Positions 1-64,000 of a stretch of DNA of 64,000 nt are shown piece by piece. The translations under genes and the position numbers were made by a program. The notes under the pieces are model-generated. The model made no database searches, was not told where the DNA came from, and saw only the letters and a list, made by a program, of their open reading frames with translations. Where the stretch lies: the IMG/VR virus record IMGVR_UViG_3300034073_002131, positions 1 to 64,000 of that record; one strand, 5' to 3'. The stretch comes from a virus. The number at the start of each line of letters is the position of its first letter. The first letter of the stretch is position 1.

Positions 1-83
1 GCCCAGGTGGTGAAATTGGTAGACACGCTGGTCTTAGAAGCCAGTGCTTCGGCGTGACGGTTCGAGTCCGTCCCAGGGCACCA
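1..83 (+). tRNA. tRNA-Leu (TAG)
   Basis: A class II tRNA with a long variable arm, anticodon loop CTTAGAA and an encoded CCA at 81-83. The acceptor strands GCCCAGG and CCAGGGC pair with one A-A mismatch. It begins exactly at the window edge, so further tRNAs may lie upstream. Its CCA is also the first part of a long hairpin (81-179). Confidence 0.95.
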
Positions 84-179
84 TACTAGAGCATATTGGC
101 ACAGTAATATTTTAGCTCGGTGAAAGCCTTGTGCGGAAACCCAGATGCTATAGCTTTACTCTAATATGTTCTAATATGG
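81..179 (+). repeat. CCA/TGG junction hairpin A
   Basis: The 5' arm starts at the CCA of tRNA-Leu (CCATACTAGAGCATATT, 81-97). It pairs with AATATGTTCTAATATGG (163-179), with one mismatch and one G-T pair. An inner stem GCACA/TGTGC is also visible. First member of the hairpin family in this RNA block. Confidence 0.7.
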
Positions 180-281
180 TAGATAGTCAATGTTAAAAAT
201 GGGTATTCAAAGTATCCGTTCCAAAAGGGTGCAAATCCTGATTAAGCATAGAGCTTGGTAAAAACAACATAGACTAGCCAT
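179..281 (+). other. tRNA-like or multi-hairpin domain
   Basis: The helix TAGTC (184-188)/GACTA (272-276) encloses three small hairpins: GGGTAT/GTATCC (201-217), AGG/CCT around 226-238, and AAGC/GCTT (244-256). The domain begins GG and ends GCCA, like a degenerate cloverleaf. A T-arm-like stretch, GGGTGCAAATCC, is present, but I cannot form a normal acceptor stem or anticodon arm. I do not call it a tRNA. Confidence 0.4.
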
Positions 282-465
282 AGTTAAGTATTTTGTTCGT
301 CCTAGGTGAAATAAACAGGACATTGCAGCCCAGAGAAATAAGGGTACCCGGCCGGTATATCCCTAAAGCGGGCTGAAGTTAATCGTAGCCGATCCTTAGC
401 GGGATCATATGGTAGGAAGATTAACTCATGCGCGAGCAGGCAGTAAGCAAAATACTTTACTATGG
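278..465 (+). repeat. CCA/TGG junction hairpin B
   Basis: CCATAGTTAAGTATTTTG (278-295) pairs with CAAAATACTTTACTATGG (448-465) with a single mismatch. The enclosed 150 nt fold into at least three hairpins (299-321, 326-375, 378-425). The closing GG is the first two bases of tRNA-Tyr, so the helix abuts the tRNA 5' end. Confidence 0.75.
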
Positions 466-550
466 ATGCGTAGCCAAACGGTTGACGGCAGCGGGCTGTA
501 AACTCGTGACATAAGAAACGCTGGTGGTTCGAATCCATCCGCATCCACCA
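464..550 (+). tRNA. tRNA-Tyr (GTA)
   Basis: Acceptor GGATGCG/CGCATCC is perfect. The anticodon loop is CTGTAAA, the variable arm is long as usual for bacterial tRNA-Tyr, the T-loop is TTCGAAT and CCA is encoded at 548-550. It is flanked on both sides by long hairpins that share its first GG and its CCA, so it sits inside the candidate large RNA. Confidence 0.95.
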
Positions 551-646
551 TATTGAAGCACATTAGAATCTGTAAAAAGATCAGGGCTGGTACACCACAT
601 ACCTCTCACAGAAAGTATGTATAGACCACAATGTGTTTCAATATGG
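548..646 (+). repeat. CCA/TGG junction hairpin C
   Basis: CCATATTGAAGCACATT (548-564), which includes the CCA of tRNA-Tyr, pairs with AATGTGTTTCAATATGG (630-646). All 17 positions pair, one as G-T. An inner stem ACATAC/GTATGT lies at 597-602/615-620. Confidence 0.75.
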
Positions 647-1008
647 CTGTTGACTGGCCCGATATATGGCACTCTAAAGCCTGAAGTGGGAAAACTTATT
701 TCTAGTCAACATCCGTAATTGCGCTGCTCACGCTGAACCTATAAACTCTAAACTGGTGACTAGGACGGGGTCGTACCCCATAACGATATTAGGCTGAATA
801 ACGATAACAGCTAAGTCTAGAGACCGCAGGGATGAGCACCTGCATATAATACATCCCGCAACGCTTAAATAGTCGTATCCCTAGACTATACTGCGCACTA
901 TGCGAAAAAAGTTACGAGTGATGGTGGACTACGTAATTGGACACTGGAGACCTGCGGGCCGTCGCCCAATAGTAACAAGACACTATGAATCCACTTTAGG
1001 GAGTGGGG

Positions 1009-1102
1009 CCATAGTTCAACTCATACTGATTCGCTGGTGACTGCCAGAGATAGCTCTTTCAGGCTGAAGAATGGGTTTAAGTGAGTTGAACTATGGTTTT
1101 TT
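1009..1102 (+). terminator. CCA/TGG hairpin D, possible 3' end of the large RNA
   Basis: CCATAGTTCAACTCA (1009-1023) and TGAGTTGAACTATGG (1082-1096) are a perfect 15-bp inverted repeat followed by TTTTTT. The 58-nt interior is long for an ordinary intrinsic terminator. The stem sequence belongs to the same family as hairpins A to C. It ends just before the ribosome binding site of the next gene. Confidence 0.55.
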
Positions 1103-1112
1103 GGAGATAGCA

Positions 1113-1439
1113 ATGAGTCGTACTCTAAAAGATAAACCGCATACTATACAGTATCCAGAAGATCACTACTTGTATGATACTGTTCGTGTAGATACTGATC
1201 TAGGCTCAAGAATTGGATTTCGGTACATACAGGTTGCGGGCAAAAAGACTAAAAAACGTAGAAACTACTGTCACTTCCGGTGGTATAGCACAACTCCTAG
1301 TTGGTGGACTCGTATTACAATGACTCGTCCGCAACGACGTAAGAGTCGTATGTGGGAACAAGTCGTAACTAGAGCTGTAGACTTAGAGCTACAAGATCCT
1401 CCACTGCTGGGACGTAAACCACACATATATTATTATTAA
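1113..1439 (+). CDS. hypothetical basic protein, 108 aa
   Basis: I chose the ATG at 1113 because TTGGAG lies six bases upstream. Longer versions would start inside hairpin D. The protein is rich in Arg, Lys, Trp and Tyr (for example KKTKKRRNY near residue 46), which may suit nucleic acid binding, but no domain is recognised. Its stop codon TAA (1437-1439) directly abuts G1 of tRNA-Ala at 1440. RNase P processing there would leave the stop codon as the last bases of the mRNA. Confidence 0.7.
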   Translation: MSRTLKDKPHTIQYPEDHYLYDTVRVDTDLGSRIGFRYIQVAGKKTKKRRNYCHFRWYSTTPSWWTRITMTRPQRRKSRMWEQVVTRAVDLELQDPPLLGRKPHIYYY

Positions 1440-1511
1440 GGGCTGCGCGCAGGGACGCAAAGGTGATTTGCAATCATTTTCCGCTGGGATCGTTACCCAG
1501 GCGGTCCACCA
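1440..1511 (+). tRNA. tRNA-Ala (TGC), unusual T-loop
   Basis: Acceptor GGGCTGC pairs with GCGGTCC (two G-T pairs), anticodon loop TTTGCAA, CCA at 1509-1511. The T-stem CTGGG/CCCAG encloses ATCGTTA instead of the usual TTCRANY, so bases 54 and 58 are A and T. The D-arm is short. Probably a divergent but real tRNA. Confidence 0.75.
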
Positions 1512-1517
1512 TACAAT

Positions 1518-1594
1518 GCAGGGAATAGTGTTAGTGGCAAGCACGTCTGTCTGTGAAACAGAAAGTTAGGGATCGAAACCCGTTCACCTGCCCA
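1518..1594 (+). tRNA. tRNA-His (GTG), unusual T-loop
   Basis: The anticodon stem TCTGT/ACAGA is perfect and encloses CTGTGAA. A G at position -1 faces C73, the histidine identity feature, and CCA is encoded at 1592-1594. The acceptor stem has two mismatches. The T-loop reads ATCGAAA, with A at position 54 as in the preceding tRNA-Ala. Confidence 0.75.
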
Positions 1595-1660
1595 GCCAAA
1601 TAAGATTTGGGAACCAACCCAAACAGCCCCGCAAGGGAACTTAAACACACGGAGATGTGT

Positions 1661-1858
1661 ATGATGGCATATAACGGATTAGACATTATTTCAGTCGATG
1701 TTCCGCTAATGCTTAGATTAATGGAATTTGCTAGAGAAGATGCTACTTCCGATAAGGATTTACACTTTGTAGCAGAGCACCTAATCAGGCTAATGCAAAC
1801 AAATACTCTCCTCACTATGAAACACTATGACGCAATAGTTGATAGAGGGGGTTTTTAA
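1661..1858 (+). CDS. small hypothetical protein, paralogue 1
   Basis: A 65-residue acidic protein. I chose the ATG at 1661 because GGAG lies at 1651-1654; a longer version from a TTG at 1607 is less likely. It shows the pattern V-P-x-L-M-x-R-L-M-E followed later by L-x-x-x-x-Y-x-x-I. The next gene has the same length and pattern, so the two look like a tandem duplication. Its stop overlaps the next start as TAATG. Function unknown. Confidence 0.7.
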   Translation: MMAYNGLDIISVDVPLMLRLMEFAREDATSDKDLHFVAEHLIRLMQTNTLLTMKHYDAIVDRGGF

Positions 1859-2061
1859 TGGGCGATAAATACTATAAGTTCGTAGAGATTGAGGTTAGCC
1901 CTAAACTCATGAAAAAGCTCTTAGAGCACGTAAAAGACCCTAAGGTAACGCAAGATCATATAAACTATATGATGGAAAACTTGATGTGGTTAAGTAAACA
2001 CGACGAGTGCCTTACCCTAGATGAATATGAAGTAATCACAGAGAAACCCATAGTTAGCTAA
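1858..2061 (+). CDS. small hypothetical protein, paralogue 2
   Basis: A 67-residue protein translationally coupled to the upstream gene through TAATG. The match to its neighbour covers nearly the whole length, with a conserved helix-rich core ending LTLDEYEVIT here against LTMKHYDAIV there. Sequence identity is low, so the duplication is old. An intrinsic terminator follows. Confidence 0.75.
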   Translation: MGDKYYKFVEIEVSPKLMKKLLEHVKDPKVTQDHINYMMENLMWLSKHDECLTLDEYEVITEKPIVS

Positions 2062-2068
2062 CTGTGGT

Positions 2069-2104
2069 CAACAAGAAAGCTTGCCGGCTTTCTTTGTTGT
2101 TTTT
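2069..2104 (+). terminator. intrinsic terminator
   Basis: CAACAAGAAAGC (2069-2080) pairs with GCTTTCTTTGTTG (2087-2099), followed by five T. It ends the small paralogue operon. Confidence 0.8.
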
Positions 2105-2139
2105 AAACTCCAAAATAAAAATAAGAACAGGAGAACAAA

Positions 2140-2898
2140 ATGGCAGAATCAATCACACCTGCAGGCATGATGATGAGTGGTGGCGACGGTCTTTTCGGAG
2201 GCGGCGGTCTTATTGGCGGTCTTATCCTAGGCAGCTTGCTACGAAACAACGGCAATCTATTCGGAGGAGACGGCAACGTTGCTGGAGCGGTTCTTCGTAA
2301 CCCGCCCGAGCAGACTCAAGCTAATATGAGTTTAATGAGTGCTATCGGTCAAGTAGACAAAGCCGTAGCTGTTGGTACAGCAGCCATGGAAGCTTCACAG
2401 GCTGCACAAAGCGCAGCCCTAGTTGCAGAAATTGGTCGTACAACTGGCAACCTTGTTAGCCGCGTCGATGCTACTACTGCAGCAGTTAATGCTGGTACTA
2501 TGGTTCTTGCTCAACAACTAAATGGTGTTGAGAAGTCAATCATGGAAAACCGCTATGAGCTTAGCAAAGATATTCAAGCTGATGGCGACAAAACCCGTGC
2601 CCTAATTACTCAACAGTATGAGGCCACACTAAATCGTCAACTTACAGATGCTAACGCAGCAATTATTGCCCTACAAAGTAAACTAGATAATGGTGCGGTC
2701 GCTCGCGGTGTTGAAGTTACTACAACTAACAACATCAATCAGATGCAACAGCAACAGCAACAGCAAGCACAGTGGGGTCAGCTCTACAACGTGCTCTGGG
2801 GCTTAGCTCAAAACATTCGTAGTAACAACGAAGCAATTAATGTTGGCAGCGGCACACTTACTGCTAATCCAACAAACACAAATACAAATATTAGATAA
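2140..2898 (+). CDS. probable structural or surface protein, Gly-rich N-terminus
   Basis: 252 residues with a good ribosome binding site (GGAG). Residues 1-50 are rich in Gly, Leu and Met and could insert in or lie along a membrane. Residues 65-200 are Ala, Gln and Thr rich with heptad-like spacing and probably form a coiled coil. A Gln run of about eight residues (near 204) precedes a short Trp-containing tail. No Cys, signal cleavage site or catalytic motif is visible. The gene precedes a collagen-like protein, which hints at a virion or host-surface role, but this is inference. Confidence 0.75.
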   Translation: MAESITPAGMMMSGGDGLFGGGGLIGGLILGSLLRNNGNLFGGDGNVAGAVLRNPPEQTQANMSLMSAIGQVDKAVAVGTAAMEASQAAQSAALVAEIGRTTGNLVSRVDATTAAVNAGTMVLAQQLNGVEKSIMENRYELSKDIQADGDKTRALITQQYEATLNRQLTDANAAIIALQSKLDNGAVARGVEVTTTNNINQMQQQQQQQAQWGQLYNVLWGLAQNIRSNNEAINVGSGTLTANPTNTNTNIR

Positions 2899-2915
2899 TC
2901 TCTAATTAACTGTTA

Positions 2916-2949
2916 GCCCCCCGTCCAAAAGATGCGGGGGCACTTTTAC
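2916..2949 (+). terminator. GC-rich hairpin, probable terminator
   Basis: GCCCCCCG (2916-2923) pairs with CGGGGGC (2935-2941), followed by ACTTTT. It lies between the 252-residue gene and the collagen-like gene. The T-run is short, so termination may be partial. Confidence 0.6.
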
Positions 2950-2952
2950 TAG

Positions 2953-3540
<588 letters not shown>

Positions 3541-3541
3541 A

Positions 3542-3754
3542 ATGGAACAAGCAATAAGAATTTATCCACATAATTGCACACAACAACAACAAGACTTTAT
3601 TAGACTAGAAGAATCAGTAGATACTCTAGCAGCAGCAAGCCTAGCCCTAGCAAGCCAAGGTGCACACGCATATCAACAATTTATTGATGCGCGTCAAAAT
3701 TTTACACAACTAGTTCGTGCCATGGGCAAGAACTACAGATATGTAGAAATTTAA
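3542..3754 (+). CDS. small hypothetical protein, 70 aa
   Basis: Begins one base after the collagen-like gene stop, in the same operon. Mostly helical, rich in Gln and Ala, with no Trp and one Cys. No domain recognised. A promoter follows directly, so it ends this transcription unit. Confidence 0.65.
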   Translation: MEQAIRIYPHNCTQQQQDFIRLEESVDTLAAASLALASQGAHAYQQFIDARQNFTQLVRAMGKNYRYVEI

Positions 3755-3756
3755 TA

Positions 3757-3785
3757 TTGATTTTACTAGTATAGCCGTGTATAAT
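3757..3785 (+). promoter_or_regulatory. sigma70-type promoter
   Basis: TTGATT (3757-3762), a 17-bp spacer and TATAAT (3780-3785). It drives the gene at 3817 and perhaps the downstream tRNAs. It belongs to the same family as the promoters near 6,540, 10,775, 12,690, 14,602, 15,644 and 23,899. Confidence 0.8.
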
Positions 3786-3816
3786 AATTACTTCGGTGTT
3801 TGAAAAAAGAGAAAAA

Positions 3817-4002
3817 ATGACAAAACAAGAAGCACTACTAATACTTCAAGCTCTGCCGGACGACACCGAAGTAACCATTATTTTAGGTAAACACTCCCAA
3901 CCAAATCGCTGGCAGATGCCGTACACAATATCCTATCCACCAACACCTTATTGGCAAGACCCTTATAAGGTAACTTGTACTAGCTATGAAACCAAAACTT
4001 AA
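3817..4002 (+). CDS. small hypothetical protein, 61 aa
   Basis: The ATG at 3817 lies about 25 bases after the predicted transcription start. An in-frame GTG at 3796 would sit almost at the transcript end, so I prefer the ATG. The protein opens with a short helix rich in Leu and ends in a Pro- and Tyr-rich segment. It overlaps the next small gene by 17 bases. Function unknown. Confidence 0.65.
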   Translation: MTKQEALLILQALPDDTEVTIILGKHSQPNRWQMPYTISYPPTPYWQDPYKVTCTSYETKT

Positions 4003-4108
4003 ACCTCGTAATCCCTATGTGGCACTAGCACACAAACGACGTGCTGGCACACATACCAAAACCCACAAGCAGGTTCGTGGTCAACTCAATCGCAAACTGG
4101 ATGCATAA
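3986..4108 (+). CDS. small basic protein, 40 aa
   Basis: A 40-residue, strongly basic peptide (MKPKLKPRNPYVALAHKRRA at the start), similar in character to short basic proteins seen in other phages. It overlaps the preceding gene by 17 bases. Its last three codons, including TAA (4106-4108), lie inside tRNA-Lys, which starts at 4099. Mature tRNA-Lys and a complete mRNA therefore cannot come from the same transcript. Confidence 0.65.
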   Translation: MKPKLKPRNPYVALAHKRRAGTHTKTHKQVRGQLNRKLDA

Positions 4109-4173
4109 CTCAACGGTAGAGTAACCGGCTTTTAACCGGTAAGCTGTGGGTTCGATTCCCTCTGCATCCACTA
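4099..4173 (+). tRNA. tRNA-Lys (TTT), CCA not encoded
   Basis: Acceptor GGATGCA/TGCATCC is perfect, anticodon arm ACCGG/CCGGT with loop CTTTTAA, T-loop TTCGATT. The bases after A73 are CTA rather than CCA, so the tail must be added by the host. Its 5' end overlaps the preceding gene by 10 bases. Its 3' side leads into hairpin E. Confidence 0.9.
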
Positions 4174-4233
4174 TATTAAAACACATTACTAAGAGTCCAG
4201 GTTCATAGCGTGGCATAGTGTGTTCCAATATGG
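4168..4233 (+). repeat. CCA/TGG junction hairpin E
   Basis: TATTAAAACACATTA (4174-4188) pairs with TAGTGTGTTCCAATA (4216-4230) at 13 of 15 positions, one of them G-T. The arms are bounded by CCA of the tRNA-Lys end and by TGG, whose GG begins the next tRNA. It is the shortest member of the family. Confidence 0.65.
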
Positions 4234-4332
4234 AAGGGTTGCTAATATTGGCCTTAGGGCGAGCCTTATAAACTCGTAAGCACTGTCTAGATAAGGCAGT
4301 TAATGTGGGTTCGATTCCCACCCCTTCTACCA
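4232..4332 (+). tRNA. class II tRNA, anticodon uncertain (TAT or TTA), 9-base loop
   Basis: Acceptor GGAAGGG/CCCTTCT with one G-T pair, a perfect T-arm GTGGG/CCCAC with TTCGATT, encoded CCA, D-stem CTAA/TTAG and a long variable arm (ACTG/CAGT). The anticodon stem GCGAG/CTCGT leaves a nine-base loop CCTTATAAA. If a C-A pair closes it to seven bases, the anticodon reads TAT (Ile). A shifted reading, TTA, would match the stop codon TAA. The long variable arm fits Leu, Ser or Tyr, not Ile. Identity unresolved. Confidence 0.65.
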
Positions 4333-4337
4333 TCAAT

Positions 4338-4431
4338 AGTGAGTTGGCTGAGCGGCTTAAGGCAGCGGTTTGCTAAACCGTCGATTCGGGTCACCCCGGG
4401 TCCGTGGGTTCGAATCCCACACTCACTGCCA
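4338..4431 (+). tRNA. tRNA-Ser (GCT)
   Basis: Acceptor AGTGAGT/ACTCACT, anticodon loop TTGCTAA, long variable arm, T-arm GTGGG/CCCAC, discriminator G and encoded CCA at 4429-4431. Lies five bases after the preceding tRNA. Confidence 0.95.
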
Positions 4432-4442
4432 CGGAGAATACT

Positions 4443-4748
4443 ATGAATTACTCTACAGAAACGCTTATAGCAGCACTAGATGCTATAATTATTAAAGCAA
4501 AAAATGTTAAAAGGGGCGATAGCGTTAGCTGGAATTCAAGCGGCGGTACTGCTCGTGGCAAAGTCACCAAAGTAATTACAGATGGCGAAGAACAAGTTCC
4601 GGGCAGTAGTTTTAAGATTACCGGAACGCCTAATGATCCCGGTGCCTTAATTAGAGTCTATCGCGAAGAGGATGGCAAGTACAAGCCTACAGATACCATT
4701 GTAGGACATAAAGTAAAAACTCTAACAAAAATTCCTGCACTGGATTAA
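4443..4748 (+). CDS. DUF2945 (hypervirulence-associated TUDOR-like) protein
   Basis: 101 residues. The ATG at 4443 follows GGAG inside CACGGAGAATACT, directly after the tRNA-Ser CCA. Residues about 20-98 show the DUF2945 pattern: GDSVSW, a small-residue turn, GKVTKVI, a variable loop, then DPGALIRVYREEDGKY and a final IVGHKVKTL. The family is a small beta-barrel of uncertain function found in bacteria and fungi. No signal peptide, so cytoplasmic. The next gene starts two bases after its stop. Confidence 0.8.
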   Translation: MNYSTETLIAALDAIIIKAKNVKRGDSVSWNSSGGTARGKVTKVITDGEEQVPGSSFKITGTPNDPGALIRVYREEDGKYKPTDTIVGHKVKTLTKIPALD

Positions 4749-4750
4749 CC

Positions 4751-4903
4751 ATGCCTTGCTATAAATGTTCAAATGGTAAGTATAAATATGGTCAACGTGG
4801 CAACTGCCAGTTTGACACCTTAGAGGCTTGTAAAGCTGCTGAAGCAGCTATTCATGCTCGTGAGTCCGAAAAACCTAAAAAAGAACAAAAACCTAAAAAA
4901 TAA
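4751..4903 (+). CDS. small Cys-containing protein, 50 aa
   Basis: Encodes a 50-residue peptide beginning MPCYKCSNGKYKYG, with Cys at 3, 6, 19 and 27 and a Lys-rich tail (KPKKEQKPKK). The CxxC pair and two further Cys could bind one zinc ion. Similar short proteins occur in cyanophages and other environmental phages, with unknown function. Start assigned from position right after the upstream stop. Confidence 0.7.
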   Translation: MPCYKCSNGKYKYGQRGNCQFDTLEACKAAEAAIHARESEKPKKEQKPKK

Positions 4904-4905
4904 AT

Positions 4906-4982
4906 GCACCTATCGTCTAGTGGCCTAGGACAACTCCCTTTCACGGAGTAGATCGCGGGTTCGAATCCCGCTAGGTGTGCCA
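4906..4982 (+). tRNA. tRNA-Glu (TTC)
   Basis: Acceptor GCACCTA/TAGGTGT, anticodon arm ACTCC/GGAGT with CTTTCAC, T-loop TTCGAAT, discriminator G, encoded CCA. Starts two bases after the preceding stop codon. Confidence 0.95.
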
Positions 4983-4986
4983 TATA

Positions 4987-5065
4987 CTGAGTGTATTGTC
5001 AGCCCGGTTAGACGGCCGAGCTTGGAACTCGGAGGCCGCAGGTTCAAATCCTGCCACTCAGACCA
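4987..5065 (+). tRNA. tRNA-Pro (TGG)
   Basis: Acceptor CTGAGTG/CACTCAG, anticodon arm CCGAG/CTCGG with CTTGGAA, T-loop TTCAAAT, encoded CCA. Four bases separate it from tRNA-Glu. Confidence 0.95.
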
Positions 5066-5070
5066 GATAC

Positions 5071-5146
5071 GCCGCTTTAGCTGATGTGGTCATAGCATGG
5101 GTCTGAAGAGCCCGGGAACCTGGTTCGATCCCAGGAGGCGGTACCA
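5071..5146 (+). tRNA. tRNA-Phe (GAA)
   Basis: Acceptor GCCGCTT/AGGCGGT with two G-T pairs, anticodon loop CTGAAGA, T-loop TTCGATC, encoded CCA. Confidence 0.93.
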
Positions 5147-5150
5147 CTAC

Positions 5151-5225
5151 ACCGGATTAGCTCAGTGGTAGAGCAATGTTTTGATAAAGCAGAGGTCACT
5201 GGTTCAATCCCAGTATCCGGTACCA
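5151..5225 (+). tRNA. tRNA-Ile (GAT)
   Basis: Acceptor ACCGGAT/ATCCGGT, anticodon loop TTGATAA, T-loop TTCAATC, encoded CCA. The anticodon stem is weak, with four pairs and one A-G mismatch. Confidence 0.9.
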
Positions 5226-5342
5226 ATTTGAGTTAGCTATAGGACTCAAACCACTATAGCCGTTTACTATCACCGACAAAGATAGCGTCATCCATAACAG
5301 ACGATACGGGTTATGCCGGACAGGTAACCGGCTTTTTCTTTT
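5226..5342 (+). ncRNA. possible small structured RNA ending in a terminator
   Basis: Directly after tRNA-Ile. Successive hairpins TTTGAGT/ACTCAAA (5227-5250), CTATC/GATAG (5267-5285) and CGTC/GACG (5286-5303) are followed by GCCGG/CCGGC (5315-5332) and a T-rich run. It may be a processed small RNA, or simply the trailer of the tRNA transcript with its terminator. Confidence 0.4.
5315..5342 (+). terminator. intrinsic terminator after tRNA cluster
   Basis: GCCGG, loop ACAGGTAA, CCGGC, then TTTTTCTTTTT. It closes the Glu-Pro-Phe-Ile tRNA run. Confidence 0.7.
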
Positions 5343-5369
5343 TACACACACAACACACAAGGTCTTAAC

Positions 5370-5609
5370 ATGCCGACTAAAAATCCCTATGAAATCCGCA
5401 CTGAGTTGCTGCAACTTGCTCAGGGCTATCTTCAACAACAGTTTGAAGCTAACAAACAATTTGCAGAACAAACCTTTCACCAAATGGTAGAACTTGGTAA
5501 AGTTCAGCCTGAAGATTGGGCTAAGCATATGCCCAAGTTTTACGACTTTAAAGACATTTTAGAGAAAGCCAAAGAACTATACGGCTTTGTAAATAATGAA
5601 AGTCGCTGA
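5370..5609 (+). CDS. hypothetical protein, 79 aa
   Basis: ATG after AAGG. Predicted fully helical, with pattern NPYEIRTELLQLAQGYL at the N-terminus and repeated Phe and Gln. Short proteins of this type are common in T4-like phages of marine and freshwater bacteria, function unknown. It overlaps the next gene by 14 bases. Confidence 0.75.
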   Translation: MPTKNPYEIRTELLQLAQGYLQQQFEANKQFAEQTFHQMVELGKVQPEDWAKHMPKFYDFKDILEKAKELYGFVNNESR

Positions 5610-5754
5610 TATGTGGCAGCGCGTCCTGGAATTTGTTCGTCCGTACACGTTCGAGGATTATGTCAAAGAATACGGTCCTAAAGATCATAAAGAACTAGAA
5701 GAACTAGAAAAACGTTGGCTAAGTACTAGTAACTGGTTCAATCGTTCACAATAA
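5596..5754 (+). CDS. small hypothetical protein, 52 aa
   Basis: Overlaps the upstream gene by 14 bases, which suggests translational coupling. Acidic and helical, with a Glu- and Lys-rich middle and a Trp at either end. It ends seven bases before the initiator-like tRNA. No recognised domain. Confidence 0.65.
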   Translation: MKVADMWQRVLEFVRPYTFEDYVKEYGPKDHKELEELEKRWLSTSNWFNRSQ

Positions 5755-5761
5755 CAATTTT

Positions 5762-5835
5762 CGCGGGATAGAGTAAAGGCAATTCAGGAGTCTCATAAGC
5801 TCCAGATGGGGGTTCGATTCCCTCTCCCGCAACCA
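5762..5835 (+). tRNA. tRNA-fMet (CAT), initiator-like
   Basis: C1 faces A72, a mismatch typical of bacterial initiator tRNA; the rest of the acceptor is GCGGGA/TCCCGC. The D-stem has A11-T24, also an initiator feature. The anticodon loop is CTCATAA. The three consecutive G-C pairs expected in the initiator anticodon stem are absent: the stem is GGAGT/GCTCC. CCA is encoded at 5833-5835. Confidence 0.85.
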
Positions 5836-5845
5836 AGGACCACAT

Positions 5846-6304
5846 ATGAGTGCAACAATTAAAAACTTAGAAAGTGCCCTAGCTGGTGAATCTATGGCAC
5901 ATATTAAATACTTATACTTTGCAAAACTTGCTGAAGAACAAGGCTTTTGGGAAGTAGCAGACCACTTCTACTGGACTGCAGATCAGGAGATTAAACACGC
6001 TTGGGGTCATCTTGAGTTGCTGATCGGCAAGCCTAATGTAGTAGAGTCTCTTGAGATGGCAATTGCTGGCGAAACTTATGAGTATACACAAATGTATCCT
6101 GAGTTTAAGCAGATTGCCACGGCTGAGCAAAATCTAAAAGTTGCCGCAGAGTTCAAAGAGCAAGAAGCAGAATCGCAAGATCATGCTCAGCAATTTGCTG
6201 AAATTCTACAAAAAGCAGAAAAGCGATTTGCAGCCCTTGCTAAAGTCGAACAAAAGCACGCTGAAGCCTATAAACAAATTCTTAAGGGAGTAGACCATGA
6301 GTGA
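5846..6304 (+). CDS. rubrerythrin-like diiron protein
   Basis: 152 residues forming a ferritin-like four-helix bundle. Iron ligands fit E15, E48-x-x-H51, further Glu around residues 77-105 and E-x-x-H near the C-terminus. Rubrerythrins reduce hydrogen peroxide using electrons from rubredoxin. The C-terminal rubredoxin domain of classical rubrerythrin is missing here and is encoded by the next, overlapping gene, so the two proteins probably work together in the cytoplasm against oxidative stress. The ATG lies ten bases after the tRNA-fMet CCA, with AAGGA spanning it. Confidence 0.88.
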   Translation: MSATIKNLESALAGESMAHIKYLYFAKLAEEQGFWEVADHFYWTADQEIKHAWGHLELLIGKPNVVESLEMAIAGETYEYTQMYPEFKQIATAEQNLKVAAEFKEQEAESQDHAQQFAEILQKAEKRFAALAKVEQKHAEAYKQILKGVDHE

Positions 6305-6440
6305 AGAACACGTTTGTGTAGTTTGCGGCTGGGTTTACGAAGGCAGCGAGCTTGACGAAGGCATTCACTGGAACGACCTTGAGCATGATTTTGAGTGTCC
6401 AGAGTGTGGCGTAGGTAAAAGCGATTTTGAAGTAGTTTAA
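6297..6440 (+). CDS. rubredoxin
   Basis: 47 residues with two CxxC knuckles, C7-x-x-C10-G and C34-P-E-C37-G, that bind a single iron, and the aromatic residues expected between them. It is the likely electron donor to the rubrerythrin encoded just upstream, with which it overlaps by eight bases. Start chosen from that overlap and AAGGGAG upstream. Confidence 0.9.
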   Translation: MSEEHVCVVCGWVYEGSELDEGIHWNDLEHDFECPECGVGKSDFEVV

Positions 6441-6451
6441 ACCTACTAATC

Positions 6452-6525
6452 CTCCCTATAGTGTAATGGCAGCATACCAGTCTCCAAAACTGTTGGTTGC
6501 GGTTCGAGTCCGTATGGGGAGGCCA
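6452..6525 (+). tRNA. tRNA-Trp (CCA)
   Basis: Acceptor CTCCCTA/TGGGGAG, anticodon loop CTCCAAA, T-loop TTCGAGT, discriminator G, encoded CCA. The anticodon stem carries one mismatch at its base. Confidence 0.92.
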
Positions 6526-6539
6526 AGAAAATTTTTGTC

Positions 6540-6568
6540 TTGACCCTAAATCGCAGATTTGCTATAAT
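6540..6568 (+). promoter_or_regulatory. sigma70-type promoter
   Basis: TTGACC (6540-6545), a 17-bp spacer and TATAAT (6563-6568), continuing ATTATTTC. It drives the gene at 6598 and the tRNAs beyond it. Confidence 0.88.
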
Positions 6569-6597
6569 ATTATTTCTGTGACAGTTTAGGAATCCAA

Positions 6598-6813
6598 ATG
6601 CAAGCATTAAATCAAGTTACTAGTCCTATGTTCTTGTTGCCTGCCTATGGCCGCCAGTATCGAACCCGTGAGCAAGTGCTCCGCGACTGGCAAGGGGGTA
6701 AAGACTTTCAAATTGAGGGTGGCCCCTACTGCTCGATTCGCGACCTTGACCTAATGCACAAGCAGTTTCAGAATATCTATATCCTGTACGACAGGGGAAC
6801 TGTACTAGTATAA
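6598..6813 (+). CDS. hypothetical protein, 71 aa
   Basis: First gene after the promoter at 6,540, with AGGA ten bases ahead of ATG. Contains YGRQYRTREQVLRDWQGGKDF and a Gly-rich turn, a pattern I associate with short conserved proteins of cyanophages and relatives. It may bind nucleic acid, but this is not shown. Ends five bases before tRNA-Leu. Confidence 0.72.
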   Translation: MQALNQVTSPMFLLPAYGRQYRTREQVLRDWQGGKDFQIEGGPYCSIRDLDLMHKQFQNIYILYDRGTVLV

Positions 6814-6818
6814 TTTAA

Positions 6819-6904
6819 GCCCCTGTGGTGGAATAGGTAGACACAAGGGACTTAAAATCCCTCGCTGAAAATGCGTGCCGGTTCGACTCCGGCCGGGGGC
6901 ACCA
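6819..6904 (+). tRNA. tRNA-Leu (TAA)
   Basis: Acceptor GCCCCTG/CGGGGGC, anticodon arm AGGGA/TCCCT with CTTAAAA, long variable arm, T-loop TTCGACT, encoded CCA. Confidence 0.95.
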
Positions 6905-6919
6905 CAGTTAGGAACTTAA

Positions 6920-7117
6920 ATGAAATACCCGTATGCTACGCTTAATATGTGTCTACGCAGTATGCTAGGCTCGCAAGAACTAGTAGACCGGTGGTACGAA
7001 TCGCCTAATCGTGCGTTTGATATGCAAACTCCGCTTCAAATGCTTGAAAGTGGTGACGAACCCCGTAGAACAGTATATAAATATATCCTAGCACAACTTA
7101 ACTATATTCCACAGTAG
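6920..7117 (+). CDS. small protein, weak MbcA/ParS-like pattern
   Basis: 65 residues. The segment LVDRWYESPNRAFDMQTPLQMLESG resembles the toxin-binding domain of MbcA/ParS/Xre antitoxins (W-x-x-x-P-N-x-A-F-x-x-x-T-P-L-x-M-L). No helix-turn-helix domain and no RES-type toxin gene is next to it, so it may be an orphan phage version. Its final codons and TAG (7115-7117) lie inside tRNA-Asn, which starts at 7108. Excision of the tRNA would remove the stop codon. Confidence 0.65.
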   Translation: MKYPYATLNMCLRSMLGSQELVDRWYESPNRAFDMQTPLQMLESGDEPRRTVYKYILAQLNYIPQ

Positions 7118-7182
7118 CTCAGCGGTAGAGCAGTTAACTGTTAATTAATTGGTCGTTGGTTCGATCCCAGCCTGTGGAGCCA
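7108..7182 (+). tRNA. tRNA-Asn (GTT)
   Basis: Acceptor TCCACAG/CTGTGGA, anticodon arm GTTAA/TTAAT with CTGTTAA, discriminator G, encoded CCA. Its first ten bases are also the end of the preceding protein gene. Confidence 0.95.
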
Positions 7183-7184
7183 AG

Positions 7185-7258
7185 TGGGGTATAGTGAAAC
7201 GGTATCACACAGGATTTTGATTCCCATATTCTTGGTTCGACTCCAAGTACCCCTGCCA
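7185..7258 (+). tRNA. tRNA-Gln (TTG)
   Basis: Acceptor TGGGGTA/TACCCCT with a T-T mismatch at 1-72, anticodon loop TTTTGAT, T-loop TTCGACT, discriminator G, encoded CCA. An open first pair is common in tRNA-Gln. Confidence 0.9.
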
Positions 7259-7264
7259 CAAATC

Positions 7265-7735
7265 ATGAAACAATTCGACCTAGAAGAAATCAAAGAGTTT
7301 ATTAGTGCTCAAAGCCCAGACACCAAGATATACTTAGGCGCAGATAGTGAGCGTGTAAGTGGTGGTGATTGTTGGATGGCTGAATACTACTTAGCCGTCG
7401 TAGTACATCTAGAAGGCAAGCACGGCTGTAAAATATTTGGTCAGATTACTCGTGAGCGAGACTACGATCAGCGACAGGATAAACCTGCACTCCGACTTAT
7501 GGGTGAAGTTTATAAAGTAGCCGAACTATTTAATGAACTAAGCGACGTCTTACAAGACAGATATGTAGAAGTACACCTAGATATTAATCCAGATGATCGT
7601 TACGCAAGTTCACAAGTAGTATCGCAAGCTATTGGATATATTCGCGGTACGTGCAACATAGAAGCACAAGTTAAACCTCAAGCATTTGCAGCAAGTTACG
7701 CAGCAGACCGACTAAAATTTATTCTTTCAAACTAA
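7265..7735 (+). CDS. DUF458/YkuK-like RNase H-fold protein
   Basis: 156 residues. The pattern IYLGADSERV at the N-terminus, VEVHLDINP in the middle and a C-terminal QAFAASYAADRLK match the YkuK/DUF458 family, predicted to have an RNase H-like fold with Asp residues as metal ligands. The substrate of the family is unknown. ATG lies six bases after the tRNA-Gln CCA with no room for a free ribosome binding site, so translation may be leaderless-like after tRNA excision. Confidence 0.8.
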   Translation: MKQFDLEEIKEFISAQSPDTKIYLGADSERVSGGDCWMAEYYLAVVVHLEGKHGCKIFGQITRERDYDQRQDKPALRLMGEVYKVAELFNELSDVLQDRYVEVHLDINPDDRYASSQVVSQAIGYIRGTCNIEAQVKPQAFAASYAADRLKFILSN

Positions 7736-7736
7736 A

Positions 7737-7958
7737 ATGACTAAAGACCGCTTTGATCTTGAACAAGAAATCCTAGATTGCTGGCATATCACTGATGATC
7801 TACAGACTATTATGGAAACAGATAGTCTTAATCTTAGCGACGATGTGCATAATCTCCTACTTGGACTTAAGACTCTTTATCACCTTAAGTTTGAGCGTAC
7901 TTTTGCAACATTTGAGCAGTTAGTTGCCCAACGCAAGCTAGACCAACGAATTATGTGA
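7737..7958 (+). CDS. hypothetical protein, 73 aa
   Basis: Helical protein with the pattern DRFDLEQEILDCWHITDDL followed by LKTLYHLKFERTFATFEQL, which I recognise as a small conserved cyanophage-type protein of unknown function. Starts one base after the upstream gene. The TGA stop (7956-7958) lies inside tRNA-Cys, whose first base is 7955. Confidence 0.78.
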   Translation: MTKDRFDLEQEILDCWHITDDLQTIMETDSLNLSDDVHNLLLGLKTLYHLKFERTFATFEQLVAQRKLDQRIM

Positions 7959-8031
7959 CGGTGTTGCTGAACGGCTAGGCTGCAGTCTGCAAAACTGTGT
8001 TATGTGGGTTCAAGTCCCACCCGTCACTCCA
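7955..8031 (+). tRNA. tRNA-Cys (GCA)
   Basis: Acceptor GTGACGG/CCGTCAC, anticodon loop CTGCAAA, T-loop TTCAAGT, discriminator T, encoded CCA. Overlaps the preceding gene stop codon. Confidence 0.93.
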
Positions 8032-8035
8032 CACT

Positions 8036-8110
8036 GCCCCTTTAGCTCAGTGGTAGAGCAGCCGCCTTGTAAGCGGCAGGTCATCAGTTCGAATCCGATA
8101 GGGGGCACCA
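8036..8110 (+). tRNA. tRNA-Thr (TGT)
   Basis: Acceptor GCCCCTT/AGGGGGC, anticodon arm GCCGC/GCGGC with CTTGTAA, T-loop TTCGAAT, encoded CCA. Confidence 0.95.
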
Positions 8111-8122
8111 CTAGGTATATGT

Positions 8123-8509
8123 ATGAACGAAGAACTTAAAGATTCCCTAAGTGAAATTGGCCGGGCATGGAACGAGGCTATGGATGCTATTGAACAAGCT
8201 AGCGAACGGTACTGGAATAGTTTAACTAAAGAACAACAGCTTGATGCGTTCTGTGCAGTATGCCGCCGCATCTACAAAGGTGACATTGAGGACAAAGGCA
8301 CTTACAGGTATGTCCTATACAACGTATTTGGTTTTGGTCCTGAAGCATACGCACAAGCACAAATGGCAGGATACCTGACTATTCATAACAGCATTTTTGA
8401 TGCTGATCACGATGACAACTTGCTAACTAAATTTGCTGAGTTTTGTGGGCTTGATGAGTCAAAAGTTAGTGAGTTTTGGAATCAGCATTCTTGGGCACAA
8501 AACCCATAA
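8123..8509 (+). CDS. hypothetical protein, 128 aa
   Basis: The core QQLDAFCAVCRRIYKGD, then YRYVLYNVFGFGPEAYAQAQ and GYLTIHN, is a pattern shared by proteins of many cyanophages and related environmental phages. Function unknown. Helical, acidic, cytoplasmic. The stop lies only a few bases before the tmRNA acceptor piece. Confidence 0.8.
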   Translation: MNEELKDSLSEIGRAWNEAMDAIEQASERYWNSLTKEQQLDAFCAVCRRIYKGDIEDKGTYRYVLYNVFGFGPEAYAQAQMAGYLTIHNSIFDADHDDNLLTKFAEFCGLDESKVSEFWNQHSWAQNP

Positions 8510-8570
8510 TATGATCGTATGAAGTTGACCCAAAGGTGCTTTGGACGCGGGTTCGACTCCCGCCTGGTCC

Positions 8571-8673
8571 ACCATAGATACATTACACCATTAACGCCAC
8601 GGGGTTATCTAGAGCTGCAGCTCGAAAAGCACACTGTGAGAAGTGCAGATAACAGTAGTGTATCTTTGATGGG
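8571..8673 (+). repeat. tmRNA intervening hairpin joining CCA to the coding piece
   Basis: GATACATTAC (8577-8586) pairs with GTAGTGTATC (8655-8664), and GTTATCT (8604-8610) with AGATAAC (8647-8653). The hairpin starts at the acceptor-piece CCA and closes at TGG just before the coding piece. The layout matches the tRNA junction hairpins. It would be removed during tmRNA maturation. Confidence 0.75.
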
Positions 8674-8755
8674 CCAGTCATGGTTTCGACAGGGCAATGA
8701 GTAGCAATACAGACGATCCGACACAGATAGTCGTTAAAAGTAAACAAAAACAAAC

Positions 8756-8788
8756 GCAAACGATGAAACGTTCGCATTAGCCGCCTAA
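8756..8788 (+). other. tmRNA tag reading frame ANDETFALAA
   Basis: Ten codons, GCA AAC GAT GAA ACG TTC GCA TTA GCC GCC, then TAA. The resume codon is Ala and the end FALAA is a typical protease-recognition tail. The tag is close to the betaproteobacterial ANDERFALAA type and so points to the host group. Confidence 0.92.
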
Positions 8789-8839
8789 ACTCGGCTTAGG
8801 GTTCCAGGTTATCCTCGTAACAGAAAACCTGGACTTAAA

Positions 8840-8864
8840 TGGCCATTTGGCATTTTTATTAACA
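8840..8864 (+). terminator. probable terminator after tmRNA
   Basis: Overlapping short palindromes (AAATGGCCATTT and GCCATTTGGC) followed by ATTTTTATT. They lie after the hairpin TCCAGGTT/AACCTGGA that follows the tag frame. Confidence 0.5.
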
Positions 8865-8890
8865 ATTCTTGCTCAATCGAGGAGAATAAG

Positions 8891-9331
8891 ATGACACTAA
8901 AAGATATTAATAAATACTTTCTAGGCTTTGATGAAGCTCAGGATCGCATTAACAAATTGCATACGCAAATGATTGCTAAGGCAAATGTTAACTATCCGCC
9001 TTATAATGTTCGTAAAACAGACGATCATAAATATCTCTTAGAACTAGCCGTTGCTGGGTTTAGGGAAAGTGAGATTAGTCTGGAAGTATCAAAAGGTGAA
9101 CTTGTAATTACTGCTCAAAAGTCTGAGCAGGAACAAGATAGTGAATATAAAGGCTGGATTCATCAAGGTATTGCCTACAGAGGCTTTACTCGTACCTTTT
9201 TCCTAGATAATCAGTATGAAGTCCTACATGCCGAGCTTAAAGACGGCTTGTTAAAAGTATACCTAGGCTTGCAAGAAACCATGAAGCCTAAGCGTATTCC
9301 TATTGGTGGACAACAGCATCTTGAACTTTAG
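8891..9331 (+). CDS. small heat shock protein (Hsp20, IbpA-like)
   Basis: 146 residues with an alpha-crystallin domain from about 38 to 135. Hallmarks are NYPPYNVRK at its start, ELAVAGFRESEISLEV, GIAYRGFTRTFFL and the GLLKVYL motif (consensus GxLxIxL). Hsp20 proteins bind unfolding proteins without ATP and are frequent in T4-like cyanophages. Start fixed by GAGGAG eight bases upstream. The stop TAG (9329-9331) overlaps the first bases of tRNA-Ser at 9330. Confidence 0.9.
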   Translation: MTLKDINKYFLGFDEAQDRINKLHTQMIAKANVNYPPYNVRKTDDHKYLLELAVAGFRESEISLEVSKGELVITAQKSEQEQDSEYKGWIHQGIAYRGFTRTFFLDNQYEVLHAELKDGLLKVYLGLQETMKPKRIPIGGQQHLEL

Positions 9332-9419
9332 AAGCGTGGTCGAGTGGTTTAAGGCACCGGTCTTGAAAACCGACGATTCCGTAAGGGGTCCGTGAGTTCG
9401 AATCTCACCGCTTCTGCCA
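9330..9419 (+). tRNA. tRNA-Ser (TGA)
   Basis: Acceptor AGAAGCG/CGCTTCT, anticodon loop CTTGAAA, long variable arm, T-loop TTCGAAT, discriminator G, encoded CCA. Overlaps the Hsp20 stop codon by two bases. Confidence 0.95.
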
Positions 9420-9423
9420 ACAC

Positions 9424-9451
9424 AGAGGGTGCCCAGCACCCTCTATTTTTT
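9424..9451 (+). terminator. intrinsic terminator
   Basis: AGAGGGTGC, loop CCA, GCACCCTCT, then ATTTTTT. It ends the Hsp20/tRNA-Ser transcript. Confidence 0.9.
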
Positions 9452-9463
9452 AAACTTGCGCCA

Positions 9464-9586
9464 ATGAACCAAACAAAAATTCCGCCCAGTACTGGCTATA
9501 TCATCCCTATAGCAACTAAAATGTTCCTAAATTGGACTGTGGATGAGTGGGGTTTCTGGAATGTAGAAGTGCTAGTTTTAGACTAA
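9464..9586 (+). CDS. small hypothetical protein, 40 aa
   Basis: A 40-residue frame starting at ATG 9464 after the terminator and ending one base before the next gene. Rich in Ile, Pro and Trp. No ribosome binding site is obvious, and it could be an untranslated leader. The tight spacing to the next gene is the main support. Confidence 0.45.
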   Translation: MNQTKIPPSTGYIIPIATKMFLNWTVDEWGFWNVEVLVLD

Positions 9587-9587
9587 T

Positions 9588-9770
9588 ATGATTTCACCCT
9601 GTATTAAAATATGTAAGCTAGACCCTAAACTGCAGATATGTATTGGCTGTTGGAGAACTAGGGAAGAAATTCAGGACTGGACAACCTACACAGATGAACA
9701 GCGACAGAAAATAGTAAATAGTCTTGCTCAACGATGGGCTAAACTAGCGGGTATAGTGTTTAACGGTTAG
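9588..9770 (+). CDS. DUF1289 family protein
   Basis: 60 residues. The spacing C5-x-x-x-C9 and C18-x-x-C21 with the sequence CIGCWRTREEIQDW matches DUF1289, small proteins predicted to bind an Fe-S cluster or zinc. Function unknown. The last 24 bases, including the TAG stop (9768-9770), are also the 5' part of tRNA-Gly, the deepest gene/tRNA overlap in the window. Confidence 0.85.
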   Translation: MISPCIKICKLDPKLQICIGCWRTREEIQDWTTYTDEQRQKIVNSLAQRWAKLAGIVFNG

Positions 9771-9824
9771 CACGCCAGTCTTCCAAACTCGAAGTGAGGA
9801 GTTCGAATCTCCCTACCCGCTCCA
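9747..9824 (+). tRNA. tRNA-Gly (TCC)
   Basis: Acceptor GCGGGTA/TACCCGC, anticodon loop CTTCCAA, T-loop TTCGAAT, discriminator T, encoded CCA at 9822-9824. Overlaps the preceding gene by 24 bases and shares its last base with the following start codon. Confidence 0.93.
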
Positions 9825-10393
9825 TGAAAAAAATTATACTTTCCCTATTCGACTACAGCGGTAATTGGCCCAAGTACTACCGCGACAGCGGCCTATACGA
9901 TGTATATCAAGTAGACCTTAAACTTGGCCTAGATATACTTGATATAAATCCTGGTGAACTGCCACAGCCTATACACGGTATCTTAGCCGCTCCACCTTGC
10001 ACAGACTTTGCTAGTAGTGGAGCGCAATACTGGACGCAAAAAGATAGGGACGGTCGTACCCAACAAAGCCTACAACTAGTAGATAAAACCTTAGAGATTA
10101 TAAGTTATCACGAACCCAAATGGTGGGTAATTGAAAATCCTGTAGGCAGACTTGCAAAATTACGTCCTGAACTAGGTACCCCTTGGTATTTTCAGCCGTG
10201 GTGGTTTGGTGACGCCTACACCAAGAAAACAGGTTTGTGGGGCACATTTAATCGTGACCTACCACAGAGTCCAGTCGATCCCGACCCTAAATCGCCAATA
10301 ATGCGGTTAGGCGGTAAATCAGAACGAACCAAAGAATTGCGAAGCATGACTCCGCTTGGGTTTGCTCTTGCATTCTACTTAGCAAATCCCTAG
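9824..10393 (+). CDS. DNA cytosine-5 methyltransferase-like protein
   Basis: 189 residues. The APPCTDFASSG segment carries the catalytic Cys of C5 methyltransferases (P57-P58-C59) and WWVIENPVGRL carries the ENP motif (104-106). The AdoMet-binding N-terminus is short (LSLFDYSG) and the usual C-terminal target-recognition and motif X regions are reduced, so it is smaller than typical Dcm enzymes. It may protect phage DNA or be a divergent modifier. The ATG A is the last base of the tRNA-Gly CCA and TAG overlaps tRNA-Val. Confidence 0.82.
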   Translation: MKKIILSLFDYSGNWPKYYRDSGLYDVYQVDLKLGLDILDINPGELPQPIHGILAAPPCTDFASSGAQYWTQKDRDGRTQQSLQLVDKTLEIISYHEPKWWVIENPVGRLAKLRPELGTPWYFQPWWFGDAYTKKTGLWGTFNRDLPQSPVDPDPKSPIMRLGGKSERTKELRSMTPLGFALAFYLANP

Positions 10394-10466
10394 TACCTTA
10401 GCTCAGCGGTAGAGCGTCTCGTTTACACCGAGAGGGTCGGGGGTTCGAACCCCTCAGGTACTACCA
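10392..10466 (+). tRNA. tRNA-Val (TAC)
   Basis: Acceptor AGTACCT/AGGTACT, anticodon stem CTCG/CGAG with TTTACAC, T-loop TTCGAAC, encoded CCA. Overlaps the methyltransferase stop by two bases. Confidence 0.95.
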
Positions 10467-10469
10467 AGC

Positions 10470-10757
10470 ATGCAACCCAAAGACACAGTACAAACTATCA
10501 ACTTTAAAGGTTATACGAATAACAAGTGCGAGTTCTTTCCTTGCCATACAGGAGTTAAAAAAGAATTTAACTGTTTATTTTGTTATTGCCCCCTAGTATT
10601 CCTAAAATGCCCCGGACCGTACAAAGTATTCCAAGACAAAAATGGCATTACCAGAAAAGATTGTAGTGCTTGTATCCTACCACATAACGGTATAGAACAA
10701 TCTTGGCGGTTTATTCAAGACTGGTTGGAGCGTCCCGAACCTTGGGATTATAAGTAA
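10470..10757 (+). CDS. cysteine-rich small domain protein (PF04071-like)
   Basis: 95 residues with a dense Cys/His pattern: NNKCEFFPCH, FNCLFCYCPL, KCPGPY, KDCSACILPH. This matches the cysteine-rich small domain, a presumed metal-binding module found alone or fused to cobalamin enzymes. The link to cobalamin is interesting because a B12-dependent ribonucleotide reductase lies downstream, but that is only an association. ATG starts three bases after the tRNA-Val CCA, so no free ribosome binding site exists. Confidence 0.8.
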   Translation: MQPKDTVQTINFKGYTNNKCEFFPCHTGVKKEFNCLFCYCPLVFLKCPGPYKVFQDKNGITRKDCSACILPHNGIEQSWRFIQDWLERPEPWDYK

Positions 10758-10774
10758 AGTATAAAATTATTAAC

Positions 10775-10803
10775 TTGAACTGGCTTGGTATCTGTGATAT
10801 AAT
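10775..10803 (+). promoter_or_regulatory. sigma70-type promoter
   Basis: TTGAAC (10775-10780), a 17-bp spacer and TATAAT (10798-10803), continuing ATTTATTATT. It drives the phosphoesterase gene. Confidence 0.88.
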
Positions 10804-10848
10804 ATTTATTATTACAGATACCAAGCCATTTATATTTAAGGCACAGAA

Positions 10849-11382
10849 ATGAACGTCTTTTTTTGTTCGGACCATCACTTTCATCACCAAAATATCTTAA
10901 AGTTTCTTCGTGATGACGGTACGCCATTACGTACATTTAGTGGCATCAATCATATGCACGAGCATATTATTGCTCAGCACAACAGTGTAGTAAAGCCTGA
11001 GGATAAAGTATATTTCTTGGGCGATGTTTGCATGACTAAGAATGCAGCCGGACTAGAAATTTTAGGTCGTCTTAATGGCACAAAAATATTAATTCGTGGT
11101 AATCATGACGAATGCAAGCTAGCACAGTACGCACAGTACTTTGATGATGTTCGTGGTGTGTGCCACAGGTACGGTGTAGTAATGACTCATGTGCCTATAC
11201 ATCCAGAAAGCCTAGATCGCTGGGGTACAAATCTACACGGACACCTACACTACCGGCGCGTTCTGTTACCAAACGGCCACCCAGATCCCAGATACATTAA
11301 TGTAAGCATGGAGTGCCTAGACAACTATACTCCACTTAGCCTAGACGAACTAAATAAACGGATTACAAAGAATGCAAAATAA
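10849..11382 (+). CDS. calcineurin-like metallophosphoesterase
   Basis: 177 residues with all main motifs of the fold: SDHHFHH (D and H ligands), FLGDV, RGNHDE, THVPIH and HGHLH. This set binds two metal ions and hydrolyses phosphoesters or nucleotides; the substrate cannot be told from sequence. AAGG lies ahead of ATG and a strong promoter about 50 bases upstream. Overlaps the next gene by 11 bases. Confidence 0.9.
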   Translation: MNVFFCSDHHFHHQNILKFLRDDGTPLRTFSGINHMHEHIIAQHNSVVKPEDKVYFLGDVCMTKNAAGLEILGRLNGTKILIRGNHDECKLAQYAQYFDDVRGVCHRYGVVMTHVPIHPESLDRWGTNLHGHLHYRRVLLPNGHPDPRYINVSMECLDNYTPLSLDELNKRITKNAK

Positions 11383-11566
11383 AAGCTGGCCGTGGCCAAA
11401 GAGCTCAGAAACCATAACTAATACTAATGCACAAAATACTGTCGTATACAGTCAAGTACCTGTAGGCAAACAAAACCTACTTACACTAAAAGATCCGGGT
11501 TGGATTGTTGGGGTATTCATTGGACTACTACTTTTCCTGCCACTCCTATACGCAGCATTTATGTAA
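11372..11566 (+). CDS. small membrane protein, 64 aa
   Basis: A polar N-terminal half (1-42) followed by one transmembrane segment, about 43-63 (WIVGVFIGLLLFLPLLYAAF). No signal peptidase site, so probably a C-tail-anchored inner membrane protein. Coupled to the phosphoesterase by overlap. Function unknown. Confidence 0.7.
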   Translation: MQNKSWPWPKSSETITNTNAQNTVVYSQVPVGKQNLLTLKDPGWIVGVFIGLLLFLPLLYAAFM

Positions 11567-11573
11567 CATATAC

Positions 11574-11651
11574 GGGCCTCTAGCTCACGGAGGTTAGAGC
11601 AACCGACTCATAATCGGTAGGTACTGGGTTCGACTCCCAGGGGGCCCACCA
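11574..11651 (+). tRNA. tRNA-Met or tRNA-Ile2 (CAT)
   Basis: Acceptor GGGCCTC/GGGGCCC with one T-G pair, anticodon arm CCGA/TCGG with CTCATAA, T-loop TTCGACT, encoded CCA. The first pair is normal, so it is not an initiator. CAT can read AUG, or AUA if modified by host TilS; sequence alone does not decide. Confidence 0.93.
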
Positions 11652-11656
11652 ATACT

Positions 11657-11902
11657 ATGAATAATATACCTTTACTATCACAAATTATTGAATTAGCTCA
11701 AGACGGGGAGATTAACGATCCTATTGACTGGGGCATGCTAAGTGTAGATGAAAACAGTGCCTACTTGCTAATTGCAAATGGGCTAGTAGACCTGTTTGGC
11801 TACCCAGAAACCGAACGTGAAATGTTGATTCTAGCAACATTGGTACGAACTACGGTAGAAAACTTTACCCTAAATCTGAAATTATTGGGAGATCCAAGTT
11901 GA
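11657..11902 (+). CDS. hypothetical protein, 81 aa
   Basis: Acidic, helical protein starting five bases after the tRNA CCA, without an obvious free ribosome binding site. Contains INDPIDWGMLSVDEN and a Leu-rich C-terminal helix. No domain recognised. Stop overlaps the next start (TTGA). Confidence 0.7.
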   Translation: MNNIPLLSQIIELAQDGEINDPIDWGMLSVDENSAYLLIANGLVDLFGYPETEREMLILATLVRTTVENFTLNLKLLGDPS

Positions 11903-12093
11903 AAAAATATGTAGTAGCTTGTTATTTCGGCTACGCGAATGATGTAGAACAATGTATTGTACAAGCAGATAACGAATTTGACGCCGTAGTAGACTTTTTA
12001 CAAACTAAACCTCCAGGAATTAATGATCTTGATGAACTCTTAGAGTGGTGTTGGGATCAAGAAATGATTATTAACTTTATTGAAATTAACTAA
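11899..12093 (+). CDS. hypothetical protein, 64 aa
   Basis: I accept a TTG start at 11899 because GGGAG lies about ten bases upstream and TTGA couples it to the previous stop. The protein opens KKYVVACYFGYAND and has a Trp/Cys-containing acidic helix in the second half. Unknown function. Confidence 0.65.
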   Translation: MKKYVVACYFGYANDVEQCIVQADNEFDAVVDFLQTKPPGINDLDELLEWCWDQEMIINFIEIN

Positions 12094-12103
12094 GGAAACA
12101 GAA

Positions 12104-12415
12104 ATGAAATTGTTTTTTGGCGCTGTAGACTACAATCCTGATGAACTTGATGCTGATGACCTGTTTACTACTGATGAAGCACCTACTAAATACTTTTACT
12201 ATCAACTAGAGTGGGGCACTAATAATGGCGGTATGGATGACGTAATGTTGCGCGATACCTGTGATCGAGAAGTTCCGGTTAGCATTGACCATATTAATGA
12301 ACTTATTGATGCACTGGTTCGTGTACGCAATATGAATGACGATATTAAGCGTGGCAAAGAGCTTGAAGAACAGGTACAGGGAGATAGTGAAGAAGTAATT
12401 GGCGATTGCTGGTAA
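12104..12415 (+). CDS. hypothetical acidic protein, 103 aa
   Basis: ATG at 12104 follows AAGGA; an upstream in-frame ATG at 12080 overlaps the previous gene and is less likely. Strongly acidic N-terminal half (DYNPDELDADDLF) and a helical C-terminal half ending in Cys-Trp. No domain recognised. Confidence 0.68.
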   Translation: MKLFFGAVDYNPDELDADDLFTTDEAPTKYFYYQLEWGTNNGGMDDVMLRDTCDREVPVSIDHINELIDALVRVRNMNDDIKRGKELEEQVQGDSEEVIGDCW

Positions 12416-12418
12416 TCT

Positions 12419-12679
12419 ATGCATGAAATTATTATAGTATACTTTTCACTTGCACTAGCTACTAGCATTGTTAGTTGGTGGTTTATGTTCAGACCTTTAG
12501 TCAGGGAGGCTATTGAGGCTGGAGTTAATAATGATATTACTCGTAGTCCAAAGTTAAGCTCCCTAGTGTTTATTTTGCTAAATACACTAATGGCTCCTAT
12601 TATACTTCCAATAGTATTTATTCCATCAATGTTTGAATCGGCTAGAGCAGGAATGCGACGAGCAATCAACGAAGATTAA
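12419..12679 (+). CDS. membrane protein, two transmembrane segments
   Basis: 86 residues. Hydrophobic segments at about 4-24 and 47-68 flank a basic loop, with the C-terminus rich in Arg. No export signal beyond the first helix. It may sit in the inner membrane; role unknown. Confidence 0.7.
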   Translation: MHEIIIVYFSLALATSIVSWWFMFRPLVREAIEAGVNNDITRSPKLSSLVFILLNTLMAPIILPIVFIPSMFESARAGMRRAINED

Positions 12680-12689
12680 AAATTTAGTC

Positions 12690-12718
12690 TTGAACGATCT
12701 GCTATATATTGCTATAAT
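12690..12718 (+). promoter_or_regulatory. sigma70-type promoter
   Basis: TTGAAC (12690-12695), a 17-bp spacer and TATAAT (12713-12718), continuing ATTATTTC exactly as at 6563. Confidence 0.9.
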
Positions 12719-12747
12719 ATTATTTCTTCATTAGGAAAACACAGACT

Positions 12748-13020
12748 ATGAAACTTGTAGAATTCAATTACACAAAACAAGATGGTTCCCAATCACAGCG
12801 TGCCGTTATGGTTCTTCAAGAACCTCAGCGTAATTATGCTGGTATTGATATTACCCAACTTGATGAATCTAGCTTTGCGCTTTTCTTGGACGAGTATCGT
12901 GAAGTAAAAAATCGTCAACATGAAGAAATTATGCAGCTAATGGCTCGTCATGATCTTAAACACAACTACCGGCAATTTGTTCCTGATCGGATGCAAATTA
13001 CTGAAACTACCTTGGTATGA
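12748..13020 (+). CDS. hypothetical protein, 90 aa
   Basis: First gene after the 12,690 promoter, with AGGA upstream. Begins as a beta hairpin (KLVEFNYTKQDGSQSQRAVMVL) and continues as a helix rich in Glu and His. The pattern recalls small conserved cyanophage proteins. Its TGA overlaps the next ATG. Confidence 0.72.
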   Translation: MKLVEFNYTKQDGSQSQRAVMVLQEPQRNYAGIDITQLDESSFALFLDEYREVKNRQHEEIMQLMARHDLKHNYRQFVPDRMQITETTLV

Positions 13021-13274
13021 CAGATAAACCATTCAGAATATGGGATGCCATAACACTTCAAGAAGCCGCTAAAATCGCTATTCAACTAACTGCAATTATT
13101 GACGAAACTTGTTTGCAAAATAAAACTATTCCAGCTCTGTTACCGCCTAGCTTAATGCCAACAGAAAAACTCTACATTTTAGCTGCAAGTTTTGATGCTG
13201 CATATAACAAATTAATTGAATACGAACTTACAAAAACCGGAAACTTACGCTCTGACAAAGACAATATACACTAA
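13017..13274 (+). CDS. hypothetical protein, 85 aa
   Basis: ATGA overlap with the upstream gene indicates coupling. Helical, with a central hydrophobic helix (LQEAAKIAIQLTAIID) and one Cys. No recognised domain. Confidence 0.68.
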   Translation: MTDKPFRIWDAITLQEAAKIAIQLTAIIDETCLQNKTIPALLPPSLMPTEKLYILAASFDAAYNKLIEYELTKTGNLRSDKDNIH

Positions 13275-13283
13275 GGACTAAAA

Positions 13284-13649
13284 ATGACTCAATGGACTCC
13301 TGAACTTAAAGAACAAGTTGTTAAAATGTATCAAGATGCTGATCCTACCCCTGAGAGCAGCACCGAGATTATCAAAGACATTGCTGACGAGATCGAAGCC
13401 TCACCTAATGGTGTTCGCATGGTTCTTGTTCAAGCCGGTGTCTATGTTAAAAAAGAAGCCAGTGCTAGCCCAAGTAAGGGCAGCAGCACTAGCAAAACCG
13501 GCGAAGGCACTAAGCGTGTAAGCAAAGAAGCAGCTATTGCTGATCTTAAAGCAGCAATTGAAGCTAAAGGTGCTCCTATCGACGAGGATATTCTTGGCAA
13601 ACTGACTGGTAAAGCTGCTGTTTACCTGCTTAGTGTTATCAAGGCTTAA
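13284..13649 (+). CDS. putative DNA-binding protein, 121 aa
   Basis: The N-terminal 55 residues look like a helix-turn-helix domain: IIKDIADEIEASPNGVRMVLVQAGVYVKK. A Ser/Lys-rich linker (56-80) leads to a small C-terminal helical domain. The N-terminal pattern resembles the repeated domains of the 248-residue protein at 16453. Probably a small chromatin-like or regulatory protein. GGA before ATG, terminator after the stop. Confidence 0.7.
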   Translation: MTQWTPELKEQVVKMYQDADPTPESSTEIIKDIADEIEASPNGVRMVLVQAGVYVKKEASASPSKGSSTSKTGEGTKRVSKEAAIADLKAAIEAKGAPIDEDILGKLTGKAAVYLLSVIKA

Positions 13650-13655
13650 TGTTTT

Positions 13656-13681
13656 GGGCAGCCTATGCTGCCCTTATTTTT
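13656..13681 (+). terminator. intrinsic terminator
   Basis: GGGCAGC, loop CTAT, GCTGCCC, then TTATTTTT. It ends the operon from the 12,690 promoter. Confidence 0.88.
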
Positions 13682-13695
13682 CAAGGTTATAGGCT

Positions 13696-14319
13696 ATGGC
13701 AAAGAAACGATCAGCTCTTGAACAAGAGCGCATGACAGATACTAATCTACAAAAGGTTATTGGTCTACTTGAGCCTAAAGATGCCAACACTAAACCTATA
13801 ACCAAAAAAGAAGCTTGCGCAATCCTAGGTATGAATTACAACACTTCACGCCTAGAAACCATTCTTGAACAATTTAAAGAGCGTCAAAAACGAGATGGTG
13901 AGCGTCGGGCAGCACTACGTGGAAAACCTGCTACTCAACAAGAAGTGGGATTTATTATTCGTGAATACCTTGAGGGTAATACTATTGAGGGTATTTCTAG
14001 ATCCACGTATCGTGGTACAGAATTCATTAAGCGAATTCTAGAAGAAAACCACATTCCAAAACGAAATAGTTCTCACGACTATTTTCACCCCCAACTTATT
14101 CCTGAAGGCGCAATGCAGGATAAGTTTGAAGTAGGAGAGACTGTATACAGTAGTAGATATGATTCTACTGCAAAGATTGTTACAGAGCAACCTGATCCTA
14201 CTTATGGCTGGGTTTACCGTGTATGGCTAACTAATGAAAAGTGGCTACAGTATGCCTACCAACCAGCCTGTGAATTAGCTTCTCTTAAGCACTTAAAAGA
14301 AGTTGGAGTTGAATTCTAA
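13696..14319 (+). CDS. conserved phage protein with helix-turn-helix-like regions
   Basis: 207 residues. Residues 35-75 (ITKKEACAILGMNYNTSRL) and 85-130 (TQQEVGFIIREYLEGNTIEGISRSTYRGTEFI) look like two winged or homeodomain-like DNA-binding helices, followed by a beta-rich domain (140-200) with an SH3-like pattern. Proteins with this layout occur in cyanophages, function unknown. Start follows AAGG. The last base overlaps the next start. Confidence 0.72.
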   Translation: MAKKRSALEQERMTDTNLQKVIGLLEPKDANTKPITKKEACAILGMNYNTSRLETILEQFKERQKRDGERRAALRGKPATQQEVGFIIREYLEGNTIEGISRSTYRGTEFIKRILEENHIPKRNSSHDYFHPQLIPEGAMQDKFEVGETVYSSRYDSTAKIVTEQPDPTYGWVYRVWLTNEKWLQYAYQPACELASLKHLKEVGVEF

Positions 14320-14600
14320 TGGATAATAACATTATCTATGAAAAACTTATCGAAGAAAACCTGGAAAAAGGTTTTCAGGTCAAGCTGGTAGTCAATGACT
14401 TTAGGGAAACCATCTACATTCAACTTCGAAAATACTTCTTGAGCTATGAGGGCGAGTGGATTGCTAGCCGAGAAGGTGTAAGTTTTCCAGCGAGTATGGA
14501 GAATATTTACAACCTCCTTGACGGCATGATGGAAATCTGCGCTGAAGCAGAGGGTGTGGAGATTATTGAGCACTACCATAACCAGCTCAAGAAATCCTAA
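14319..14600 (+). CDS. hypothetical protein, possible PC4/p15-like fold
   Basis: 93 residues. The core VNDFRETIYIQLRKYFLSYEGEW followed by REGVSFPASMENIYNLLDGM resembles the PC4/p15 beta sheet plus kinked helix used for single-strand DNA binding (I-x-x-R-x-x-Y then G-x-x-x-P). The match is weak and by eye. TAATG coupling to the upstream gene. Confidence 0.6.
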   Translation: MDNNIIYEKLIEENLEKGFQVKLVVNDFRETIYIQLRKYFLSYEGEWIASREGVSFPASMENIYNLLDGMMEICAEAEGVEIIEHYHNQLKKS

Positions 14601-14601
14601 C

Positions 14602-14630
14602 TTGACCACGTGATCCTAAACTGTTATAAT
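14602..14630 (+). promoter_or_regulatory. sigma70-type promoter
   Basis: TTGACC (14602-14607), a 17-bp spacer and TATAAT (14625-14630), continuing ATTAAA. It drives the ligase adenylation subunit 25 bases downstream. Confidence 0.9.
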
Positions 14631-14654
14631 ATTAAACTCTTGTGAAAGTTTAAC

Positions 14655-15611
14655 ATGACAAACAAACTCAAAGAATTTCTTGACGTTGCAAGCAAGCACT
14701 ACTACGATGGCTGGCCTATTATTAGTGATCGGCAGTTTGATGCACTCTCCGATCTTATCGGATACGGTGCGGTAGGTAGCGCTCCGCAGACTAACAAGGC
14801 TAAACACTTCAAGCAAATGTACAGCCTGCAGAAATTCTATGAGGACGAGGGTCAGCGTAATCCACTAGAGGGCGTTCGGGAAGTTAGCGTTACTCCCAAA
14901 CTTGATGGCGCAGCCATCTCGCTGCTTTACATCAACGGCGAGTTAGTTCAAGCACTTACTCGCGGTGATGGAGTTGAGGGTCAGCTGATTACTGATAAAC
15001 TACTATCAACTAATCTAGTACCGCATAAAATTCCGTACACGCCTATTCTCCAAATTACCGGAGAAATTGTTGCTCCAAGCCATGTAGAAAACAGCCGAAA
15101 CTATGCCGCTGGCTCACTTAATCTAAAGGATCTTGATGAATTTAGAACTCGGGCCGTTAGTTTCTTTGCCTATGGCGTATTCCCGCACTGGTCAGACTCA
15201 TATTCGCAGGATATGAAATGGCTCAAGAAGCAGGGTTTTCAAACTGTCTTGGAAGCAGACTTAGATAAAATTTATCCTTGTGATGGTGTAGTATTCAGAT
15301 GTGACTCAAATCAAGAATTTGAAGCCTTGGGCTATACTAGTAAACACCCCCGCGGTGCATATGCTAGAAAAGAACGGGCTGAGCACGTAGAAACTACCCT
15401 CTTGGGCGTAGAATGGCAAGTAGGTAAAACTGGCAAGGTTACCCCTGTAGCTATTCTAGAACCTGTTATGATTGGTGATGCACAAGTGAGCCGAGCTACC
15501 CTAAATAATCCAGGCTTTATCGAAGCCCTGGGCCTTGAAATTGGCGACAGGGTAGCTGTAATCAGGGCTGGAGAAATCATTCCCTGTGTGCTACACAAAG
15601 TAGATGCCTAA
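14655..15611 (+). CDS. NAD-dependent DNA ligase, adenylation and OB-fold half
   Basis: 318 residues. In order: a domain Ia-like NAD-binding segment (YYDGWPIISDRQFDAL), the adenylation domain with nucleophile K82 in KLDG, RGDG, the NYAAGSLN motif, DGVVFR and RKERAEHV, then an OB-fold up to GDRVAVIRAGEIIPCV. The Zn finger, HhH and BRCT domains are missing and lie in the next gene, so the enzyme is split at a domain border, as in phage T5. It would seal nicks during replication. It has its own promoter; a second promoter precedes the other half. Confidence 0.93.
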   Translation: MTNKLKEFLDVASKHYYDGWPIISDRQFDALSDLIGYGAVGSAPQTNKAKHFKQMYSLQKFYEDEGQRNPLEGVREVSVTPKLDGAAISLLYINGELVQALTRGDGVEGQLITDKLLSTNLVPHKIPYTPILQITGEIVAPSHVENSRNYAAGSLNLKDLDEFRTRAVSFFAYGVFPHWSDSYSQDMKWLKKQGFQTVLEADLDKIYPCDGVVFRCDSNQEFEALGYTSKHPRGAYARKERAEHVETTLLGVEWQVGKTGKVTPVAILEPVMIGDAQVSRATLNNPGFIEALGLEIGDRVAVIRAGEIIPCVLHKVDA

Positions 15612-15643
15612 ATTTATCAGGCTCGGGCAACTAAAATTTAGAC

Positions 15644-15672
15644 TTGCTAAGCCCATATAATTAGTGTATAAT
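15644..15672 (+). promoter_or_regulatory. sigma70-type promoter
   Basis: TTGCTA (15644-15649), a 17-bp spacer and TATAAT (15667-15672), continuing ATTTATATTC. It sits between the two ligase halves. Confidence 0.85.
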
Positions 15673-15698
15673 ATTTATATTCTATTGGATAAAGCCTT

Positions 15699-16460
15699 AT
15701 GAAAATCACGATTCCCACAAATTGTCCGTGTTGTGACTACTCACTTGAGTGGGTTAATGACCAACTGTTTTGCCGGAATCAAGCTTGCAGTGCCCAGCTT
15801 GGTAAAAAGTTGGAACACTTTTGCAAGACCCTTGGTATCAAGGGCATGGGCTCTAAGACTATAGAAAAACTAGAACTGGCAGATATTACTGAACTCTACT
15901 ACCTAGAGGAAAGTGAGATTGCTGAATGCTTGGGTAGTGAACGTATGGCTGAGAAACTGATTGATGAAATCAATCGCAGCCGTAGCGCTGATCTAACCGA
16001 AGTCCTAGCAAGTTTTAGTATTCCCCTAATTGGTAATACCGCTTCACAAAAAGTCTCCAAAGTGGTCAGTCATATCGACGAAATCACAGCAGAAAAATGT
16101 CGTGAAGCCGGTTTAGGGGAAAAAGCCACTGAAAATCTTATGAATTGGATTCAAACAGATTTTCAAGAAATGAGAGAATTTCTGCCGTTCTCATTTCAAT
16201 CTAACCATGTAGTAGATGCCCTAGAAAATAGAAAAACTATTTGTATTACTGGTAAACTAAAAAGTTTTAAAACTAAACAAGAAGCATACGATCAACTTGA
16301 ACAGCTTGGATTTAAAATTTCCGAAACTGTAACCAAATCCCTAGACTTTCTAGTTGACGAATCTGACAAATCTAGTTCTAAGCGTAAACGTGCCGAAGAA
16401 CTAAATATTAAAATTATCACAGACCTACAACAATTTTTGAAAGAAAATAAAGATGACTGA
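15699..16460 (+). CDS. NAD-dependent DNA ligase, Zn-finger/HhH/BRCT half
   Basis: 253 residues. A four-Cys zinc finger (C9, C12, C25, C30) is followed by helix-hairpin-helix repeats (LGIKGMGSKTIEKL, FSIPLIGNTASQKVS) and a C-terminal BRCT domain from about 178 (KTICITGKLKSFKTKQEAYDQ). This is the part of LigA that binds DNA behind the adenylation domain. The first residues align with the start of the Zn-finger region, so no sequence seems lost in the split. Overlaps the next gene by eight bases. Confidence 0.9.
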   Translation: MKITIPTNCPCCDYSLEWVNDQLFCRNQACSAQLGKKLEHFCKTLGIKGMGSKTIEKLELADITELYYLEESEIAECLGSERMAEKLIDEINRSRSADLTEVLASFSIPLIGNTASQKVSKVVSHIDEITAEKCREAGLGEKATENLMNWIQTDFQEMREFLPFSFQSNHVVDALENRKTICITGKLKSFKTKQEAYDQLEQLGFKISETVTKSLDFLVDESDKSSSKRKRAEELNIKIITDLQQFLKENKDD

Positions 16461-17199
16461 AAAAGCTAAAAAATGGAATGACGAGGTTGTTGACCAACTG
16501 CTTCAAATCGTTGGTAGCCAAACTCCCGTTAGCGTAGCTAAAGTTGAAGAAGCCGCCGAAACCCTTGGATTCACTACCCGTAGCATTGCTGCTAAACTCC
16601 GCCAGCTGGACCGTGATGTTGCTAGCATGGCTAAAGAAAAGACCACTGCCTTTACTGATGACGAGACTGATGATCTTGCCAACTTTGTTGAGGATAATGT
16701 TGGTCGTTATACCTACAAAGAAATCGCAGATAAGTTTGCTGACGGCAAGTTTACTGCTAAACAGATTCAGGGTAAACTTCTTGCCCTAGAACTTACCGGC
16801 GCTGTAAAGCCTGCCGAAAAAGTTGAAGTTGCTCGTACCTACACAGAAGCTGAAGAAGCAAAGTTTATTCAAATGGCTGAGCGTGGTGCCTTTATCGAGG
16901 ATATCGCCACTGCCCTGAATAAGACTGTTGCAAGTGTACGTGGCAAGGCTCTTAGCCTTACTCGTAAAGGTCAAATTGCTAAGATTCCCGCACAGCGTGA
17001 GTCTCATGCTAAAGATCAAGTTGATCCTATCGTTGCCCTTGGCAGCCGTATCGCTACCATGACTGTAGCTGAGATTGCCAAAGAAGTTGATAAGACTGAG
17101 CGTGGTCTTCGTACCCTTCTTACCCGCCGCGGAATTAATGTTGCCGATTACAAAGGCGCAGACAAGAAAGCCAAGGCCGAGGCTAAAGCTGCTGCCTAA
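16453..17199 (+). CDS. putative DNA-binding protein with repeated HTH domains
   Basis: 248 residues containing about four similar helix-turn-helix-like units: VEEAAETLGFTTRSIAAKLRQL (30s), YTYKEIADKFADGKFTAKQIQGKL (95-120), EDIATALNKTVASVRGKALSL (150s) and VAEIAKEVDKTERGLRTLLTRRG (210s). The C-terminus is Lys/Ala rich. The repeat layout suggests a nucleoid-associated or transcription-modulating protein. A strong terminator follows, so it ends this operon. Function inferred only from the repeats. Confidence 0.75.
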   Translation: MTEKAKKWNDEVVDQLLQIVGSQTPVSVAKVEEAAETLGFTTRSIAAKLRQLDRDVASMAKEKTTAFTDDETDDLANFVEDNVGRYTYKEIADKFADGKFTAKQIQGKLLALELTGAVKPAEKVEVARTYTEAEEAKFIQMAERGAFIEDIATALNKTVASVRGKALSLTRKGQIAKIPAQRESHAKDQVDPIVALGSRIATMTVAEIAKEVDKTERGLRTLLTRRGINVADYKGADKKAKAEAKAAA

Positions 17200-17220
17200 T
17201 CTAGATTAGGCATAACACTA

Positions 17221-17252
17221 GGCCGGGAGTCTAATCAACTCCCGGCCTTTTT
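17221..17252 (+). terminator. intrinsic terminator
   Basis: GGCCGGGAGT (17221-17230), loop CTAATCA, ACTCCCGGCC (17238-17247), then TTTTT. Confidence 0.95.
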
Positions 17253-17268
17253 ACTTTGGATACTGTAA

Positions 17269-17568
17269 ATGAAAGTTACAATCACATATCACGATACAGA
17301 ATCGTTTACTGTAGAAGAAGTAGTAAAGCAGGCAGTACATAACTATGGTCGTCAAGCTCAGGTAGAGGTTATGCCAGAGTCTACAATGGCATATGACCAT
17401 ATATATTTTGGATTACAACAGCTCGTAACGCATGAACAGCTGAGCCTACTATTTGATAAAGGCAGTAGTTATCAGCAGGATATCAAAAAATTACGAGAAA
17501 ATATTGTTTATAAAGTTACAGAAATTATAGACCAAGTTATAGTAGACAATGAATCTAAGGTAGGTTAA
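17269..17568 (+). CDS. hypothetical protein, 99 aa
   Basis: Begins 17 bases after the terminator hairpin; no clear promoter or strong ribosome binding site is visible. Residues 1-45 look beta-rich, the rest helical with an acidic C-terminus. It directly precedes the replicative helicase gene, and small proteins there often load or regulate the helicase, but there is no sequence support for that here. Confidence 0.7.
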   Translation: MKVTITYHDTESFTVEEVVKQAVHNYGRQAQVEVMPESTMAYDHIYFGLQQLVTHEQLSLLFDKGSSYQQDIKKLRENIVYKVTEIIDQVIVDNESKVG

Positions 17569-17569
17569 T

Positions 17570-18946
17570 GTGGATGTATCCGCCGTAGTCTTAAATAAAT
17601 TGCTATCTGAGCAAAGCCTAGATATATGGGCAAAGCTTAAGCTGGTGTTTTTAGACCCGGCATACTCCTCTTTGTATAGTGTCATCAATAAACACTATGA
17701 ACGGTACAATAAGCTACCTAATTTTGATGACTTAGAACTTACTATTAGAGAAGGTCCGGCAGCTAAAACTCTAGCTACATTAAAATTAACTGAGATACCT
17801 GATGTTAGTGCTGAAGTAGCGCTTGATGCTCTTATAGATCAGTATACTCAGAATGAGACTGTAAAATTATTAGATAAATTTGTAGACAAACTGCCACTTT
17901 ACGACTCCAACGAAATAAAAGAAAACTTATCAACGATAGCCCTAACCATAGAAGAAAAAACGCATACATCTGAAAAGGTGTATACAATGAGCGATATTCT
18001 TCTGTTTCGCAATCCTCAAGAGTTAGAAAAAGAACGTGTTTATCTTGGACTTAACAACACTTTTGATGCTGTGCTTGGCGGTGTGGCTAGACAAGAACTC
18101 ATACTCATCGGCGGTAAACGAGGTAGCGGTAAAAGTATTACTAGTAGTAATATTTTTATTAATCAGTACGAGAGTGGTAATAGCTGCCTATACTTTAGCA
18201 TAGAGATGACGGCTATAGAGGTAATGGAGCGAAACCTTGCTATCCTAGCTAATGTAAATCATCAAAGCCTAAAACAAAATAAATTAACTGATGAAGAAGT
18301 GCTCAAAGTAGTAAAAGCCAGGGCCGAGATGTTTGAAGATGCAGACCAAACCGTTCTAGAATTTATGCGTCACAGAGACAGATTTAAATTTGAAGAAACA
18401 CTAGTCAGAAACTATCGTCTAAAACAAACCAATCAGATGGTTATTGTTGATGACAGAGATTTGAGTATTGGTGCCATTGACTTGCACATTGGTAAGATGA
18501 AAGCTAAATTTGGTGATAAACTAGCTGTTGTAGTAGTAGACTACTTAAATCAAATTGTTGCGGAAGGTATAGATCAGTACGACTGGAAACCTCAAATTGA
18601 GGTTTCCAAGAAATTAAAGAATCTAGCCAGAAAGTATGAAATTGTGCTAGTAAGTCCATATCAAATTGACGCTAATGGCGAAGCAAGGTTTTCAAAAGGT
18701 ATTCTTGATGCTGCTGATATTGCACTGGTAATGGAAGCGCATGATAAAGAAAAACAAGCAATTACCTTTGAAACCACTAAAATACGTGGTGGTAAAGAGA
18801 TGCAATTTACTTGTCCAATTGATTGGGATACACTACGTATTAGTCCTCAAACTATAGAAAAACCAGAGCACGAAGAAAAAGTAAAACGTGCAGGAAAAAC
18901 TAAGAAAACGCAAGAACCAGTAGACGATCTACCGTGGGACACATAA
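17570..18946 (+). CDS. DnaB/gp41-type replicative DNA helicase
   Basis: 458 residues. GTG start at 17570 follows AAGGTAGG and lies two bases after the upstream stop. The N-terminal helical domain (1-140) is followed by a RecA-type motor: Walker A GGKRGSGKS near 181-189, the H1a motif CLYFSIEMT, Walker B VVVVDYLNQI near 320, and VSPYQID near 365. It should unwind the fork as a hexameric ring. The C-terminal tail is basic then acidic. Next to primase and polymerase, as in a replisome operon. Confidence 0.93.
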   Translation: MDVSAVVLNKLLSEQSLDIWAKLKLVFLDPAYSSLYSVINKHYERYNKLPNFDDLELTIREGPAAKTLATLKLTEIPDVSAEVALDALIDQYTQNETVKLLDKFVDKLPLYDSNEIKENLSTIALTIEEKTHTSEKVYTMSDILLFRNPQELEKERVYLGLNNTFDAVLGGVARQELILIGGKRGSGKSITSSNIFINQYESGNSCLYFSIEMTAIEVMERNLAILANVNHQSLKQNKLTDEEVLKVVKARAEMFEDADQTVLEFMRHRDRFKFEETLVRNYRLKQTNQMVIVDDRDLSIGAIDLHIGKMKAKFGDKLAVVVVDYLNQIVAEGIDQYDWKPQIEVSKKLKNLARKYEIVLVSPYQIDANGEARFSKGILDAADIALVMEAHDKEKQAITFETTKIRGGKEMQFTCPIDWDTLRISPQTIEKPEHEEKVKRAGKTKKTQEPVDDLPWDT

Positions 18947-19807
18947 ATGAGCGATCCAGTACTAGAACTATTGCAAAAACAAGGATTAAGCTATACCGTA
19001 AGTGGTAGGGATTATCTTGTAAAATGCATCAATCCAGAACATGACGATTCAAATCCTAGTTTTAGAATAGATCGAGTAACTGGAGTTGCTCATTGTTTTA
19101 GTTGTGGGTTTAAAACAAATGTATTTAAACATTTTAATGTTTTTACAAACCCAGTACCAATTAAAATAGCTAAATTAAAGAAAAAATTGCGTGATCTTAT
19201 GGTTACAAATGCTGGATTAGATATGCCTCCAGGAGCTACTCCGTACACAAAACAATTTAGAGGAATTAGTCCAAAAACTTTAAAGAAGTTTGAAGCGTTT
19301 TACACAAATCAAGTAGAAAAACTTCAGGATAGAATAATTTTTCCAATCTGGGATATTACCAATAAGATCCAAGTATTTGTTGCTAGGCATACAATGAGCA
19401 ATGGAAACCCTAGATACCTAAACTATCCTAGCGGTGTGCAAATTCCCCTATTTCCTCCACATATGCCTTACGATTCAACTAGCCTAGTTATGGTTGAAGG
19501 TATATTTGATTTACTTAATATATACGATAAAGGCCTACACCCAGTCGTATGTACTTTTGGTACAAATACGTTACAAAACGATACACAACTTAAGCTATTA
19601 CCCTACAAAGCTCAAGGTATAACAAAAATCTATTTGATGTTTGATGGAGATGAGGCAGGTCAAAGTGCTATGCAAACACTAAAACCACTCATTGAAGACT
19701 GCGGTTTTCTAGTAGAAATTATAAATCTACCAGAAGATACAGATCCCGGCGAACTAGATCAAGAAACAGTAGACAGCATAAAAAATTATATTGGATATAA
19801 CACATGA
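18947..19807 (+). CDS. DnaG-type DNA primase
   Basis: 286 residues. An N-terminal zinc-binding domain with C27, H32, C50 and C53 in CINPEHDDSNPS and HCFSCGF, then a catalytic TOPRIM domain with VEGIFD (E184) and FDGDEAG (D233, D235). Makes RNA primers for lagging-strand synthesis. Shorter than cellular DnaG and lacking the C-terminal helicase-binding domain. Starts one base after the helicase stop and overlaps the polymerase start (ATGA). Confidence 0.92.
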   Translation: MSDPVLELLQKQGLSYTVSGRDYLVKCINPEHDDSNPSFRIDRVTGVAHCFSCGFKTNVFKHFNVFTNPVPIKIAKLKKKLRDLMVTNAGLDMPPGATPYTKQFRGISPKTLKKFEAFYTNQVEKLQDRIIFPIWDITNKIQVFVARHTMSNGNPRYLNYPSGVQIPLFPPHMPYDSTSLVMVEGIFDLLNIYDKGLHPVVCTFGTNTLQNDTQLKLLPYKAQGITKIYLMFDGDEAGQSAMQTLKPLIEDCGFLVEIINLPEDTDPGELDQETVDSIKNYIGYNT

Positions 19808-22086
19808 AGCGCGTAGCCTTAATTGACAAAGCCCCAAATAGAACTAGATATTCTGACTACTTTCCTTTTGAATTTGAACACTTTCATATGAGTAGTGTTC
19901 CTATCACTAAACTACTCAAAAAAGATGTTGATCTAGATTTCGATCACGAACTATACGACCTAGTTATCCTAGTGGGCGCAGAAGCTGCCAAAGAATATGC
20001 TAAAGTTACTAGTGTTACTAATATGGCGGGTCAACTAGTAGATGATAAGTTTGTGTGTATTACAAATCCCGCCATGCTTGCGTTTAAACCAGAAGGTAAA
20101 CCTGATTTTGAACGTGCACTAGACAAAATCATTAAGATTTATAATGGTGAAGTTAAGCCTATACAAGCTGGAGACTACAAAGGTATTGATGATACCGTAG
20201 AGGCTAAAGAGTTCTTTAGAGAAGTTCTAGCTAATGCGCAGGGTGTAGTCTGCATGGACACAGAAACTACCGCACTGTATCCTAGAGACGGTTATGTGCT
20301 TGGTCTTAGTGTAACCTACAAATTAAAACATGGTAGATACATTCTTACAGATTGCCTAGACGAAGAATGTATTCAACTAATTCAAGAAATTGCTGATACT
20401 TTTGATATTGTGTTTCATAATCTAAAGTTTGACTTTAAGATGATTCGATATCACCTTGGAATTAACTTTAGATCAGATCATGTACATGACACTATGGTTA
20501 TGCACTATGTGCTGGACGAAACTGATAGTCATGGCTTAAAAGAATTAGCCTTAAAGTACACAGATTTTGGTGATTACGATTCAGCACTTGATACTTTCAA
20601 AAAAGAATACTGCAGATCAAAAGGTATTCTAGAAGAACAGTTTACTTATGATCTAATTCCGTTTGATATTATCTCAGAATATGCAAGTATTGATACTGCT
20701 GTAACCTATGAGTTATATCAAAAGTTCTGGCCTATTATTCAAAAGAACGATAAGTTCTCTTGGGTATATAAAAATCTCCTAATTGATGGTACTGTGTTTC
20801 TCATGAATATGGAAGAAGTAGGTATTCCTATTAGTGTAGAAAGAATGCAAGCTGCAAAACTCTATCTAGATGATCAGATTGAAGAAGCAAAACAGGCTAT
20901 ATTTACCTACAAGGAGGTACAAGAATTTGAAAAAGATTCTGGTAAAATCTTTAATGCTAATTCTGTGTTTCATCTACGTGAGGTACTATTCGACTATGTT
21001 GGATTACAGCCTACAGGTAAGAAAACTAGTACAGGAGCAGTTTCTACAGACGCCGAAGTCCTAGAAAAGCTCAGCGAAGAACACCCTTTACCGGGCGCTA
21101 TTTTAAAAGTTAGACAGCTAGGTAAAATTCAAAATACCTATATTAATAAAATCCTACCGGAGCTAGACAAAGATGGTAGAATTAGGACTAATTTTAATCT
21201 TATTTTCACAACAAGTGGTCGACTTAGTTCTAGTGGGAAATTTAATGCACAACAAATACCACGAGATGACCCAATCATTAAAGGATGTATTAGAGCTCCC
21301 TTGGGTTATAAAATAGTTTCTCAAGACTTAACTACTGCAGAAATGTACTATGCGGCTGTACTAAGTGCAGATAAAAACCTACAACAAGTATTTAGCAGCG
21401 GCGGAGATTTTCACTCTACAATTGCTAAAATGGTATTTAATTTGCCTTGCGAAGTAGATCAGGTTAAAAAACTGTACCCAGAAATGCGTCAAAGTGCTAA
21501 AGCTATCAGTTTTGGTATTTTGTACGGATCAGGTGCTCAAAAAGTGTCTGTAACTGTTACAAAAGCTACTGGAAAGCCATATCCGGTTAGACAAGCACAA
21601 GACGATATTGATGCATATTTTAACAAGTTTAATAAACTAAAAAAGTGGCTGGACAGCCGCAAAAAGTTTATTGAAGAAAACGGCTTTACTTATAGCTTTT
21701 TTGGTAGAAAACGCAGGTTGCCTAATGTGTTCTCTAGCGATAAGGGTATTGCAGCACATGAAGTGCGAAGTGGAATTAACAGCGAAGTACAATCTCTAGC
21801 CAGTGATATGAATTTGCTAGCCGCAATGGAAACTCAGCAAGAAGTTAATAGTCTTGGCCTGGATGCTAAAATATTCATGCTAGTACACGACTCGATTGTT
21901 GCACTAGTTAATGAAAAAGATGTTGACGCCTACTGCAAAATTCTAAAAACTAGAACTCAGACTGATCGTGGATGCAGTATTTCTGGTTCACCTATTGGTG
22001 TAGATCAAGATATTGGCGATGATTACAGTTTTGGATCTTTTGAGGAAATTTATGAACTTAGGGGAGATCGTCTGGCCCGTATTTAG
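19804..22086 (+). CDS. family A DNA polymerase with 3'-5' exonuclease
   Basis: 760 residues. N-terminal 130 residues are of unknown role. The proofreading exonuclease is marked by D152-x-E154 in CMDTETTALYP, HNLKFDFKM and YASIDTAVTYEL. Polymerase motif A is QDLTTAEMYYAA (around 508), motif B is RQSAKAISFGILYGSG (around 562) and motif C is VHDSIV (around 694). Motif A has TTAE in place of the common SQIE but keeps Asp and Glu. No 5'-3' exonuclease domain; a separate gene at 30308 supplies it. It is the likely replicative polymerase. Confidence 0.95.
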   Translation: MKRVALIDKAPNRTRYSDYFPFEFEHFHMSSVPITKLLKKDVDLDFDHELYDLVILVGAEAAKEYAKVTSVTNMAGQLVDDKFVCITNPAMLAFKPEGKPDFERALDKIIKIYNGEVKPIQAGDYKGIDDTVEAKEFFREVLANAQGVVCMDTETTALYPRDGYVLGLSVTYKLKHGRYILTDCLDEECIQLIQEIADTFDIVFHNLKFDFKMIRYHLGINFRSDHVHDTMVMHYVLDETDSHGLKELALKYTDFGDYDSALDTFKKEYCRSKGILEEQFTYDLIPFDIISEYASIDTAVTYELYQKFWPIIQKNDKFSWVYKNLLIDGTVFLMNMEEVGIPISVERMQAAKLYLDDQIEEAKQAIFTYKEVQEFEKDSGKIFNANSVFHLREVLFDYVGLQPTGKKTSTGAVSTDAEVLEKLSEEHPLPGAILKVRQLGKIQNTYINKILPELDKDGRIRTNFNLIFTTSGRLSSSGKFNAQQIPRDDPIIKGCIRAPLGYKIVSQDLTTAEMYYAAVLSADKNLQQVFSSGGDFHSTIAKMVFNLPCEVDQVKKLYPEMRQSAKAISFGILYGSGAQKVSVTVTKATGKPYPVRQAQDDIDAYFNKFNKLKKWLDSRKKFIEENGFTYSFFGRKRRLPNVFSSDKGIAAHEVRSGINSEVQSLASDMNLLAAMETQQEVNSLGLDAKIFMLVHDSIVALVNEKDVDAYCKILKTRTQTDRGCSISGSPIGVDQDIGDDYSFGSFEEIYELRGDRLARI

Positions 22087-22591
22087 ACTAGGGGAGCACA
22101 AGCCCATTATTGAAGATGGGGTTGTGTTCTACTCTAAAGAGTACATGGACAAAGACTCTACAAGTAGTTTTATAGGTTTTCGCCTTGTAGATGATAGGAA
22201 TCTAGATGCCCCGACCCTAGGGCTAAGGCGTCTACAGCTAAAGTATCAACTAGACCAATCAAAACTGTTTCCTATTACACGTGCAATATACTTTTTGGCA
22301 GATTTAATAAAATTAGCAAAGCCTACTACATGGTTTATAGACAACCATGGAAACCTATTCCAGTACAAAAAATCCACACGCGCCAAGCTGACTTGTAAGA
22401 AGATTAAAAGAGTGTTACCTGCGACCAACCTAGGGTGTATACTAGAAATTGAGGGTCTAGATCAGAGATTTAAGTCGCTTAGACATCCACAAAATGGCGA
22501 ACGATACGCTGGTATCCTGCAGTGGGGTTTGGGTTATATGTTGTATGGTTTATACTTGGATCCATTTAAAACTACTTATAGGTTAATCTAG
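22052..22591 (+). CDS. hypothetical protein, 179 aa
   Basis: I chose ATG at 22052, inside the end of the polymerase gene, because GAGGA lies five bases upstream. Mixed alpha/beta protein with basic patches (KKSTRAKLTCKKIKRV near 118) and a Gly/Tyr-rich C-terminus (GYMLYGLYLDPFK). Conserved-looking but not recognised. Its position between polymerase and helicase suggests a replication link only. Confidence 0.75.
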   Translation: MNLGEIVWPVFRLGEHKPIIEDGVVFYSKEYMDKDSTSSFIGFRLVDDRNLDAPTLGLRRLQLKYQLDQSKLFPITRAIYFLADLIKLAKPTTWFIDNHGNLFQYKKSTRAKLTCKKIKRVLPATNLGCILEIEGLDQRFKSLRHPQNGERYAGILQWGLGYMLYGLYLDPFKTTYRLI

Positions 22592-22594
22592 CAA

Positions 22595-23887
22595 ATGAAA
22601 GCAGTAATAAGTAATAAAATCTACTTAAATGATCCGGGCGCAGAATACTCTAAAAAGATTATTGATACTCTTACCTATAAGTTTAAAAAAGATACTGGTA
22701 GTAAGCACTTTAGTAGTATAGAAACTATCAGAAACTATAAAATTATTGGCAATGGTATTATTAGTGTTCCACAAGGGCGTCAAGACCTAATTCCACCCGG
22801 TTGGGAAGTAGTAGATAAACGAGTATTTGTTCCTGCTCCATTTCCCGACCCTAAGTTTGAGCTACGCCCAGAACAGCAACAAGTATGTGATGAGATTAAG
22901 GATACCTGTTTTATTAATGCACTAGTAGGCTGGGGTAAAACATTTACTGCACTACATCTTGCTAGAAAACTGGGTCAAAAAACACTAGTAATTACTCATA
23001 CTACAGCGCTTAGGGATCAGTGGTGTGAAGAAGTAGAAAACCTATTTGGTATTAGGGCGGGAGTTATAGGTAGTGGTAAGCTAGACTGGGAAGATCATGC
23101 TATTACTGTGGCTAATGTACAAACTCTTGTAAAACATTGCGCAAGTCTAAGTAAAGAATTTGGAACAATTATCTTAGATGAAGCACACCACTGCCCAGCA
23201 ACAACATTTACACAAATTATTGATACTTTCCACAGTAGGTTTCGCATTGCCCTAAGTGGAACAATGCAGCGTAAAGATGGAAAACACGTTTTATTTCAAG
23301 ACTATTTTGGAAACCATGTTATCAAGCCAGCCCAAAGTAATACACTGGCCCCCACAGTCAGAACAGTTAACACCGGAATTACACTTAAACATGGAGCTAC
23401 TTGGGTTGAGAAAGTAAACACACTAGCAAATGATACGGGCTATCAAGAATTTATTGCAGAGATTGCTAAAGAAGAAATAGAAACGGGGCATCAAGTACTT
23501 ATAATTGCAGATAGAGTGGAGTTTTTACGAAATGTCAAAGAATACATCGGAGAAAATTGTGTGTTGGTTACTGGCGAAACATCCTTCGATGAGCGTCAGG
23601 CGATTAAACAGCAGCTACTCAACCGCGAAAAAATGTCGATTGCTGGTAGCAGACAAATCTTTTCAGAAGGAATCTCAATCAACTCACTCTCCTGTGTTAT
23701 CCTAGCAATACCCATGAACAATGATAGCTTGTTAGAGCAAGTTATTGGTAGAATACAACGTCAATATCCTGATAAATTAGACCCACTAGTAATAGACATA
23801 CAGTTTGCTGGTTGGGTAGATAAAAAGCAAAACCGAAATCGCCTAGGCTTATACCTTAGAAAAGGCTGGCACATTGAAACGGTTTAA
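22595..23887 (+). CDS. SF2 DNA/RNA helicase (UvsW/DEAD-DEAH type)
   Basis: 430 residues. Walker A GWGKT near 112, DEAH (LDEAHHCPATT, near 195), motif III LSGTMQRKDG, and motif VI QVIGRIQRQYP near the C-terminus, with a small N-terminal domain of about 85 residues. This set fits UvsW-like helicases that unwind branched intermediates in recombination-dependent replication. Follows the upstream gene by three bases. Confidence 0.9.
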   Translation: MKAVISNKIYLNDPGAEYSKKIIDTLTYKFKKDTGSKHFSSIETIRNYKIIGNGIISVPQGRQDLIPPGWEVVDKRVFVPAPFPDPKFELRPEQQQVCDEIKDTCFINALVGWGKTFTALHLARKLGQKTLVITHTTALRDQWCEEVENLFGIRAGVIGSGKLDWEDHAITVANVQTLVKHCASLSKEFGTIILDEAHHCPATTFTQIIDTFHSRFRIALSGTMQRKDGKHVLFQDYFGNHVIKPAQSNTLAPTVRTVNTGITLKHGATWVEKVNTLANDTGYQEFIAEIAKEEIETGHQVLIIADRVEFLRNVKEYIGENCVLVTGETSFDERQAIKQQLLNREKMSIAGSRQIFSEGISINSLSCVILAIPMNNDSLLEQVIGRIQRQYPDKLDPLVIDIQFAGWVDKKQNRNRLGLYLRKGWHIETV

Positions 23888-23898
23888 AAAATTTTGAC

Positions 23899-23927
23899 TT
23901 GCAAAATATTCTACAAAGTGATATAAT
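23899..23927 (+). promoter_or_regulatory. sigma70-type promoter
   Basis: TTGCAA (23899-23904), a 17-bp spacer and TATAAT (23922-23927), continuing ATTATTTT. Drives the unit containing SSB. Confidence 0.87.
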
Positions 23928-23945
23928 ATTATTTTACTTCAAAGA

Positions 23946-24347
23946 ATGATCTTCTTTTTTAACCTAAACAAATTAGAGTCTAGTACACGTAATGATCCTG
24001 AATATTTAGTTGTGGCACTCTATAAGTGTTTTCTTGGTATTCGTATACCTAAAAATGCAAGGGAAAAGTACAAGCCAATTCTAGGTTTAGAAGCAGGCAG
24101 TAGCTACTTGTTAAACCCAAAACTACTATTTGAAGATAAAATAACAGACGCAGTATTTAAGGCACAATATATAAGGCTAGCCGGACGTAGAGATTACCTT
24201 TCCTATAAAACCATAAAGCAAAAACATCTTGACTTAACCTTATACCCAGACTTAAATATAGCTACACTTAAGCACAATCCGCTACTAATAATTGAAAACA
24301 CGCACTTAAAATTTATATACGAGGAAACAAATGGCACTCTCATTTAA
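23946..24347 (+). CDS. hypothetical protein, 133 aa
   Basis: First gene after the 23,899 promoter. ATG lies about 12 bases after the predicted start of transcription, with only AAAGAA before it, so the leader is very short. Basic and rich in Leu, Tyr and Lys. It overlaps the SSB gene by 17 bases. No recognised domain. Confidence 0.7.
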   Translation: MIFFFNLNKLESSTRNDPEYLVVALYKCFLGIRIPKNAREKYKPILGLEAGSSYLLNPKLLFEDKITDAVFKAQYIRLAGRRDYLSYKTIKQKHLDLTLYPDLNIATLKHNPLLIIENTHLKFIYEETNGTLI

Positions 24348-24975
24348 ACAAACCAAAGGCAAAGCACAAACATCTAAAGTTGAATCCTATGAGTATAAAG
24401 ACGGAGAAAACTCTGTAAGACTCATTGGTGGGGTTCTTCCGCGATATGTATACTGGGTAAAAGGCACTAATAATAAAGATATTCCTATTGAATGTCTAGC
24501 ATTTAGCCGTGAAAAAGAAAAGTTTGATAATCTAGAAAAAGATTGGGTACAAGAGGCATATCCTGACCTAAAGTGTAGTTGGAGTTATGCAGTTAACTGT
24601 ATCGACCCTAAGGACGGTAAAGTTAAAGTACTAAATCTTAAAAAGAAACTGTTTGAACAAATCTTGACTGCTGCAGAAGATTTGGGCGATCCTACTGATT
24701 ACGATACTGGTTGGGATGTTGTATTTAAACGAGTTAAAACTGGCCCACTAGCTTTTAATGTTGAATACACCCTACAAGTTCTTCGCTGTAAGCAACGCAG
24801 TCTTAGCGATGACGAGCGTAAGCTAGCTGATACTGCGCAATCGATTGATGAAAAATATCCGCGTCCTACCAGCGACGAGGTAAAAGCTCTAATCGAGAAA
24901 CTGCAAAAAGGTCAAGAAGAAGAACAAGAAAATCAAACAGATAGCGAACGTGAAGCTGTTAAAGATTTAGCTTAA
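24331..24975 (+). CDS. gp32-like single-stranded DNA-binding protein
   Basis: 214 residues. A central OB-like domain rich in aromatic residues (RLIGGVLPRYVYWVKG, CLAFSRE, KVLNLKKKLFEQI, GWDVVFKR) resembles T4 gp32-type SSBs of cyanophages. The C-terminal 40 residues are acidic (QEEEQENQTDSERE), as expected for the partner-binding tail of SSB. The Cys of a zinc site are not clear. ATG after GAGGAA; terminator after the stop. Confidence 0.85.
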   Translation: MALSFKQTKGKAQTSKVESYEYKDGENSVRLIGGVLPRYVYWVKGTNNKDIPIECLAFSREKEKFDNLEKDWVQEAYPDLKCSWSYAVNCIDPKDGKVKVLNLKKKLFEQILTAAEDLGDPTDYDTGWDVVFKRVKTGPLAFNVEYTLQVLRCKQRSLSDDERKLADTAQSIDEKYPRPTSDEVKALIEKLQKGQEEEQENQTDSEREAVKDLA

Positions 24976-24981
24976 TAATCC

Positions 24982-25019
24982 AGCCTGCTAAGCCAAAAGT
25001 TTAGCAGGCTATTTTATCT
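24982..25019 (+). terminator. intrinsic terminator
   Basis: AGCCTGCTAA (24982-24991) pairs with TTAGCAGGCT (25001-25010), followed by ATTTTATCTT. Confidence 0.88.
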
Positions 25020-25025
25020 TATATT

Positions 25026-25994
25026 ATGAAATTACTTTTTACAGCAGACATTCACATTAAATTAGGTCAAAAGAATGTGCCTATTGACTGGGCTAAAAAT
25101 AGATTTCAGCTATTTGTAGATCAATTTCATGAGATGCAAGATAAAGCTGATTTAATTATTATAGGCGGTGATGTATTCGACAGGCTACCTAATATGGACG
25201 AGGTTGAGCTATACTTTGACCTAGTAGCTAGCCTTCAAAAACCCAGTATTATTTATAGTGGTAATCATGAAATGCTTAAAAAGGATACTACCTTTTTAAC
25301 ATATCTTAAACGTGCAACTAATCGACTAAATAAACTAGTAACTGTATGCGACGATTATAGGAGTGATTTACTTGGTGGAGACATTGATATTATTCCTTAT
25401 AATAAACTACGGGATTTTCAAGATAATTACAGTACTTTAGACTTTCATGGTAGAGTACTAGTAACCCATGTTCGTGGAGATATTCCACCACACGTCAAAG
25501 CAGAGATCAATCTAGAACTACTAAATCGTTGGCAGGTAGTCCTAGCAGGAGATTTACATAGTTATGAAAATTCTCAGCGTAATATTCTTTATCCCGGTAG
25601 TCCTTATACTACTAGCTTTCATCGTAACCGAGTTGAAACTGGATGCATCTTACTTGACTTGGACAATTTGGAACATGAGTGGTTAAAGTTTGATCTTCCA
25701 CAACTTATTAAGCGAACAGTAAGTGTAGACGACCCTAAACCGCAGACACATCCCGATCACACAATCTATGAGATTGAGGGTAACCTACACGAATTAAGTC
25801 AACTAGAAGATAGTGACCTAATTGACAAAAAAGTAGTAAAACGAGCACAAGATACTCAACTTATGCTAGACCCTAACTTAACCATGGCTGAGGAAGTTCG
25901 TGAATATCTTACCTATATACTTGAACTAGACGAGCCTACAATTGATAAAGTACTAGAGGAATTTTATAATGCCCGAGATAAAATCACAGATTAA
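25026..25994 (+). CDS. Mre11/SbcD/gp47-type nuclease subunit
   Basis: 322 residues with metallophosphoesterase motifs TADIHIK, GGDVFD, SGNHEM, THVRGD and AGDLHSY, typical of the Mre11 nuclease family. The C-terminal 100 residues would bind the Rad50-like partner encoded at 26210. The complex resects DNA ends for recombination. No promoter or clear ribosome binding site between the terminator and ATG; read-through may feed it. Confidence 0.92.
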   Translation: MKLLFTADIHIKLGQKNVPIDWAKNRFQLFVDQFHEMQDKADLIIIGGDVFDRLPNMDEVELYFDLVASLQKPSIIYSGNHEMLKKDTTFLTYLKRATNRLNKLVTVCDDYRSDLLGGDIDIIPYNKLRDFQDNYSTLDFHGRVLVTHVRGDIPPHVKAEINLELLNRWQVVLAGDLHSYENSQRNILYPGSPYTTSFHRNRVETGCILLDLDNLEHEWLKFDLPQLIKRTVSVDDPKPQTHPDHTIYEIEGNLHELSQLEDSDLIDKKVVKRAQDTQLMLDPNLTMAEEVREYLTYILELDEPTIDKVLEEFYNARDKITD

Positions 25995-26241
25995 AGAAGT
26001 AGTAGTGTGGTCGCAAGCAAATTGTTCTGCATGCAATACTACTAAGAAATTATTAGATCAATTAGGTATCCCATATCGGGTAATAGCAATAGATAGTGTA
26101 AAAAATAAACAATTATTTTTTACCACATTTCCTAGTGCTAGAAGTGTTCCGCAAATTGTTGTTGATGGCCAATGGGTTGGCGGATTACAAGACTTTAGAA
26201 AATTTATAAATGATAACAATAAAGCATTTAAAGTGGTCTAA
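25969..26241 (+). CDS. glutaredoxin
   Basis: 90 residues with a thioredoxin fold, active site C19-S-A-C22 and the SVPQIVVDGQWVGGLQDF segment containing the cis-Pro and glutathione-binding Gly pair. It probably supplies electrons to the ribonucleotide reductase encoded downstream. It overlaps the Mre11-like gene by 26 bases and the Rad50-like gene by 32, so it is tightly embedded between the two nuclease subunits. Confidence 0.92.
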   Translation: MPEIKSQIKEVVVWSQANCSACNTTKKLLDQLGIPYRVIAIDSVKNKQLFFTTFPSARSVPQIVVDGQWVGGLQDFRKFINDNNKAFKVV

Positions 26242-28006
26242 CTGTTTTAGCTATGGACTAAACAACAGTATAGATTTTGTTCGTGCTCCGCTTACTCAAC
26301 TTATTGGTAAAAATGGACACGGTAAAAGTTCAATAGCACTTATCCTAGAAGAAGTACTATACAATAAAAATTCTAAGGGTATTAAAAAAGCAGATATTTT
26401 AAATCGTTATGTAAAAGATAACTGGTATTCAATTGAGCTAGTATTAGTTAAAGATAACGATGAGTATAGGATAGAAACAAAACGTTCTGGTTCGCAAATA
26501 GTTAAACTATTTAAAAATGGTAAAGATGTTAGTGGACACACAGCCACTACTACCTATAAAATTATTGAAGATATTATAGGTATAGACCATAAAACATTTA
26601 CACAAGTAGTTTATCAAAGCGGAGCAAATAGTTTAGAGTTTTTAACAAGCGCAGATACGGCTCGTAAAAAGTTTTTAATTGAACTGTTAAACTTAACTAA
26701 GTATACAGAAACAGGTGAGCAGTTTAAAAAACTACATCAAGAAATAGGAATTCTTGTTGCTAGTGCAGAAACTAAACTACGAACTATTCAAGATTGGATT
26801 GATAAGTACAATAAACAAAACTTAGATTTAAAATCTATTTTGCCAGTACCAAACCAACCAGAACAAGAACTAGAACAAGCCGCTAGTATTAGAGAAACTA
26901 TTAGTACTATAAGTGCAAAAAATAAAAAGATTTCTCAAAATAATACTTATAAAGAAATACAAAATAAATTACAAATATTACCAATTCCAGAAAAACCTGC
27001 AGAAAATGTAAGTGAATATATAGTTAAACGAGCAGAATATGATAAAGCTGCTCAGGATGCGCAACAATTTATTCGTAAACTTACTAACTTATCAGATTCT
27101 TGTCCTACTTGTTTACAAGCAATTAATAAAGAAAAAACTCAAGAATTACTTAATGAGTATGAGCAGATTGTTACTAGTAATAAAGAACTAAGTAAACAAG
27201 TTAGCGAAAAAATTCAAGATATTGAGCACAGAATAAAAGTATGGAAAAGTGCTTTAGATGCTCAAGTAGATTGGGAAAAATATTATCAATTAATTGATAA
27301 CGACTTACCTAGTGAACTATTTGATGAAAAAGTTCTACAAAAACAACTAGATGATTTACAAAAGTCTATACAACAAGCTAAATCTGCAATACAAGCTATA
27401 GAGCTAGAAAATCAAAGTCGGCAACAACACAACAGTAAAGTTGAATTGCTAAAGTCTCAGCTTGCTGATATGCAGCAAGATTTAACTACTTGGCAAAGTA
27501 ATTTAACAAGCTTACAAAATAGACTAAATATTTTAAGTATTCTAGTAAAAACATTTAGTACAACTGGTCTAGTAGCCTATAAAATCGAAAATTTAGTTAA
27601 AGACTTAGAAGTACTTACCAATCAATACTTGGGTGAACTAAGCGGTGGAAGATTTCAATTAACATTTGAGATCAGTGGTAATGATAAACTAAATGTTGTT
27701 ATAGTAGATAACGGAAATAACATTGATATACAGGCACTCAGTGGTGGAGAGCGTGCCAGAGTTAATGTTGCTACACTACTTGCTATTCGTAGATTAATGC
27801 AAGGATTATCACAAAATAGAGTAAACTTACTTATATTAGATGAAACTGTAGAAGCATTAGACTTAGATGGAAAAGAAAAGCTAGTAGAAATTCTCCTGCG
27901 CGAAGAAAACTTAAATACTCTACTAGTATCTCATGGATTTACCCATCCCCTGCTAGAAAAGATTACGGTTGTTAAAAAGCAAAATATATCTAGAATAGAG
28001 GACTAA
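26210..28006 (+). CDS. Rad50/SbcC/gp46-type ATPase subunit
   Basis: 598 residues. Walker A GKNGHGKS (33-40), a long coiled coil interrupted near residue 298 by the zinc hook CPTC, the ABC signature LSGGERARVN near 510, and Walker B LLILDETVEALD near 545. Partners with the Mre11-like nuclease. Shorter than cellular Rad50, similar to phage gp46. ATG lies within the glutaredoxin gene. Confidence 0.93.
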   Translation: MITIKHLKWSNCFSYGLNNSIDFVRAPLTQLIGKNGHGKSSIALILEEVLYNKNSKGIKKADILNRYVKDNWYSIELVLVKDNDEYRIETKRSGSQIVKLFKNGKDVSGHTATTTYKIIEDIIGIDHKTFTQVVYQSGANSLEFLTSADTARKKFLIELLNLTKYTETGEQFKKLHQEIGILVASAETKLRTIQDWIDKYNKQNLDLKSILPVPNQPEQELEQAASIRETISTISAKNKKISQNNTYKEIQNKLQILPIPEKPAENVSEYIVKRAEYDKAAQDAQQFIRKLTNLSDSCPTCLQAINKEKTQELLNEYEQIVTSNKELSKQVSEKIQDIEHRIKVWKSALDAQVDWEKYYQLIDNDLPSELFDEKVLQKQLDDLQKSIQQAKSAIQAIELENQSRQQHNSKVELLKSQLADMQQDLTTWQSNLTSLQNRLNILSILVKTFSTTGLVAYKIENLVKDLEVLTNQYLGELSGGRFQLTFEISGNDKLNVVIVDNGNNIDIQALSGGERARVNVATLLAIRRLMQGLSQNRVNLLILDETVEALDLDGKEKLVEILLREENLNTLLVSHGFTHPLLEKITVVKKQNISRIED

Positions 28007-28651
28007 ATGTTAGAAACTATATGTGACATATTTCAAGAAGCGTATAGACGCGGCTGGGTAACTACCCGTGATGGTAATGCCAGTATTAGGTATAAAGAAC
28101 AAAAATACTTCTATGTAACGCCTAGTGGTGTTCGTAAACAAACGCTTCAGCCAGATCAGTTTAAAAAGTTAAATATTATAACTGGAATACATAGTGGAAT
28201 AGTTGGACCAGATACTTTTTGGACCAACTATGAAGAAACAGATTATACTCCTATTAGTAAAAACTTAAAACCTAGTGGCGAAATTCCTATGCATTTTGGA
28301 CTACAAAAGGAAATTAATACAGATGTTAGAGTAGTATTACACCTACATCCAACATATACTGTAGCAGCTATGTATAAAGAAATTGATCTACAATGGCTTG
28401 TTGAAGAATTCCCTGAATTAAGCAGATATACTAGTATTGGCAAAACTGTTCCGCCATTTTTACCTCTTACACAAGAATTAGCTGATGCTTGTGTTCGAAA
28501 TCTTGGCCTTGAATCAGACGGTTCATTAGAGTATAATATAGTAGGAATGGACAGGCATGGCGTTGTAGCTGTAGACACCAGCCCTTGGCGTGCTTTTGAA
28601 CACATCGAGAGGTTAGAGCATATATGTAAAATAGTTTTACATGGGGGTTAG
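28007..28651 (+). CDS. class II aldolase/adducin family protein
   Basis: 214 residues. DGNASIR near the start, the acid PSGEIPMHFGL, zinc ligands in HLHPTYTVAAM and a third His in MDRHGVVAVD match the class II aldolase/adducin fold (fuculose-phosphate aldolase-like). Substrate unknown; it may act on a sugar phosphate or nucleotide precursor in the host cytoplasm. It starts directly after the Rad50-like stop and appears to be a metabolic gene. Confidence 0.88.
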   Translation: MLETICDIFQEAYRRGWVTTRDGNASIRYKEQKYFYVTPSGVRKQTLQPDQFKKLNIITGIHSGIVGPDTFWTNYEETDYTPISKNLKPSGEIPMHFGLQKEINTDVRVVLHLHPTYTVAAMYKEIDLQWLVEEFPELSRYTSIGKTVPPFLPLTQELADACVRNLGLESDGSLEYNIVGMDRHGVVAVDTSPWRAFEHIERLEHICKIVLHGG

Positions 28652-28831
28652 ATGACTAAACGTACGCGTTCAAAAATTACCAAAGGTAAGCATACCACAT
28701 TTGTACATCATAGTAATGGTGTTGTAGAAATGATAACTGATTGGGATGCCTTAGCACTAGAAATTAATAAAGCAATAGAATCGTGGAAAAAGTCAAATAA
28801 GCCCGTAAAGACTAAACCACTCCGAGTATAA
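28652..28831 (+). CDS. small basic protein, 59 aa
   Basis: Opens MTKRTRSKITKGKHTTF and ends KSNKPVKTKPLRV, so both ends are basic around a central acidic helix with Trp. Begins at the base after the aldolase stop, and its TAA overlaps the next ATG (TAATG). Tight packing supports expression. Function unknown. Confidence 0.65.
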   Translation: MTKRTRSKITKGKHTTFVHHSNGVVEMITDWDALALEINKAIESWKKSNKPVKTKPLRV

Positions 28832-29286
28832 TGGTAGACAGTAGACAAAAGGGCGCTAGAACCGAAACCAAAGTCAAAGAATTCTTACGAGAATATACTG
28901 TACTAAAATGGGAGCGTGTTCCAGGTTCTGGTGCCTTAAATGAAAAACATGGCTTAAAAGGTGATTTATATATTCCGGGCGAAAAGAATATATATTGTAT
29001 AGAGGTAAAAGGCTACGCGGACGACCATCTTACAAGCCATATATTAACTAGTAAAAGTCCTACTCTTTTAGACTGGTGGCAACAAACCCTGCGAGAAAGT
29101 AAACAAGTTAGTAAACAGCCACTACTATTTTTTAAGTTTGATCGTAGTAAAATATTTGTAGCCTTTGAAGATATACCTAACGATTCATATCCTTATGTGT
29201 ATATAAATAGAGATGACTATAAATTTTTTGTTGCACTAGCTGAAGATTGGATAACAAATGAAGATATTGAGTTTATAAAGGTCTAA
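28831..29286 (+). CDS. PDDEXK nuclease, possible Holliday junction resolvase
   Basis: 151 residues. An N-terminal helix RQKGARTETKVKEFL carries the first acid, followed by GDLYIPG and YCIEVKGY, giving the D-(x)n-E-x-K core of PDDEXK enzymes. Size and layout resemble archaeal Hjc and phage resolvases. It could process recombination or packaging intermediates. Other PDDEXK roles are possible. Coupled to the preceding small gene. Confidence 0.82.
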   Translation: MVDSRQKGARTETKVKEFLREYTVLKWERVPGSGALNEKHGLKGDLYIPGEKNIYCIEVKGYADDHLTSHILTSKSPTLLDWWQQTLRESKQVSKQPLLFFKFDRSKIFVAFEDIPNDSYPYVYINRDDYKFFVALAEDWITNEDIEFIKV

Positions 29287-29294
29287 TATTGCCT

Positions 29295-30305
29295 ATGATT
29301 AATAAATTAGTTGGAATTATTATTGCTACTGCTTCTATTTCAGTTGCAGCTCAAACACTTACAGGCGCTGGCGCTACATTTCCTTATCCTGTATACGCTA
29401 AATGGGCAGAAGCATACCAAAAAGAAACTAAAGTTGGATTAAATTATCAAAGCATAGGAAGTTCTGGCGGTATTCGTCAGATTAATAATCGAACAGTAAC
29501 TTTTGGAGCTACTGATGCTCCAGTTAAGGGTGAAGATTTAGATAAACTAGGGCAAGTTCAATTTCCTGCAATTATAGGTGGAACAGTTCCTATTATTAAT
29601 CTTGACGGAGTTCAAGCTGGTGAGCTTCGAATTACTGGACCCGTACTAGCAGAAGTTTTTATGGGTTCAATACTAAAATGGAATGACCCTAAACTACAGC
29701 AACTTAATCCAAACAAAAAACTTCCTGACTTAGCTATTACTGTAGTACACAGAGCAGATGGGTCTGGAACTACATTTAATTTTACTGATTACCTAAGCGC
29801 AGTAAGTCAGGACTGGCTAAACAAGGTGGGTCGAGGTGCCGCAGTAAAGTGGCCTGCTAATAGTAGTGTGGGCGGTAAAGGCAATGAAGGCGTGGCTGCT
29901 AATGTGCGTAGAGTACGGGGTTCTATTGGATATGTAGAGTATGCCTATGTTAAGAAAAATAACATGACATACATGAAGCTACAAAATAAGGATGGCGAAT
30001 TTGTTGATCCAGATGATGCTACCTTTGCAAGTGCTGCGGCTGGTGCAGATTGGTTTAGTGTACCAGGCATGGGTTTAAGTATTGTTAATCAGCCTGGCAA
30101 AAATACTTGGCCAATTAGTACCGCTAGTTTTATCATCATGTACAAAGATCCACAGGACAAAAAATCTAGCCAAGAAGCTATTAAGTTCTTTGACTGGGCA
30201 TTTAAACACGGTGCTAAAATGAGTGAAGAACTTGACTATGTACACCTACCAGAGTCACTACAAGCCCAAATTAAAGCCCGTGTTTGGAGTCAGATTAAGC
30301 ACTAA
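29295..30305 (+). CDS. pstS: phosphate-binding protein PstS
   Basis: 336 residues from ATG 29295; an in-frame TTG two codons upstream is the alternative start. A signal peptide (about 1-19, ending SVAAQ) precedes LTGAGATFPYPVYAKWAEAY, the classic PstS opening, then IGSSGGIRQI, FGATDAPV and HRADGSGTTFNFTDYLS, which contact phosphate. Exported to the periplasm, it would feed the host Pst transporter and raise phosphate uptake during infection. Only the binding protein is present. Known as an auxiliary metabolic gene in cyanophages. Confidence 0.93.
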   Translation: MINKLVGIIIATASISVAAQTLTGAGATFPYPVYAKWAEAYQKETKVGLNYQSIGSSGGIRQINNRTVTFGATDAPVKGEDLDKLGQVQFPAIIGGTVPIINLDGVQAGELRITGPVLAEVFMGSILKWNDPKLQQLNPNKKLPDLAITVVHRADGSGTTFNFTDYLSAVSQDWLNKVGRGAAVKWPANSSVGGKGNEGVAANVRRVRGSIGYVEYAYVKKNNMTYMKLQNKDGEFVDPDDATFASAAAGADWFSVPGMGLSIVNQPGKNTWPISTASFIIMYKDPQDKKSSQEAIKFFDWAFKHGAKMSEELDYVHLPESLQAQIKARVWSQIKH

Positions 30306-30307
30306 AT

Positions 30308-31150
30308 ATGAGTAAATCATTTCAACAAGTAAGCGAACTAGAAAATACCTTAATGGTAGTAGATGCCCTAAACCTAGCATTTCGCTGGAAACATAATGGC
30401 GCAACAGACTTTTATGAAGATTACTTGCGTACGGTAGATAGTCTTAAAAAGAGTTATAAAGCTCGCTGGGTTATTATAGCTGCAGATCAAGGTTCAAGTA
30501 GTTATCGTAAACAAATTTATCCTGAGTATAAACAGAACAGAAAAGATAAATTTGCTGAGCAAACTGAAGCTGAGCGTGCAGCTTTTGAGCGATTCTTTGA
30601 AGACTATCAGCACACACTAGACTGGATTCGCACACAAACTCAGTACCCAATTATTCAGTTTCCACAAACTGAGGCTGATGATATAGCTGCCTACATCACT
30701 CAGCAGAATAAAAATTATCCCGTTACTCATACTTGGTTAATAAGTAGTGATAAAGATTGGGATTTGTTAGTGGGTGAAAATACTAGCCGTTTTAGCTATG
30801 TGACTCGCAAAGAAGTCACAGCCAATAACTGGCATACTCATTATGACTTTACACAAGATCAATACATTAGTATTAAATGCCTAATGGGTGACGCTGGAGA
30901 TAATGTGCGTGGAGTAGAAGGCATTGGTCCTAAACGTGCTCATCAGCTAGTAGAGGAGTGGGGCACTGCTCTAGATATAGTTGCAAATCTACCTATTCCC
31001 AGCAAACTAAAGTATGTTAAAACGCTAAATGATAGTGCGGATACTATCATGCTAAACTATCAGCTTATGGACTTAGTTACATACTGTGCAGATGCACTAG
31101 GTTCTAATACACAACAAATAGACACTATTCTACAAGAGTATATTAAATGA
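30308..31150 (+). CDS. 5'-3' exonuclease (FEN/T4 RNase H type)
   Basis: 280 residues. Metal ligands include D20 in MVVDALNLAF, D60 in AADQG, the TEADDIAAYI motif and SSDKDWDLL, followed by a helix-hairpin-helix GIGPKRAHQLVEEWG. This is the flap/primer-removing nuclease missing from the polymerase. Two bases after pstS, and overlaps dUTPase by ATGA. Confidence 0.93.
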   Translation: MSKSFQQVSELENTLMVVDALNLAFRWKHNGATDFYEDYLRTVDSLKKSYKARWVIIAADQGSSSYRKQIYPEYKQNRKDKFAEQTEAERAAFERFFEDYQHTLDWIRTQTQYPIIQFPQTEADDIAAYITQQNKNYPVTHTWLISSDKDWDLLVGENTSRFSYVTRKEVTANNWHTHYDFTQDQYISIKCLMGDAGDNVRGVEGIGPKRAHQLVEEWGTALDIVANLPIPSKLKYVKTLNDSADTIMLNYQLMDLVTYCADALGSNTQQIDTILQEYIK

Positions 31151-31629
31151 TAAATGGCGCAACAACACTAACAGGAACAACCAATATACAAGGACTTTAT
31201 ACTAGTACACTTAATATTCAGTGTTTGCTACTAAAAGAAAACGCAGAACTACCTAAGCGTCAGCACCCCACAGATGCAGGAGCTGACTTATGTAGTGTTG
31301 ATAGCCTAGATCTGTACCCTGAGGAAACCAAAGCTGTTGGTACAGGTATAGCAGTCAAAATTCCAGTAGGCTTTGTTGGGTTAATCTTTAACAGAAGCAG
31401 TCAAGGAAAAAGGGGAATCATACTGCCTAATAGCGTAGGCGTTATAGACAGTGATTACCGTGGCGAACTAAAAGTTCTATTAAAAAATATTTCGGGCGAC
31501 CTATATAAAATTTCACAGGGCGATAGAATTGCCCAACTAGTGTTAGTACCAATTCAATTAGCTACATTTACAGACTGCTGGAATGATACCCAACGAGGTA
31601 CAGGCGGATTTGGCAGTACAGGAAAATAA
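31147..31629 (+). CDS. dut: dUTPase
   Basis: 160 residues containing all five motifs of trimeric dUTPase: DAGADLCS, NRSSQGKRGI, GVIDSDYRGE, GDRIAQLVLVP and RGTGGFGSTG. It hydrolyses dUTP to dUMP, preventing uracil in DNA. In motif II the common RSGL is RSSQ. The N-terminal 25 residues (Thr and Gly rich) are extra compared with most family members. Confidence 0.95.
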   Translation: MINGATTLTGTTNIQGLYTSTLNIQCLLLKENAELPKRQHPTDAGADLCSVDSLDLYPEETKAVGTGIAVKIPVGFVGLIFNRSSQGKRGIILPNSVGVIDSDYRGELKVLLKNISGDLYKISQGDRIAQLVLVPIQLATFTDCWNDTQRGTGGFGSTGK

Positions 31630-31638
31630 AGGAGTAAC

Positions 31639-33600
31639 ATGACAAGCACACGAGCACAAGTTATAACTCGCAGGACCTATAACAGACCCATCAGCGATGA
31701 TGGCAAACAATTTGAAACTTGGCAGGATACAGTTAGCCGAGTAATCTCACATCAGGCATGGCTGTGGGAGCGTGCTGCTGGCAGACAGCTTCTACCCAAT
31801 GAGTATGCAGAACTAAATCGCCTAGAACAACTTATGATTGAGCGTAAGGTTTCTATGAGTGGTCGTACACTCTGGCTAGGCGGCACACAAATAGCTAAAA
31901 ATCGCGAAGCCTCGCAGTTTAATTGTAGTTTTACAGAAGTAGAAACCGTGTACGATGTAGTAGATGTTCTATGGCTACTCTTACAAGGCTGCGGCGTAGG
32001 ATTTAAGCCTATTGTAGGCACACTAAATGGGTTTTCAAAACCTATTCAAAATATTGAAGTAGTCCGATCACAACGTACTGAAAAGGGTGGCTGTGAGCAC
32101 AACGTAGAAACTTGGGACGCACAAACAAAAACTTGGCGTATTCAGGTAGGTGACAGTGCAGAAGCATGGGCTAAAAGTATTGGTAAACTAATGGCAGGAA
32201 AATATCCTGCTGATACTCTTGTTCTAGACTTTAGTCAACTACGTCCTGCTGGTGAAAGGTTAAAAGGTTATGGATGGATTAGTTCAGGTGACTCGGCTAT
32301 CAGTACTGCTTATGTTGCTATCGCCCGTATCCTTAATGGACGGGCAGATTCATTACTCACCAGAATGGATATCATGGATATTGTTAATTGGCTTGGTACC
32401 ATTCTGTCTAGTCGCCGAAGTGCTGAGATTGCGCTTTTTGACTACGGCCAACCAGAATGGCAAGAATTTGCAGTAGCTAAAAAAGACTGGTGGTTGCATA
32501 ACAACGCACACCGTCAGCAATCAAATAATAGCCTAGTGTTTAATGAAAAGCCTACCTACGAGCAGCTAAGCGAAATCTTTGCAATTATGCAAGAAGCTGG
32601 TGGAAGTGAACCCGGTTTTATTAATGCACAAGAGGCACGTCGTCGTGCACCTTGGTATAAGGGAGCAAATCCTTGTGTTGAAATCCTGTTGGGAAACAAA
32701 TCATTCTGTAATCTTACAGAAACAGATATTGGAAAGTTTAAGGGCAATACCGCAGGACTTCACGAAGCTATACGGCTTGCCGCCCGAGCTAACTATCGTC
32801 AAACCTGTGTTAACCTCAAAGACGGTATCCTCCAAGAAGCATGGCATCTCAACAATTACTTCTTGCGACTATGTGGTGTAGGCCTAACAGGTATTGCTAA
32901 GCGTCCAGATATGACTGGATACGACTACGAATACCTAAAGCGTACAGCTACCAGTGCTGCAATTGGTATGGCTGATGAGCTAGGCCTACCACGTCCTAAG
33001 AATATTACTTGTGTTAAGCCGTCAGGCACACTAAGTAAGATTATGGATACTACTGAAGGCGTACACAAGCCACTAGGCAAGTACATTTTCAACAATGTAC
33101 AGTTCAGCAAGTACGATCCAGTCGTAGAAAAACTGCGCGAAGCAAACTATAAAGTATTTAATCATCCTACAGATGATACCGGTGTCCTAGTAACCTTTCC
33201 AGTAGAGTGGTCGGATGTTCCGTTCCACAAACAAGACGGCAAAGAAGTTAACCTAGAAACTGCTATTGATCAACTAGAGCGTTACAAGTTAATTCAGACT
33301 AGTTGGACTCAGCAAAATACATCAGTAACTATTAGCTACGAGCCACATGAAGTTCCAGAAATTGTGGATTGGCTAATGAATAATTGGGATTGCTATGTTG
33401 GCGTTTCATTTATTTATAGGTCAGATCCTACAAAAACAGCCAAAGACCTTGGCTACCTGTACCTACCACAAGAAGTTGTGGATGAGTATACTTTCCGTAA
33501 TTACGTTCAAGACCTAAAGCCAGTCAATATTGATAGTGCCAATAGTTTTGACGCAATCCTAGATGATGAATGTTTAACCGGCGCATGCCCCGTAAAATAA
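31639..33600 (+). CDS. nrdJ: class II (B12-dependent) ribonucleoside-triphosphate reductase
   Basis: 653 residues. SMSGRTLWLGG and FNCSF near the N-terminus provide the first redox Cys; NPCVEIL near 344 carries the radical Cys and Glu; the C-terminal ECLTGACPVK carries the pair that receives electrons. Overall it resembles the monomeric Lactobacillus leichmannii-type enzyme. It makes dNTPs without oxygen using adenosylcobalamin, presumably taken from the host. GGAG before ATG; follows dUTPase closely, so nucleotide genes are grouped. Confidence 0.93.
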   Translation: MTSTRAQVITRRTYNRPISDDGKQFETWQDTVSRVISHQAWLWERAAGRQLLPNEYAELNRLEQLMIERKVSMSGRTLWLGGTQIAKNREASQFNCSFTEVETVYDVVDVLWLLLQGCGVGFKPIVGTLNGFSKPIQNIEVVRSQRTEKGGCEHNVETWDAQTKTWRIQVGDSAEAWAKSIGKLMAGKYPADTLVLDFSQLRPAGERLKGYGWISSGDSAISTAYVAIARILNGRADSLLTRMDIMDIVNWLGTILSSRRSAEIALFDYGQPEWQEFAVAKKDWWLHNNAHRQQSNNSLVFNEKPTYEQLSEIFAIMQEAGGSEPGFINAQEARRRAPWYKGANPCVEILLGNKSFCNLTETDIGKFKGNTAGLHEAIRLAARANYRQTCVNLKDGILQEAWHLNNYFLRLCGVGLTGIAKRPDMTGYDYEYLKRTATSAAIGMADELGLPRPKNITCVKPSGTLSKIMDTTEGVHKPLGKYIFNNVQFSKYDPVVEKLREANYKVFNHPTDDTGVLVTFPVEWSDVPFHKQDGKEVNLETAIDQLERYKLIQTSWTQQNTSVTISYEPHEVPEIVDWLMNNWDCYVGVSFIYRSDPTKTAKDLGYLYLPQEVVDEYTFRNYVQDLKPVNIDSANSFDAILDDECLTGACPVK

Positions 33601-33602
33601 CT

Positions 33603-33785
33603 ATGAATGAACCTACTCTAACTTTTAAAGATCTTACTATTCAAGAAGCTAACGCAATCCTTGCAGGCCTACAAGAATTACCTGCTAAAGTTTGCAATCC
33701 TTTAACTCAAAAGTTGCAACAACAAGCACAACAGCAACTACAACCACCAGAACAAGCAGGTATGGAAGTAGTAAAAGAAAGTTAA
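33603..33785 (+). CDS. small hypothetical protein, 60 aa
   Basis: ATG at 33603, two bases after the reductase stop. Helical, with LTIQEANAILAGLQELPAKV and a Gln run of several residues in the C-terminal half. Unknown function. Last plus-strand gene before the bidirectional terminator. Confidence 0.68.
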   Translation: MNEPTLTFKDLTIQEANAILAGLQELPAKVCNPLTQKLQQQAQQQLQPPEQAGMEVVKES

Positions 33786-33787
33786 AT

Positions 33788-33824
33788 AAAAAGCCCGGTA
33801 TACTAAGTATACCGGGCTTTTTTA
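33788..33824. terminator. bidirectional intrinsic terminator
   Basis: GCCCGGTATAC (33793-33803) and GTATACCGGGC (33807-33817), with A before and TTTTTT after. It stops both the plus-strand replication genes and the minus-strand late genes where they converge. Confidence 0.95.
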
Positions 33825-34460
33825 ATTTGGCGTATCCATATCACTATCTTCATCATCTACACTACTATCTTCATTGTTATAGTCGTGTAATGTACTTACT
33901 ATTTCTACTAGTATATCTCGATAAGGCTGCTCTACATCTGGTAAATCTGTTAGATAAATATCTATGTGACCATTGCGTAATAATTCAGCATGGTACATGA
34001 ATTGTCCAAAAGCCTCTACTTCTTCTGGGATATTTTGATTAGCATAGTCCTCAATAGCTTGAGCTACCATATCTAACATATCTTGTTCAATATAACCCTT
34101 TTGTGTAAGTAGTATTAAATCTAATGCTTTTTTAGTACGTTCACGTACTATTTGATCGCGTTTAGCTCTAGCCCAAGTCTGAGCACCATCGCCGCCCCAT
34201 AAATCCCAAGCTACTCTACCCTTACTAGGAAATCCTTCTTGGCCGCTATAAAAACCTTGAGCTTTTTTATCCACTTCGTGACGGGAGAAGAAACTATGCA
34301 TACGCATTACTGTACTTGCACTTAATGGTTCTCGATCTTTTAATTGATTTGCCCTGGCTAAACCTACAAGGGTGCCGCCTGGTTTTCCTTCGTCTTTCCA
34401 CTTTAGGGCACGTTTAGCTGCGCTAGCCATACCTGTAGTGGGTTTATATGTTTTTGCCAT
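33822..34460 (-). CDS. conserved phage protein, 212 aa
   Basis: Residues 6-100 show the pattern SAAKRALKWKDEGKPGGTLV, then GLARANQLKDREPLS, SFFSRHEVDKKAQGF and RVAWDLWGGDGAQTWARAK, found in many phages alone or fused to structural proteins; its role is unclear. The rest is helical and the C-terminus is strongly acidic (EDSSVDDEDSDMD). Last gene of the minus-strand block, one base after phoH. Confidence 0.75.
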   Translation of the reverse strand: MAKTYKPTTGMASAAKRALKWKDEGKPGGTLVGLARANQLKDREPLSASTVMRMHSFFSRHEVDKKAQGFYSGQEGFPSKGRVAWDLWGGDGAQTWARAKRDQIVRERTKKALDLILLTQKGYIEQDMLDMVAQAIEDYANQNIPEEVEAFGQFMYHAELLRNGHIDIYLTDLPDVEQPYRDILVEIVSTLHDYNNEDSSVDDEDSDMDTPN

Positions 34461-34461
34461 G

Positions 34462-35151
34462 TTAATCCTTATAGGCTATAATTATTTGTTTGCACATACG
34501 ACTACGCACAATATCTTGTTCTAGGAATCTAACAACTTCTACGCCTTCTATCTGCTCTAGTCGTTTTATAGCATCTTCTAATCCAGAGTTTGAAATGTCT
34601 CGTTGATCAGGATCTCCGCTTAAAATTACTTTGCAATTTTTACCTACTCTAGATAGTAACATTTTAAGCTCTGTTTTAGTAAGATTTTGTGCTTCATCTA
34701 CTAAAACTATAGCATTATCAAATGTTGCTCCTCGCATAAAACCAATTGGTCGAGGCTCTATGTCTTTGTTTTTAAGAGCATATTCATAGAATCCCTTACC
34801 TAGGCTACGTTGAAATACATTATCAAATGGTTCTAGGTAGGGTGCGTACTTTTCATCAAGTTCGCCGGGTAAAAATCCAAGTCCTCGCCCTGTTTCTATA
34901 TTCGGTCGAGTTAGTATAATTTTATTAACGCGTCTGTGAAAAAGCTCCCCTGCGGCATAACTGGCGGCTATATAGGTCTTACCTGTACCTGCGCTACCTA
35001 CGCCAAACACAACATCATTTTGTTTAATTGCATCTAAATATTGCTCTTGAATATAATTAAGCGGCTTTACATCTTTAAAGCCGTATTCAATCGGATTTTG
35101 TGGAGCATTAGACTGTTGTCTACGAGCTTTCTTACCTGATCTTGTTGCCAT
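34462..35151 (-). CDS. phoH: PhoH-like ATPase
   Basis: 229 residues. Walker A GSAGTGKT (52-59), ILTRPNIETGRGLGFLPG, Walker B AIVLVDEAQNLT and SGDPDQRD are diagnostic of PhoH-like proteins. These are putative RNA helicases or nucleotide-binding proteins of unclear job in phages, common in marine and freshwater phages whether or not phosphate is scarce. Here it lies on the opposite strand from pstS. Confidence 0.93.
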   Translation of the reverse strand: MATRSGKKARRQQSNAPQNPIEYGFKDVKPLNYIQEQYLDAIKQNDVVFGVGSAGTGKTYIAASYAAGELFHRRVNKIILTRPNIETGRGLGFLPGELDEKYAPYLEPFDNVFQRSLGKGFYEYALKNKDIEPRPIGFMRGATFDNAIVLVDEAQNLTKTELKMLLSRVGKNCKVILSGDPDQRDISNSGLEDAIKRLEQIEGVEVVRFLEQDIVRSRMCKQIIIAYKD

Positions 35152-35191
35152 GTATAAAACCTTGTTAGTAAGTTAAAATTAAACACCTAAA

Positions 35192-35392
35192 TTACTTTTT
35201 TGTGTCTGGTTTCACCTCACTGGGTTTTTGTGCACTTTCTAATTTCTTATGCACTTTTATAGTCTTGCAAACTTCCTTTTCTACACCTTTGCTGTCTTTT
35301 TGTTTTTCACACACTCGCTTAGTTTCAGGTTCAGCATACACAAAACCAACTTGTGCAAGGGTTAACATTGCTGCAAATAGTAGTTTTATCAT
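35192..35392 (-). CDS. small secreted protein, 66 aa
   Basis: N-terminal signal peptide (KLLFAAMLTLAQVGFVYA, cleavage near 20) then a short charged mature part with two Cys about 14 residues apart (VCEKQKDSKGVEKEVC) that could form a disulfide in the periplasm. Lys-rich tail. Lies in the lysis/membrane gene group. Function unknown. Confidence 0.72.
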   Translation of the reverse strand: MIKLLFAAMLTLAQVGFVYAEPETKRVCEKQKDSKGVEKEVCKTIKVHKKLESAQKPSEVKPDTKK

Positions 35393-35833
35393 TTAAATCT
35401 CCGGCTGTGGTGCTTGCGGTGGTTTAGCTCTACCACCAAATCCAGTTTCTATACCACCAGGTTGAAATCCTAGTATAGGCTCTTGTCGTTGAACTGGCTG
35501 TTCTCGTGGTTTAATTGCCTCTATAGTAGCCTTAAAACCATCTTGTTGTTGTTTTTGAGCCTGAAGCATTGCTTGTTGATCTTCTGGTTTTGTACCAGCA
35601 AGCATAATGCCACTTAGTGTACCAGTTAAAAATGTAGCTATAGGTACGATAAGCTCAAAAAACTTTTGATCTATAGGACTCATAGCATTTAGCGGTTGCG
35701 TTACAAATATTATGCTGTAAAGCACAACAAATACAATACCAGTTAGGGTAAGTGCTAGGCAGACTCCAATAAAAAATTTAAGTCTAGCCATTAGCTGTTC
35801 TTCAGTATAAATACGTATCTCCTTATTTTGCAC
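35393..35833 (-). CDS. two-helix membrane protein, possible holin
   Basis: 146 residues from a GTG start at 35833, chosen because GGGGGAG lies just upstream inside the previous gene. Two transmembrane segments, about 18-44 and 58-80, then a long Gln/Pro-rich hydrophilic tail. Small size, two helices and closeness to endolysin and spanins make a holin possible, but the long tail is atypical. A longer frame from 35881 has no such binding site. Confidence 0.7.
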   Translation of the reverse strand: MQNKEIRIYTEEQLMARLKFFIGVCLALTLTGIVFVVLYSIIFVTQPLNAMSPIDQKFFELIVPIATFLTGTLSGIMLAGTKPEDQQAMLQAQKQQQDGFKATIEAIKPREQPVQRQEPILGFQPGGIETGFGGRAKPPQAPQPEI

Positions 35834-36113
35834 CTTTTGCTCCCCCTTTATCTGGTTGACATTGCTGACAAGTTTGACCAATGGGTTCAGTTCTGGTTTC
35901 TGGTGGGCCTAGCCTAGGATCTCGCTGTCCTTTAAATATATGCTCTGGACAAGTGCGAGTAACATCGCATAGTGGTTTTTGACACTGTTTGGTTTCCCAG
36001 TTTTGAGGGTCTTGGCAAGGGTATCTAAATCTATCGCTACCAAATGCTGCTAGTGCAACTGGTAAGCCTATTAGTACTAGTAAAAATAAAAATAGTTTTT
36101 TATCACTAATCAC
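35823..36113 (-). CDS. Cys-rich exported or membrane-anchored protein, 96 aa
   Basis: N-terminal hydrophobic segment (FLFLLVLIGLPVALAAFG, 8-25) acts as signal or anchor. The remainder holds seven Cys in a small, Pro-rich domain (YPCQDPQNW, CQKPLCDVTRTC, CQQC). Periplasmic disulfide-bonded protein is likely. Overlaps the next gene by 11 bases. Confidence 0.75.
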   Translation of the reverse strand: MISDKKLFLFLLVLIGLPVALAAFGSDRFRYPCQDPQNWETKQCQKPLCDVTRTCPEHIFKGQRDPRLGPPETRTEPIGQTCQQCQPDKGGAKGAK

Positions 36114-36115
36114 GA

Positions 36116-36271
36116 CTACCCCTTTACTAAATAAACAATACTAGCTAGTATCATTCCTAGTACAACTATTGTTTTCCAGCTAATATCATCTATTTTAAGT
36201 TTAAACCAAGGGCTACTAACTTCGACTTTTTCAACAATGCCATCGTCACCCTTAATAGGTTTAGGTTCCAT
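36116..36271 (-). CDS. small membrane protein, 51 aa
   Basis: Frame read on the minus strand from ATG at 36271, overlapping the endolysin stop as TAATG. Residues 1-30 are polar (MEPKPIKGDDGIVEK); residues 31-49 form one transmembrane helix (WKTIVVLGMILASIVYLVKG). It may take part in lysis because it sits between endolysin and the putative holin. Fills what would otherwise be a 150-base gap. Confidence 0.7.
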   Translation of the reverse strand: MEPKPIKGDDGIVEKVEVSSPWFKLKIDDISWKTIVVLGMILASIVYLVKG

Positions 36272-36900
36272 TAGTGACCTCCTAGTACGTGTAGTGCGTG
36301 TTGGTAGTGTTTTTTGCGATCTTCTATGCCTATTGTACCACCATTAATTCGTTTTGTCAAGGTTAAAATATCACCTTGGTCTGCCCAACGATTTAGGCTG
36401 TTGGTTTCCCAAAACCAGCAAGCACTTTGAGCTGCTCCCTCAAAAGTCTCTAGATAGTCTGCTGCTTCTTCTGGTTTAATTTCTATGCTGTGAGCAAACC
36501 AAGTATAGTTATCTCGACCAGTTAGTTGAATAAGTCCGCGACCCCTATACCGCCAACCGTCACCCGAAGCCTCATCGCCATTACCCATACGACTAGCATA
36601 TACACGGTTAGCTATAGCTTCTTGTTTATTGGGCTTGTTAGCATATTGCTGGGCAAGTTCGTCTGTAGGAAAATATTTAGGAAATACCTTGCGTAAGCTC
36701 TGCCAGCGATAGTTAAGGTTTTCTTGTAGCACAGTAAATTCAGCCGACTCATGAGCACACTGTGCAATCCATGCTGCTTGACGTAGAGGTGTATTTATTT
36801 CATAGTCTGGAAATAGTTTGTTAATAACATCTAGCCAATAACTAGTGTACTTATTCCTGGGTATTAATTCACGTAATTGTTCTAGTGTTATAGGTGTCAT
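36271..36900 (-). CDS. endolysin, glycoside hydrolase family 19
   Basis: 209 residues. AQCAHESAEF holds the catalytic Glu (E51), YRGRGLIQLTGRDNY is the GH19 signature around 118-132, and WFWETNSLNRWAD follows. GH19 enzymes in phages cut the glycan strands of peptidoglycan. No signal peptide, so export should need a holin. ATGA overlap with the spanin gene upstream. Confidence 0.93.
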   Translation of the reverse strand: MTPITLEQLRELIPRNKYTSYWLDVINKLFPDYEINTPLRQAAWIAQCAHESAEFTVLQENLNYRWQSLRKVFPKYFPTDELAQQYANKPNKQEAIANRVYASRMGNGDEASGDGWRYRGRGLIQLTGRDNYTWFAHSIEIKPEEAADYLETFEGAAQSACWFWETNSLNRWADQGDILTLTKRINGGTIGIEDRKKHYQHALHVLGGH

Positions 36901-37160
36901 TTTATACCTTCAAATAATTTGCGTTGAGTACGATACCACTCCTGCCACATACTAGACTTTAAGCTACAATCATGATATAGATGATAATTTTCTGTAACGG
37001 TTTTAGCCACATCGCTAAGTTTAGCATTTTGTTCTAGTGCTTTTAGTGTTGGGCATGGCTCTAGTAGTATATTAGGTGCTTCTGGAAATTTTGGTGTAAG
37101 TGGCACTGTGGTAGTACATCCTACAAGTACTAAACTTACTAGTAATATTAAATATTTCAT
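36897..37160 (-). CDS. outer-membrane lipoprotein, o-spanin (Rz1-like)
   Basis: 87 residues. Signal II lipobox LVLVGC with Cys15, then a Pro-rich stretch (TVPLTPKFPEAPN) and a helical C-terminus. Pro-rich lipoproteins paired with an inner-membrane coiled-coil protein are spanins, which fuse the two membranes in the last lysis step. The partner is encoded just upstream (37157), overlapping by ATGA. Confidence 0.82.
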   Translation of the reverse strand: MKYLILLVSLVLVGCTTTVPLTPKFPEAPNILLEPCPTLKALEQNAKLSDVAKTVTENYHLYHDCSLKSSMWQEWYRTQRKLFEGIK

Positions 37161-37591
37161 TGTATTTTTTCCACAGCACGATTATGGGCATCTACAAATG
37201 GTTGGGGAATTTCACATTTTGTATCATACTTAACTACTTCTCTGTCAACATACTGCACTATATCTCGACCTCGTTCACGTACTACCTTCTGTTGCACTAC
37301 CACTTTTTCCACAATCTTAATATTTTCTTTTGCAGCCTCAGCCTCAGCCTGTGCTAGTTTAACTTCTAGTTCCTTTATCTTAGCCTGCCAAGTTTGTTCA
37401 TTAGCTATAGAACCTAACATATAAATACCAATTACAACTAGTAGTATAGATGCTAGTTGTATGGGAAGTTTATAGTAGTGTACGATGGGTACAGGAATAA
37501 ACTTAAGTAAGTAGGTTACTAATAATCCTATTAGTCCTGCAGCTAATATTAGGTAAAATAGCCACCAAGGTAGCCATTGAAGAATCCACAT
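37157..37591 (-). CDS. inner-membrane i-spanin-like protein
   Basis: 144 residues. Two hydrophobic segments (about 9-31 and 44-62), then a coiled coil rich in Glu, Lys, Ala and Val (70-110) and a C-terminal tail with one Cys. A single membrane anchor is usual for i-spanins; two are present here. The coiled coil and pairing with the lipoprotein support the call. Confidence 0.75.
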   Translation of the reverse strand: MWILQWLPWWLFYLILAAGLIGLLVTYLLKFIPVPIVHYYKLPIQLASILLVVIGIYMLGSIANEQTWQAKIKELEVKLAQAEAEAAKENIKIVEKVVVQQKVVRERGRDIVQYVDREVVKYDTKCEIPQPFVDAHNRAVEKIQ

Positions 37592-37599
37592 TGTATCTC

Positions 37600-38223
37600 C
37601 TAGTTAGCTAATGGATTATCTAATGCTTTTTTAATTTTATCGTCTACTTCACGACGAATAGCTCTTATCTCACCATTAGTATCGCGTTCTATTCTGTTTA
37701 CACGTTCATTTACAGCTTGTACTGTACTGTCTACTTGACGCTGCATTTCCCGTACACTAGTATCAGTACTTTTTCTAATTTCTTTAATCTCCATATCAAT
37801 TTGTCGGCGAATCTCTGCAACCTCTTTTTCTACTTCTCGTTGAGCAACTTTACTACCACGTTCTACACCCTCTAGTACACCTTCAGTTCTACGTATATCG
37901 CCCTTTAGATTCTGATTAATATCTCGTGTATACCCAACCACCTTTTCACTGTTTTCTTCTAATCGAACAATACGTGCTTCATATTCACTAAAATCTGGTG
38001 CAACATACTCAGCAATTTTCTTTTTCATGCCCATGTAGTCTTTGTAGGTTTCAAACACGCCATAAAGTCCACCCACTACACTACTTAAAATACCAGCAGC
38101 AATCATTAGTTTAGCAGGAGTAAAACTATAACCACCAATACTAATTACAGTATCCTTACTCATATACTGTTTCTGGGCTTGCTCTAGTTTTTCTACTTGT
38201 TTATTTAAGTCTGTATTGCTCAT
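37600..38223 (-). CDS. membrane-anchored coiled-coil protein, 207 aa
   Basis: A polar N-terminus, one hydrophobic segment (about 35-58) and a very long coiled coil (75-200) with repeats such as VEKEVAEIRRQI and MEIKEIRKS. No known domain. Could be a spacer across the periplasm or a tail component. Overlaps the upstream gene by 23 bases. Confidence 0.72.
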   Translation of the reverse strand: MSNTDLNKQVEKLEQAQKQYMSKDTVISIGGYSFTPAKLMIAAGILSSVVGGLYGVFETYKDYMGMKKKIAEYVAPDFSEYEARIVRLEENSEKVVGYTRDINQNLKGDIRRTEGVLEGVERGSKVAQREVEKEVAEIRRQIDMEIKEIRKSTDTSVREMQRQVDSTVQAVNERVNRIERDTNGEIRAIRREVDDKIKKALDNPLAN

Positions 38224-39205
38224 CTACCAATCTCCCATGTGTTAGATTAGAACTACCAGTTAAACCACGAAGTAGTCGTTGATTATCAACAGGCTGAACT
38301 GTTTTATAAATATCCTTGACCACATAAAAAGCGGCATCTAAGATAATAGTTTGCTGATACTGCTCCAAGCTAGGGGCCTGGCTAGTTATACCCGTAATAG
38401 TTACTAGTTGCCCCGTGTCTTGTTTGTTTTCCGCCTGCCTAGTAGCCTGAGTACTAACTCTAATAGCTTGGGTAGTTTTAGGCTTTTCTTCGCTAGCAGT
38501 ATTACTAGATATGCCGCGGTTTAAGGTTGGTGGTTGATACTCGCGAATAATTGGTGGATTTTCTAGTACTTGATTTACTACTGGGTCTTGTACTAGTTTT
38601 GGTAGAGCATCCTTAACTGGATCTATATAAGTTTCTAGTATTTGTGCAGGTAGATCTTTGGGTATTACCAGTTGCTGAGGTTTTTCTGGAATTGAGATAG
38701 CTGTATAGGTTAACTTATAGTATGGATTTGTTATACTAGGGCCTTGCCATTGTTTTTCCGACCACAGCTGTTGGCCTGTAAATTGCAAACCAAATGTTGT
38801 AGGTTTTGTAAGGTTTATTTCACCAAGCGGAGCCTTAGTTGCTACGCTACCAGTACCTATTAGTGAGTATGTTCTAGTGTAGACGCTACCAAAAGTACTA
38901 GTAGCTGTTAAATAATTTTTGCATGCGGTACAGCCTAGTGAGTAGTCCCAGCCATACTCTATGCCAGTAACTCGTAAGGGTATACTTAGTGAATCCAATA
39001 CAGGCTGTGTAAGAATACCTGAGTATAGCACACTACCACCCGCCTTACCAAACACTACACCATCGCCAGGAGAAAACTTTATGTTGCCCTGTAGGTTTAT
39101 ACTAGAGTATGGCAGAAGGTCTGGGCTAGTTTCTTGGCTATAGGAGTAAGACCAATAGCAGAATAGTACCAATGCCAAAACTAAATTTTTTCCAGAATGA
39201 TTCAT
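38201..39205 (-). CDS. exported protein, 334 aa
   Basis: Signal peptide (about 4-23, ending SYSYSQ) followed by a beta-rich domain to about 180 with a Cys pair (GCTACKN), a Pro-rich linker and a Ser/Thr/Gln-rich region. No known domain. It overlaps the gene upstream by 68 bases. May be a secreted or surface protein expressed late. Confidence 0.7.
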   Translation of the reverse strand: MNHSGKNLVLALVLFCYWSYSYSQETSPDLLPYSSINLQGNIKFSPGDGVVFGKAGGSVLYSGILTQPVLDSLSIPLRVTGIEYGWDYSLGCTACKNYLTATSTFGSVYTRTYSLIGTGSVATKAPLGEINLTKPTTFGLQFTGQQLWSEKQWQGPSITNPYYKLTYTAISIPEKPQQLVIPKDLPAQILETYIDPVKDALPKLVQDPVVNQVLENPPIIREYQPPTLNRGISSNTASEEKPKTTQAIRVSTQATRQAENKQDTGQLVTITGITSQAPSLEQYQQTIILDAAFYVVKDIYKTVQPVDNQRLLRGLTGSSNLTHGRLVDEQYRLK

Positions 39206-39683
39206 TTGTTGTAGCCTCTAGCGGTTTAGGTACACGATCCAAATTTTCTTGCCACAGCTGGCGGGCTTGGTCACCGATTTTGCCCTGTATAGGGCACGGT
39301 GTGCCTGCATCCTGCATAGCCTCAAATACTCGTGGATCTTGACACAGGGTACTTACCGCAGCTACTTTCATGCCCATATCGTACAAGTTTTTAGCTAGCT
39401 TTAATCGTTCGCAGTTTAGATCACGCACTGTGCTACCACCACTAATACCTAAGATCTGAGTTTGTACTGCTCCTGACACACCTACAACACATAAATCATT
39501 GCTTATAATAGTTATAGGTGGGCTAGTAGCACTAGGTGGAGGCGATTTAACAGTAGTCTCATTAATACTAGTACTAGTCGAATTAGATTGACTATTACTT
39601 GTTGATTCTGAGATAATCCTGTCTGTTGTTTGTGCAGTGGAAAGGGTTGAAATCAAAAATAATAGCCAAACTAATTTTTGCAT
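39138..39683 (-). CDS. exported protein with C-terminal membrane anchor, 181 aa
   Basis: Signal peptide (1-17), a Ser/Thr/Asn-rich low-complexity segment (20-55), a domain with four Cys (LCVVGV, LNCERLKLAKNLYDMGM, LCQDPRVFEAM, TPCPIQG) and a C-terminal transmembrane segment (IGTILLLVLLL). The Cys domain pattern recurs in other phages, function unknown. Probably periplasmic, anchored at its C-terminus. Confidence 0.74.
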   Translation of the reverse strand: MQKLVWLLFLISTLSTAQTTDRIISESTSNSQSNSTSTSINETTVKSPPPSATSPPITIISNDLCVVGVSGAVQTQILGISGGSTVRDLNCERLKLAKNLYDMGMKVAAVSTLCQDPRVFEAMQDAGTPCPIQGKIGDQARQLWQENLDRVPKPLEATTNESFWKKFSFGIGTILLLVLLL

Positions 39684-39698
39684 AATAACCTCTAAGTA

Positions 39699-40106
39699 TT
39701 AGGGATTAGTAGGTGGAGGCGGTGCTGGTACTGGTTCTGTAGGCGTTGTTATTTCAGACTGTGGTGCAGGCATTGGTTCGGGTACTGGTGCCCAAGGCAT
39801 TTGTGTATCCGTTAGGCTCTGTTTTTCTAGCTCACGTTCAACTACTAATGCAATATGATCTTTAATACTAGGCAGTCTGAGTTCTTGTGCCTCAATCCAC
39901 TCTATAACCATTTGCTCTGTAATCTGTTCTAGTGGTACAAAAGTTTGTTGTTCAGGATCAGCTAGTGTAGTAGTGTTTGGTAGTGCAAACTCTACTGTGC
40001 CGTCTTTGCCAGTAATAGTCCACTCAACTCGTTTAATTACATTAGTTAGTCCATCTAGAGTATGAGTGTAAATTTTATTAGGTTTAATTGTATAGGTAAT
40101 TGCCAT
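39699..40106 (-). CDS. conserved tail-region protein, 135 aa
   Basis: Opens MAITYTIKPNKIYTHTLDG with beta-strand patterns, a helical middle, and a Pro/Glu-rich C-terminal tail (APVPEPMPAPQSEI). Proteins with this opening are common near tail fibre genes in environmental phages. Role unknown. Confidence 0.7.
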   Translation of the reverse strand: MAITYTIKPNKIYTHTLDGLTNVIKRVEWTITGKDGTVEFALPNTTTLADPEQQTFVPLEQITEQMVIEWIEAQELRLPSIKDHIALVVERELEKQSLTDTQMPWAPVPEPMPAPQSEITTPTEPVPAPPPPTNP

Positions 40107-40115
40107 GTTTAATCC

Positions 40116-40619
40116 TTATTGTGGCGCTTGTGGCCAAATTATATTAGTTGGAAATTCTTGTTGATCAGTTAAATCACGGAGTTGTTGTCTATAAGTAGCC
40201 CACTGTTCTTTTTGTTCCGTGGTTAAACTAACATCTGGTAACTGCGTCCAATCACTTTGTGTTAGTAAACGATTTCTTTCATATTTTGCATTATTAATTC
40301 TGTTTTGTTTTTCTATACTAGCTCTAATAGTAGTTTGTGCTATTTCTTCGGGAGTTAAATTAACTATATCATAACCTAAAAGCATATATTCTTCGGTTAT
40401 CTCAGCTACTTGTCTAGTTAATTTTTCTGGAGTATATTTTGGTACGAGTTTTTGAGTAGCCAAATTATACGCTGGTTCTGGGGCATACTCAAGTGGGTAT
40501 ATACCAAATGCTTTTAAAACACTAGTAGCTATAGGAGATTTAAAACTAGTATTAGGAAATAGCTTTCTAATTTCTATTTGGTTTTGTAAAATTTTACCAG
40601 TTGATTCTTGTATATACAT
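40116..40619 (-). CDS. tail assembly chaperone-like protein
   Basis: 167 residues. The C-terminal segment ERNRLLTQSDWTQLPDVSL, followed by EQWATYRQQLRDLTDQ and IIWPQAPQ, is the common motif of phage tail (fibre) assembly chaperones of the XkdW-like group. The N-terminal half is variable. It probably helps fold or attach the fibre proteins encoded just upstream. Confidence 0.82.
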   Translation of the reverse strand: MYIQESTGKILQNQIEIRKLFPNTSFKSPIATSVLKAFGIYPLEYAPEPAYNLATQKLVPKYTPEKLTRQVAEITEEYMLLGYDIVNLTPEEIAQTTIRASIEKQNRINNAKYERNRLLTQSDWTQLPDVSLTTEQKEQWATYRQQLRDLTDQQEFPTNIIWPQAPQ

Positions 40620-40637
40620 GTTTTATATCTCTAAAAT

Positions 40638-42131
40638 TTAAGTGTATAAGTAAGTTGCCCAAGTGCCCGCACCAAAACCATTTGCTCCAGTACCCCCATT
40701 AATTGGGCTAGGTGGATTAATACTATTATCATATGTAAATGATACTCCATATAAACTTCCCCCTTGGCCGTCTGCATTTGGAATAGTACCATACATAGCG
40801 GGCTCTTGTAGATGAAATCTAAAATTTACTTGAGCTCCTTCTCCTGTAATACATTCTAAGTCTATATAATACCAAGGCGTAGAAGTATGGCCTGCATAAG
40901 GAGTTTCAAAATCATTTACTATATGATTGTAAAAAGCAGTAGCAAGTGTTGAGCCATTAGGAACACCGCCGGGGAATGTGCCATCATACCAATAAATAGT
41001 TAACTGAAAACTACTACTATCTATACTTATACCATAGATATTATTACCAGATTGTTGAAGTGTAGTACTGCCACCTCCACCACCTCCACCACCTCCACCA
41101 CCTCCACCACTTGGAGTATATTTAAACTGATATAAATAATATTTTGTAGAATCAGGAGCTGAGGAAAATATGCCTCCGTCTACTATTGTTGTTAATATAG
41201 TGCCGTCTGGACTAAGGCAACTATTATTAGGATAAATACTAGAATCTCCTACAAATTCATTAAGTTGATATATAGTGGCAGCTTCGGCGTTAGTTCTAGA
41301 AGTGGGCTGTGTATTACTTATTACTCCTCCATAATCCCATGAATTATTTCCAGAAGGTTTAGGGTAGTATACAAATGGTGTAGGATAGTTTAACGTATCC
41401 CATGTAATTAAATAATTTGCCGTAGCACCTACAACAAATTCAGGATATGCCCAATATGGACTAGTTGCATTATAACCAGGATATGCTCCTTGCCAAAAAG
41501 GAATTGGAGTACTACCATAGTATGTATTAACAATAGTAGTTAAATTATAGGCCGTGTTTAGCTTGTATAGGGTAGCCGGATGATTACTACTTCCACTGGT
41601 TAAAAATGTAGTTCCGTTTCCTAAAAATCTAAATCCATCTACTCCATTAGCAACGGGAACATACCCAGTATTTAGTCTGTACAAACTTTGACTAAAACCA
41701 GAATCTATTATTAAATTTGATACTTGAAAACCAATTTGTCCCGATGGTATATAATACCTATTAATAGTATTAGAATCAATATTACTAAAATATGCATAAA
41801 ATCCTGTATTATCCCACTCTATAGATGAAGTTCTATTTCCCACTGTCCAATTAGGTAATTGATTTACTGAATAGTATTGAGGCTGGTTAGTACTTAGATC
41901 ATATGGAGTAGATAGAACAAATCTTTGAACCCAACCATCTCCTCCTGTAATATAAAACGCATCTCCAGCACTAGGCCCCGGTTTCCATGAAATATTTATA
42001 TTAGAAGTAGTAATACTAACGCCGGTAGGTTTAGATAGTACAATAGGATTTGTAGTTAGTGGAGCCCACTCAGCCCAAAATCCTGTTAGAGATGTAGGTA
42101 TAGGTTTTTTAAGTAGTAATGGATTTAACAT
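40638..42131 (-). CDS. tail fibre or adhesin protein with poly-Gly hinge
   Basis: 497 residues. Residues 1-340 are beta-rich with repeated Tyr, Trp and Gly patterns as in beta-propeller or spike proteins. A run of 13 Gly near 344-356 (41066-41104) forms a flexible hinge. The C-terminal 140 residues make a separate beta domain. Last of the fibre set, next to the chaperone gene. Probably a virion tip protein. Confidence 0.75.
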   Translation of the reverse strand: MLNPLLLKKPIPTSLTGFWAEWAPLTTNPIVLSKPTGVSITTSNINISWKPGPSAGDAFYITGGDGWVQRFVLSTPYDLSTNQPQYYSVNQLPNWTVGNRTSSIEWDNTGFYAYFSNIDSNTINRYYIPSGQIGFQVSNLIIDSGFSQSLYRLNTGYVPVANGVDGFRFLGNGTTFLTSGSSNHPATLYKLNTAYNLTTIVNTYYGSTPIPFWQGAYPGYNATSPYWAYPEFVVGATANYLITWDTLNYPTPFVYYPKPSGNNSWDYGGVISNTQPTSRTNAEAATIYQLNEFVGDSSIYPNNSCLSPDGTILTTIVDGGIFSSAPDSTKYYLYQFKYTPSGGGGGGGGGGGGGSTTLQQSGNNIYGISIDSSSFQLTIYWYDGTFPGGVPNGSTLATAFYNHIVNDFETPYAGHTSTPWYYIDLECITGEGAQVNFRFHLQEPAMYGTIPNADGQGGSLYGVSFTYDNSINPPSPINGGTGANGFGAGTWATYLYT

Positions 42132-42140
42132 TTATGATTC

Positions 42141-43337
42141 TCAAGTTGTTGTAGCTTTACCAACATGTAGGCCTGCTAGTCTAGACCCCCCGACACCAGG
42201 TACATAAACAGTCCAGAAAACAAAAATATCTGGATAATCGGCATCATTAGTTAGAGTAGGCGCACTACTAGACCCTACCCATAACATAGGACTAGGATAA
42301 GTAATTGCTGTTGTGTTATACACATAAACTACTGCAAATTCAGTTTCGTACGCACCACCAGATAAACCATTTGTAAGAGTTATACTACCACCACTACCAT
42401 TTATTCTAAGATGTGCTCCGCTGTTTCCATTGATTTGATGTGTGGAAGCACCGGAATAAGCATTCATTTGATTATATATGTTACCGTAAAAACTAACTGC
42501 ATTTAGGTAAGGTGGTATAACTGGATAGTTACTGTAGTTGCCTTCATGAACTACAATATTGCCACCTACTTTAAGTACAGCACCTCCACTTTCTCCTGGA
42601 TTATATACGTTTAAAGCACCATCACTATCTAAGGCAATATGTCTAGTAGCAATGTTTTCATAATGCCAAGTTAGTGTAGGCTTGGCTCCACTGGCCCTAA
42701 TTTCAGCAGGAAATGAGTGTCCTGACATTCCACTAGTATTTCCACCATAGCTTGATGCATTAACTCTTACACCTAAAGTAACGTTAGTAGCAGTACCACC
42801 GCTTAGTGGAAGTGTATAGCTTGAATAGTTGCCGGCGTGAAGTACAGTATTACCACCAATAGTAATATTAAAGCCACTAGATACGCTTAAGTTATCGTCT
42901 ATAGTAACTGCACCATTAAAATAACTAATACCATTATTATAAAAGTCAAAGTTAGTATTATTAGCAGTGCCAATACCTAGCTGATTAACATGTGTAGTTC
43001 CCGCGACACGTAATTTATTGCCATTATCCGTACCAGTACCAACCAGTACATTACCACTATACTGTGCAAATTTAACTAGGCCGGTATCTAGGACTTCTAT
43101 GCTGGGAATTCCACTTACGTCATTTACACTATAAATAGTTCCGGTTAAACTATTAGTTACACTAAATAGCTGGCCAGCACTACCCTCTAGGCTAATAGTA
43201 CCATTAGTAGTAGGATATACGCGTAGGGTAATTGTTTGTGGGCCTAGTGTGCTGCTTGCTCCAACAAACTCAATTTTAGGGTCGGCACTTTGCCCTATAT
43301 TAGGAGTAATTAAAATATTTTTATCAGACAAGGCCAT
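42141..43337 (-). CDS. tail fibre protein
   Basis: 398 residues, beta-rich, containing the repeat pattern HAGNYSSYTLPLSGGT shared with the 1379-residue fibre gene (46520). A Gly-, Ser- and Asn-rich C-terminal half may hold receptor-binding loops. No signal peptide, so cytoplasmic assembly. Likely part of the distal fibre. Confidence 0.8.
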   Translation of the reverse strand: MALSDKNILITPNIGQSADPKIEFVGASSTLGPQTITLRVYPTTNGTISLEGSAGQLFSVTNSLTGTIYSVNDVSGIPSIEVLDTGLVKFAQYSGNVLVGTGTDNGNKLRVAGTTHVNQLGIGTANNTNFDFYNNGISYFNGAVTIDDNLSVSSGFNITIGGNTVLHAGNYSSYTLPLSGGTATNVTLGVRVNASSYGGNTSGMSGHSFPAEIRASGAKPTLTWHYENIATRHIALDSDGALNVYNPGESGGAVLKVGGNIVVHEGNYSNYPVIPPYLNAVSFYGNIYNQMNAYSGASTHQINGNSGAHLRINGSGGSITLTNGLSGGAYETEFAVVYVYNTTAITYPSPMLWVGSSSAPTLTNDADYPDIFVFWTVYVPGVGGSRLAGLHVGKATTT

Positions 43338-43356
43338 AGTTAATTCCTATTTGATG

Positions 43357-44610
43357 TTATATGCCGTAACGGCCTCTTAATGCGTAATAATTTTGAGCAG
43401 ACTCATCCGCTGTTAGTTGACGATTATACACTAATATTCTTGATAGTGTGCCGTTCATATTCCATGAGGTGCCATACCCAAACCAATCAAAAACTGTCCA
43501 GTTACTAAAATCTACACCTTTTGCTTCCCACATGTGATACACATTATTTCTATAATTTACTGGAGTAGCTGGATTTACTACAGTATTAAGATCTACGTAA
43601 TTAACGGGACTACCACAGCCTTCATGATAATAATTATTTCCATAACTTGCAGATAAATATACAGATCCACTGTTATTTCCTCTAACCCATAGCTCTTGTG
43701 TATCTGAAGTTTTATACCATAAAACTACTGTGCAATTATTACTATTTCCTGTTAAAGAACTGCTTCTATTAAAACTATGAGATTCTGTAATATTAAAACT
43801 AGTTTTATCAGTAGTTAGAGTAGGCTGACCATAAATTGTGTGATCGTTTCCTATACCACTAAGATCATATAATTTATTACCAGCATTAGTTAGTAGTTCA
43901 GATATTTTAGGTTCTGTACCGTCAACTATATCAACTCTTGGTTGATACCATTGTTGATTAGTAGTAGTATCACTAGAGTAATATAGGAAACTGCGATGGT
44001 AAGAGTACGTATTTGTTGACTTCCATAGATAATCTGTACAATTTAGTACTTTAGTTCCATTAGTATGATATACACCTGAATCTGGGTGTGTAGCACCTGT
44101 ACCAGAATTAGCTGGCCAAATATGTCCAACTACTAAATACCATTGATTAGCTGTAGCCCAACCCCAACCTTCTGCTGAAAAATATGGGTTTTGATTTGAG
44201 GCACCATTACTTCTATTTCTTACTTGTTGAGCATCTCCATCCCAAGCATGCGGCCCCATGTAAAAGTTACCATTACCTATAGTTTTTCTACGTACCCAAG
44301 TTGTATATCTATACATTTTATTAGGGTCAATAGTAAATGCAGAACCCCACCAACCACCATCTTCATCGCTTGCAGCATCTTGATTACTTACATCCCACAC
44401 TACATCGGTAATACCAAACGGATTAGTATCATTTATTCTTGAATTTCCATCACCATTTGTAGCATATCCAGTAGCTGCACCACTTGTACCAGCAATCCAA
44501 GAGTCCCAAGTAATAATAGAACGCCTACCTTTACTAGATTTAGGATTTCCAATATCTAAATCTAATATTTTTCCTGCAGTAACAATATTTGGGCCTAAAT
44601 ATGTGCTCAT
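43357..44610 (-). CDS. tail adhesin with concanavalin-like (LamG) domain
   Basis: 417 residues. An N-terminal Trp/Gly-rich jelly-roll region is followed by a LamG-like module ending SRILVYNRQLTADESAQNYY, a signature repeated in the two neighbouring genes and in the large fibre. Likely binds host glycans. ATGA overlap with the upstream gene. Confidence 0.8.
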   Translation of the reverse strand: MSTYLGPNIVTAGKILDLDIGNPKSSKGRRSIITWDSWIAGTSGAATGYATNGDGNSRINDTNPFGITDVVWDVSNQDAASDEDGGWWGSAFTIDPNKMYRYTTWVRRKTIGNGNFYMGPHAWDGDAQQVRNRSNGASNQNPYFSAEGWGWATANQWYLVVGHIWPANSGTGATHPDSGVYHTNGTKVLNCTDYLWKSTNTYSYHRSFLYYSSDTTTNQQWYQPRVDIVDGTEPKISELLTNAGNKLYDLSGIGNDHTIYGQPTLTTDKTSFNITESHSFNRSSSLTGNSNNCTVVLWYKTSDTQELWVRGNNSGSVYLSASYGNNYYHEGCGSPVNYVDLNTVVNPATPVNYRNNVYHMWEAKGVDFSNWTVFDWFGYGTSWNMNGTLSRILVYNRQLTADESAQNYYALRGRYGI

Positions 44611-45815
44611 AATCCGTATAGCCCCCTTTGTGCAGCAAAATTTTGTGCTACTTCATTAGCAGATAGTGCTCTATTATAAATTTTTACATTACTAATAGAT
44701 TTTGAAGTATATTCCCCATTCCAGCCATTACCTATATTTAATACTTGTTGTAAAAAATTATTATTAAAACCTGTCTTTGACCCTTTTAAAGTACCATTAA
44801 GATACGCATATGCTACTGAAGCATTTCTTACTAGAGTTACATGATTCCACGTACCTGTTGTTAAAGTCCATCCAGTAGTTGGATAATTATTAAATTCAGA
44901 ACTATAAAAATATATTGCACCATCTCCAGTATTAGCCTTTAAACCAAAAGTATACTGATCTGGTAATGCTACCATATGCGTATATCCGTTAAAATTTGTA
45001 GGATTAATCCAGCAATCAATAGTAAAATCGCCTGTTCCAAATGCAAAACTGGAAGAGGCAGGGCATTGTAGTCGTGCATCTACATCAACACTCCAACTAA
45101 AAGTACCATTACTATTATAAGTCAAATTTTGTGCAGTAATTGTACTTTGTCCAGTTAAATCTAATACGGCTTGTGTGTTTGATCTAGTAGTGTCTGTATA
45201 TGGTGTAGGAAATGTACCAAATTCTACTTGAGCACCACCAACTAGTATAAAACCTGTAAAAGAACCATCAGTGACACCAACTCTGTATGGATAAGCAATA
45301 ATAAAATTTACATTTCCTGAACCAGTTCCTTGCAGTCCTTGACGTTGCCACGTGCCTTTACGCAATGTATCATATCCAGTCACATATCCTCCAGCTAGTG
45401 CAGATACGCTGGCCCCTTCAATTGACGAATTCATTCCATCAATATTACAATTACTGCTTAAAAATGTATATGCAGACATTGCATAACTTTGTCCCGCTGT
45501 CATAGGTGCAGTTTTTAATACATAAGCATAAGAATTGCCAGACCATGATGCTGATAAAGCACCAGACGTATATTTGCGAACTTTTCCCAAGTATATTCCT
45601 AAAGGTCCATCTACTCCTGGATGAGTATATGTGCTATCAACTACCCAGTTATTGCCATTCCAAAAATGCAGAGTTTGTGCTGGCCAAGTATAATATCCAT
45701 CTAACGGATGCAAATTTGTAGTTGGTGCGCCTTGCCATGACTTCTTGGTATTCTGCATGTCATAGTAAAATACCAACCCATCTGTAACTACTCTAGGGGA
45801 ATGAACTAATGCCAT
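44607..45815 (-). CDS. tail adhesin with concanavalin-like (LamG) domain
   Basis: 402 residues. The C-terminal half has the LamG pattern FGTGDFTIDCWINPT, GTWNHVTLVRNASVAYAYLNG and SISNVKIYNRALSANEVAQN. The first half is a different beta domain also seen in the 417-residue neighbour (AMSAYTF, GYDTLRKGTW). The two genes seem to be diverged duplicates. Confidence 0.82.
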   Translation of the reverse strand: MALVHSPRVVTDGLVFYYDMQNTKKSWQGAPTTNLHPLDGYYTWPAQTLHFWNGNNWVVDSTYTHPGVDGPLGIYLGKVRKYTSGALSASWSGNSYAYVLKTAPMTAGQSYAMSAYTFLSSNCNIDGMNSSIEGASVSALAGGYVTGYDTLRKGTWQRQGLQGTGSGNVNFIIAYPYRVGVTDGSFTGFILVGGAQVEFGTFPTPYTDTTRSNTQAVLDLTGQSTITAQNLTYNSNGTFSWSVDVDARLQCPASSSFAFGTGDFTIDCWINPTNFNGYTHMVALPDQYTFGLKANTGDGAIYFYSSEFNNYPTTGWTLTTGTWNHVTLVRNASVAYAYLNGTLKGSKTGFNNNFLQQVLNIGNGWNGEYTSKSISNVKIYNRALSANEVAQNFAAQRGLYGL

Positions 45816-46519
45816 TATCTTCCGTACCTTTTTGCGTGTGCTGTTTGATATTGCTGATTAACTTCAGCAGCCGAGTGTGCAGTATTGTAAACCTGCATGG
45901 CACCAAAATCACCTAACCAGTATCCCCATCCCCAAAAAACTCCAATACTGCCCATATTGCCACCACCTAGATAACGCGGCGAAGACACATTCAATACATA
46001 ATCTTGCACGCCATTTACGTACATAATCATGTTTGTGGAACTTGTTCTTATAAAAGCAAGATGTACCCAATTGCCTGTGTTGACTGATACTCCAGTACTG
46101 GTATAATAATTCCATTGACCATCATATTGAAGATAGTATAGTTTTCCGTCATTTAGTCCGTAGCCTACGTTAACAGGGCCCCCACTCCAATGCGAAAATA
46201 ATCCTCTCTGGCCGGTGGCAGTTGTTCGTACAGAAAAATATACTGTGCAGGCAGTTGGCAGTGTAAAATCGCTATGAGCAATATAATCATTTGATCCGTC
46301 AAATGATAGATATTTGATATTGTTAATATTATTGAACGTAGGACCGTTAAAAAGCGTTCCTACTCTAGTGCCTTGTAAATCGTTTAGCGTAGTTCCTGAG
46401 TATGACAATGTTCTATTAAGATCTACTGCAAAATCTAAATTTGCAGATATAAGGCCTGCCCTAGAATTTTCTTTTGACAAATCAATCCATGTATTTGAGA
46501 CTCCGTAGTTAATTGACAT
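45815..46519 (-). CDS. short adhesin with one LamG domain
   Basis: 234 residues, almost entirely one LamG-like domain: YLSFDGSNDYIAHSDFTLP, CTVYFSVRTT, GNWVHLAFIRTSSTNMIMYVNG and GAMQVYNTAHSAAEVNQQ. Lacks the second domain of its neighbours, so it is the minimal member of the array. Overlaps the downstream gene by one base. Confidence 0.82.
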   Translation of the reverse strand: MSINYGVSNTWIDLSKENSRAGLISANLDFAVDLNRTLSYSGTTLNDLQGTRVGTLFNGPTFNNINNIKYLSFDGSNDYIAHSDFTLPTACTVYFSVRTTATGQRGLFSHWSGGPVNVGYGLNDGKLYYLQYDGQWNYYTSTGVSVNTGNWVHLAFIRTSSTNMIMYVNGVQDYVLNVSSPRYLGGGNMGSIGVFWGWGYWLGDFGAMQVYNTAHSAAEVNQQYQTAHAKRYGR

Positions 46520-49500
46520 TTAATCAATCTCCACTTCCAGTTTGTCAACGTCTTTACGTTCACCATATACTGTATAAAAGCAGCTAACAGGTTTACCGGT
46601 TTCGTTCACAATATATACACAATTGTTTTCAACACGTTCAACGTATAATTGTTGTCCAGCACTAGCAGCAGTTAAGTTAACTGTAATACTATCAGCATGT
46701 ACTAAACCAGTCCAGTAATCTGGTAGTTGGATAGAGCCTGTACCCTGCAACCTACCACGAACATATACACCATTTTCTGGACCTTCCAAGCTGCCGTAAC
46801 GTAATTTTTTACCCGGTTTAGTTGGGTGATCAATAAGGAACGACTTGGTAGTTGCACTAAGTGTACCATTAATAGTTACATTACCATTAATTGTTCCACC
46901 ACTTAGAGGTAATGCATAATTTGTGTAGTTTCCGTCGTGTATTATAGTTCGCCAACTTTGATTAGTTCCTCCAGTTTTTCTACGAAATTGAAATGTATCA
47001 CTAAAAAAACTTAAGGCTAAAGTTGCTGAGTAGTAGGTAGCTGCATCTCCATGAGACATACGAATAGCATAGTGCCACTCAGTACTAGGATTAAGAGTAT
47101 TATCTCCAACTAATTGCCAATATTGAAGTGCATTAGATTTGGAACCAGTATCACTACCTAACTGCCACGAATTACTAGCATTTGAAGCAGTAGCAGCATT
47201 ACCAGTTATACTTATACCCCAAGTACCCGACGCTCCGCCGCCTGTTAGGGTTGGTGAATAGCTGTTGTAATTTTGATCTGTTAAAGTTCTATTCCAAGTT
47301 TGCCAGCTGTCATTTCCATTCCAACCACCACGAAAACATAAGTCATTACCAGCATGACTTATGTACATTTGAGCTCTGCCGGCTGTTCCAACACCTGGGT
47401 CAAATGTTAGTATAGTTCCATATGCATAACCATAACTAGGTGGTTTATTTGCACTATTTTGTATATAGGCATAATACATTGAATTATATTCTAATGTATT
47501 AAAATCCATAGCATCATTACCGCCAAGAGCGCGCAAGTGTGCATTAAAACTAGTGTAGTTTCCTGCGGCAAGTAACTTGCCAGTTTGACTTCTAGTAGTC
47601 CATGGATTTACATATAGTTCACCATCGTTTTCATACAGTAGTGTTGCACTGTATCCTCCTCGATGAAAGGATATACCTGGAGCAGTATTATCCTCAGTAT
47701 AAACTTCAAGATTTGAGCCTGTATATGCTGTGGTCCGGCCATTACGTCTAAATTGTGTGCGTGAGTAAAAAGTACTGTCTGCATTATTACCATAGGCTAC
47801 TACAACAGCACCCCAAGTAGATAGTCCACGGCTAGGAGTATTTGGTAATCCTCCACCCCAACCTGACGGATAGCCAATATCAACATTTGAAAATAGATGA
47901 ATGCCTTGATTATCGGAACCACCAGTTAGTTGTCCTCGAACACCTTTAACTTGTATAGACTCATCAGCAGTAAAATAAGTTAAACCTGTTACGGTTCCGC
48001 CTGTTAGTGGTAGAGCATAGCTTGAATAATTAGCGCTATGTAAAATAGTTCCTGGTAGACCAAACAGGTTATCCCAGTGAGTATAATCATTGGTACTAAA
48101 ATTTTGATCTTCTTCAGCAGTCCAGCCCAAGCCCATTAGGTGTATACGACCTTTTCGTTGGTGAAATCTAAGGTGAGTATATAGTTCAAGACTGCTTACT
48201 TTATCTACGCGAACACCATCATGAGTGTTGCCAGTAGACTGATTACTAGCATTTTGGAAGCAGTTAATACGAGCTAAAAACTTGTATTCACCCGTACTGC
48301 GCTTACCGTATACATCAAAATATCCGCCACTATCCCATGCTAGGTGATTTATATAACAGGTTTTTGCTCCATGCGGTACTAGGTAATCAATATACTCTGC
48401 ACCACCAGAACTACCTGTACTACCACTAGTACTACTGTATACATATCCCACGTCGCCAATATGAAATCCAGCACCGCTCCACTCTGTGCTAGCACTGGCT
48501 AATGTAAATCCATTTTGAGCTGTGTACTCACTAGCAACATTTGTAGTAGCTAACCAAGGGCGAAAGAATCTGGTGCGCTCAGCCTCAAAATTTCTAGTTA
48601 TTTCACTAACATTTAGTGCCTTGTTGTAAACTCGGGCAATGGCAATATAACCATTCCAAGTTTCGCCACCACCATCACCACCAATCCATAACTTATTTAA
48701 ATTAGTAAACTGAGCTGCAGCATAAGATCCCTGACCCTCTAATTGACCATTAATATAGTGATAGGTACTTCCAGCACTAAATACCCAGACCAAATGATAC
48801 CAACGACCAGTAGCTAAAACAGGTCCTGATCCGTAGTCTGGATAGGAAACCATTGTTCCGCCATTAGTACCTAAAAGAGGTCTTTCACTACCATTATCAA
48901 ATATAGTATCGTAGTTACTAAACCCATCTGCCCATGCCCAAGCTTCATAGGTCATGGTAGTGCCTAGTACAATTCCATCAACTATTAGGTAACCGCCGGT
49001 TCCATTATTGTAGGTAGCACCAATACCTTCTTTAGTAGTAATACTAATATTTGAATTTGTTATGGTATAGTCTGTACCACTCAGGTTTTTAAGTGGTATG
49101 CTGCAATTTTTATTATTAAAGTCTAGGTATAGGATTAGGCTTTCGGTTGTTATACCTGCACCACTTGTGGTGGTTCTGCCTATTTGCAGATATTTAGGGT
49201 CGGTATAGGTAGTGTAATTTCCAGCGTGTAAGATTGGATTAGTTCTGTATTTAAAATCTGCATCTGCACTACTGTTAAATACAATACCGTTTAGAGCCTG
49301 AGTAGAACCAATACTAATTTCGTTACCGTTTTTACCAAGGATCCAGACACCACCAGTATCTCTAATAGTATTTACTTGCAGATCGCCGGTTAAAGTTCCG
49401 CCAGTTAGTGGTAATGCATAACTACTATAGTTACTACTATTAAGTACGGCATTGCCTTCCCAAGTTAACCCACTTGCACCACCATCTAGATCTACTGCAA

Positions 49501-50659
49501 GACGTACGGTACCACCACCAATAAATCTAACTTGATTGCTATCACCATCCCAACGAATACCCCAAGCATTAGCTACTGTTGCATGTGAAGGATAGTAGTC
49601 ACGAGAAATGCCCCAGATATCAAAATTTCCATCGCCAGTATCTAGTCCCAGTATTCCGCCTGGAAACTGTGGACGAGTGTCTATACTATTCTGAAAAGTT
49701 GCTCGTCCATAAAAAGTAGTACTACCACCACCATACCCAATACCTATAGAACCAGCATGAGCATATTGTAACCATAGAGTATCACTGCTTGTTTTTGTTT
49801 GTAGAGTATTGTAATACCCATTATACCCTACTTCAAGATTACCAAATACTCCCCCTACAGTATTATTTGCAGCAACTATAGCACCAGTAATGGTACCGCC
49901 AGTTAGTGGTAAGGCATAACTATTATAATTATTGGAATGTAGTATGTCATAAGTACCTACATTATTTATCCACTTTAGGGCTCTACCACGAAAATAATAG
50001 TTTCCAGTATCAGTAGGCTCGCCCCAAAATACGTCTTTGGCAGTTTGATAGTTATAAACACCGGAAATACTAGCGTGTTGTGATTTATGTACAATACGCC
50101 AAAATCCAGATGTAGGATCTATAGTATAAGTCGGTGTGGTAATATTAGTCCAGTCACCACTACCGCCAGCATAAGCTGAAGAAAATACTGCAGTACCTGT
50201 TAGAGTTCCACCAGCCAGCGGCAAGTAATTAGCTAGAGCAGCTGAGCTTACATAGGTATTAGTATCTACCTCATAGGTATCGGCCCCAGTTTTCTTAATA
50301 AAACCACTACCTGCACCTGTCATTACACCAGCCAGTGCTGTCAGTGCAGGGCCTACATTAACCTGATAAGTAGTATCAGTTGCAGTATTAGCACTAAATC
50401 CTGTGCCTGTACCAATGGAAACACTAGTATTGGTTAGACCTGCTTGGGCTTGCAGGGTTAAGGTGCCGTTGCTAGGTGCGGCACCAGCACCTATAGATGC
50501 AATTGTATTATCAGATTTTTTGTAGTAGAGTGTACCAACTGCATAGTTAATAGCAAGTTCGCCATATTCAAGATCGCCCACCGCAGGTTGCTTTGGTACA
50601 CCATCTTCTACAACTGATGATTTTTTAAGTATTAATCTAGCCATAGTGTTTCCTAACAA
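46520..50659 (-). CDS. long tail fibre protein, 1379 aa
   Basis: A large fibre protein. The N-terminus (MARLILKKSSVVEDGVPKQP) matches those of phage fibre proteins that join the baseplate. At least four copies of the motif Y-x-x-Y-A-L-P-L-T-G-G-T mark repeated shaft units. A LamG-like module lies around 510-690 (IAIARVYNKALNVSEITRN). The C-terminal domain (KSFLIDHPTKPGKKLRYGSL) resembles C-terminal fibre domains of T4-like cyanophages. An alternative ATG six codons upstream exists. Confidence 0.88.
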   Translation of the reverse strand: MLGNTMARLILKKSSVVEDGVPKQPAVGDLEYGELAINYAVGTLYYKKSDNTIASIGAGAAPSNGTLTLQAQAGLTNTSVSIGTGTGFSANTATDTTYQVNVGPALTALAGVMTGAGSGFIKKTGADTYEVDTNTYVSSAALANYLPLAGGTLTGTAVFSSAYAGGSGDWTNITTPTYTIDPTSGFWRIVHKSQHASISGVYNYQTAKDVFWGEPTDTGNYYFRGRALKWINNVGTYDILHSNNYNSYALPLTGGTITGAIVAANNTVGGVFGNLEVGYNGYYNTLQTKTSSDTLWLQYAHAGSIGIGYGGGSTTFYGRATFQNSIDTRPQFPGGILGLDTGDGNFDIWGISRDYYPSHATVANAWGIRWDGDSNQVRFIGGGTVRLAVDLDGGASGLTWEGNAVLNSSNYSSYALPLTGGTLTGDLQVNTIRDTGGVWILGKNGNEISIGSTQALNGIVFNSSADADFKYRTNPILHAGNYTTYTDPKYLQIGRTTTSGAGITTESLILYLDFNNKNCSIPLKNLSGTDYTITNSNISITTKEGIGATYNNGTGGYLIVDGIVLGTTMTYEAWAWADGFSNYDTIFDNGSERPLLGTNGGTMVSYPDYGSGPVLATGRWYHLVWVFSAGSTYHYINGQLEGQGSYAAAQFTNLNKLWIGGDGGGETWNGYIAIARVYNKALNVSEITRNFEAERTRFFRPWLATTNVASEYTAQNGFTLASASTEWSGAGFHIGDVGYVYSSTSGSTGSSGGAEYIDYLVPHGAKTCYINHLAWDSGGYFDVYGKRSTGEYKFLARINCFQNASNQSTGNTHDGVRVDKVSSLELYTHLRFHQRKGRIHLMGLGWTAEEDQNFSTNDYTHWDNLFGLPGTILHSANYSSYALPLTGGTVTGLTYFTADESIQVKGVRGQLTGGSDNQGIHLFSNVDIGYPSGWGGGLPNTPSRGLSTWGAVVVAYGNNADSTFYSRTQFRRNGRTTAYTGSNLEVYTEDNTAPGISFHRGGYSATLLYENDGELYVNPWTTRSQTGKLLAAGNYTSFNAHLRALGGNDAMDFNTLEYNSMYYAYIQNSANKPPSYGYAYGTILTFDPGVGTAGRAQMYISHAGNDLCFRGGWNGNDSWQTWNRTLTDQNYNSYSPTLTGGGASGTWGISITGNAATASNASNSWQLGSDTGSKSNALQYWQLVGDNTLNPSTEWHYAIRMSHGDAATYYSATLALSFFSDTFQFRRKTGGTNQSWRTIIHDGNYTNYALPLSGGTINGNVTINGTLSATTKSFLIDHPTKPGKKLRYGSLEGPENGVYVRGRLQGTGSIQLPDYWTGLVHADSITVNLTAASAGQQLYVERVENNCVYIVNETGKPVSCFYTVYGERKDVDKLEVEID

Positions 50660-50691
50660 GGATTTGTACTAGTAGTTAAAAAACTACTGTT

Positions 50692-52113
50692 TTAATAACT
50701 TCCGCCTTCAATAACTGCTATACTTACGAATCCACTTGTAACTGTAAACTCTGCACTATTAAATTTTGCTAATCCAAGTGTAGCTGCACCACTAGTAGCG
50801 GCCGCAGTTGCAGTAGGAATTGCTGTTGTAGTTACTGCAGTTACTAAGCCCTTGGCATTAACAGTTACTGTGGGTACATTGTAGCCATCACCAAATCCAC
50901 CAACATTTGAATTAACAGTGGCTAGGGTAATTGCAGCACTTACTGCAGCACTACCATCTACACCCACTAGAGTAGCTGTAGCATCACCAGTTAAGCTTAG
51001 GTCGCGAGCTGTTTGCCATTTAGTAGTTGTAGCACTGTTACCAATAACTTCTGTAACTACTAAGTTCTTATTTAAGTTCCAGCGATCATCAGCACTAGTA
51101 TAGGTAAAGGTTGCACCAGCACCTGTTACACTTAATCCAGCTCCATTAGCTTGAGCAGCAGTTGTAGCATCTTTGGCTAGTTCAATGTTAATATCACTAA
51201 TTGCAACTGCTGTGCTATTTACAGTGGTAGTTGTACCCTGAACAGTAAGGTTGCCAGTAATAGTTGCATTACCAGCTACACTAATATTAGCAGCTGTAAT
51301 ATCATCACTGCTTAGTGTACCATTTACTGTAACATTATTAAATGTTACATTATCTGTAGTACCAACAGCTTGACCAATACTAATAGTTACTGTATTATTA
51401 GTAACTGCTGTGGTGACTCCTGTACCGCCTGTAAATGTTAGGGTATCAGTTAGTAAGGCAACTGCATCAGTACCGGTGCCACCAGCAATATTTAGGTTAG
51501 TAGCAATATTTTGTGTACTAGCACTGGTAATTTGACCTTGTGCATTAACGGTAAGTACTGGTATTGCTGTAGTTGAACCATAGCTTCCAGCTGTTACACC
51601 AGTATCCGTAATACTAATTGTACTAGTATTACCCGGATCACTATTAGTTACAGTAATGCCAGTACCAGCAGTAATTGCTCCACCTACTGTATCATAAATA
51701 TATTCAGCAAGGCTGGTGCTAGCATCAGTATAAATATTTTTAATTATAGTAATGCCACTACCGTCAGGGGTAATATTTATATTACCATTACTATCAGTAC
51801 TAGTAATACTATTACCATCAATAGTAATATTATCTACTAAGAGCTCATTGATCTTTTTATTTGCATCAACAATAATGGCTGAACTAGCAGTTAGTGTGCC
51901 GCGTGTATGGTCTAGTAGATCGGTAAAGTATTTACCACCGATTACTACGTGATTAGCAGCGTTACCGTTAGTTTCGGTACCCATACCAATGTATAGACGA
52001 TCACCACCATTTGAATCATTGTTAATTAGGCCAGAGTAGGCCATTTCGCCTGCAGCTAGAACACTTGGATTTCCAGCTACCTCTGAACGTTTAATTCTAA
52101 TAATAGAAGCCAT
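50692..52113 (-). CDS. tail fibre/baseplate wedge-associated protein, 473 aa
   Basis: N-terminus MASIIRIKRSEVAGNPSVLAA is a common fibre opening. The body is rich in Thr, Val, Gly and Ala, with repeats like ITGNLTVQGTTTTVNSTAV typical of beta-helical shafts. No catalytic site. Likely forms a trimeric fibre next to the long fibre. Confidence 0.82.
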   Translation of the reverse strand: MASIIRIKRSEVAGNPSVLAAGEMAYSGLINNDSNGGDRLYIGMGTETNGNAANHVVIGGKYFTDLLDHTRGTLTASSAIIVDANKKINELLVDNITIDGNSITSTDSNGNINITPDGSGITIIKNIYTDASTSLAEYIYDTVGGAITAGTGITVTNSDPGNTSTISITDTGVTAGSYGSTTAIPVLTVNAQGQITSASTQNIATNLNIAGGTGTDAVALLTDTLTFTGGTGVTTAVTNNTVTISIGQAVGTTDNVTFNNVTVNGTLSSDDITAANISVAGNATITGNLTVQGTTTTVNSTAVAISDINIELAKDATTAAQANGAGLSVTGAGATFTYTSADDRWNLNKNLVVTEVIGNSATTTKWQTARDLSLTGDATATLVGVDGSAAVSAAITLATVNSNVGGFGDGYNVPTVTVNAKGLVTAVTTTAIPTATAAATSGAATLGLAKFNSAEFTVTSGFVSIAVIEGGSY

Positions 52114-52124
52114 ATTTATTCCCT

Positions 52125-52361
52125 TTAATATTGTCCGGAATCAACTGTTTGTTGATTCAGTAAGGTAGTTGAAATCCATGTTTGTGTTTGGGTATTGTAT
52201 ACCAATATACTTCCTGGATTTAAATTAGTAGTATTTACATCTGATAGTCCTGATAAACTACTAGGCCCTGGTGGTCCCATAATTCCAGTGTATATTACTT
52301 GAGGCTGATTAGTTTGTACTACAACCGTATTATTTTTATCAATAACTACAGCATTAGTCAT
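52125..52361 (-). CDS. small tail protein with short collagen-like motif, 78 aa
   Basis: Beta-rich N-terminal half, then GIMGPPGPSSLSGLSDVNT, a short Gly-Pro segment with the SLSGLSDV pattern seen in fibre and connector proteins. ATGA overlap with the upstream gene. Probably a minor fibre component. Confidence 0.72.
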   Translation of the reverse strand: MTNAVVIDKNNTVVVQTNQPQVIYTGIMGPPGPSSLSGLSDVNTTNLNPGSILVYNTQTQTWISTTLLNQQTVDSGQY

Positions 52362-52957
52362 CTTGTTACCTCCTTAACTAGTACTAAGTTACCTGTTAAG
52401 AAAGGTACTACTTTACCCTGTGCATCAAATAATTCTATAGAGTAAACTGCTGTTTCAAAACTAAAATTTTGAGTAACAATTGCAGGAATTGTAAGAGTTA
52501 TAATTTTTAGTGTATTATCGAACGTAAACTGTCCTGCTACACTAGTAGCTTCATATATTACTGTAGAACTCTCAACAGTTTCACGAATCTGCATTCTAGC
52601 ATTATAGCCAGTAAACTCAACAGGTTGATTATACTCTACCACACCACCACTAGTATACTGAGTGTAGTTTAAACTATTTACCTGATTTAGGGTAATTTCA
52701 TTACCAGCAGTACCAGTAGCTATATAATAGGCATCTTCGTTAGTAGTATTAATCTCTTTCATTCCTGCAGCCCCTACCACACGAAATCTCCAGCCTAGGG
52801 GGAGGCCGGAAGCTGTAGTTGTAGTTATTACACAAGGAGCTGCTCGAGAAATCTGTGAAATGGGTGTATAAACTTTTGTTTGTGATTCCCATCTATAAGT
52901 TTCTTGAAAAGTTGCTCCCTGATATACTTTATAATTAATTTTAGCTGGTTGTTGCAT
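52358..52957 (-). CDS. baseplate/tail-associated beta protein, 199 aa
   Basis: Beta-rich protein opening KINYKVYQGATFQETYRWES, resembling upper baseplate (BppU-like) or connector N-domains that join fibres to the tail. One Cys, no enzyme motif. Overlaps the gene upstream by 17 bases. Confidence 0.7.
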   Translation of the reverse strand: MQQPAKINYKVYQGATFQETYRWESQTKVYTPISQISRAAPCVITTTTASGLPLGWRFRVVGAAGMKEINTTNEDAYYIATGTAGNEITLNQVNSLNYTQYTSGGVVEYNQPVEFTGYNARMQIRETVESSTVIYEATSVAGQFTFDNTLKIITLTIPAIVTQNFSFETAVYSIELFDAQGKVVPFLTGNLVLVKEVTR

Positions 52958-53294
52958 CTACATATGCTCCTTGTTTTGCTAGTCGTTTAAATATACCGAC
53001 TTCATTAGTTAGTGCAACTACCTCAACCTGTAAGCGTTGGTTTTCTAAGGTAAGCTTTTCTAACTCCTTGTTCAGGGCTATAATTTGCTCGTGTAGTCTA
53101 CCAAGCTCTAGACTTAGTTTAGTATTCTGCTCACCCATTCGCTCCAGTTCTCGGTGCATAATTTGTATAATCCCCGACTCTGCTTGGGTTGCTTTCCAAT
53201 TTTTTATTAGCTGCTGGATGCCAAAAAATGCGGCTACAACGGCTATAGCAATAAGGCCCAAGACTTGAATGACTTGTTCTGATATTTCTAACAT
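52941..53294 (-). CDS. membrane-anchored coiled-coil protein, 117 aa
   Basis: First gene after the minus-strand promoter. One transmembrane segment (about 7-30) then a strong leucine-rich coiled coil (45-100, LGRLHEQIIALNKELEKLTL). May be a lysis regulator or a membrane component; not recognised. Confidence 0.74.
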   Translation of the reverse strand: MLEISEQVIQVLGLIAIAVVAAFFGIQQLIKNWKATQAESGIIQIMHRELERMGEQNTKLSLELGRLHEQIIALNKELEKLTLENQRLQVEVVALTNEVGIFKRLAKQGAYVDATTS

Positions 53295-53375
53295 TCTTTA
53301 CCCTTTCTTTCCGTATAGTAGCCCAAAAGGTTTGGCTCCTTGAAAATTTTAGTTTTGAAACGGACATTTTCAACT

Positions 53376-53404
53376 ATTGTAACACAAGAGCATAAAGTTG
53401 TCAA
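53376..53404 (-). promoter_or_regulatory. consensus sigma70 promoter, minus strand
   Basis: On the minus strand: TTGACA (53404-53399), a 17-bp spacer, TACAAT (53381-53376). It starts the transcript for the adhesin and lysis genes, just after the terminator of the tape-measure transcript. Confidence 0.9.
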
Positions 53405-53406
53405 TG

Positions 53407-53446
53407 TAAAAAAATACCCGACCAGTTTAAGGTCGGGTATTTTTAT
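53407..53446 (-). terminator. intrinsic terminator, minus strand
   Basis: ATACCCGACC (53414-53423) and GGTCGGGTAT (53431-53440), with an A-run on the plus strand, giving a U-run for leftward transcripts. Separates the 1060-residue adhesin gene from the next unit. The T-run on the right side may also let it work on plus-strand transcripts. Confidence 0.93.
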
Positions 53447-53455
53447 TAGATTTAA

Positions 53456-56400
53456 TTACAGTAAACTTTCAAGCTCTATACTTACGGTTGCAAAAGCAGG
53501 ATTATCTATACTTATACTATATGTTTTATAAAATCCATATATAGTTAAATTTTGATATTTGCTTTCATCACTCCCTTGCCAAATAGCAGGCTTAGCTCTT
53601 AGTGAGTTTAAAATAGTTTTTACTCTATTTACCTCAGTTATAGGAACTAATAATTGTAAAGTTACTTTATCAGTATAAGGTCGCGTAACAATACTTATAT
53701 TTCCAAATTCATCTATTGTTTTAACACTATAATCTACTATAGATAAATTTACTCCTTTTTGAACATCTCCTATACTAGCTTCTGGATATCCAAAAAAAGT
53801 ATTTGGAATTTTTACAATATCTTTACCAATAAGTCTTATGTGATATATTAGTTTTGAATATTTTGTATAACCTGTAGGTATATCTGTTAAATACGCCAAT
53901 GATGAAGATAGTTTATTTGAATCTTCTATATTTAAAGATACTTTTTTGTAATATATAGGATTTTTTATTACTAAAATATTTCTTATTGGAGCTATTACCT
54001 TATGGTTAATATCTACAATAATATCTTTAAAATAAGCATCTGCTCCAGCAAATTTATTATCTAATACTTCTACAGTTGCATAGGTTGAATAAATACTTTC
54101 TAATCTATAAATAAACGGTGTACTTGTAAAAGATCCTGATCTGTATCCAAAACCACAAATTAACCAATTATTTAAAAATGAATCATATGTAATACCTAAT
54201 GGATAGCCACTATCTAATCCATTATATTGAGTATTAAATAATGTACTAGAAATATTTTCTATATATAAATCACTAGCTCCAGGAAATATACGGTATAGTC
54301 CATTTATTCCTGAAACTAACCATTGTGGATTTTTAGTTGAATTATTAAATTTTACATCATATAAAGCATTATTTTCTGTTAAATTAGCTACAATAGTTAT
54401 CCACCAAGTATCTAAATCATCCGTCCAAATCATAGTTGGACCAGACTCTCCTCCTTGACCAACACAAACTAATACGCCTGTGCTTAAAACACCCTCACCC
54501 CAACTAAGTTGGGTAGCATAATAAGGATTAGTTGTGCTTGGAAGAGTTCGTGAATTTTCCCAAGTATAAGTTATACCATCTATACTTGTTAAAATTTTTC
54601 CAGTATAGTCTATAGCTACAAATTTATTTATATTTCCTGAACAGTACTCTACACAATAAATTCCATTTATTCCACTGGGTAAATTAGCTGCCTGAAAACT
54701 AATACCATCGTCTAAACTATATAAAATTTTTCCGCTTACTGTGACTCCTTGGCCTTGAAAATTATTTGGTCCACAAATTACAAACATATTTTTTAAATAT
54801 TTTGCGGAATATGCAAGAAAAGGAATATTAGGAATAATAGAAGGCTTCCATTCTGTTATACTTAAAGTATTATTTCTATTGTAATATACTAGTGGTGGAT
54901 TAAGTGTTGGCGACGGTATACTATTTAAATTATAGCTTACAGGAGTAGCGATTATAGTTGTACCAGTATTAGGGTTTTGAGCAATTAAATTAAAATCATT
55001 ATTTACTGGATAATTATTTCCGCGAACTTGTTCTCCGTATGGATCTTCTTGGCTGTACAATAATTTAATCTCTTGTATTTGAAAAGATAAATTACCATAA
55101 TAATTTCTAGGATCTTTTGCTTTATAAAATATTACTCGATAGTAATAATAAGAATATATATTATTTAAATCATATATTTCAGTACTTTGTAGTCTAGTAT
55201 CAGGTAAGTTAATTCCTCTATGATCTATTAAGGTCCATTCTTGTCCATTGTCACTACCATATAGTACATAAACTGTAGGGTCTCGCCCAGGCTCATCATT
55301 TCCTGTTACAAATTGTATTTTTTGTACACAACGACGAGTAAACAACTGTATTTGAGCCCACATATAATTAGGACCTTCTGGGGGCATTGCATCCCACCAT
55401 TTAGAAGCTAAATCATTGTCAAATGCTTTTGTTGCACCTTCATCACTATATGGAGTAGTAGGACTATTAGTAGTTACATTACTAATATCTCCATAAGGTA
55501 TTTGAACGTATGTTTGATTTGGTAAATATTGAATATCACTAGCAGGTTTAAATGGGTCAAAATAAGTCCAAAAATTTCTTAAATTTCTATAGGCATCTAC
55601 GCTATCATAATAAAGCTTTATTTCATTAACATCTATTTGACTATTATTTGATAATTTTGTACCAATAAATAGTAGCTTATAATATAAATAAGCATTATCA
55701 TCTAATATAAATTCGTATAGATCGCTTTTTGTTAATCTACTATCTGTAAGTTGTAGGTTTGTAGTTTCATAAACCGCTGTCCAACTATTGTTAGCGCCGG
55801 TATTGCTGCCAAAAATTAATAATTGTACTGGATCATAATTTATATTATCTCCAGTAGTTATTTCTAATCCTTGTATAGCTATAGGTCTATAGAGTTTAAT
55901 AGTTACTTCTGTACTATCATTTAGTTTAGTCCCTCTCCATCCTCTATTTATATCCCCACTAAAGGCATTCCATAGCTCTTCGCCAGACCCGTAATAATTA
56001 GGAGTAGTAAAACTTTCTATATCTAAATAAGGCACTATAGGTACTAAATTTCTTTTATAATCAATAGCTGTAGGATCTGCTGTTATTTCTAATTCAGCTG
56101 AAACTACGTTTTGTAAATCTGTCATAGCTAATGCTGGTATAGTGTCCTTTTCATTTAAAGGAACGGAAGCTTTCCAAGTATATTCATTAGCAAAAGAAAA
56201 ACTAGTACTAGACTGGGAGTCGAACTGTCTGAAAAAATTAGAGTATCCTAAAAATTCCCATTTTGTTGAATTTTGAAGGTCTGCTATATTTAAGGTTTGC
56301 GAAATTAAACTTTTATATAATCTATTATTATACTCAATAACTTCTCCTACATCATATGGACTTGAAACGCTTATTTCATGATCAAATCCACTTATTCCTA

Positions 56401-56638
56401 ATAGCTTCCAGTAAGTTGGAAATTGGTCTGGAATTTTTCCAGTATTAGATGTATTTAAAGGACTTATTGATTGATACCATTTTCCTTGATAACTAACTAT
56501 AGTACCAGGTGCAATACCATAATTAACTTGAGAACTCCATTCAGGATATTGACTTAATGTATAATCATTTATTATATTAGGAATATTTGAGTCTACTATA
56601 TCCAATATAATAGAATTATCTGGGACAAATACTTTCAT
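53456..56638 (-). CDS. large tail adhesin with two F5/8-type C-like domains
   Basis: 1060 residues. Two discoidin-like (F5/8 type C) modules occur near 215-350 (FSGDINRGWRGTKLNDSTEV, IAIQGLEI) and 385-530 (TKAFDNDLASKWWDAMPPE, VQKIQFVTG, YVLYGSDNGQEWTLI). A beta-propeller-like region follows (610-850). The C-terminal 150 residues (TDEFGNISIV and onward) recur in the next gene. Such domains bind carbohydrates, so a role in host recognition is likely. No signal peptide. Confidence 0.82.
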   Translation of the reverse strand: MKVFVPDNSIILDIVDSNIPNIINDYTLSQYPEWSSQVNYGIAPGTIVSYQGKWYQSISPLNTSNTGKIPDQFPTYWKLLGISGFDHEISVSSPYDVGEVIEYNNRLYKSLISQTLNIADLQNSTKWEFLGYSNFFRQFDSQSSTSFSFANEYTWKASVPLNEKDTIPALAMTDLQNVVSAELEITADPTAIDYKRNLVPIVPYLDIESFTTPNYYGSGEELWNAFSGDINRGWRGTKLNDSTEVTIKLYRPIAIQGLEITTGDNINYDPVQLLIFGSNTGANNSWTAVYETTNLQLTDSRLTKSDLYEFILDDNAYLYYKLLFIGTKLSNNSQIDVNEIKLYYDSVDAYRNLRNFWTYFDPFKPASDIQYLPNQTYVQIPYGDISNVTTNSPTTPYSDEGATKAFDNDLASKWWDAMPPEGPNYMWAQIQLFTRRCVQKIQFVTGNDEPGRDPTVYVLYGSDNGQEWTLIDHRGINLPDTRLQSTEIYDLNNIYSYYYYRVIFYKAKDPRNYYGNLSFQIQEIKLLYSQEDPYGEQVRGNNYPVNNDFNLIAQNPNTGTTIIATPVSYNLNSIPSPTLNPPLVYYNRNNTLSITEWKPSIIPNIPFLAYSAKYLKNMFVICGPNNFQGQGVTVSGKILYSLDDGISFQAANLPSGINGIYCVEYCSGNINKFVAIDYTGKILTSIDGITYTWENSRTLPSTTNPYYATQLSWGEGVLSTGVLVCVGQGGESGPTMIWTDDLDTWWITIVANLTENNALYDVKFNNSTKNPQWLVSGINGLYRIFPGASDLYIENISSTLFNTQYNGLDSGYPLGITYDSFLNNWLICGFGYRSGSFTSTPFIYRLESIYSTYATVEVLDNKFAGADAYFKDIIVDINHKVIAPIRNILVIKNPIYYKKVSLNIEDSNKLSSSLAYLTDIPTGYTKYSKLIYHIRLIGKDIVKIPNTFFGYPEASIGDVQKGVNLSIVDYSVKTIDEFGNISIVTRPYTDKVTLQLLVPITEVNRVKTILNSLRAKPAIWQGSDESKYQNLTIYGFYKTYSISIDNPAFATVSIELESLL

Positions 56639-56656
56639 AGTATAGTTACGCCTGGG

Positions 56657-59125
56657 TTAAAATTGTAATAGTCCTTCTACTGAAAAGGTACAAAATGCAT
56701 ATTCGGGATATTGTATATTAATATTAAAATCTTTATAGTAACCTAGTGCAGTTAAAAATGTATAATTAAAATCAGTGGGTTTAGGTGCACCTATCCATAA
56801 ACATGCAGTATTTCTAATACCTGTTAATTTTTTATAAATATCAGGTATTTTTGTTTCTGGTATAATAATACTTACATCATACCTTTCACTAAATCCTCTT
56901 TCTATAAATGTAGTATTTCCAAATTCATCAGTAGATTTTTTACTATAATCAATAATACTTAAAGTACTATTTAACTGAGTAACTCCAAGAGTTTCTTGCG
57001 TTCCTGCTATTAAATTTTTTATAACTGCTACATCTTCTGTATTTTCTAATACAAAATATAAATGTACTTTAGTTGTAGTAGTACCATCGGTTGAAAGCGC
57101 ACTAGACGAAGCGGATTGAAGGTTTGTATAGTCTACTGGTATTGATTGTAAATTATGCGGGTATTCAGCTTCTAAATATCCTATTTCTTTACTTAGAACA
57201 CAAATTGTACCTGTAGTTTTAATTTGTGCCATTGAAACATCATAAGTACCAAAAAGACTTTCTTTAATAAGTGTATAAACTGGTGGACTAAATCCTATAG
57301 CGCTACCATTAAGTGTATCTCTATTAAAATCCCATCCAAAGGAAAATGTTCCTGCTGTATTTTTAGTTTTTACAATACGCATATTTTGAACATTGAATTG
57401 CTGTGAAGATACAGAACTTAAAGGAGTTATAAGTTTTAAAATAAGCCCCTCACCTTGACTATATTTTATATCTGCTATAGAATACTGCTCTGGAGGAGCT
57501 CCTGGTCCCACCTCTTGAAGATAAAAATCTAGTGCAAGCTCTTGACTACTTAGGGGCGCTAATGCTTGAATTTCAGCTATAGTTTTATTTTTTGCACTAA
57601 GGAGATAATATAATTTATTCTGCGAACCAACTAATAGTTCGTTTGATTGTTTATTATAAAAGGTTGATAGTTTTATATCAGCATATCTAGGTATACTAAA
57701 TTCTTTATCTGGTAAAAATACGTCACCTACATAGTTATTAGACTTTGTAAATATCCAAGCATATCCTTCTGTACTTACGCCTTTATCTCCTACTATACAT
57801 ATATAATTATATATTGTAGAACCTATAGTAGTTTCATCTCCTACATAAGCAATTTGATGAAACTTATATCCAGCAGAAGACGAAAATGTTTCAAATATAC
57901 ATTGCCAACTAGCACCATCTACACTACTCCATATTTGATCTTCAGTTATAGCTATTATTCTATCATCTGTATCTATAATATCTATAAAACCTGTTTGCCT
58001 ATAAACTCCGCCAGTATAAGCAATAGGGGTATAATCCACTGTTTGCGAATATATCCAATTAATTCCATCAAAGCTCTTTAATATAATAATTCTATCATTA
58101 GTAATATCTGATCCTAGTGCAAAGAAACAATCAAATAAATTAGACCAATATATTTTATTTATTTTTATAGTATTATATTGAGAAACTTGAGCTATAGGCA
58201 ACGAATTATCTAGTGTTCCTATTTGCCAAGGATATGTTACACTATTACTAGGAAGTTGTGGACCTACAAAATCTACTGGATATTGAATAGCAGATTTTGT
58301 AAATTCTTTATTAAGAGCTACATCTTTTATATACTTTATAGTTAGCTGATTATTTGCAACTATATAACCCATAGCTACTAATATATCTAACTTTTCGCTA
58401 TAAGCAAGTGCGGTCCATTTAGTATTTAAAGTTATAGGTCCCGGTATAGGGCCAAGGGGGGCCCCAACTGTAGCATCTACTAATTGGTCATTAAAAATAA
58501 AAAAGGCACCAGTTAATGGTTTTTCAGTAGAAAAAATATGACTAATATTTTCTAAACCTAAAAATCCTAGTTTTGAACAGTTTTTGGGCTTTATAAAAGT
58601 TATTTCAGCATTTTTAAAAAATCTTGTATAGCCTAATTTTTGATTTTGTAAAAAACTATATTTGTTATTGTAATCTGCAAACTCCCAGTAGTTTTCCCAA
58701 GTACCTGCTCCTGGCTGTTTTCCAATACTTGAAACTATAGCTCTAAATATTCTGCCTTCAAATGTTCTTAAATCATTAGTTTGAATTGATTCTGTATATT
58801 TAAAGTCTGTTGCAAAATTATTATTATTTGTTAAATTATCTATGAGCTTCCAATAAGTGTTTAAAGGTAGCTCAGTAGATTCGGAAGGAAACGTAGCACC
58901 AACCTGATTATTAGATCTTACACTTTTATAAATTTTTAACTCATTAGATTCAGTAGTTCCCCACCCCTTTGTAATAATAGGAGCAAGGGAACTACTTTTA
59001 GGCCAGACAGTGCCATTAAAAATCTCAGAAATATCACTAGGAATATTACTTCTATAGGTATCCCAAATTTCACTGGTACTACCAGGACTTTGATAAGCTA
59101 TTTGAATTGGTACAATTAAATCCAT
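56657..59125 (-). CDS. large tail protein sharing a C-terminal domain with its neighbour
   Basis: 822 residues. Central regions look like a beta-propeller with repeated W/Y-G patterns (GINWIYSQTVDYTP, GASWQCIFETFSS). The C-terminal 150 residues contain STDEFGNTTFIERGFSERYD and end in a beta segment that matches the end of the 1060-residue protein. That domain probably joins both proteins to the same virion site. Follows the tape measure gene by 17 bases. Confidence 0.8.
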   Translation of the reverse strand: MDLIVPIQIAYQSPGSTSEIWDTYRSNIPSDISEIFNGTVWPKSSSLAPIITKGWGTTESNELKIYKSVRSNNQVGATFPSESTELPLNTYWKLIDNLTNNNNFATDFKYTESIQTNDLRTFEGRIFRAIVSSIGKQPGAGTWENYWEFADYNNKYSFLQNQKLGYTRFFKNAEITFIKPKNCSKLGFLGLENISHIFSTEKPLTGAFFIFNDQLVDATVGAPLGPIPGPITLNTKWTALAYSEKLDILVAMGYIVANNQLTIKYIKDVALNKEFTKSAIQYPVDFVGPQLPSNSVTYPWQIGTLDNSLPIAQVSQYNTIKINKIYWSNLFDCFFALGSDITNDRIIILKSFDGINWIYSQTVDYTPIAYTGGVYRQTGFIDIIDTDDRIIAITEDQIWSSVDGASWQCIFETFSSSAGYKFHQIAYVGDETTIGSTIYNYICIVGDKGVSTEGYAWIFTKSNNYVGDVFLPDKEFSIPRYADIKLSTFYNKQSNELLVGSQNKLYYLLSAKNKTIAEIQALAPLSSQELALDFYLQEVGPGAPPEQYSIADIKYSQGEGLILKLITPLSSVSSQQFNVQNMRIVKTKNTAGTFSFGWDFNRDTLNGSAIGFSPPVYTLIKESLFGTYDVSMAQIKTTGTICVLSKEIGYLEAEYPHNLQSIPVDYTNLQSASSSALSTDGTTTTKVHLYFVLENTEDVAVIKNLIAGTQETLGVTQLNSTLSIIDYSKKSTDEFGNTTFIERGFSERYDVSIIIPETKIPDIYKKLTGIRNTACLWIGAPKPTDFNYTFLTALGYYKDFNINIQYPEYAFCTFSVEGLLQF

Positions 59126-59142
59126 AATAATTATTGCCTATA

Positions 59143-62100
59143 TTAAGTAACTACTGTAACATCTACTGGTAAACTATCTTCAGATACTGAAATAGTAATA
59201 CTATCTCCAGCTTGAGTTACTCGTTCTAAAATTCTGGTAGTTTTTCCAGTATTTGTAACTGTAGCACGTGTTTCTGCTCTTAGATATTCTACTTCTTTTC
59301 TGAGATTTTTTAACTCTAATATTAGCTCTCTATTAGATTGTAGTGCAAAATCATTCATTGGTGTAATATCTGCTGTAACACCAAGCCTGCCTGTACTAGT
59401 TCTAGATAGTGGCATTATGGCCTCTGGCCCAGCTTCGCCCATTATACCCATGTTAAATGCTGTAGCGCCATCAAAAACTCCGCCATTAGCAAATTTAAAC
59501 ACATTCATAGGTACACCTAATTTGGTATAATCAACACTCATTATACCAGCACGATTTTTACTAACAGCATTAGGATATTTTTCAATAACTTCTTGAGCAA
59601 GTACACCACGCTTTGTACCAGCTCCATACAGAGCATTATAAGGTGCTTTGTATTCAAAGTCATAAAGATTTAAGCCATTGGATAGTGTATCTACATAGCT
59701 AATATTTTGCTTGACTCTAGCATCGGAAAGTAATTTTTTTGCCCATCTAACCGGAGCAAAGACAATGTCTACTACAGTACTAATAACTTTACCGGCACCT
59801 TTAAATAAATTACTTAGGAAGTTTCCGCTGCCAGATACAGCAGCACCTGGACTAGCTTGAGCAGCTGTAGCTAAGTTACTCATACTAGTAGCTATAGAAG
59901 CTAAATAATTAATTTGAGTTACCTGATTATTAGATACAGTTTCTAGTGCACTAACGGTTCCGCTTGTATTACCTGCTACCGCTAATAGAGTAGAATTATT
60001 TTGTTCGGAAATAATTTTTGCTAAACCTTCTGTTCCTGCTATAGTTGCTTCAGCTACAGTATTTCCTGCATCTGCTATTACTTGACCTACCGCATCAGTA
60101 ATTGTATTTGTAGTTTCAATATTACTACTTGTATTTTCAGTATTAGTACCTACAGTACCTGTTGCTTCGGAAAGTTTAAGTAACCAATCTCCAGCAGTCG
60201 TATTATCACTACTAGTTAATTTACTTGCTATAGCCCCGGTACCACTTAAACTATCTTTTGTAGTTGTATCTAGGGTAGCTAGTGCTTTATTAATTATGCC
60301 TTCTACACCTAGACCAGCTGCAGTAGTTGCGTCCAGAACTCCTAGTGCTTTATCAATTACACTGCCGGATCCTAGGCCTAGCTCTGTAGTTGTATTTAAG
60401 GTATTTAGGGTTGTATTTATAGGACTGTCTACACTTAAACTAGATTCAGTAGCTGTTGTTAGTTTATTGATGCCTTCTCTAACTGCACCACTTAGTCCAG
60501 TATTTGTAGATATTTCGCGTAGTATTGATTTAATATCTTCAACTTGTACTTGTAGTTTATCTGCATCTGCTTTAGCTATTTTATACTCGCTTACTAGATC
60601 TCGCGTAGCTTGCTCTAGTGGCGCTGAAATTTGAAGTGCAACACTAACTGCATCTTCAAACTCTTTCTTAGCAGTAGCCATACTTTCTACAGCTATAGTT
60701 AGTGGATCTTTTGTAGTTTCAGGAAACGCCTGATCAACTTTGCTAGCTTGTTGTTCAGTATAGTCTGCAACCTTAGTTAGAGAAGCTAAGACTTGACGAC
60801 GTGAACTTTCAAATTGTTGATAGGTACTGCTTGAGTCTTTTAAGGACTCTAGTAGGCCGCTTGCAAGATTTTGTAGTCCGGCAATATCCTCTTCACTACC
60901 ACCAAGAGCACGAGTTACACTTGCCTCAAACTCTCTACGTAGTAGACTAACGGAGCGAGTTCCTGTAGTGCCAACGCCACTTTGCTCAGCTACAAACTCG
61001 CGTAAGGAGCCACCTAGGTCACGCATACGTTTTGCAGCTTCAATTGCAAAATTAGCAACTTCTTTTTGTGCTTGCAAGTACTTTTGCTGTGCACTAACTA
61101 CTCTGTTTGTTGCTTCTGCTTGTATACCTTGTACACGTTGCTGTGCTTGTTGTAAGTTTGCTTCTGCTTTGGCTAAGTCTTCTACTGCATATAGTAAAAC
61201 TTTTAGTACTCTATTAGTTTGATCTAATGCTTCAATTTCTTGTAAGCGTAGTAGGTAGGTTTGTCCAAAAGCTTGATATAGCTGAGTGTTTAGTTGTTTA
61301 GTTTCATCCGCTATTTTCTTAGCCACTTCAGCAGCATCTTCAGCAGCTTGTTTAGCAGCTTCAGCTGCTTTTTCTGCTGCTGCTGTAGCCTCTTCTGCAG
61401 CCTTATCTGCTGCATCACTGATTTCCTTCATGCCATCGGCTAAGGATAACAAGCTAATAAAGGTCTCTCTACCCCGTTCACTAGTTAAATCTTGTGCACG
61501 AACTAGGCCAATATACTGGTCTTTAGTTATATTAGCAGTATAACCTAGGCGCTCCAATTCTTGATTTACATTTCTGGTAATATTAGCTAAGCGTTGTTCG
61601 TCCGTTAGGAAGCTGCTAGCAAAGCTACCAGTAATATCTAAGAAATTGTCTAAGCCACCAGCAAGTTCTGCTAAGCTATCAGTTATATCATATGTAGTAT
61701 TTTTAATTAGTGTAGGATCAAAGCTCATAAAAGGTTTAGTAGTATCTTCCCATAATACTCCTATTCTTACACCAAATTCTTTAAGAGTATTTTCTATGCC
61801 TTTAAAACCTAGATTTTGTAATTGTGCTTCTACTTTTTTATTAGTATCTATAACTCTGGTTACAGTCTCCAATAACCCTTCACCAAAGTTTTGTAGTCGT
61901 CTAAAACTACCAAATATAACTTCGGCAGCATCATCCATTACAGCACTAAATACTGCACTAAGCTCTTTGGTAAAGTCTTCGCCGGTTAAGCCGCGAAGGC
62001 TAGCCATTTCATCTACACGTATTTTTCCTAGTACTTGATCTACTACTGAGGCTGTTTGGCCTGCTTGCTCAGCAGTTGCTATAAGCACATCTCTGCCGTA

Positions 62101-64000
62101 ATCAAATACACGACTAAATGTTTGTAGCTCTTTGCCTACAAGATCGGCATAGTTTGTTGCAGTAGTTGTACTAGTTCCGCCACCAATACCAAAAAACCCG
62201 CCTTTAGTAACAGTAGTACTAACAATCTCAAATTGTCTAACAGTTCCCTGTACAGCATTAGCTAGGTCTAAGAATGTTCCGCGTAGCTGAATACCGCTAT
62301 CCTGAATTTCACGACTAGTTTTGCTGCCAAATAACCAGCTTGCTATTCCACTTGTAGTTGTACCAGTTTGAGTACCAAAAGCACTTCCACCCTGTAGACC
62401 TTGTATTCTAAAGGCACCTTTTGCAACATTTTCAATACTGGCACTTAGCTTTCTAAATGCTAAAAGTAACTTGTTATCATAGCCAAGGCTAGCATCACTG
62501 TTTTTACTAATAATCTCTAGTGAATTTGCAATTGATTCAGATTTTGCTCCGGTATCGCCAAAAACTCCTGAGCGTACTTGTACCTGATTACCTTGGGTAT
62601 CCCAACCCATTGCTGTGCCTTGGGTCTGCTGACGTTGCTCAGCTGAGGGTACAAATATACCACTAGTACCGCGCTTGCCAAATGCGGCTAAGCCTATTGC
62701 GGCTACTAGGGCTGCTGCAACTGGGGGTCCAAATACACCTAATTGTCCAATAGTTTTTGCATAAATTTCTGATACATAAATACCTGCGCGAGCAAAAAAT
62801 CCTGCACTTGTAGCTGCTGTTTGTGCTGCTTCAGCCCCTACTTTTGCCGTTGTACCAGCAATTGCAGAACCTATTTTTACAGCTAACTCTTTAGCATCCA
62901 TTGCTAGTCGAACTAGGTGCATAGCTTTTTCTGTTTTATCTAGTACTTTATATGCAAGTGTTTTTTCTTTAAACAATTTCTTAGTAGAATTAAGTGTTGC
63001 TGCATCTGCTGTTAATTCATCTTTAGCAGCTCTTTGGCGAAGTTTATTTAGCTTTTGTTCCTCTTTGCCAGCATCTTGGCCAGTCATGTATAGGGTGTCT
63101 ACTAGCTCTTGTTGTTGTTTTATTGCTTTATTATTTCGTTCTTCTAGTAGTGCACGCTTATCGATATTGGTTACAAGGTCGGCTAATTTTGTGCCAATAC
63201 CTTCATATACAAAATCTAAATTTTTAACTGCTTCTAGTTGTTTGCTAAAATCTTCCCGTTGTTCTCTGTAAGCCTGTACTGCATTAATGGAACTAATTCT
63301 AGCTGCTTTTTCAGCTTCTATTTGACTAATTCTTTGGCTATGTGCTTCAACATCTAACTGCATTTGTGATTGTAGTCGATCAGCTTGAATATTAAAACCA
63401 ATATCCCTTAATCTATTAACTTCTATTTGATTATTTATTTGTTGTTGAGCAAAACTTAAACTAGCGTCTTGTATTTGTTTAGTAGCATTTTGCTCTTCTC
63501 TTATTAGGTCCAGCTGTGTTCTGCGAGCCTGTAAAACTTCTGGAGGTAGACTTTCAGTTTGTTCTGCTCTTTGTAGAGCTATATCTTGTAGGGTTAGTGC
63601 ACTTTCGGCACGAGCAGCAGCAATAGCAAGTTCTGCCCTACCTAAACTAATAACATAGTCTAATTCTTTTTTTCTGTAGTCAGCTAATTTATTAGCTTCA
63701 GCATTTGCTGCAGTTGCGGTTGCTAATCCTTTTCTATAAAAAGCTACTATTTGTTCTGAATTATATACTTGGCGAGCTTGTTTTAGTATTAATTCTGAAT
63801 CCGCTTTTCCTTGATCTTCTTTGCCTTGTTTAATACTTTCATTAAGTACATTTTGTGCACGTAACTCTTCTTGAGCATACTTTCTATTAGCTTGATTTAT
63901 AGCCTCGTCATAATCAAGTGCTGCTTTTTTATCAATTAAACTAAGCTTTTGTTGGTAATATTGCTCATAAGAAATTGTACCCAGCTCTTGTCTTTGATCA
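59143..64000 (-). CDS. tail tape measure protein (5' end outside window)
   Basis: The frame is open to the right edge, giving at least 1,618 residues, so the start lies beyond 64,000. An ATG at 63363 is internal. The sequence is dominated by coiled coils rich in Ala, Gln, Glu and Lys, with a hydrophobic stretch (GQLGVFGPPVAAALVAAIGLAAFG) typical of tape measures. Near the C-terminus is an S74-like segment (DARVKQNISYVDTL, GVLAQEVIEKYPNAV) and then MGEAGPEAIMPLSR, a standard tape-measure ending. It sets tail length and is probably ejected with DNA. Confidence 0.88.
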   Translation of the reverse strand, partial: DQRQELGTISYEQYYQQKLSLIDKKAALDYDEAINQANRKYAQEELRAQNVLNESIKQGKEDQGKADSELILKQARQVYNSEQIVAFYRKGLATATAANAEANKLADYRKKELDYVISLGRAELAIAAARAESALTLQDIALQRAEQTESLPPEVLQARRTQLDLIREEQNATKQIQDASLSFAQQQINNQIEVNRLRDIGFNIQADRLQSQMQLDVEAHSQRISQIEAEKAARISSINAVQAYREQREDFSKQLEAVKNLDFVYEGIGTKLADLVTNIDKRALLEERNNKAIKQQQELVDTLYMTGQDAGKEEQKLNKLRQRAAKDELTADAATLNSTKKLFKEKTLAYKVLDKTEKAMHLVRLAMDAKELAVKIGSAIAGTTAKVGAEAAQTAATSAGFFARAGIYVSEIYAKTIGQLGVFGPPVAAALVAAIGLAAFGKRGTSGIFVPSAEQRQQTQGTAMGWDTQGNQVQVRSGVFGDTGAKSESIANSLEIISKNSDASLGYDNKLLLAFRKLSASIENVAKGAFRIQGLQGGSAFGTQTGTTTSGIASWLFGSKTSREIQDSGIQLRGTFLDLANAVQGTVRQFEIVSTTVTKGGFFGIGGGTSTTTATNYADLVGKELQTFSRVFDYGRDVLIATAEQAGQTASVVDQVLGKIRVDEMASLRGLTGEDFTKELSAVFSAVMDDAAEVIFGSFRRLQNFGEGLLETVTRVIDTNKKVEAQLQNLGFKGIENTLKEFGVRIGVLWEDTTKPFMSFDPTLIKNTTYDITDSLAELAGGLDNFLDITGSFASSFLTDEQRLANITRNVNQELERLGYTANITKDQYIGLVRAQDLTSERGRETFISLLSLADGMKEISDAADKAAEEATAAAEKAAEAAKQAAEDAAEVAKKIADETKQLNTQLYQAFGQTYLLRLQEIEALDQTNRVLKVLLYAVEDLAKAEANLQQAQQRVQGIQAEATNRVVSAQQKYLQAQKEVANFAIEAAKRMRDLGGSLREFVAEQSGVGTTGTRSVSLLRREFEASVTRALGGSEEDIAGLQNLASGLLESLKDSSSTYQQFESSRRQVLASLTKVADYTEQQASKVDQAFPETTKDPLTIAVESMATAKKEFEDAVSVALQISAPLEQATRDLVSEYKIAKADADKLQVQVEDIKSILREISTNTGLSGAVREGINKLTTATESSLSVDSPINTTLNTLNTTTELGLGSGSVIDKALGVLDATTAAGLGVEGIINKALATLDTTTKDSLSGTGAIASKLTSSDNTTAGDWLLKLSEATGTVGTNTENTSSNIETTNTITDAVGQVIADAGNTVAEATIAGTEGLAKIISEQNNSTLLAVAGNTSGTVSALETVSNNQVTQINYLASIATSMSNLATAAQASPGAAVSGSGNFLSNLFKGAGKVISTVVDIVFAPVRWAKKLLSDARVKQNISYVDTLSNGLNLYDFEYKAPYNALYGAGTKRGVLAQEVIEKYPNAVSKNRAGIMSVDYTKLGVPMNVFKFANGGVFDGATAFNMGIMGEAGPEAIMPLSRTSTGRLGVTADITPMNDFALQSNRELILELKNLRKEVEYLRAETRATVTNTGKTTRILERVTQAGDSITISVSEDSLPVDVTVVT

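Follow-up and report, generated by a model that had tools for sequence, protein, structure and literature searches.

Does a kilobase without a protein gene, set within a phage tRNA cluster, encode one large RNA or several small ones? The locus that raises this question spans positions 84-1102 of the window, the whole 64,000-nucleotide stretch that was analyzed, which comprises the first 64 kb of IMG/VR record IMGVR_UViG_3300034073_002131. The record totals 98,028 bases and represents a circle of about 97.9 kb, because its last bases duplicate its first 126. Its family-A DNA polymerase finds its nearest matches in T5-like Vibrio phages, at 49% identity. The locus lies inside a cluster of about 20 tRNAs and one tmRNA; tRNA-Leu(UAG) (1-83) is situated immediately upstream and, as a sequence-only reading had described, a complete tRNA-Tyr(GUA) (464-550) is embedded within it, both on the + strand, as are all of the modules described below. 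That reading proposed a single ornate RNA of about 1 kb, comparable to GOLLD and ROOL or belonging to a new class. Our analysis supports the view that this part of a phage tRNA island is structured non-coding RNA enclosing a tRNA-Tyr, but not that of one large GOLLD/ROOL-like RNA: the locus is a row of discrete modules threaded between tRNA genes, rather than a series of fixed-order domains. The notion of a new class could still hold, but for several small RNAs rather than one of 1 kb; at least two of the modules are new RNA families common to many uncultivated phages.

Coding potential and modular organization

The absence of a protein gene from the region is borne out, with no ORF longer than 80 aa inside 84-1102. 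Moreover, the alignments of its relatives carry 1-nt, 2-nt, and 53-nt indels, and therefore fit coding sequence poorly; given the lack of a long ORF and these frame-breaking indels, a protein-coding interpretation was rejected. The relatives, six close and two distant, were gathered via the downstream gene at 1113-1439 (+), which encodes a small conserved protein (MSRT..PSWW..RKPHxYYY) and is a marker gene of these tRNA clusters. The protein has no match in Pfam or PHROG, and a profile of it detects 22 phage loci, mostly adjoining tRNA genes.

Rfam covariance models (group I and II intron, HEARO, OLE, RNase P, 6S, and others) were run over the whole window, over 1-1700, and over 640-1010, and tRNA was the sole family found in 84-1102. 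The search for known large RNAs suggested by the sequence-only reading returned neither of its candidates: the GOLLD (RF02032) model has no match in this genome at E<=10 and the ROOL (RF03087) model has none, with no control genome passing the cut-off for either model. Within the homologous stretch of another contig, L043, covariance models likewise found no known Rfam family beyond tRNA. Sub-cut-off matches to microRNA and plastid families under lax Rfam thresholds were dismissed as chance, and a blastn match to Synechococcus phage BUCT-ZZ01 spans the tRNA-Tyr alone. The literature searched, outside of which lie most subscription journals and preprints, yielded no description of these RNAs.

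Elsewhere in the cluster, ARAGORN missed an unusual tRNA-Ala(UGC)-like sequence (1440-1514) and a long tRNA-Ile(UAU)-like gene (4232-4329), and a short collagen-like protein with a G-P-P repeat is encoded at 2962-3540. The tmRNA at 8462-8879 is labelled tmRNA* by ARAGORN, with the tag ANDETFALAA, and is scored by two Rfam tmRNA models, the betaproteobacterial one (143 bits) and the permuted one, hinting at a permuted form and a betaproteobacterial host. Judged by their translations, the ORFs at 14655-15611 and 15699-16460 appear to be a split NAD-dependent DNA ligase, and 29289-30305 a putative PstS-like phosphate-binding protein.

The modules in the window are ordered u1, j1, u2, tRNA-Tyr, u3, m4, m5, m6, u5. 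The 99-nt element u1 (81-179) is closed by the helix CCATACTAGAGCATATTGG / CTAATATGTTCTAATATGG, the first three bases of which are the CCA of tRNA-Leu (81-83), and is followed by j1 (180-277), a three-hairpin element with a closing helix at 184-194/266-276. u1 is present in L030/L021 and missing from the other close relatives, and j1 is gained or lost jointly with it; in close relatives except L021/L030, the pair is precisely missing between two copies of CCATA. Next, u2 (278-465) is a 188-nt RNA module comprising a closing helix, P1, and three arms. The first GG of tRNA-Tyr closes the u2 helix and its CCA opens that of u3 (548-646; closing helix CCATATTGAAGCACATT / AATGTGTTTCAATATGG), and in L004 and L022 both tRNA-Tyr and u3 are precisely missing between two copies of TATGG. 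m4 (648-711) is a hairpin module, UGUUGACU...AGUCAACA, with conservation confined to close relatives. m5 (725-839) is closed by TGCTCA/TGAGCA and features an inner helix, CTCTA/TAGAG, which reads CTATCGTGC/GCACGATAG in L053; in that contig m5 is located 3' of m6 and u5 (E 6.7e-10), whereas in the window it is located 5' of m6. m6 (855-1008) is followed by u5 (1009-1096), which has a perfect closing helix, CCATAGTTCAACTCA/TGAGTTGAACTATGG, and an insert that is swapped or deleted among relatives, with a homologous insert in L053. The inserts at the u3 and u5 sites vary by phage, each inside a different but complementary helix, as exemplified by the other insert that occupies the u3 site in L028/L030. 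Further along the cluster, a CCA-anchored hairpin (4169-4233, +) lies between tRNA-Lys and the following tRNA-Ile-like gene, and tRNA-Lys and this hairpin are likewise missing from L022, L026, and L028. This tRNA-Lys (4099-4171) ends in CTA, not CCA; G-U pairing would preserve the hairpin.

The many stems noted from the sequence are partly corroborated by folding. u1, j1, u2, u3, and u5 are all far more stable than their shuffles (z of -3.85, -4.76, -4.74, -4.18, and -5.57, respectively), but the 362 nt of 647-1008, taken alone, are not (z -0.7), and structure there consequently rests on covariation, not energy. The repeated motif GGCTGAA is indeed present at 371, 792, and 1062, but its conservation fails in relatives: the copy in u2 reads GGAGTAG or GGAGTGT in distant relatives, and that at 792 reads GACTGTA in several close ones. 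A functional repeat was rejected on account of this variation. The perfect terminal helix, of 15 bp (1009-1023/1082-1096), is followed by TTTTTT (1097-1102), but this T-run is missing beside the same helix in L022, L030, and L053, and is thus a possible but unconserved terminator. The length of the loop, 58 nt, kept a terminator scan from calling the helix and T-run.

Compensatory evolution of u2 and m6

u2 is a new RNA family with compensatory changes. Its 42-nt core, CCAGWGAAATAAGGGTAYCCGGCCGGTATATCCCTAAAGCGG, located at about 330-371, is near-invariant while the surrounding helices vary, and 19 of the 60 predicted pairs have changed on both sides with pairing kept, although most of these doubly changed pairs stem from just two distant sequences. 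Pattern scans detected u2 in 11 viral contigs; its covariance model, trained on a set that included L013 and L036, confirmed both and identified a distant member, L037 (E 2e-8). The module stands alone between tRNAs in L036 (tRNA-Pro/Ala) and L013 (tRNA-Tyr/Phe), while in the window it is flanked by tRNA-Leu/Tyr. The core has no match in the bacterial genomes or cultivated phages searched.

m6 is also a new RNA family with compensatory changes, and was identified by pattern scans and a model in 16 phage contigs, which form two subfamilies. It comprises helices Pa (857-860/901-904) and Pb (862-864/893-895), a UCCCUA hairpin at about 869-889, and a covarying GGU/ACC pseudoknot, and features the invariant motifs AAGACACUAUG and CUUUAGGGAG. 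In subfamily A, the structure has 36 pairs, with 98.1% of cells paired and double changes in 11 pairs; none of 500 shuffles performed as well, and sliding the partner by 1-3 columns reduced pairing to 30-42%. Seven subfamily-B contigs are picked up by a model built from subfamily A alone (E 1e-12 to 1e-15), and ten pairs with double changes emerge when all 15 sequences are folded without supervision. Helices registered by hand concur, their register having been picked by eye. The covariation called for by the sequence-only reading is therefore found in both u2 and m6. Every m6 member has complementary loops, UCCCUA and UAGGGA (with one G-U), which are near-invariant; since both hardly vary, covariation is silent on their pairing, and the predicted loop-loop interaction is plausible. 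No m6 was found in cultivated phage records or bacterial genomes at the sensitivities used, the single bacterial match (L072) being a coding region, and four further pattern hits (L052, L054, L057, L059) were coding false positives. Antisense pairing to rRNA or phage tmRNA was rejected for the u2 core and the m6 3' motif; against E. coli 16S/23S, their pairing is no better than that of the best shuffles. Further large structured stretches between tRNAs were observed in L043 (1-650), in L044 (1400-2130), and upstream of m6 in L055/L056, and include, immediately 5' of m6, a tRNA-like sequence whose variable region is very long.

The distribution of these modules bears directly on the proposal of a single RNA of about 1 kb, of GOLLD/ROOL type or of a new large class, in which the modules would be domains of one fold and tRNA-Tyr would sit in a linker. 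Such an RNA would account for the shared strand, the tRNA island, and the GOLLD-like combination of a conserved 3' domain (m6) with a variable 5' part containing a tRNA; moreover, CCCUAAAG in the u2 core and CUUUAGGG in the m6 loop are complementary. However, the GOLLD and ROOL models are silent, and u2 and m6 each occur without the other, m6 without detected u2 being found in L043, L044, and contigs within L049-L058. Of these m6 carriers, L043/L044 also lack the CCCTAAAG partner in the stretch examined. This separate recurrence, together with the changed order seen where m5 switches sides of m6, argues for discrete modules over one RNA, and we consider a single large RNA distinctly unlikely.

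CCA-anchored helices and putative RNA release

Many modules are enclosed by a 14-24 bp helix that starts from the CCA of the upstream tRNA, or from a CCATA copy of it, and finishes with TATGG, in many cases within the opening bases of the tRNA that follows; j1, m4, m5, and m6 have no CCATA...TATGG helix of their own. A strong helix starts at 40 of 352 distinct tRNA 3' ends, compared with 1 of 352 random starts. The CCA pairs with TGG in 23 of these 40 helices, and several helices take their GG from the following tRNA. CCAT...ATGG helices outnumber those in a reversed control about fourteenfold (110 in 411 kb versus 8), both counts including palindromes on both strands and near-identical contigs. 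Many copies have a 5' arm similar to CCATAnTnnAnCACATTA, but this arm varies freely with complementarity kept. Two long-acceptor elements first counted as modules (L030 5516 and L038 2366) were discarded, as they resemble tRNA-His with paired leader and trailer.

We propose that the modules are probably T5-like stable RNAs, made up of new families, that RNase III releases within a processed tRNA/ncRNA operon. In this T5-like phage, the region would be transcribed within a polycistronic tRNA unit, with structured RNA modules threaded in. The closing helices would be cut by RNase III, a double-strand-specific nuclease, and the tRNA ends trimmed by RNase P and 3' exonucleases, which would leave the modules as stable small RNAs, by analogy with those annotated as RNAIII, RNAIV, and RNA2H in T5. 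This proposal builds on what is observed, namely the modules and how they are gained, lost, and reordered independently, the helix and where it lies, and the compensatory evolution of u2 and m6. Phage tRNAs are counter-defence tools against PARIS (PMC12409363). A more speculative and rather unlikely extension is that the RNAs, once freed, act in trans on the translation or tRNA machinery of the host, for instance by decoying defences that target tRNAs; the near-invariant core of u2 and the loop-loop pairing of m6 would then be the likely contact surfaces. It is doubtful that u2 and m6 represent the first of new pseudoknotted phage RNA classes that act in trans and spread as exchangeable cassettes of a tRNA or ncRNA plus a stem, with the mutually complementary loops of m6 maybe linking molecules into assemblies like those of ROOL and GOLLD, the latter of which forms a homo-oligomeric cage.

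The helices might instead reflect mobile palindromes at the DNA level, similar to MITE or REP elements, which insert at tRNA 3' ends and duplicate CCATA/TATGG, with the RNA structure being incidental. Such insertion fits the precise gains and losses seen between CCATA or TATGG repeats, and also the related helix sequences found at different tRNAs. Unlike transposon ends, however, the helix sequences diverge freely with complementarity kept, and the u2 and m6 inserts preserve RNA structure through compensatory change; we regard this explanation as very improbable. Similarly poor odds attach to stems that serve only to separate tRNAs in maturation, with functionless filler or decayed tRNAs as inserts, which would suit the several short hairpins (37-71 nt) with dissimilar inserts, the swapped or deleted u5 inserts, and the T-arm-like sequence in some inserts (L034), and may apply to the short elements u1, u3, and u5, but fits poorly with the u2 and m6 inserts, for which both sequence and structure show strong conservation even among distant phages.

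Release of structured modules from a processed operon would bear on the stable RNAs of the T4 and T5 tRNA clusters, the annotations of which are still without function. Covariation yields testable structures for two phage RNA families that are common to, and shuffled among, uncultivated phages, and the recurrent CCA-anchored stem suggests how RNAs of the u2/m6 type are cut out. The covariance model and named contig set make these families searchable, and the processing step is testable in phage T5 grown on laboratory strains. Should tRNA-linked RNAs prove to be counter-defence tools, they would constitute a new layer of the phage-host contest.

Comparison with known RNAs

GOLLD (RF02032) occurs in phage tRNA islands and features a conserved 3' domain, a variable 5' part, and sometimes a tRNA in a linker (PMC12286853). 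The region described here is also located in a phage tRNA island, but lacks a match to the GOLLD model, and its modules are separable. ROOL, a phage RNA found near tRNA islands, resembles it in setting but also differs in lacking a model match. Bacterial rRNA operons enclose stable RNA in a long leader-trailer helix and cotranscribe it with tRNAs; the bracketing helix and the tRNAs are alike, but the RNAs here are different ones, in a viral operon whose processing is predicted. The rnaC and rnaD of T4 (species 1 and 2 RNAs) are similarly small stable RNAs directly downstream of a cluster tRNA, but have no CCA-anchored closing helix, and no T4 RNA matches the u2 or m6 model.

T5 (AY543070) has annotated stable RNAs inside its tRNA cluster (RNAI, RNAIII, RNAIV, RNA2H, RNA1-3, and RNAX), none of which matches Rfam at gathering scores. 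They differ from the present modules in lacking sequence or covariance homology to u2 and m6; neither model has a match in the T5 tRNA region, nor does that of m6 in the whole T5 genome, and no helix of such strength starts on a tRNA CCA in T5 or T4. The 719-nt RNAX (L063 16849-17567) contains an embedded tRNA-like sequence with the T-arm GTAGGTTCGAATCCTAC, and is the nearest known analogue of the proposed large RNA with an embedded tRNA. The likeness extends to a T5-like phage, a position within the tRNA cluster, a size range of 70-190 nt, and, in three of eight T5 RNAs, a long closing helix that continues past the RNA ends; the other five RNAs tested have no clear closing helix. Helix scores are 45 for RNAIII, 39 for RNAIV, and 25 for RNA2H, relative to a control 90th percentile of 21 and a control maximum of 32, which makes RNA2H the weaker case. 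In these three RNAs the closing helix runs beyond the annotated ends, which are staggered with 3' overhangs of 2, 1, and 2 nt, respectively, as expected after RNase III cleavage. Moreover, the RNAIII helix extends into the start of tRNA-His, with a CCA paired to TGG, in the same layout as seen in this phage.
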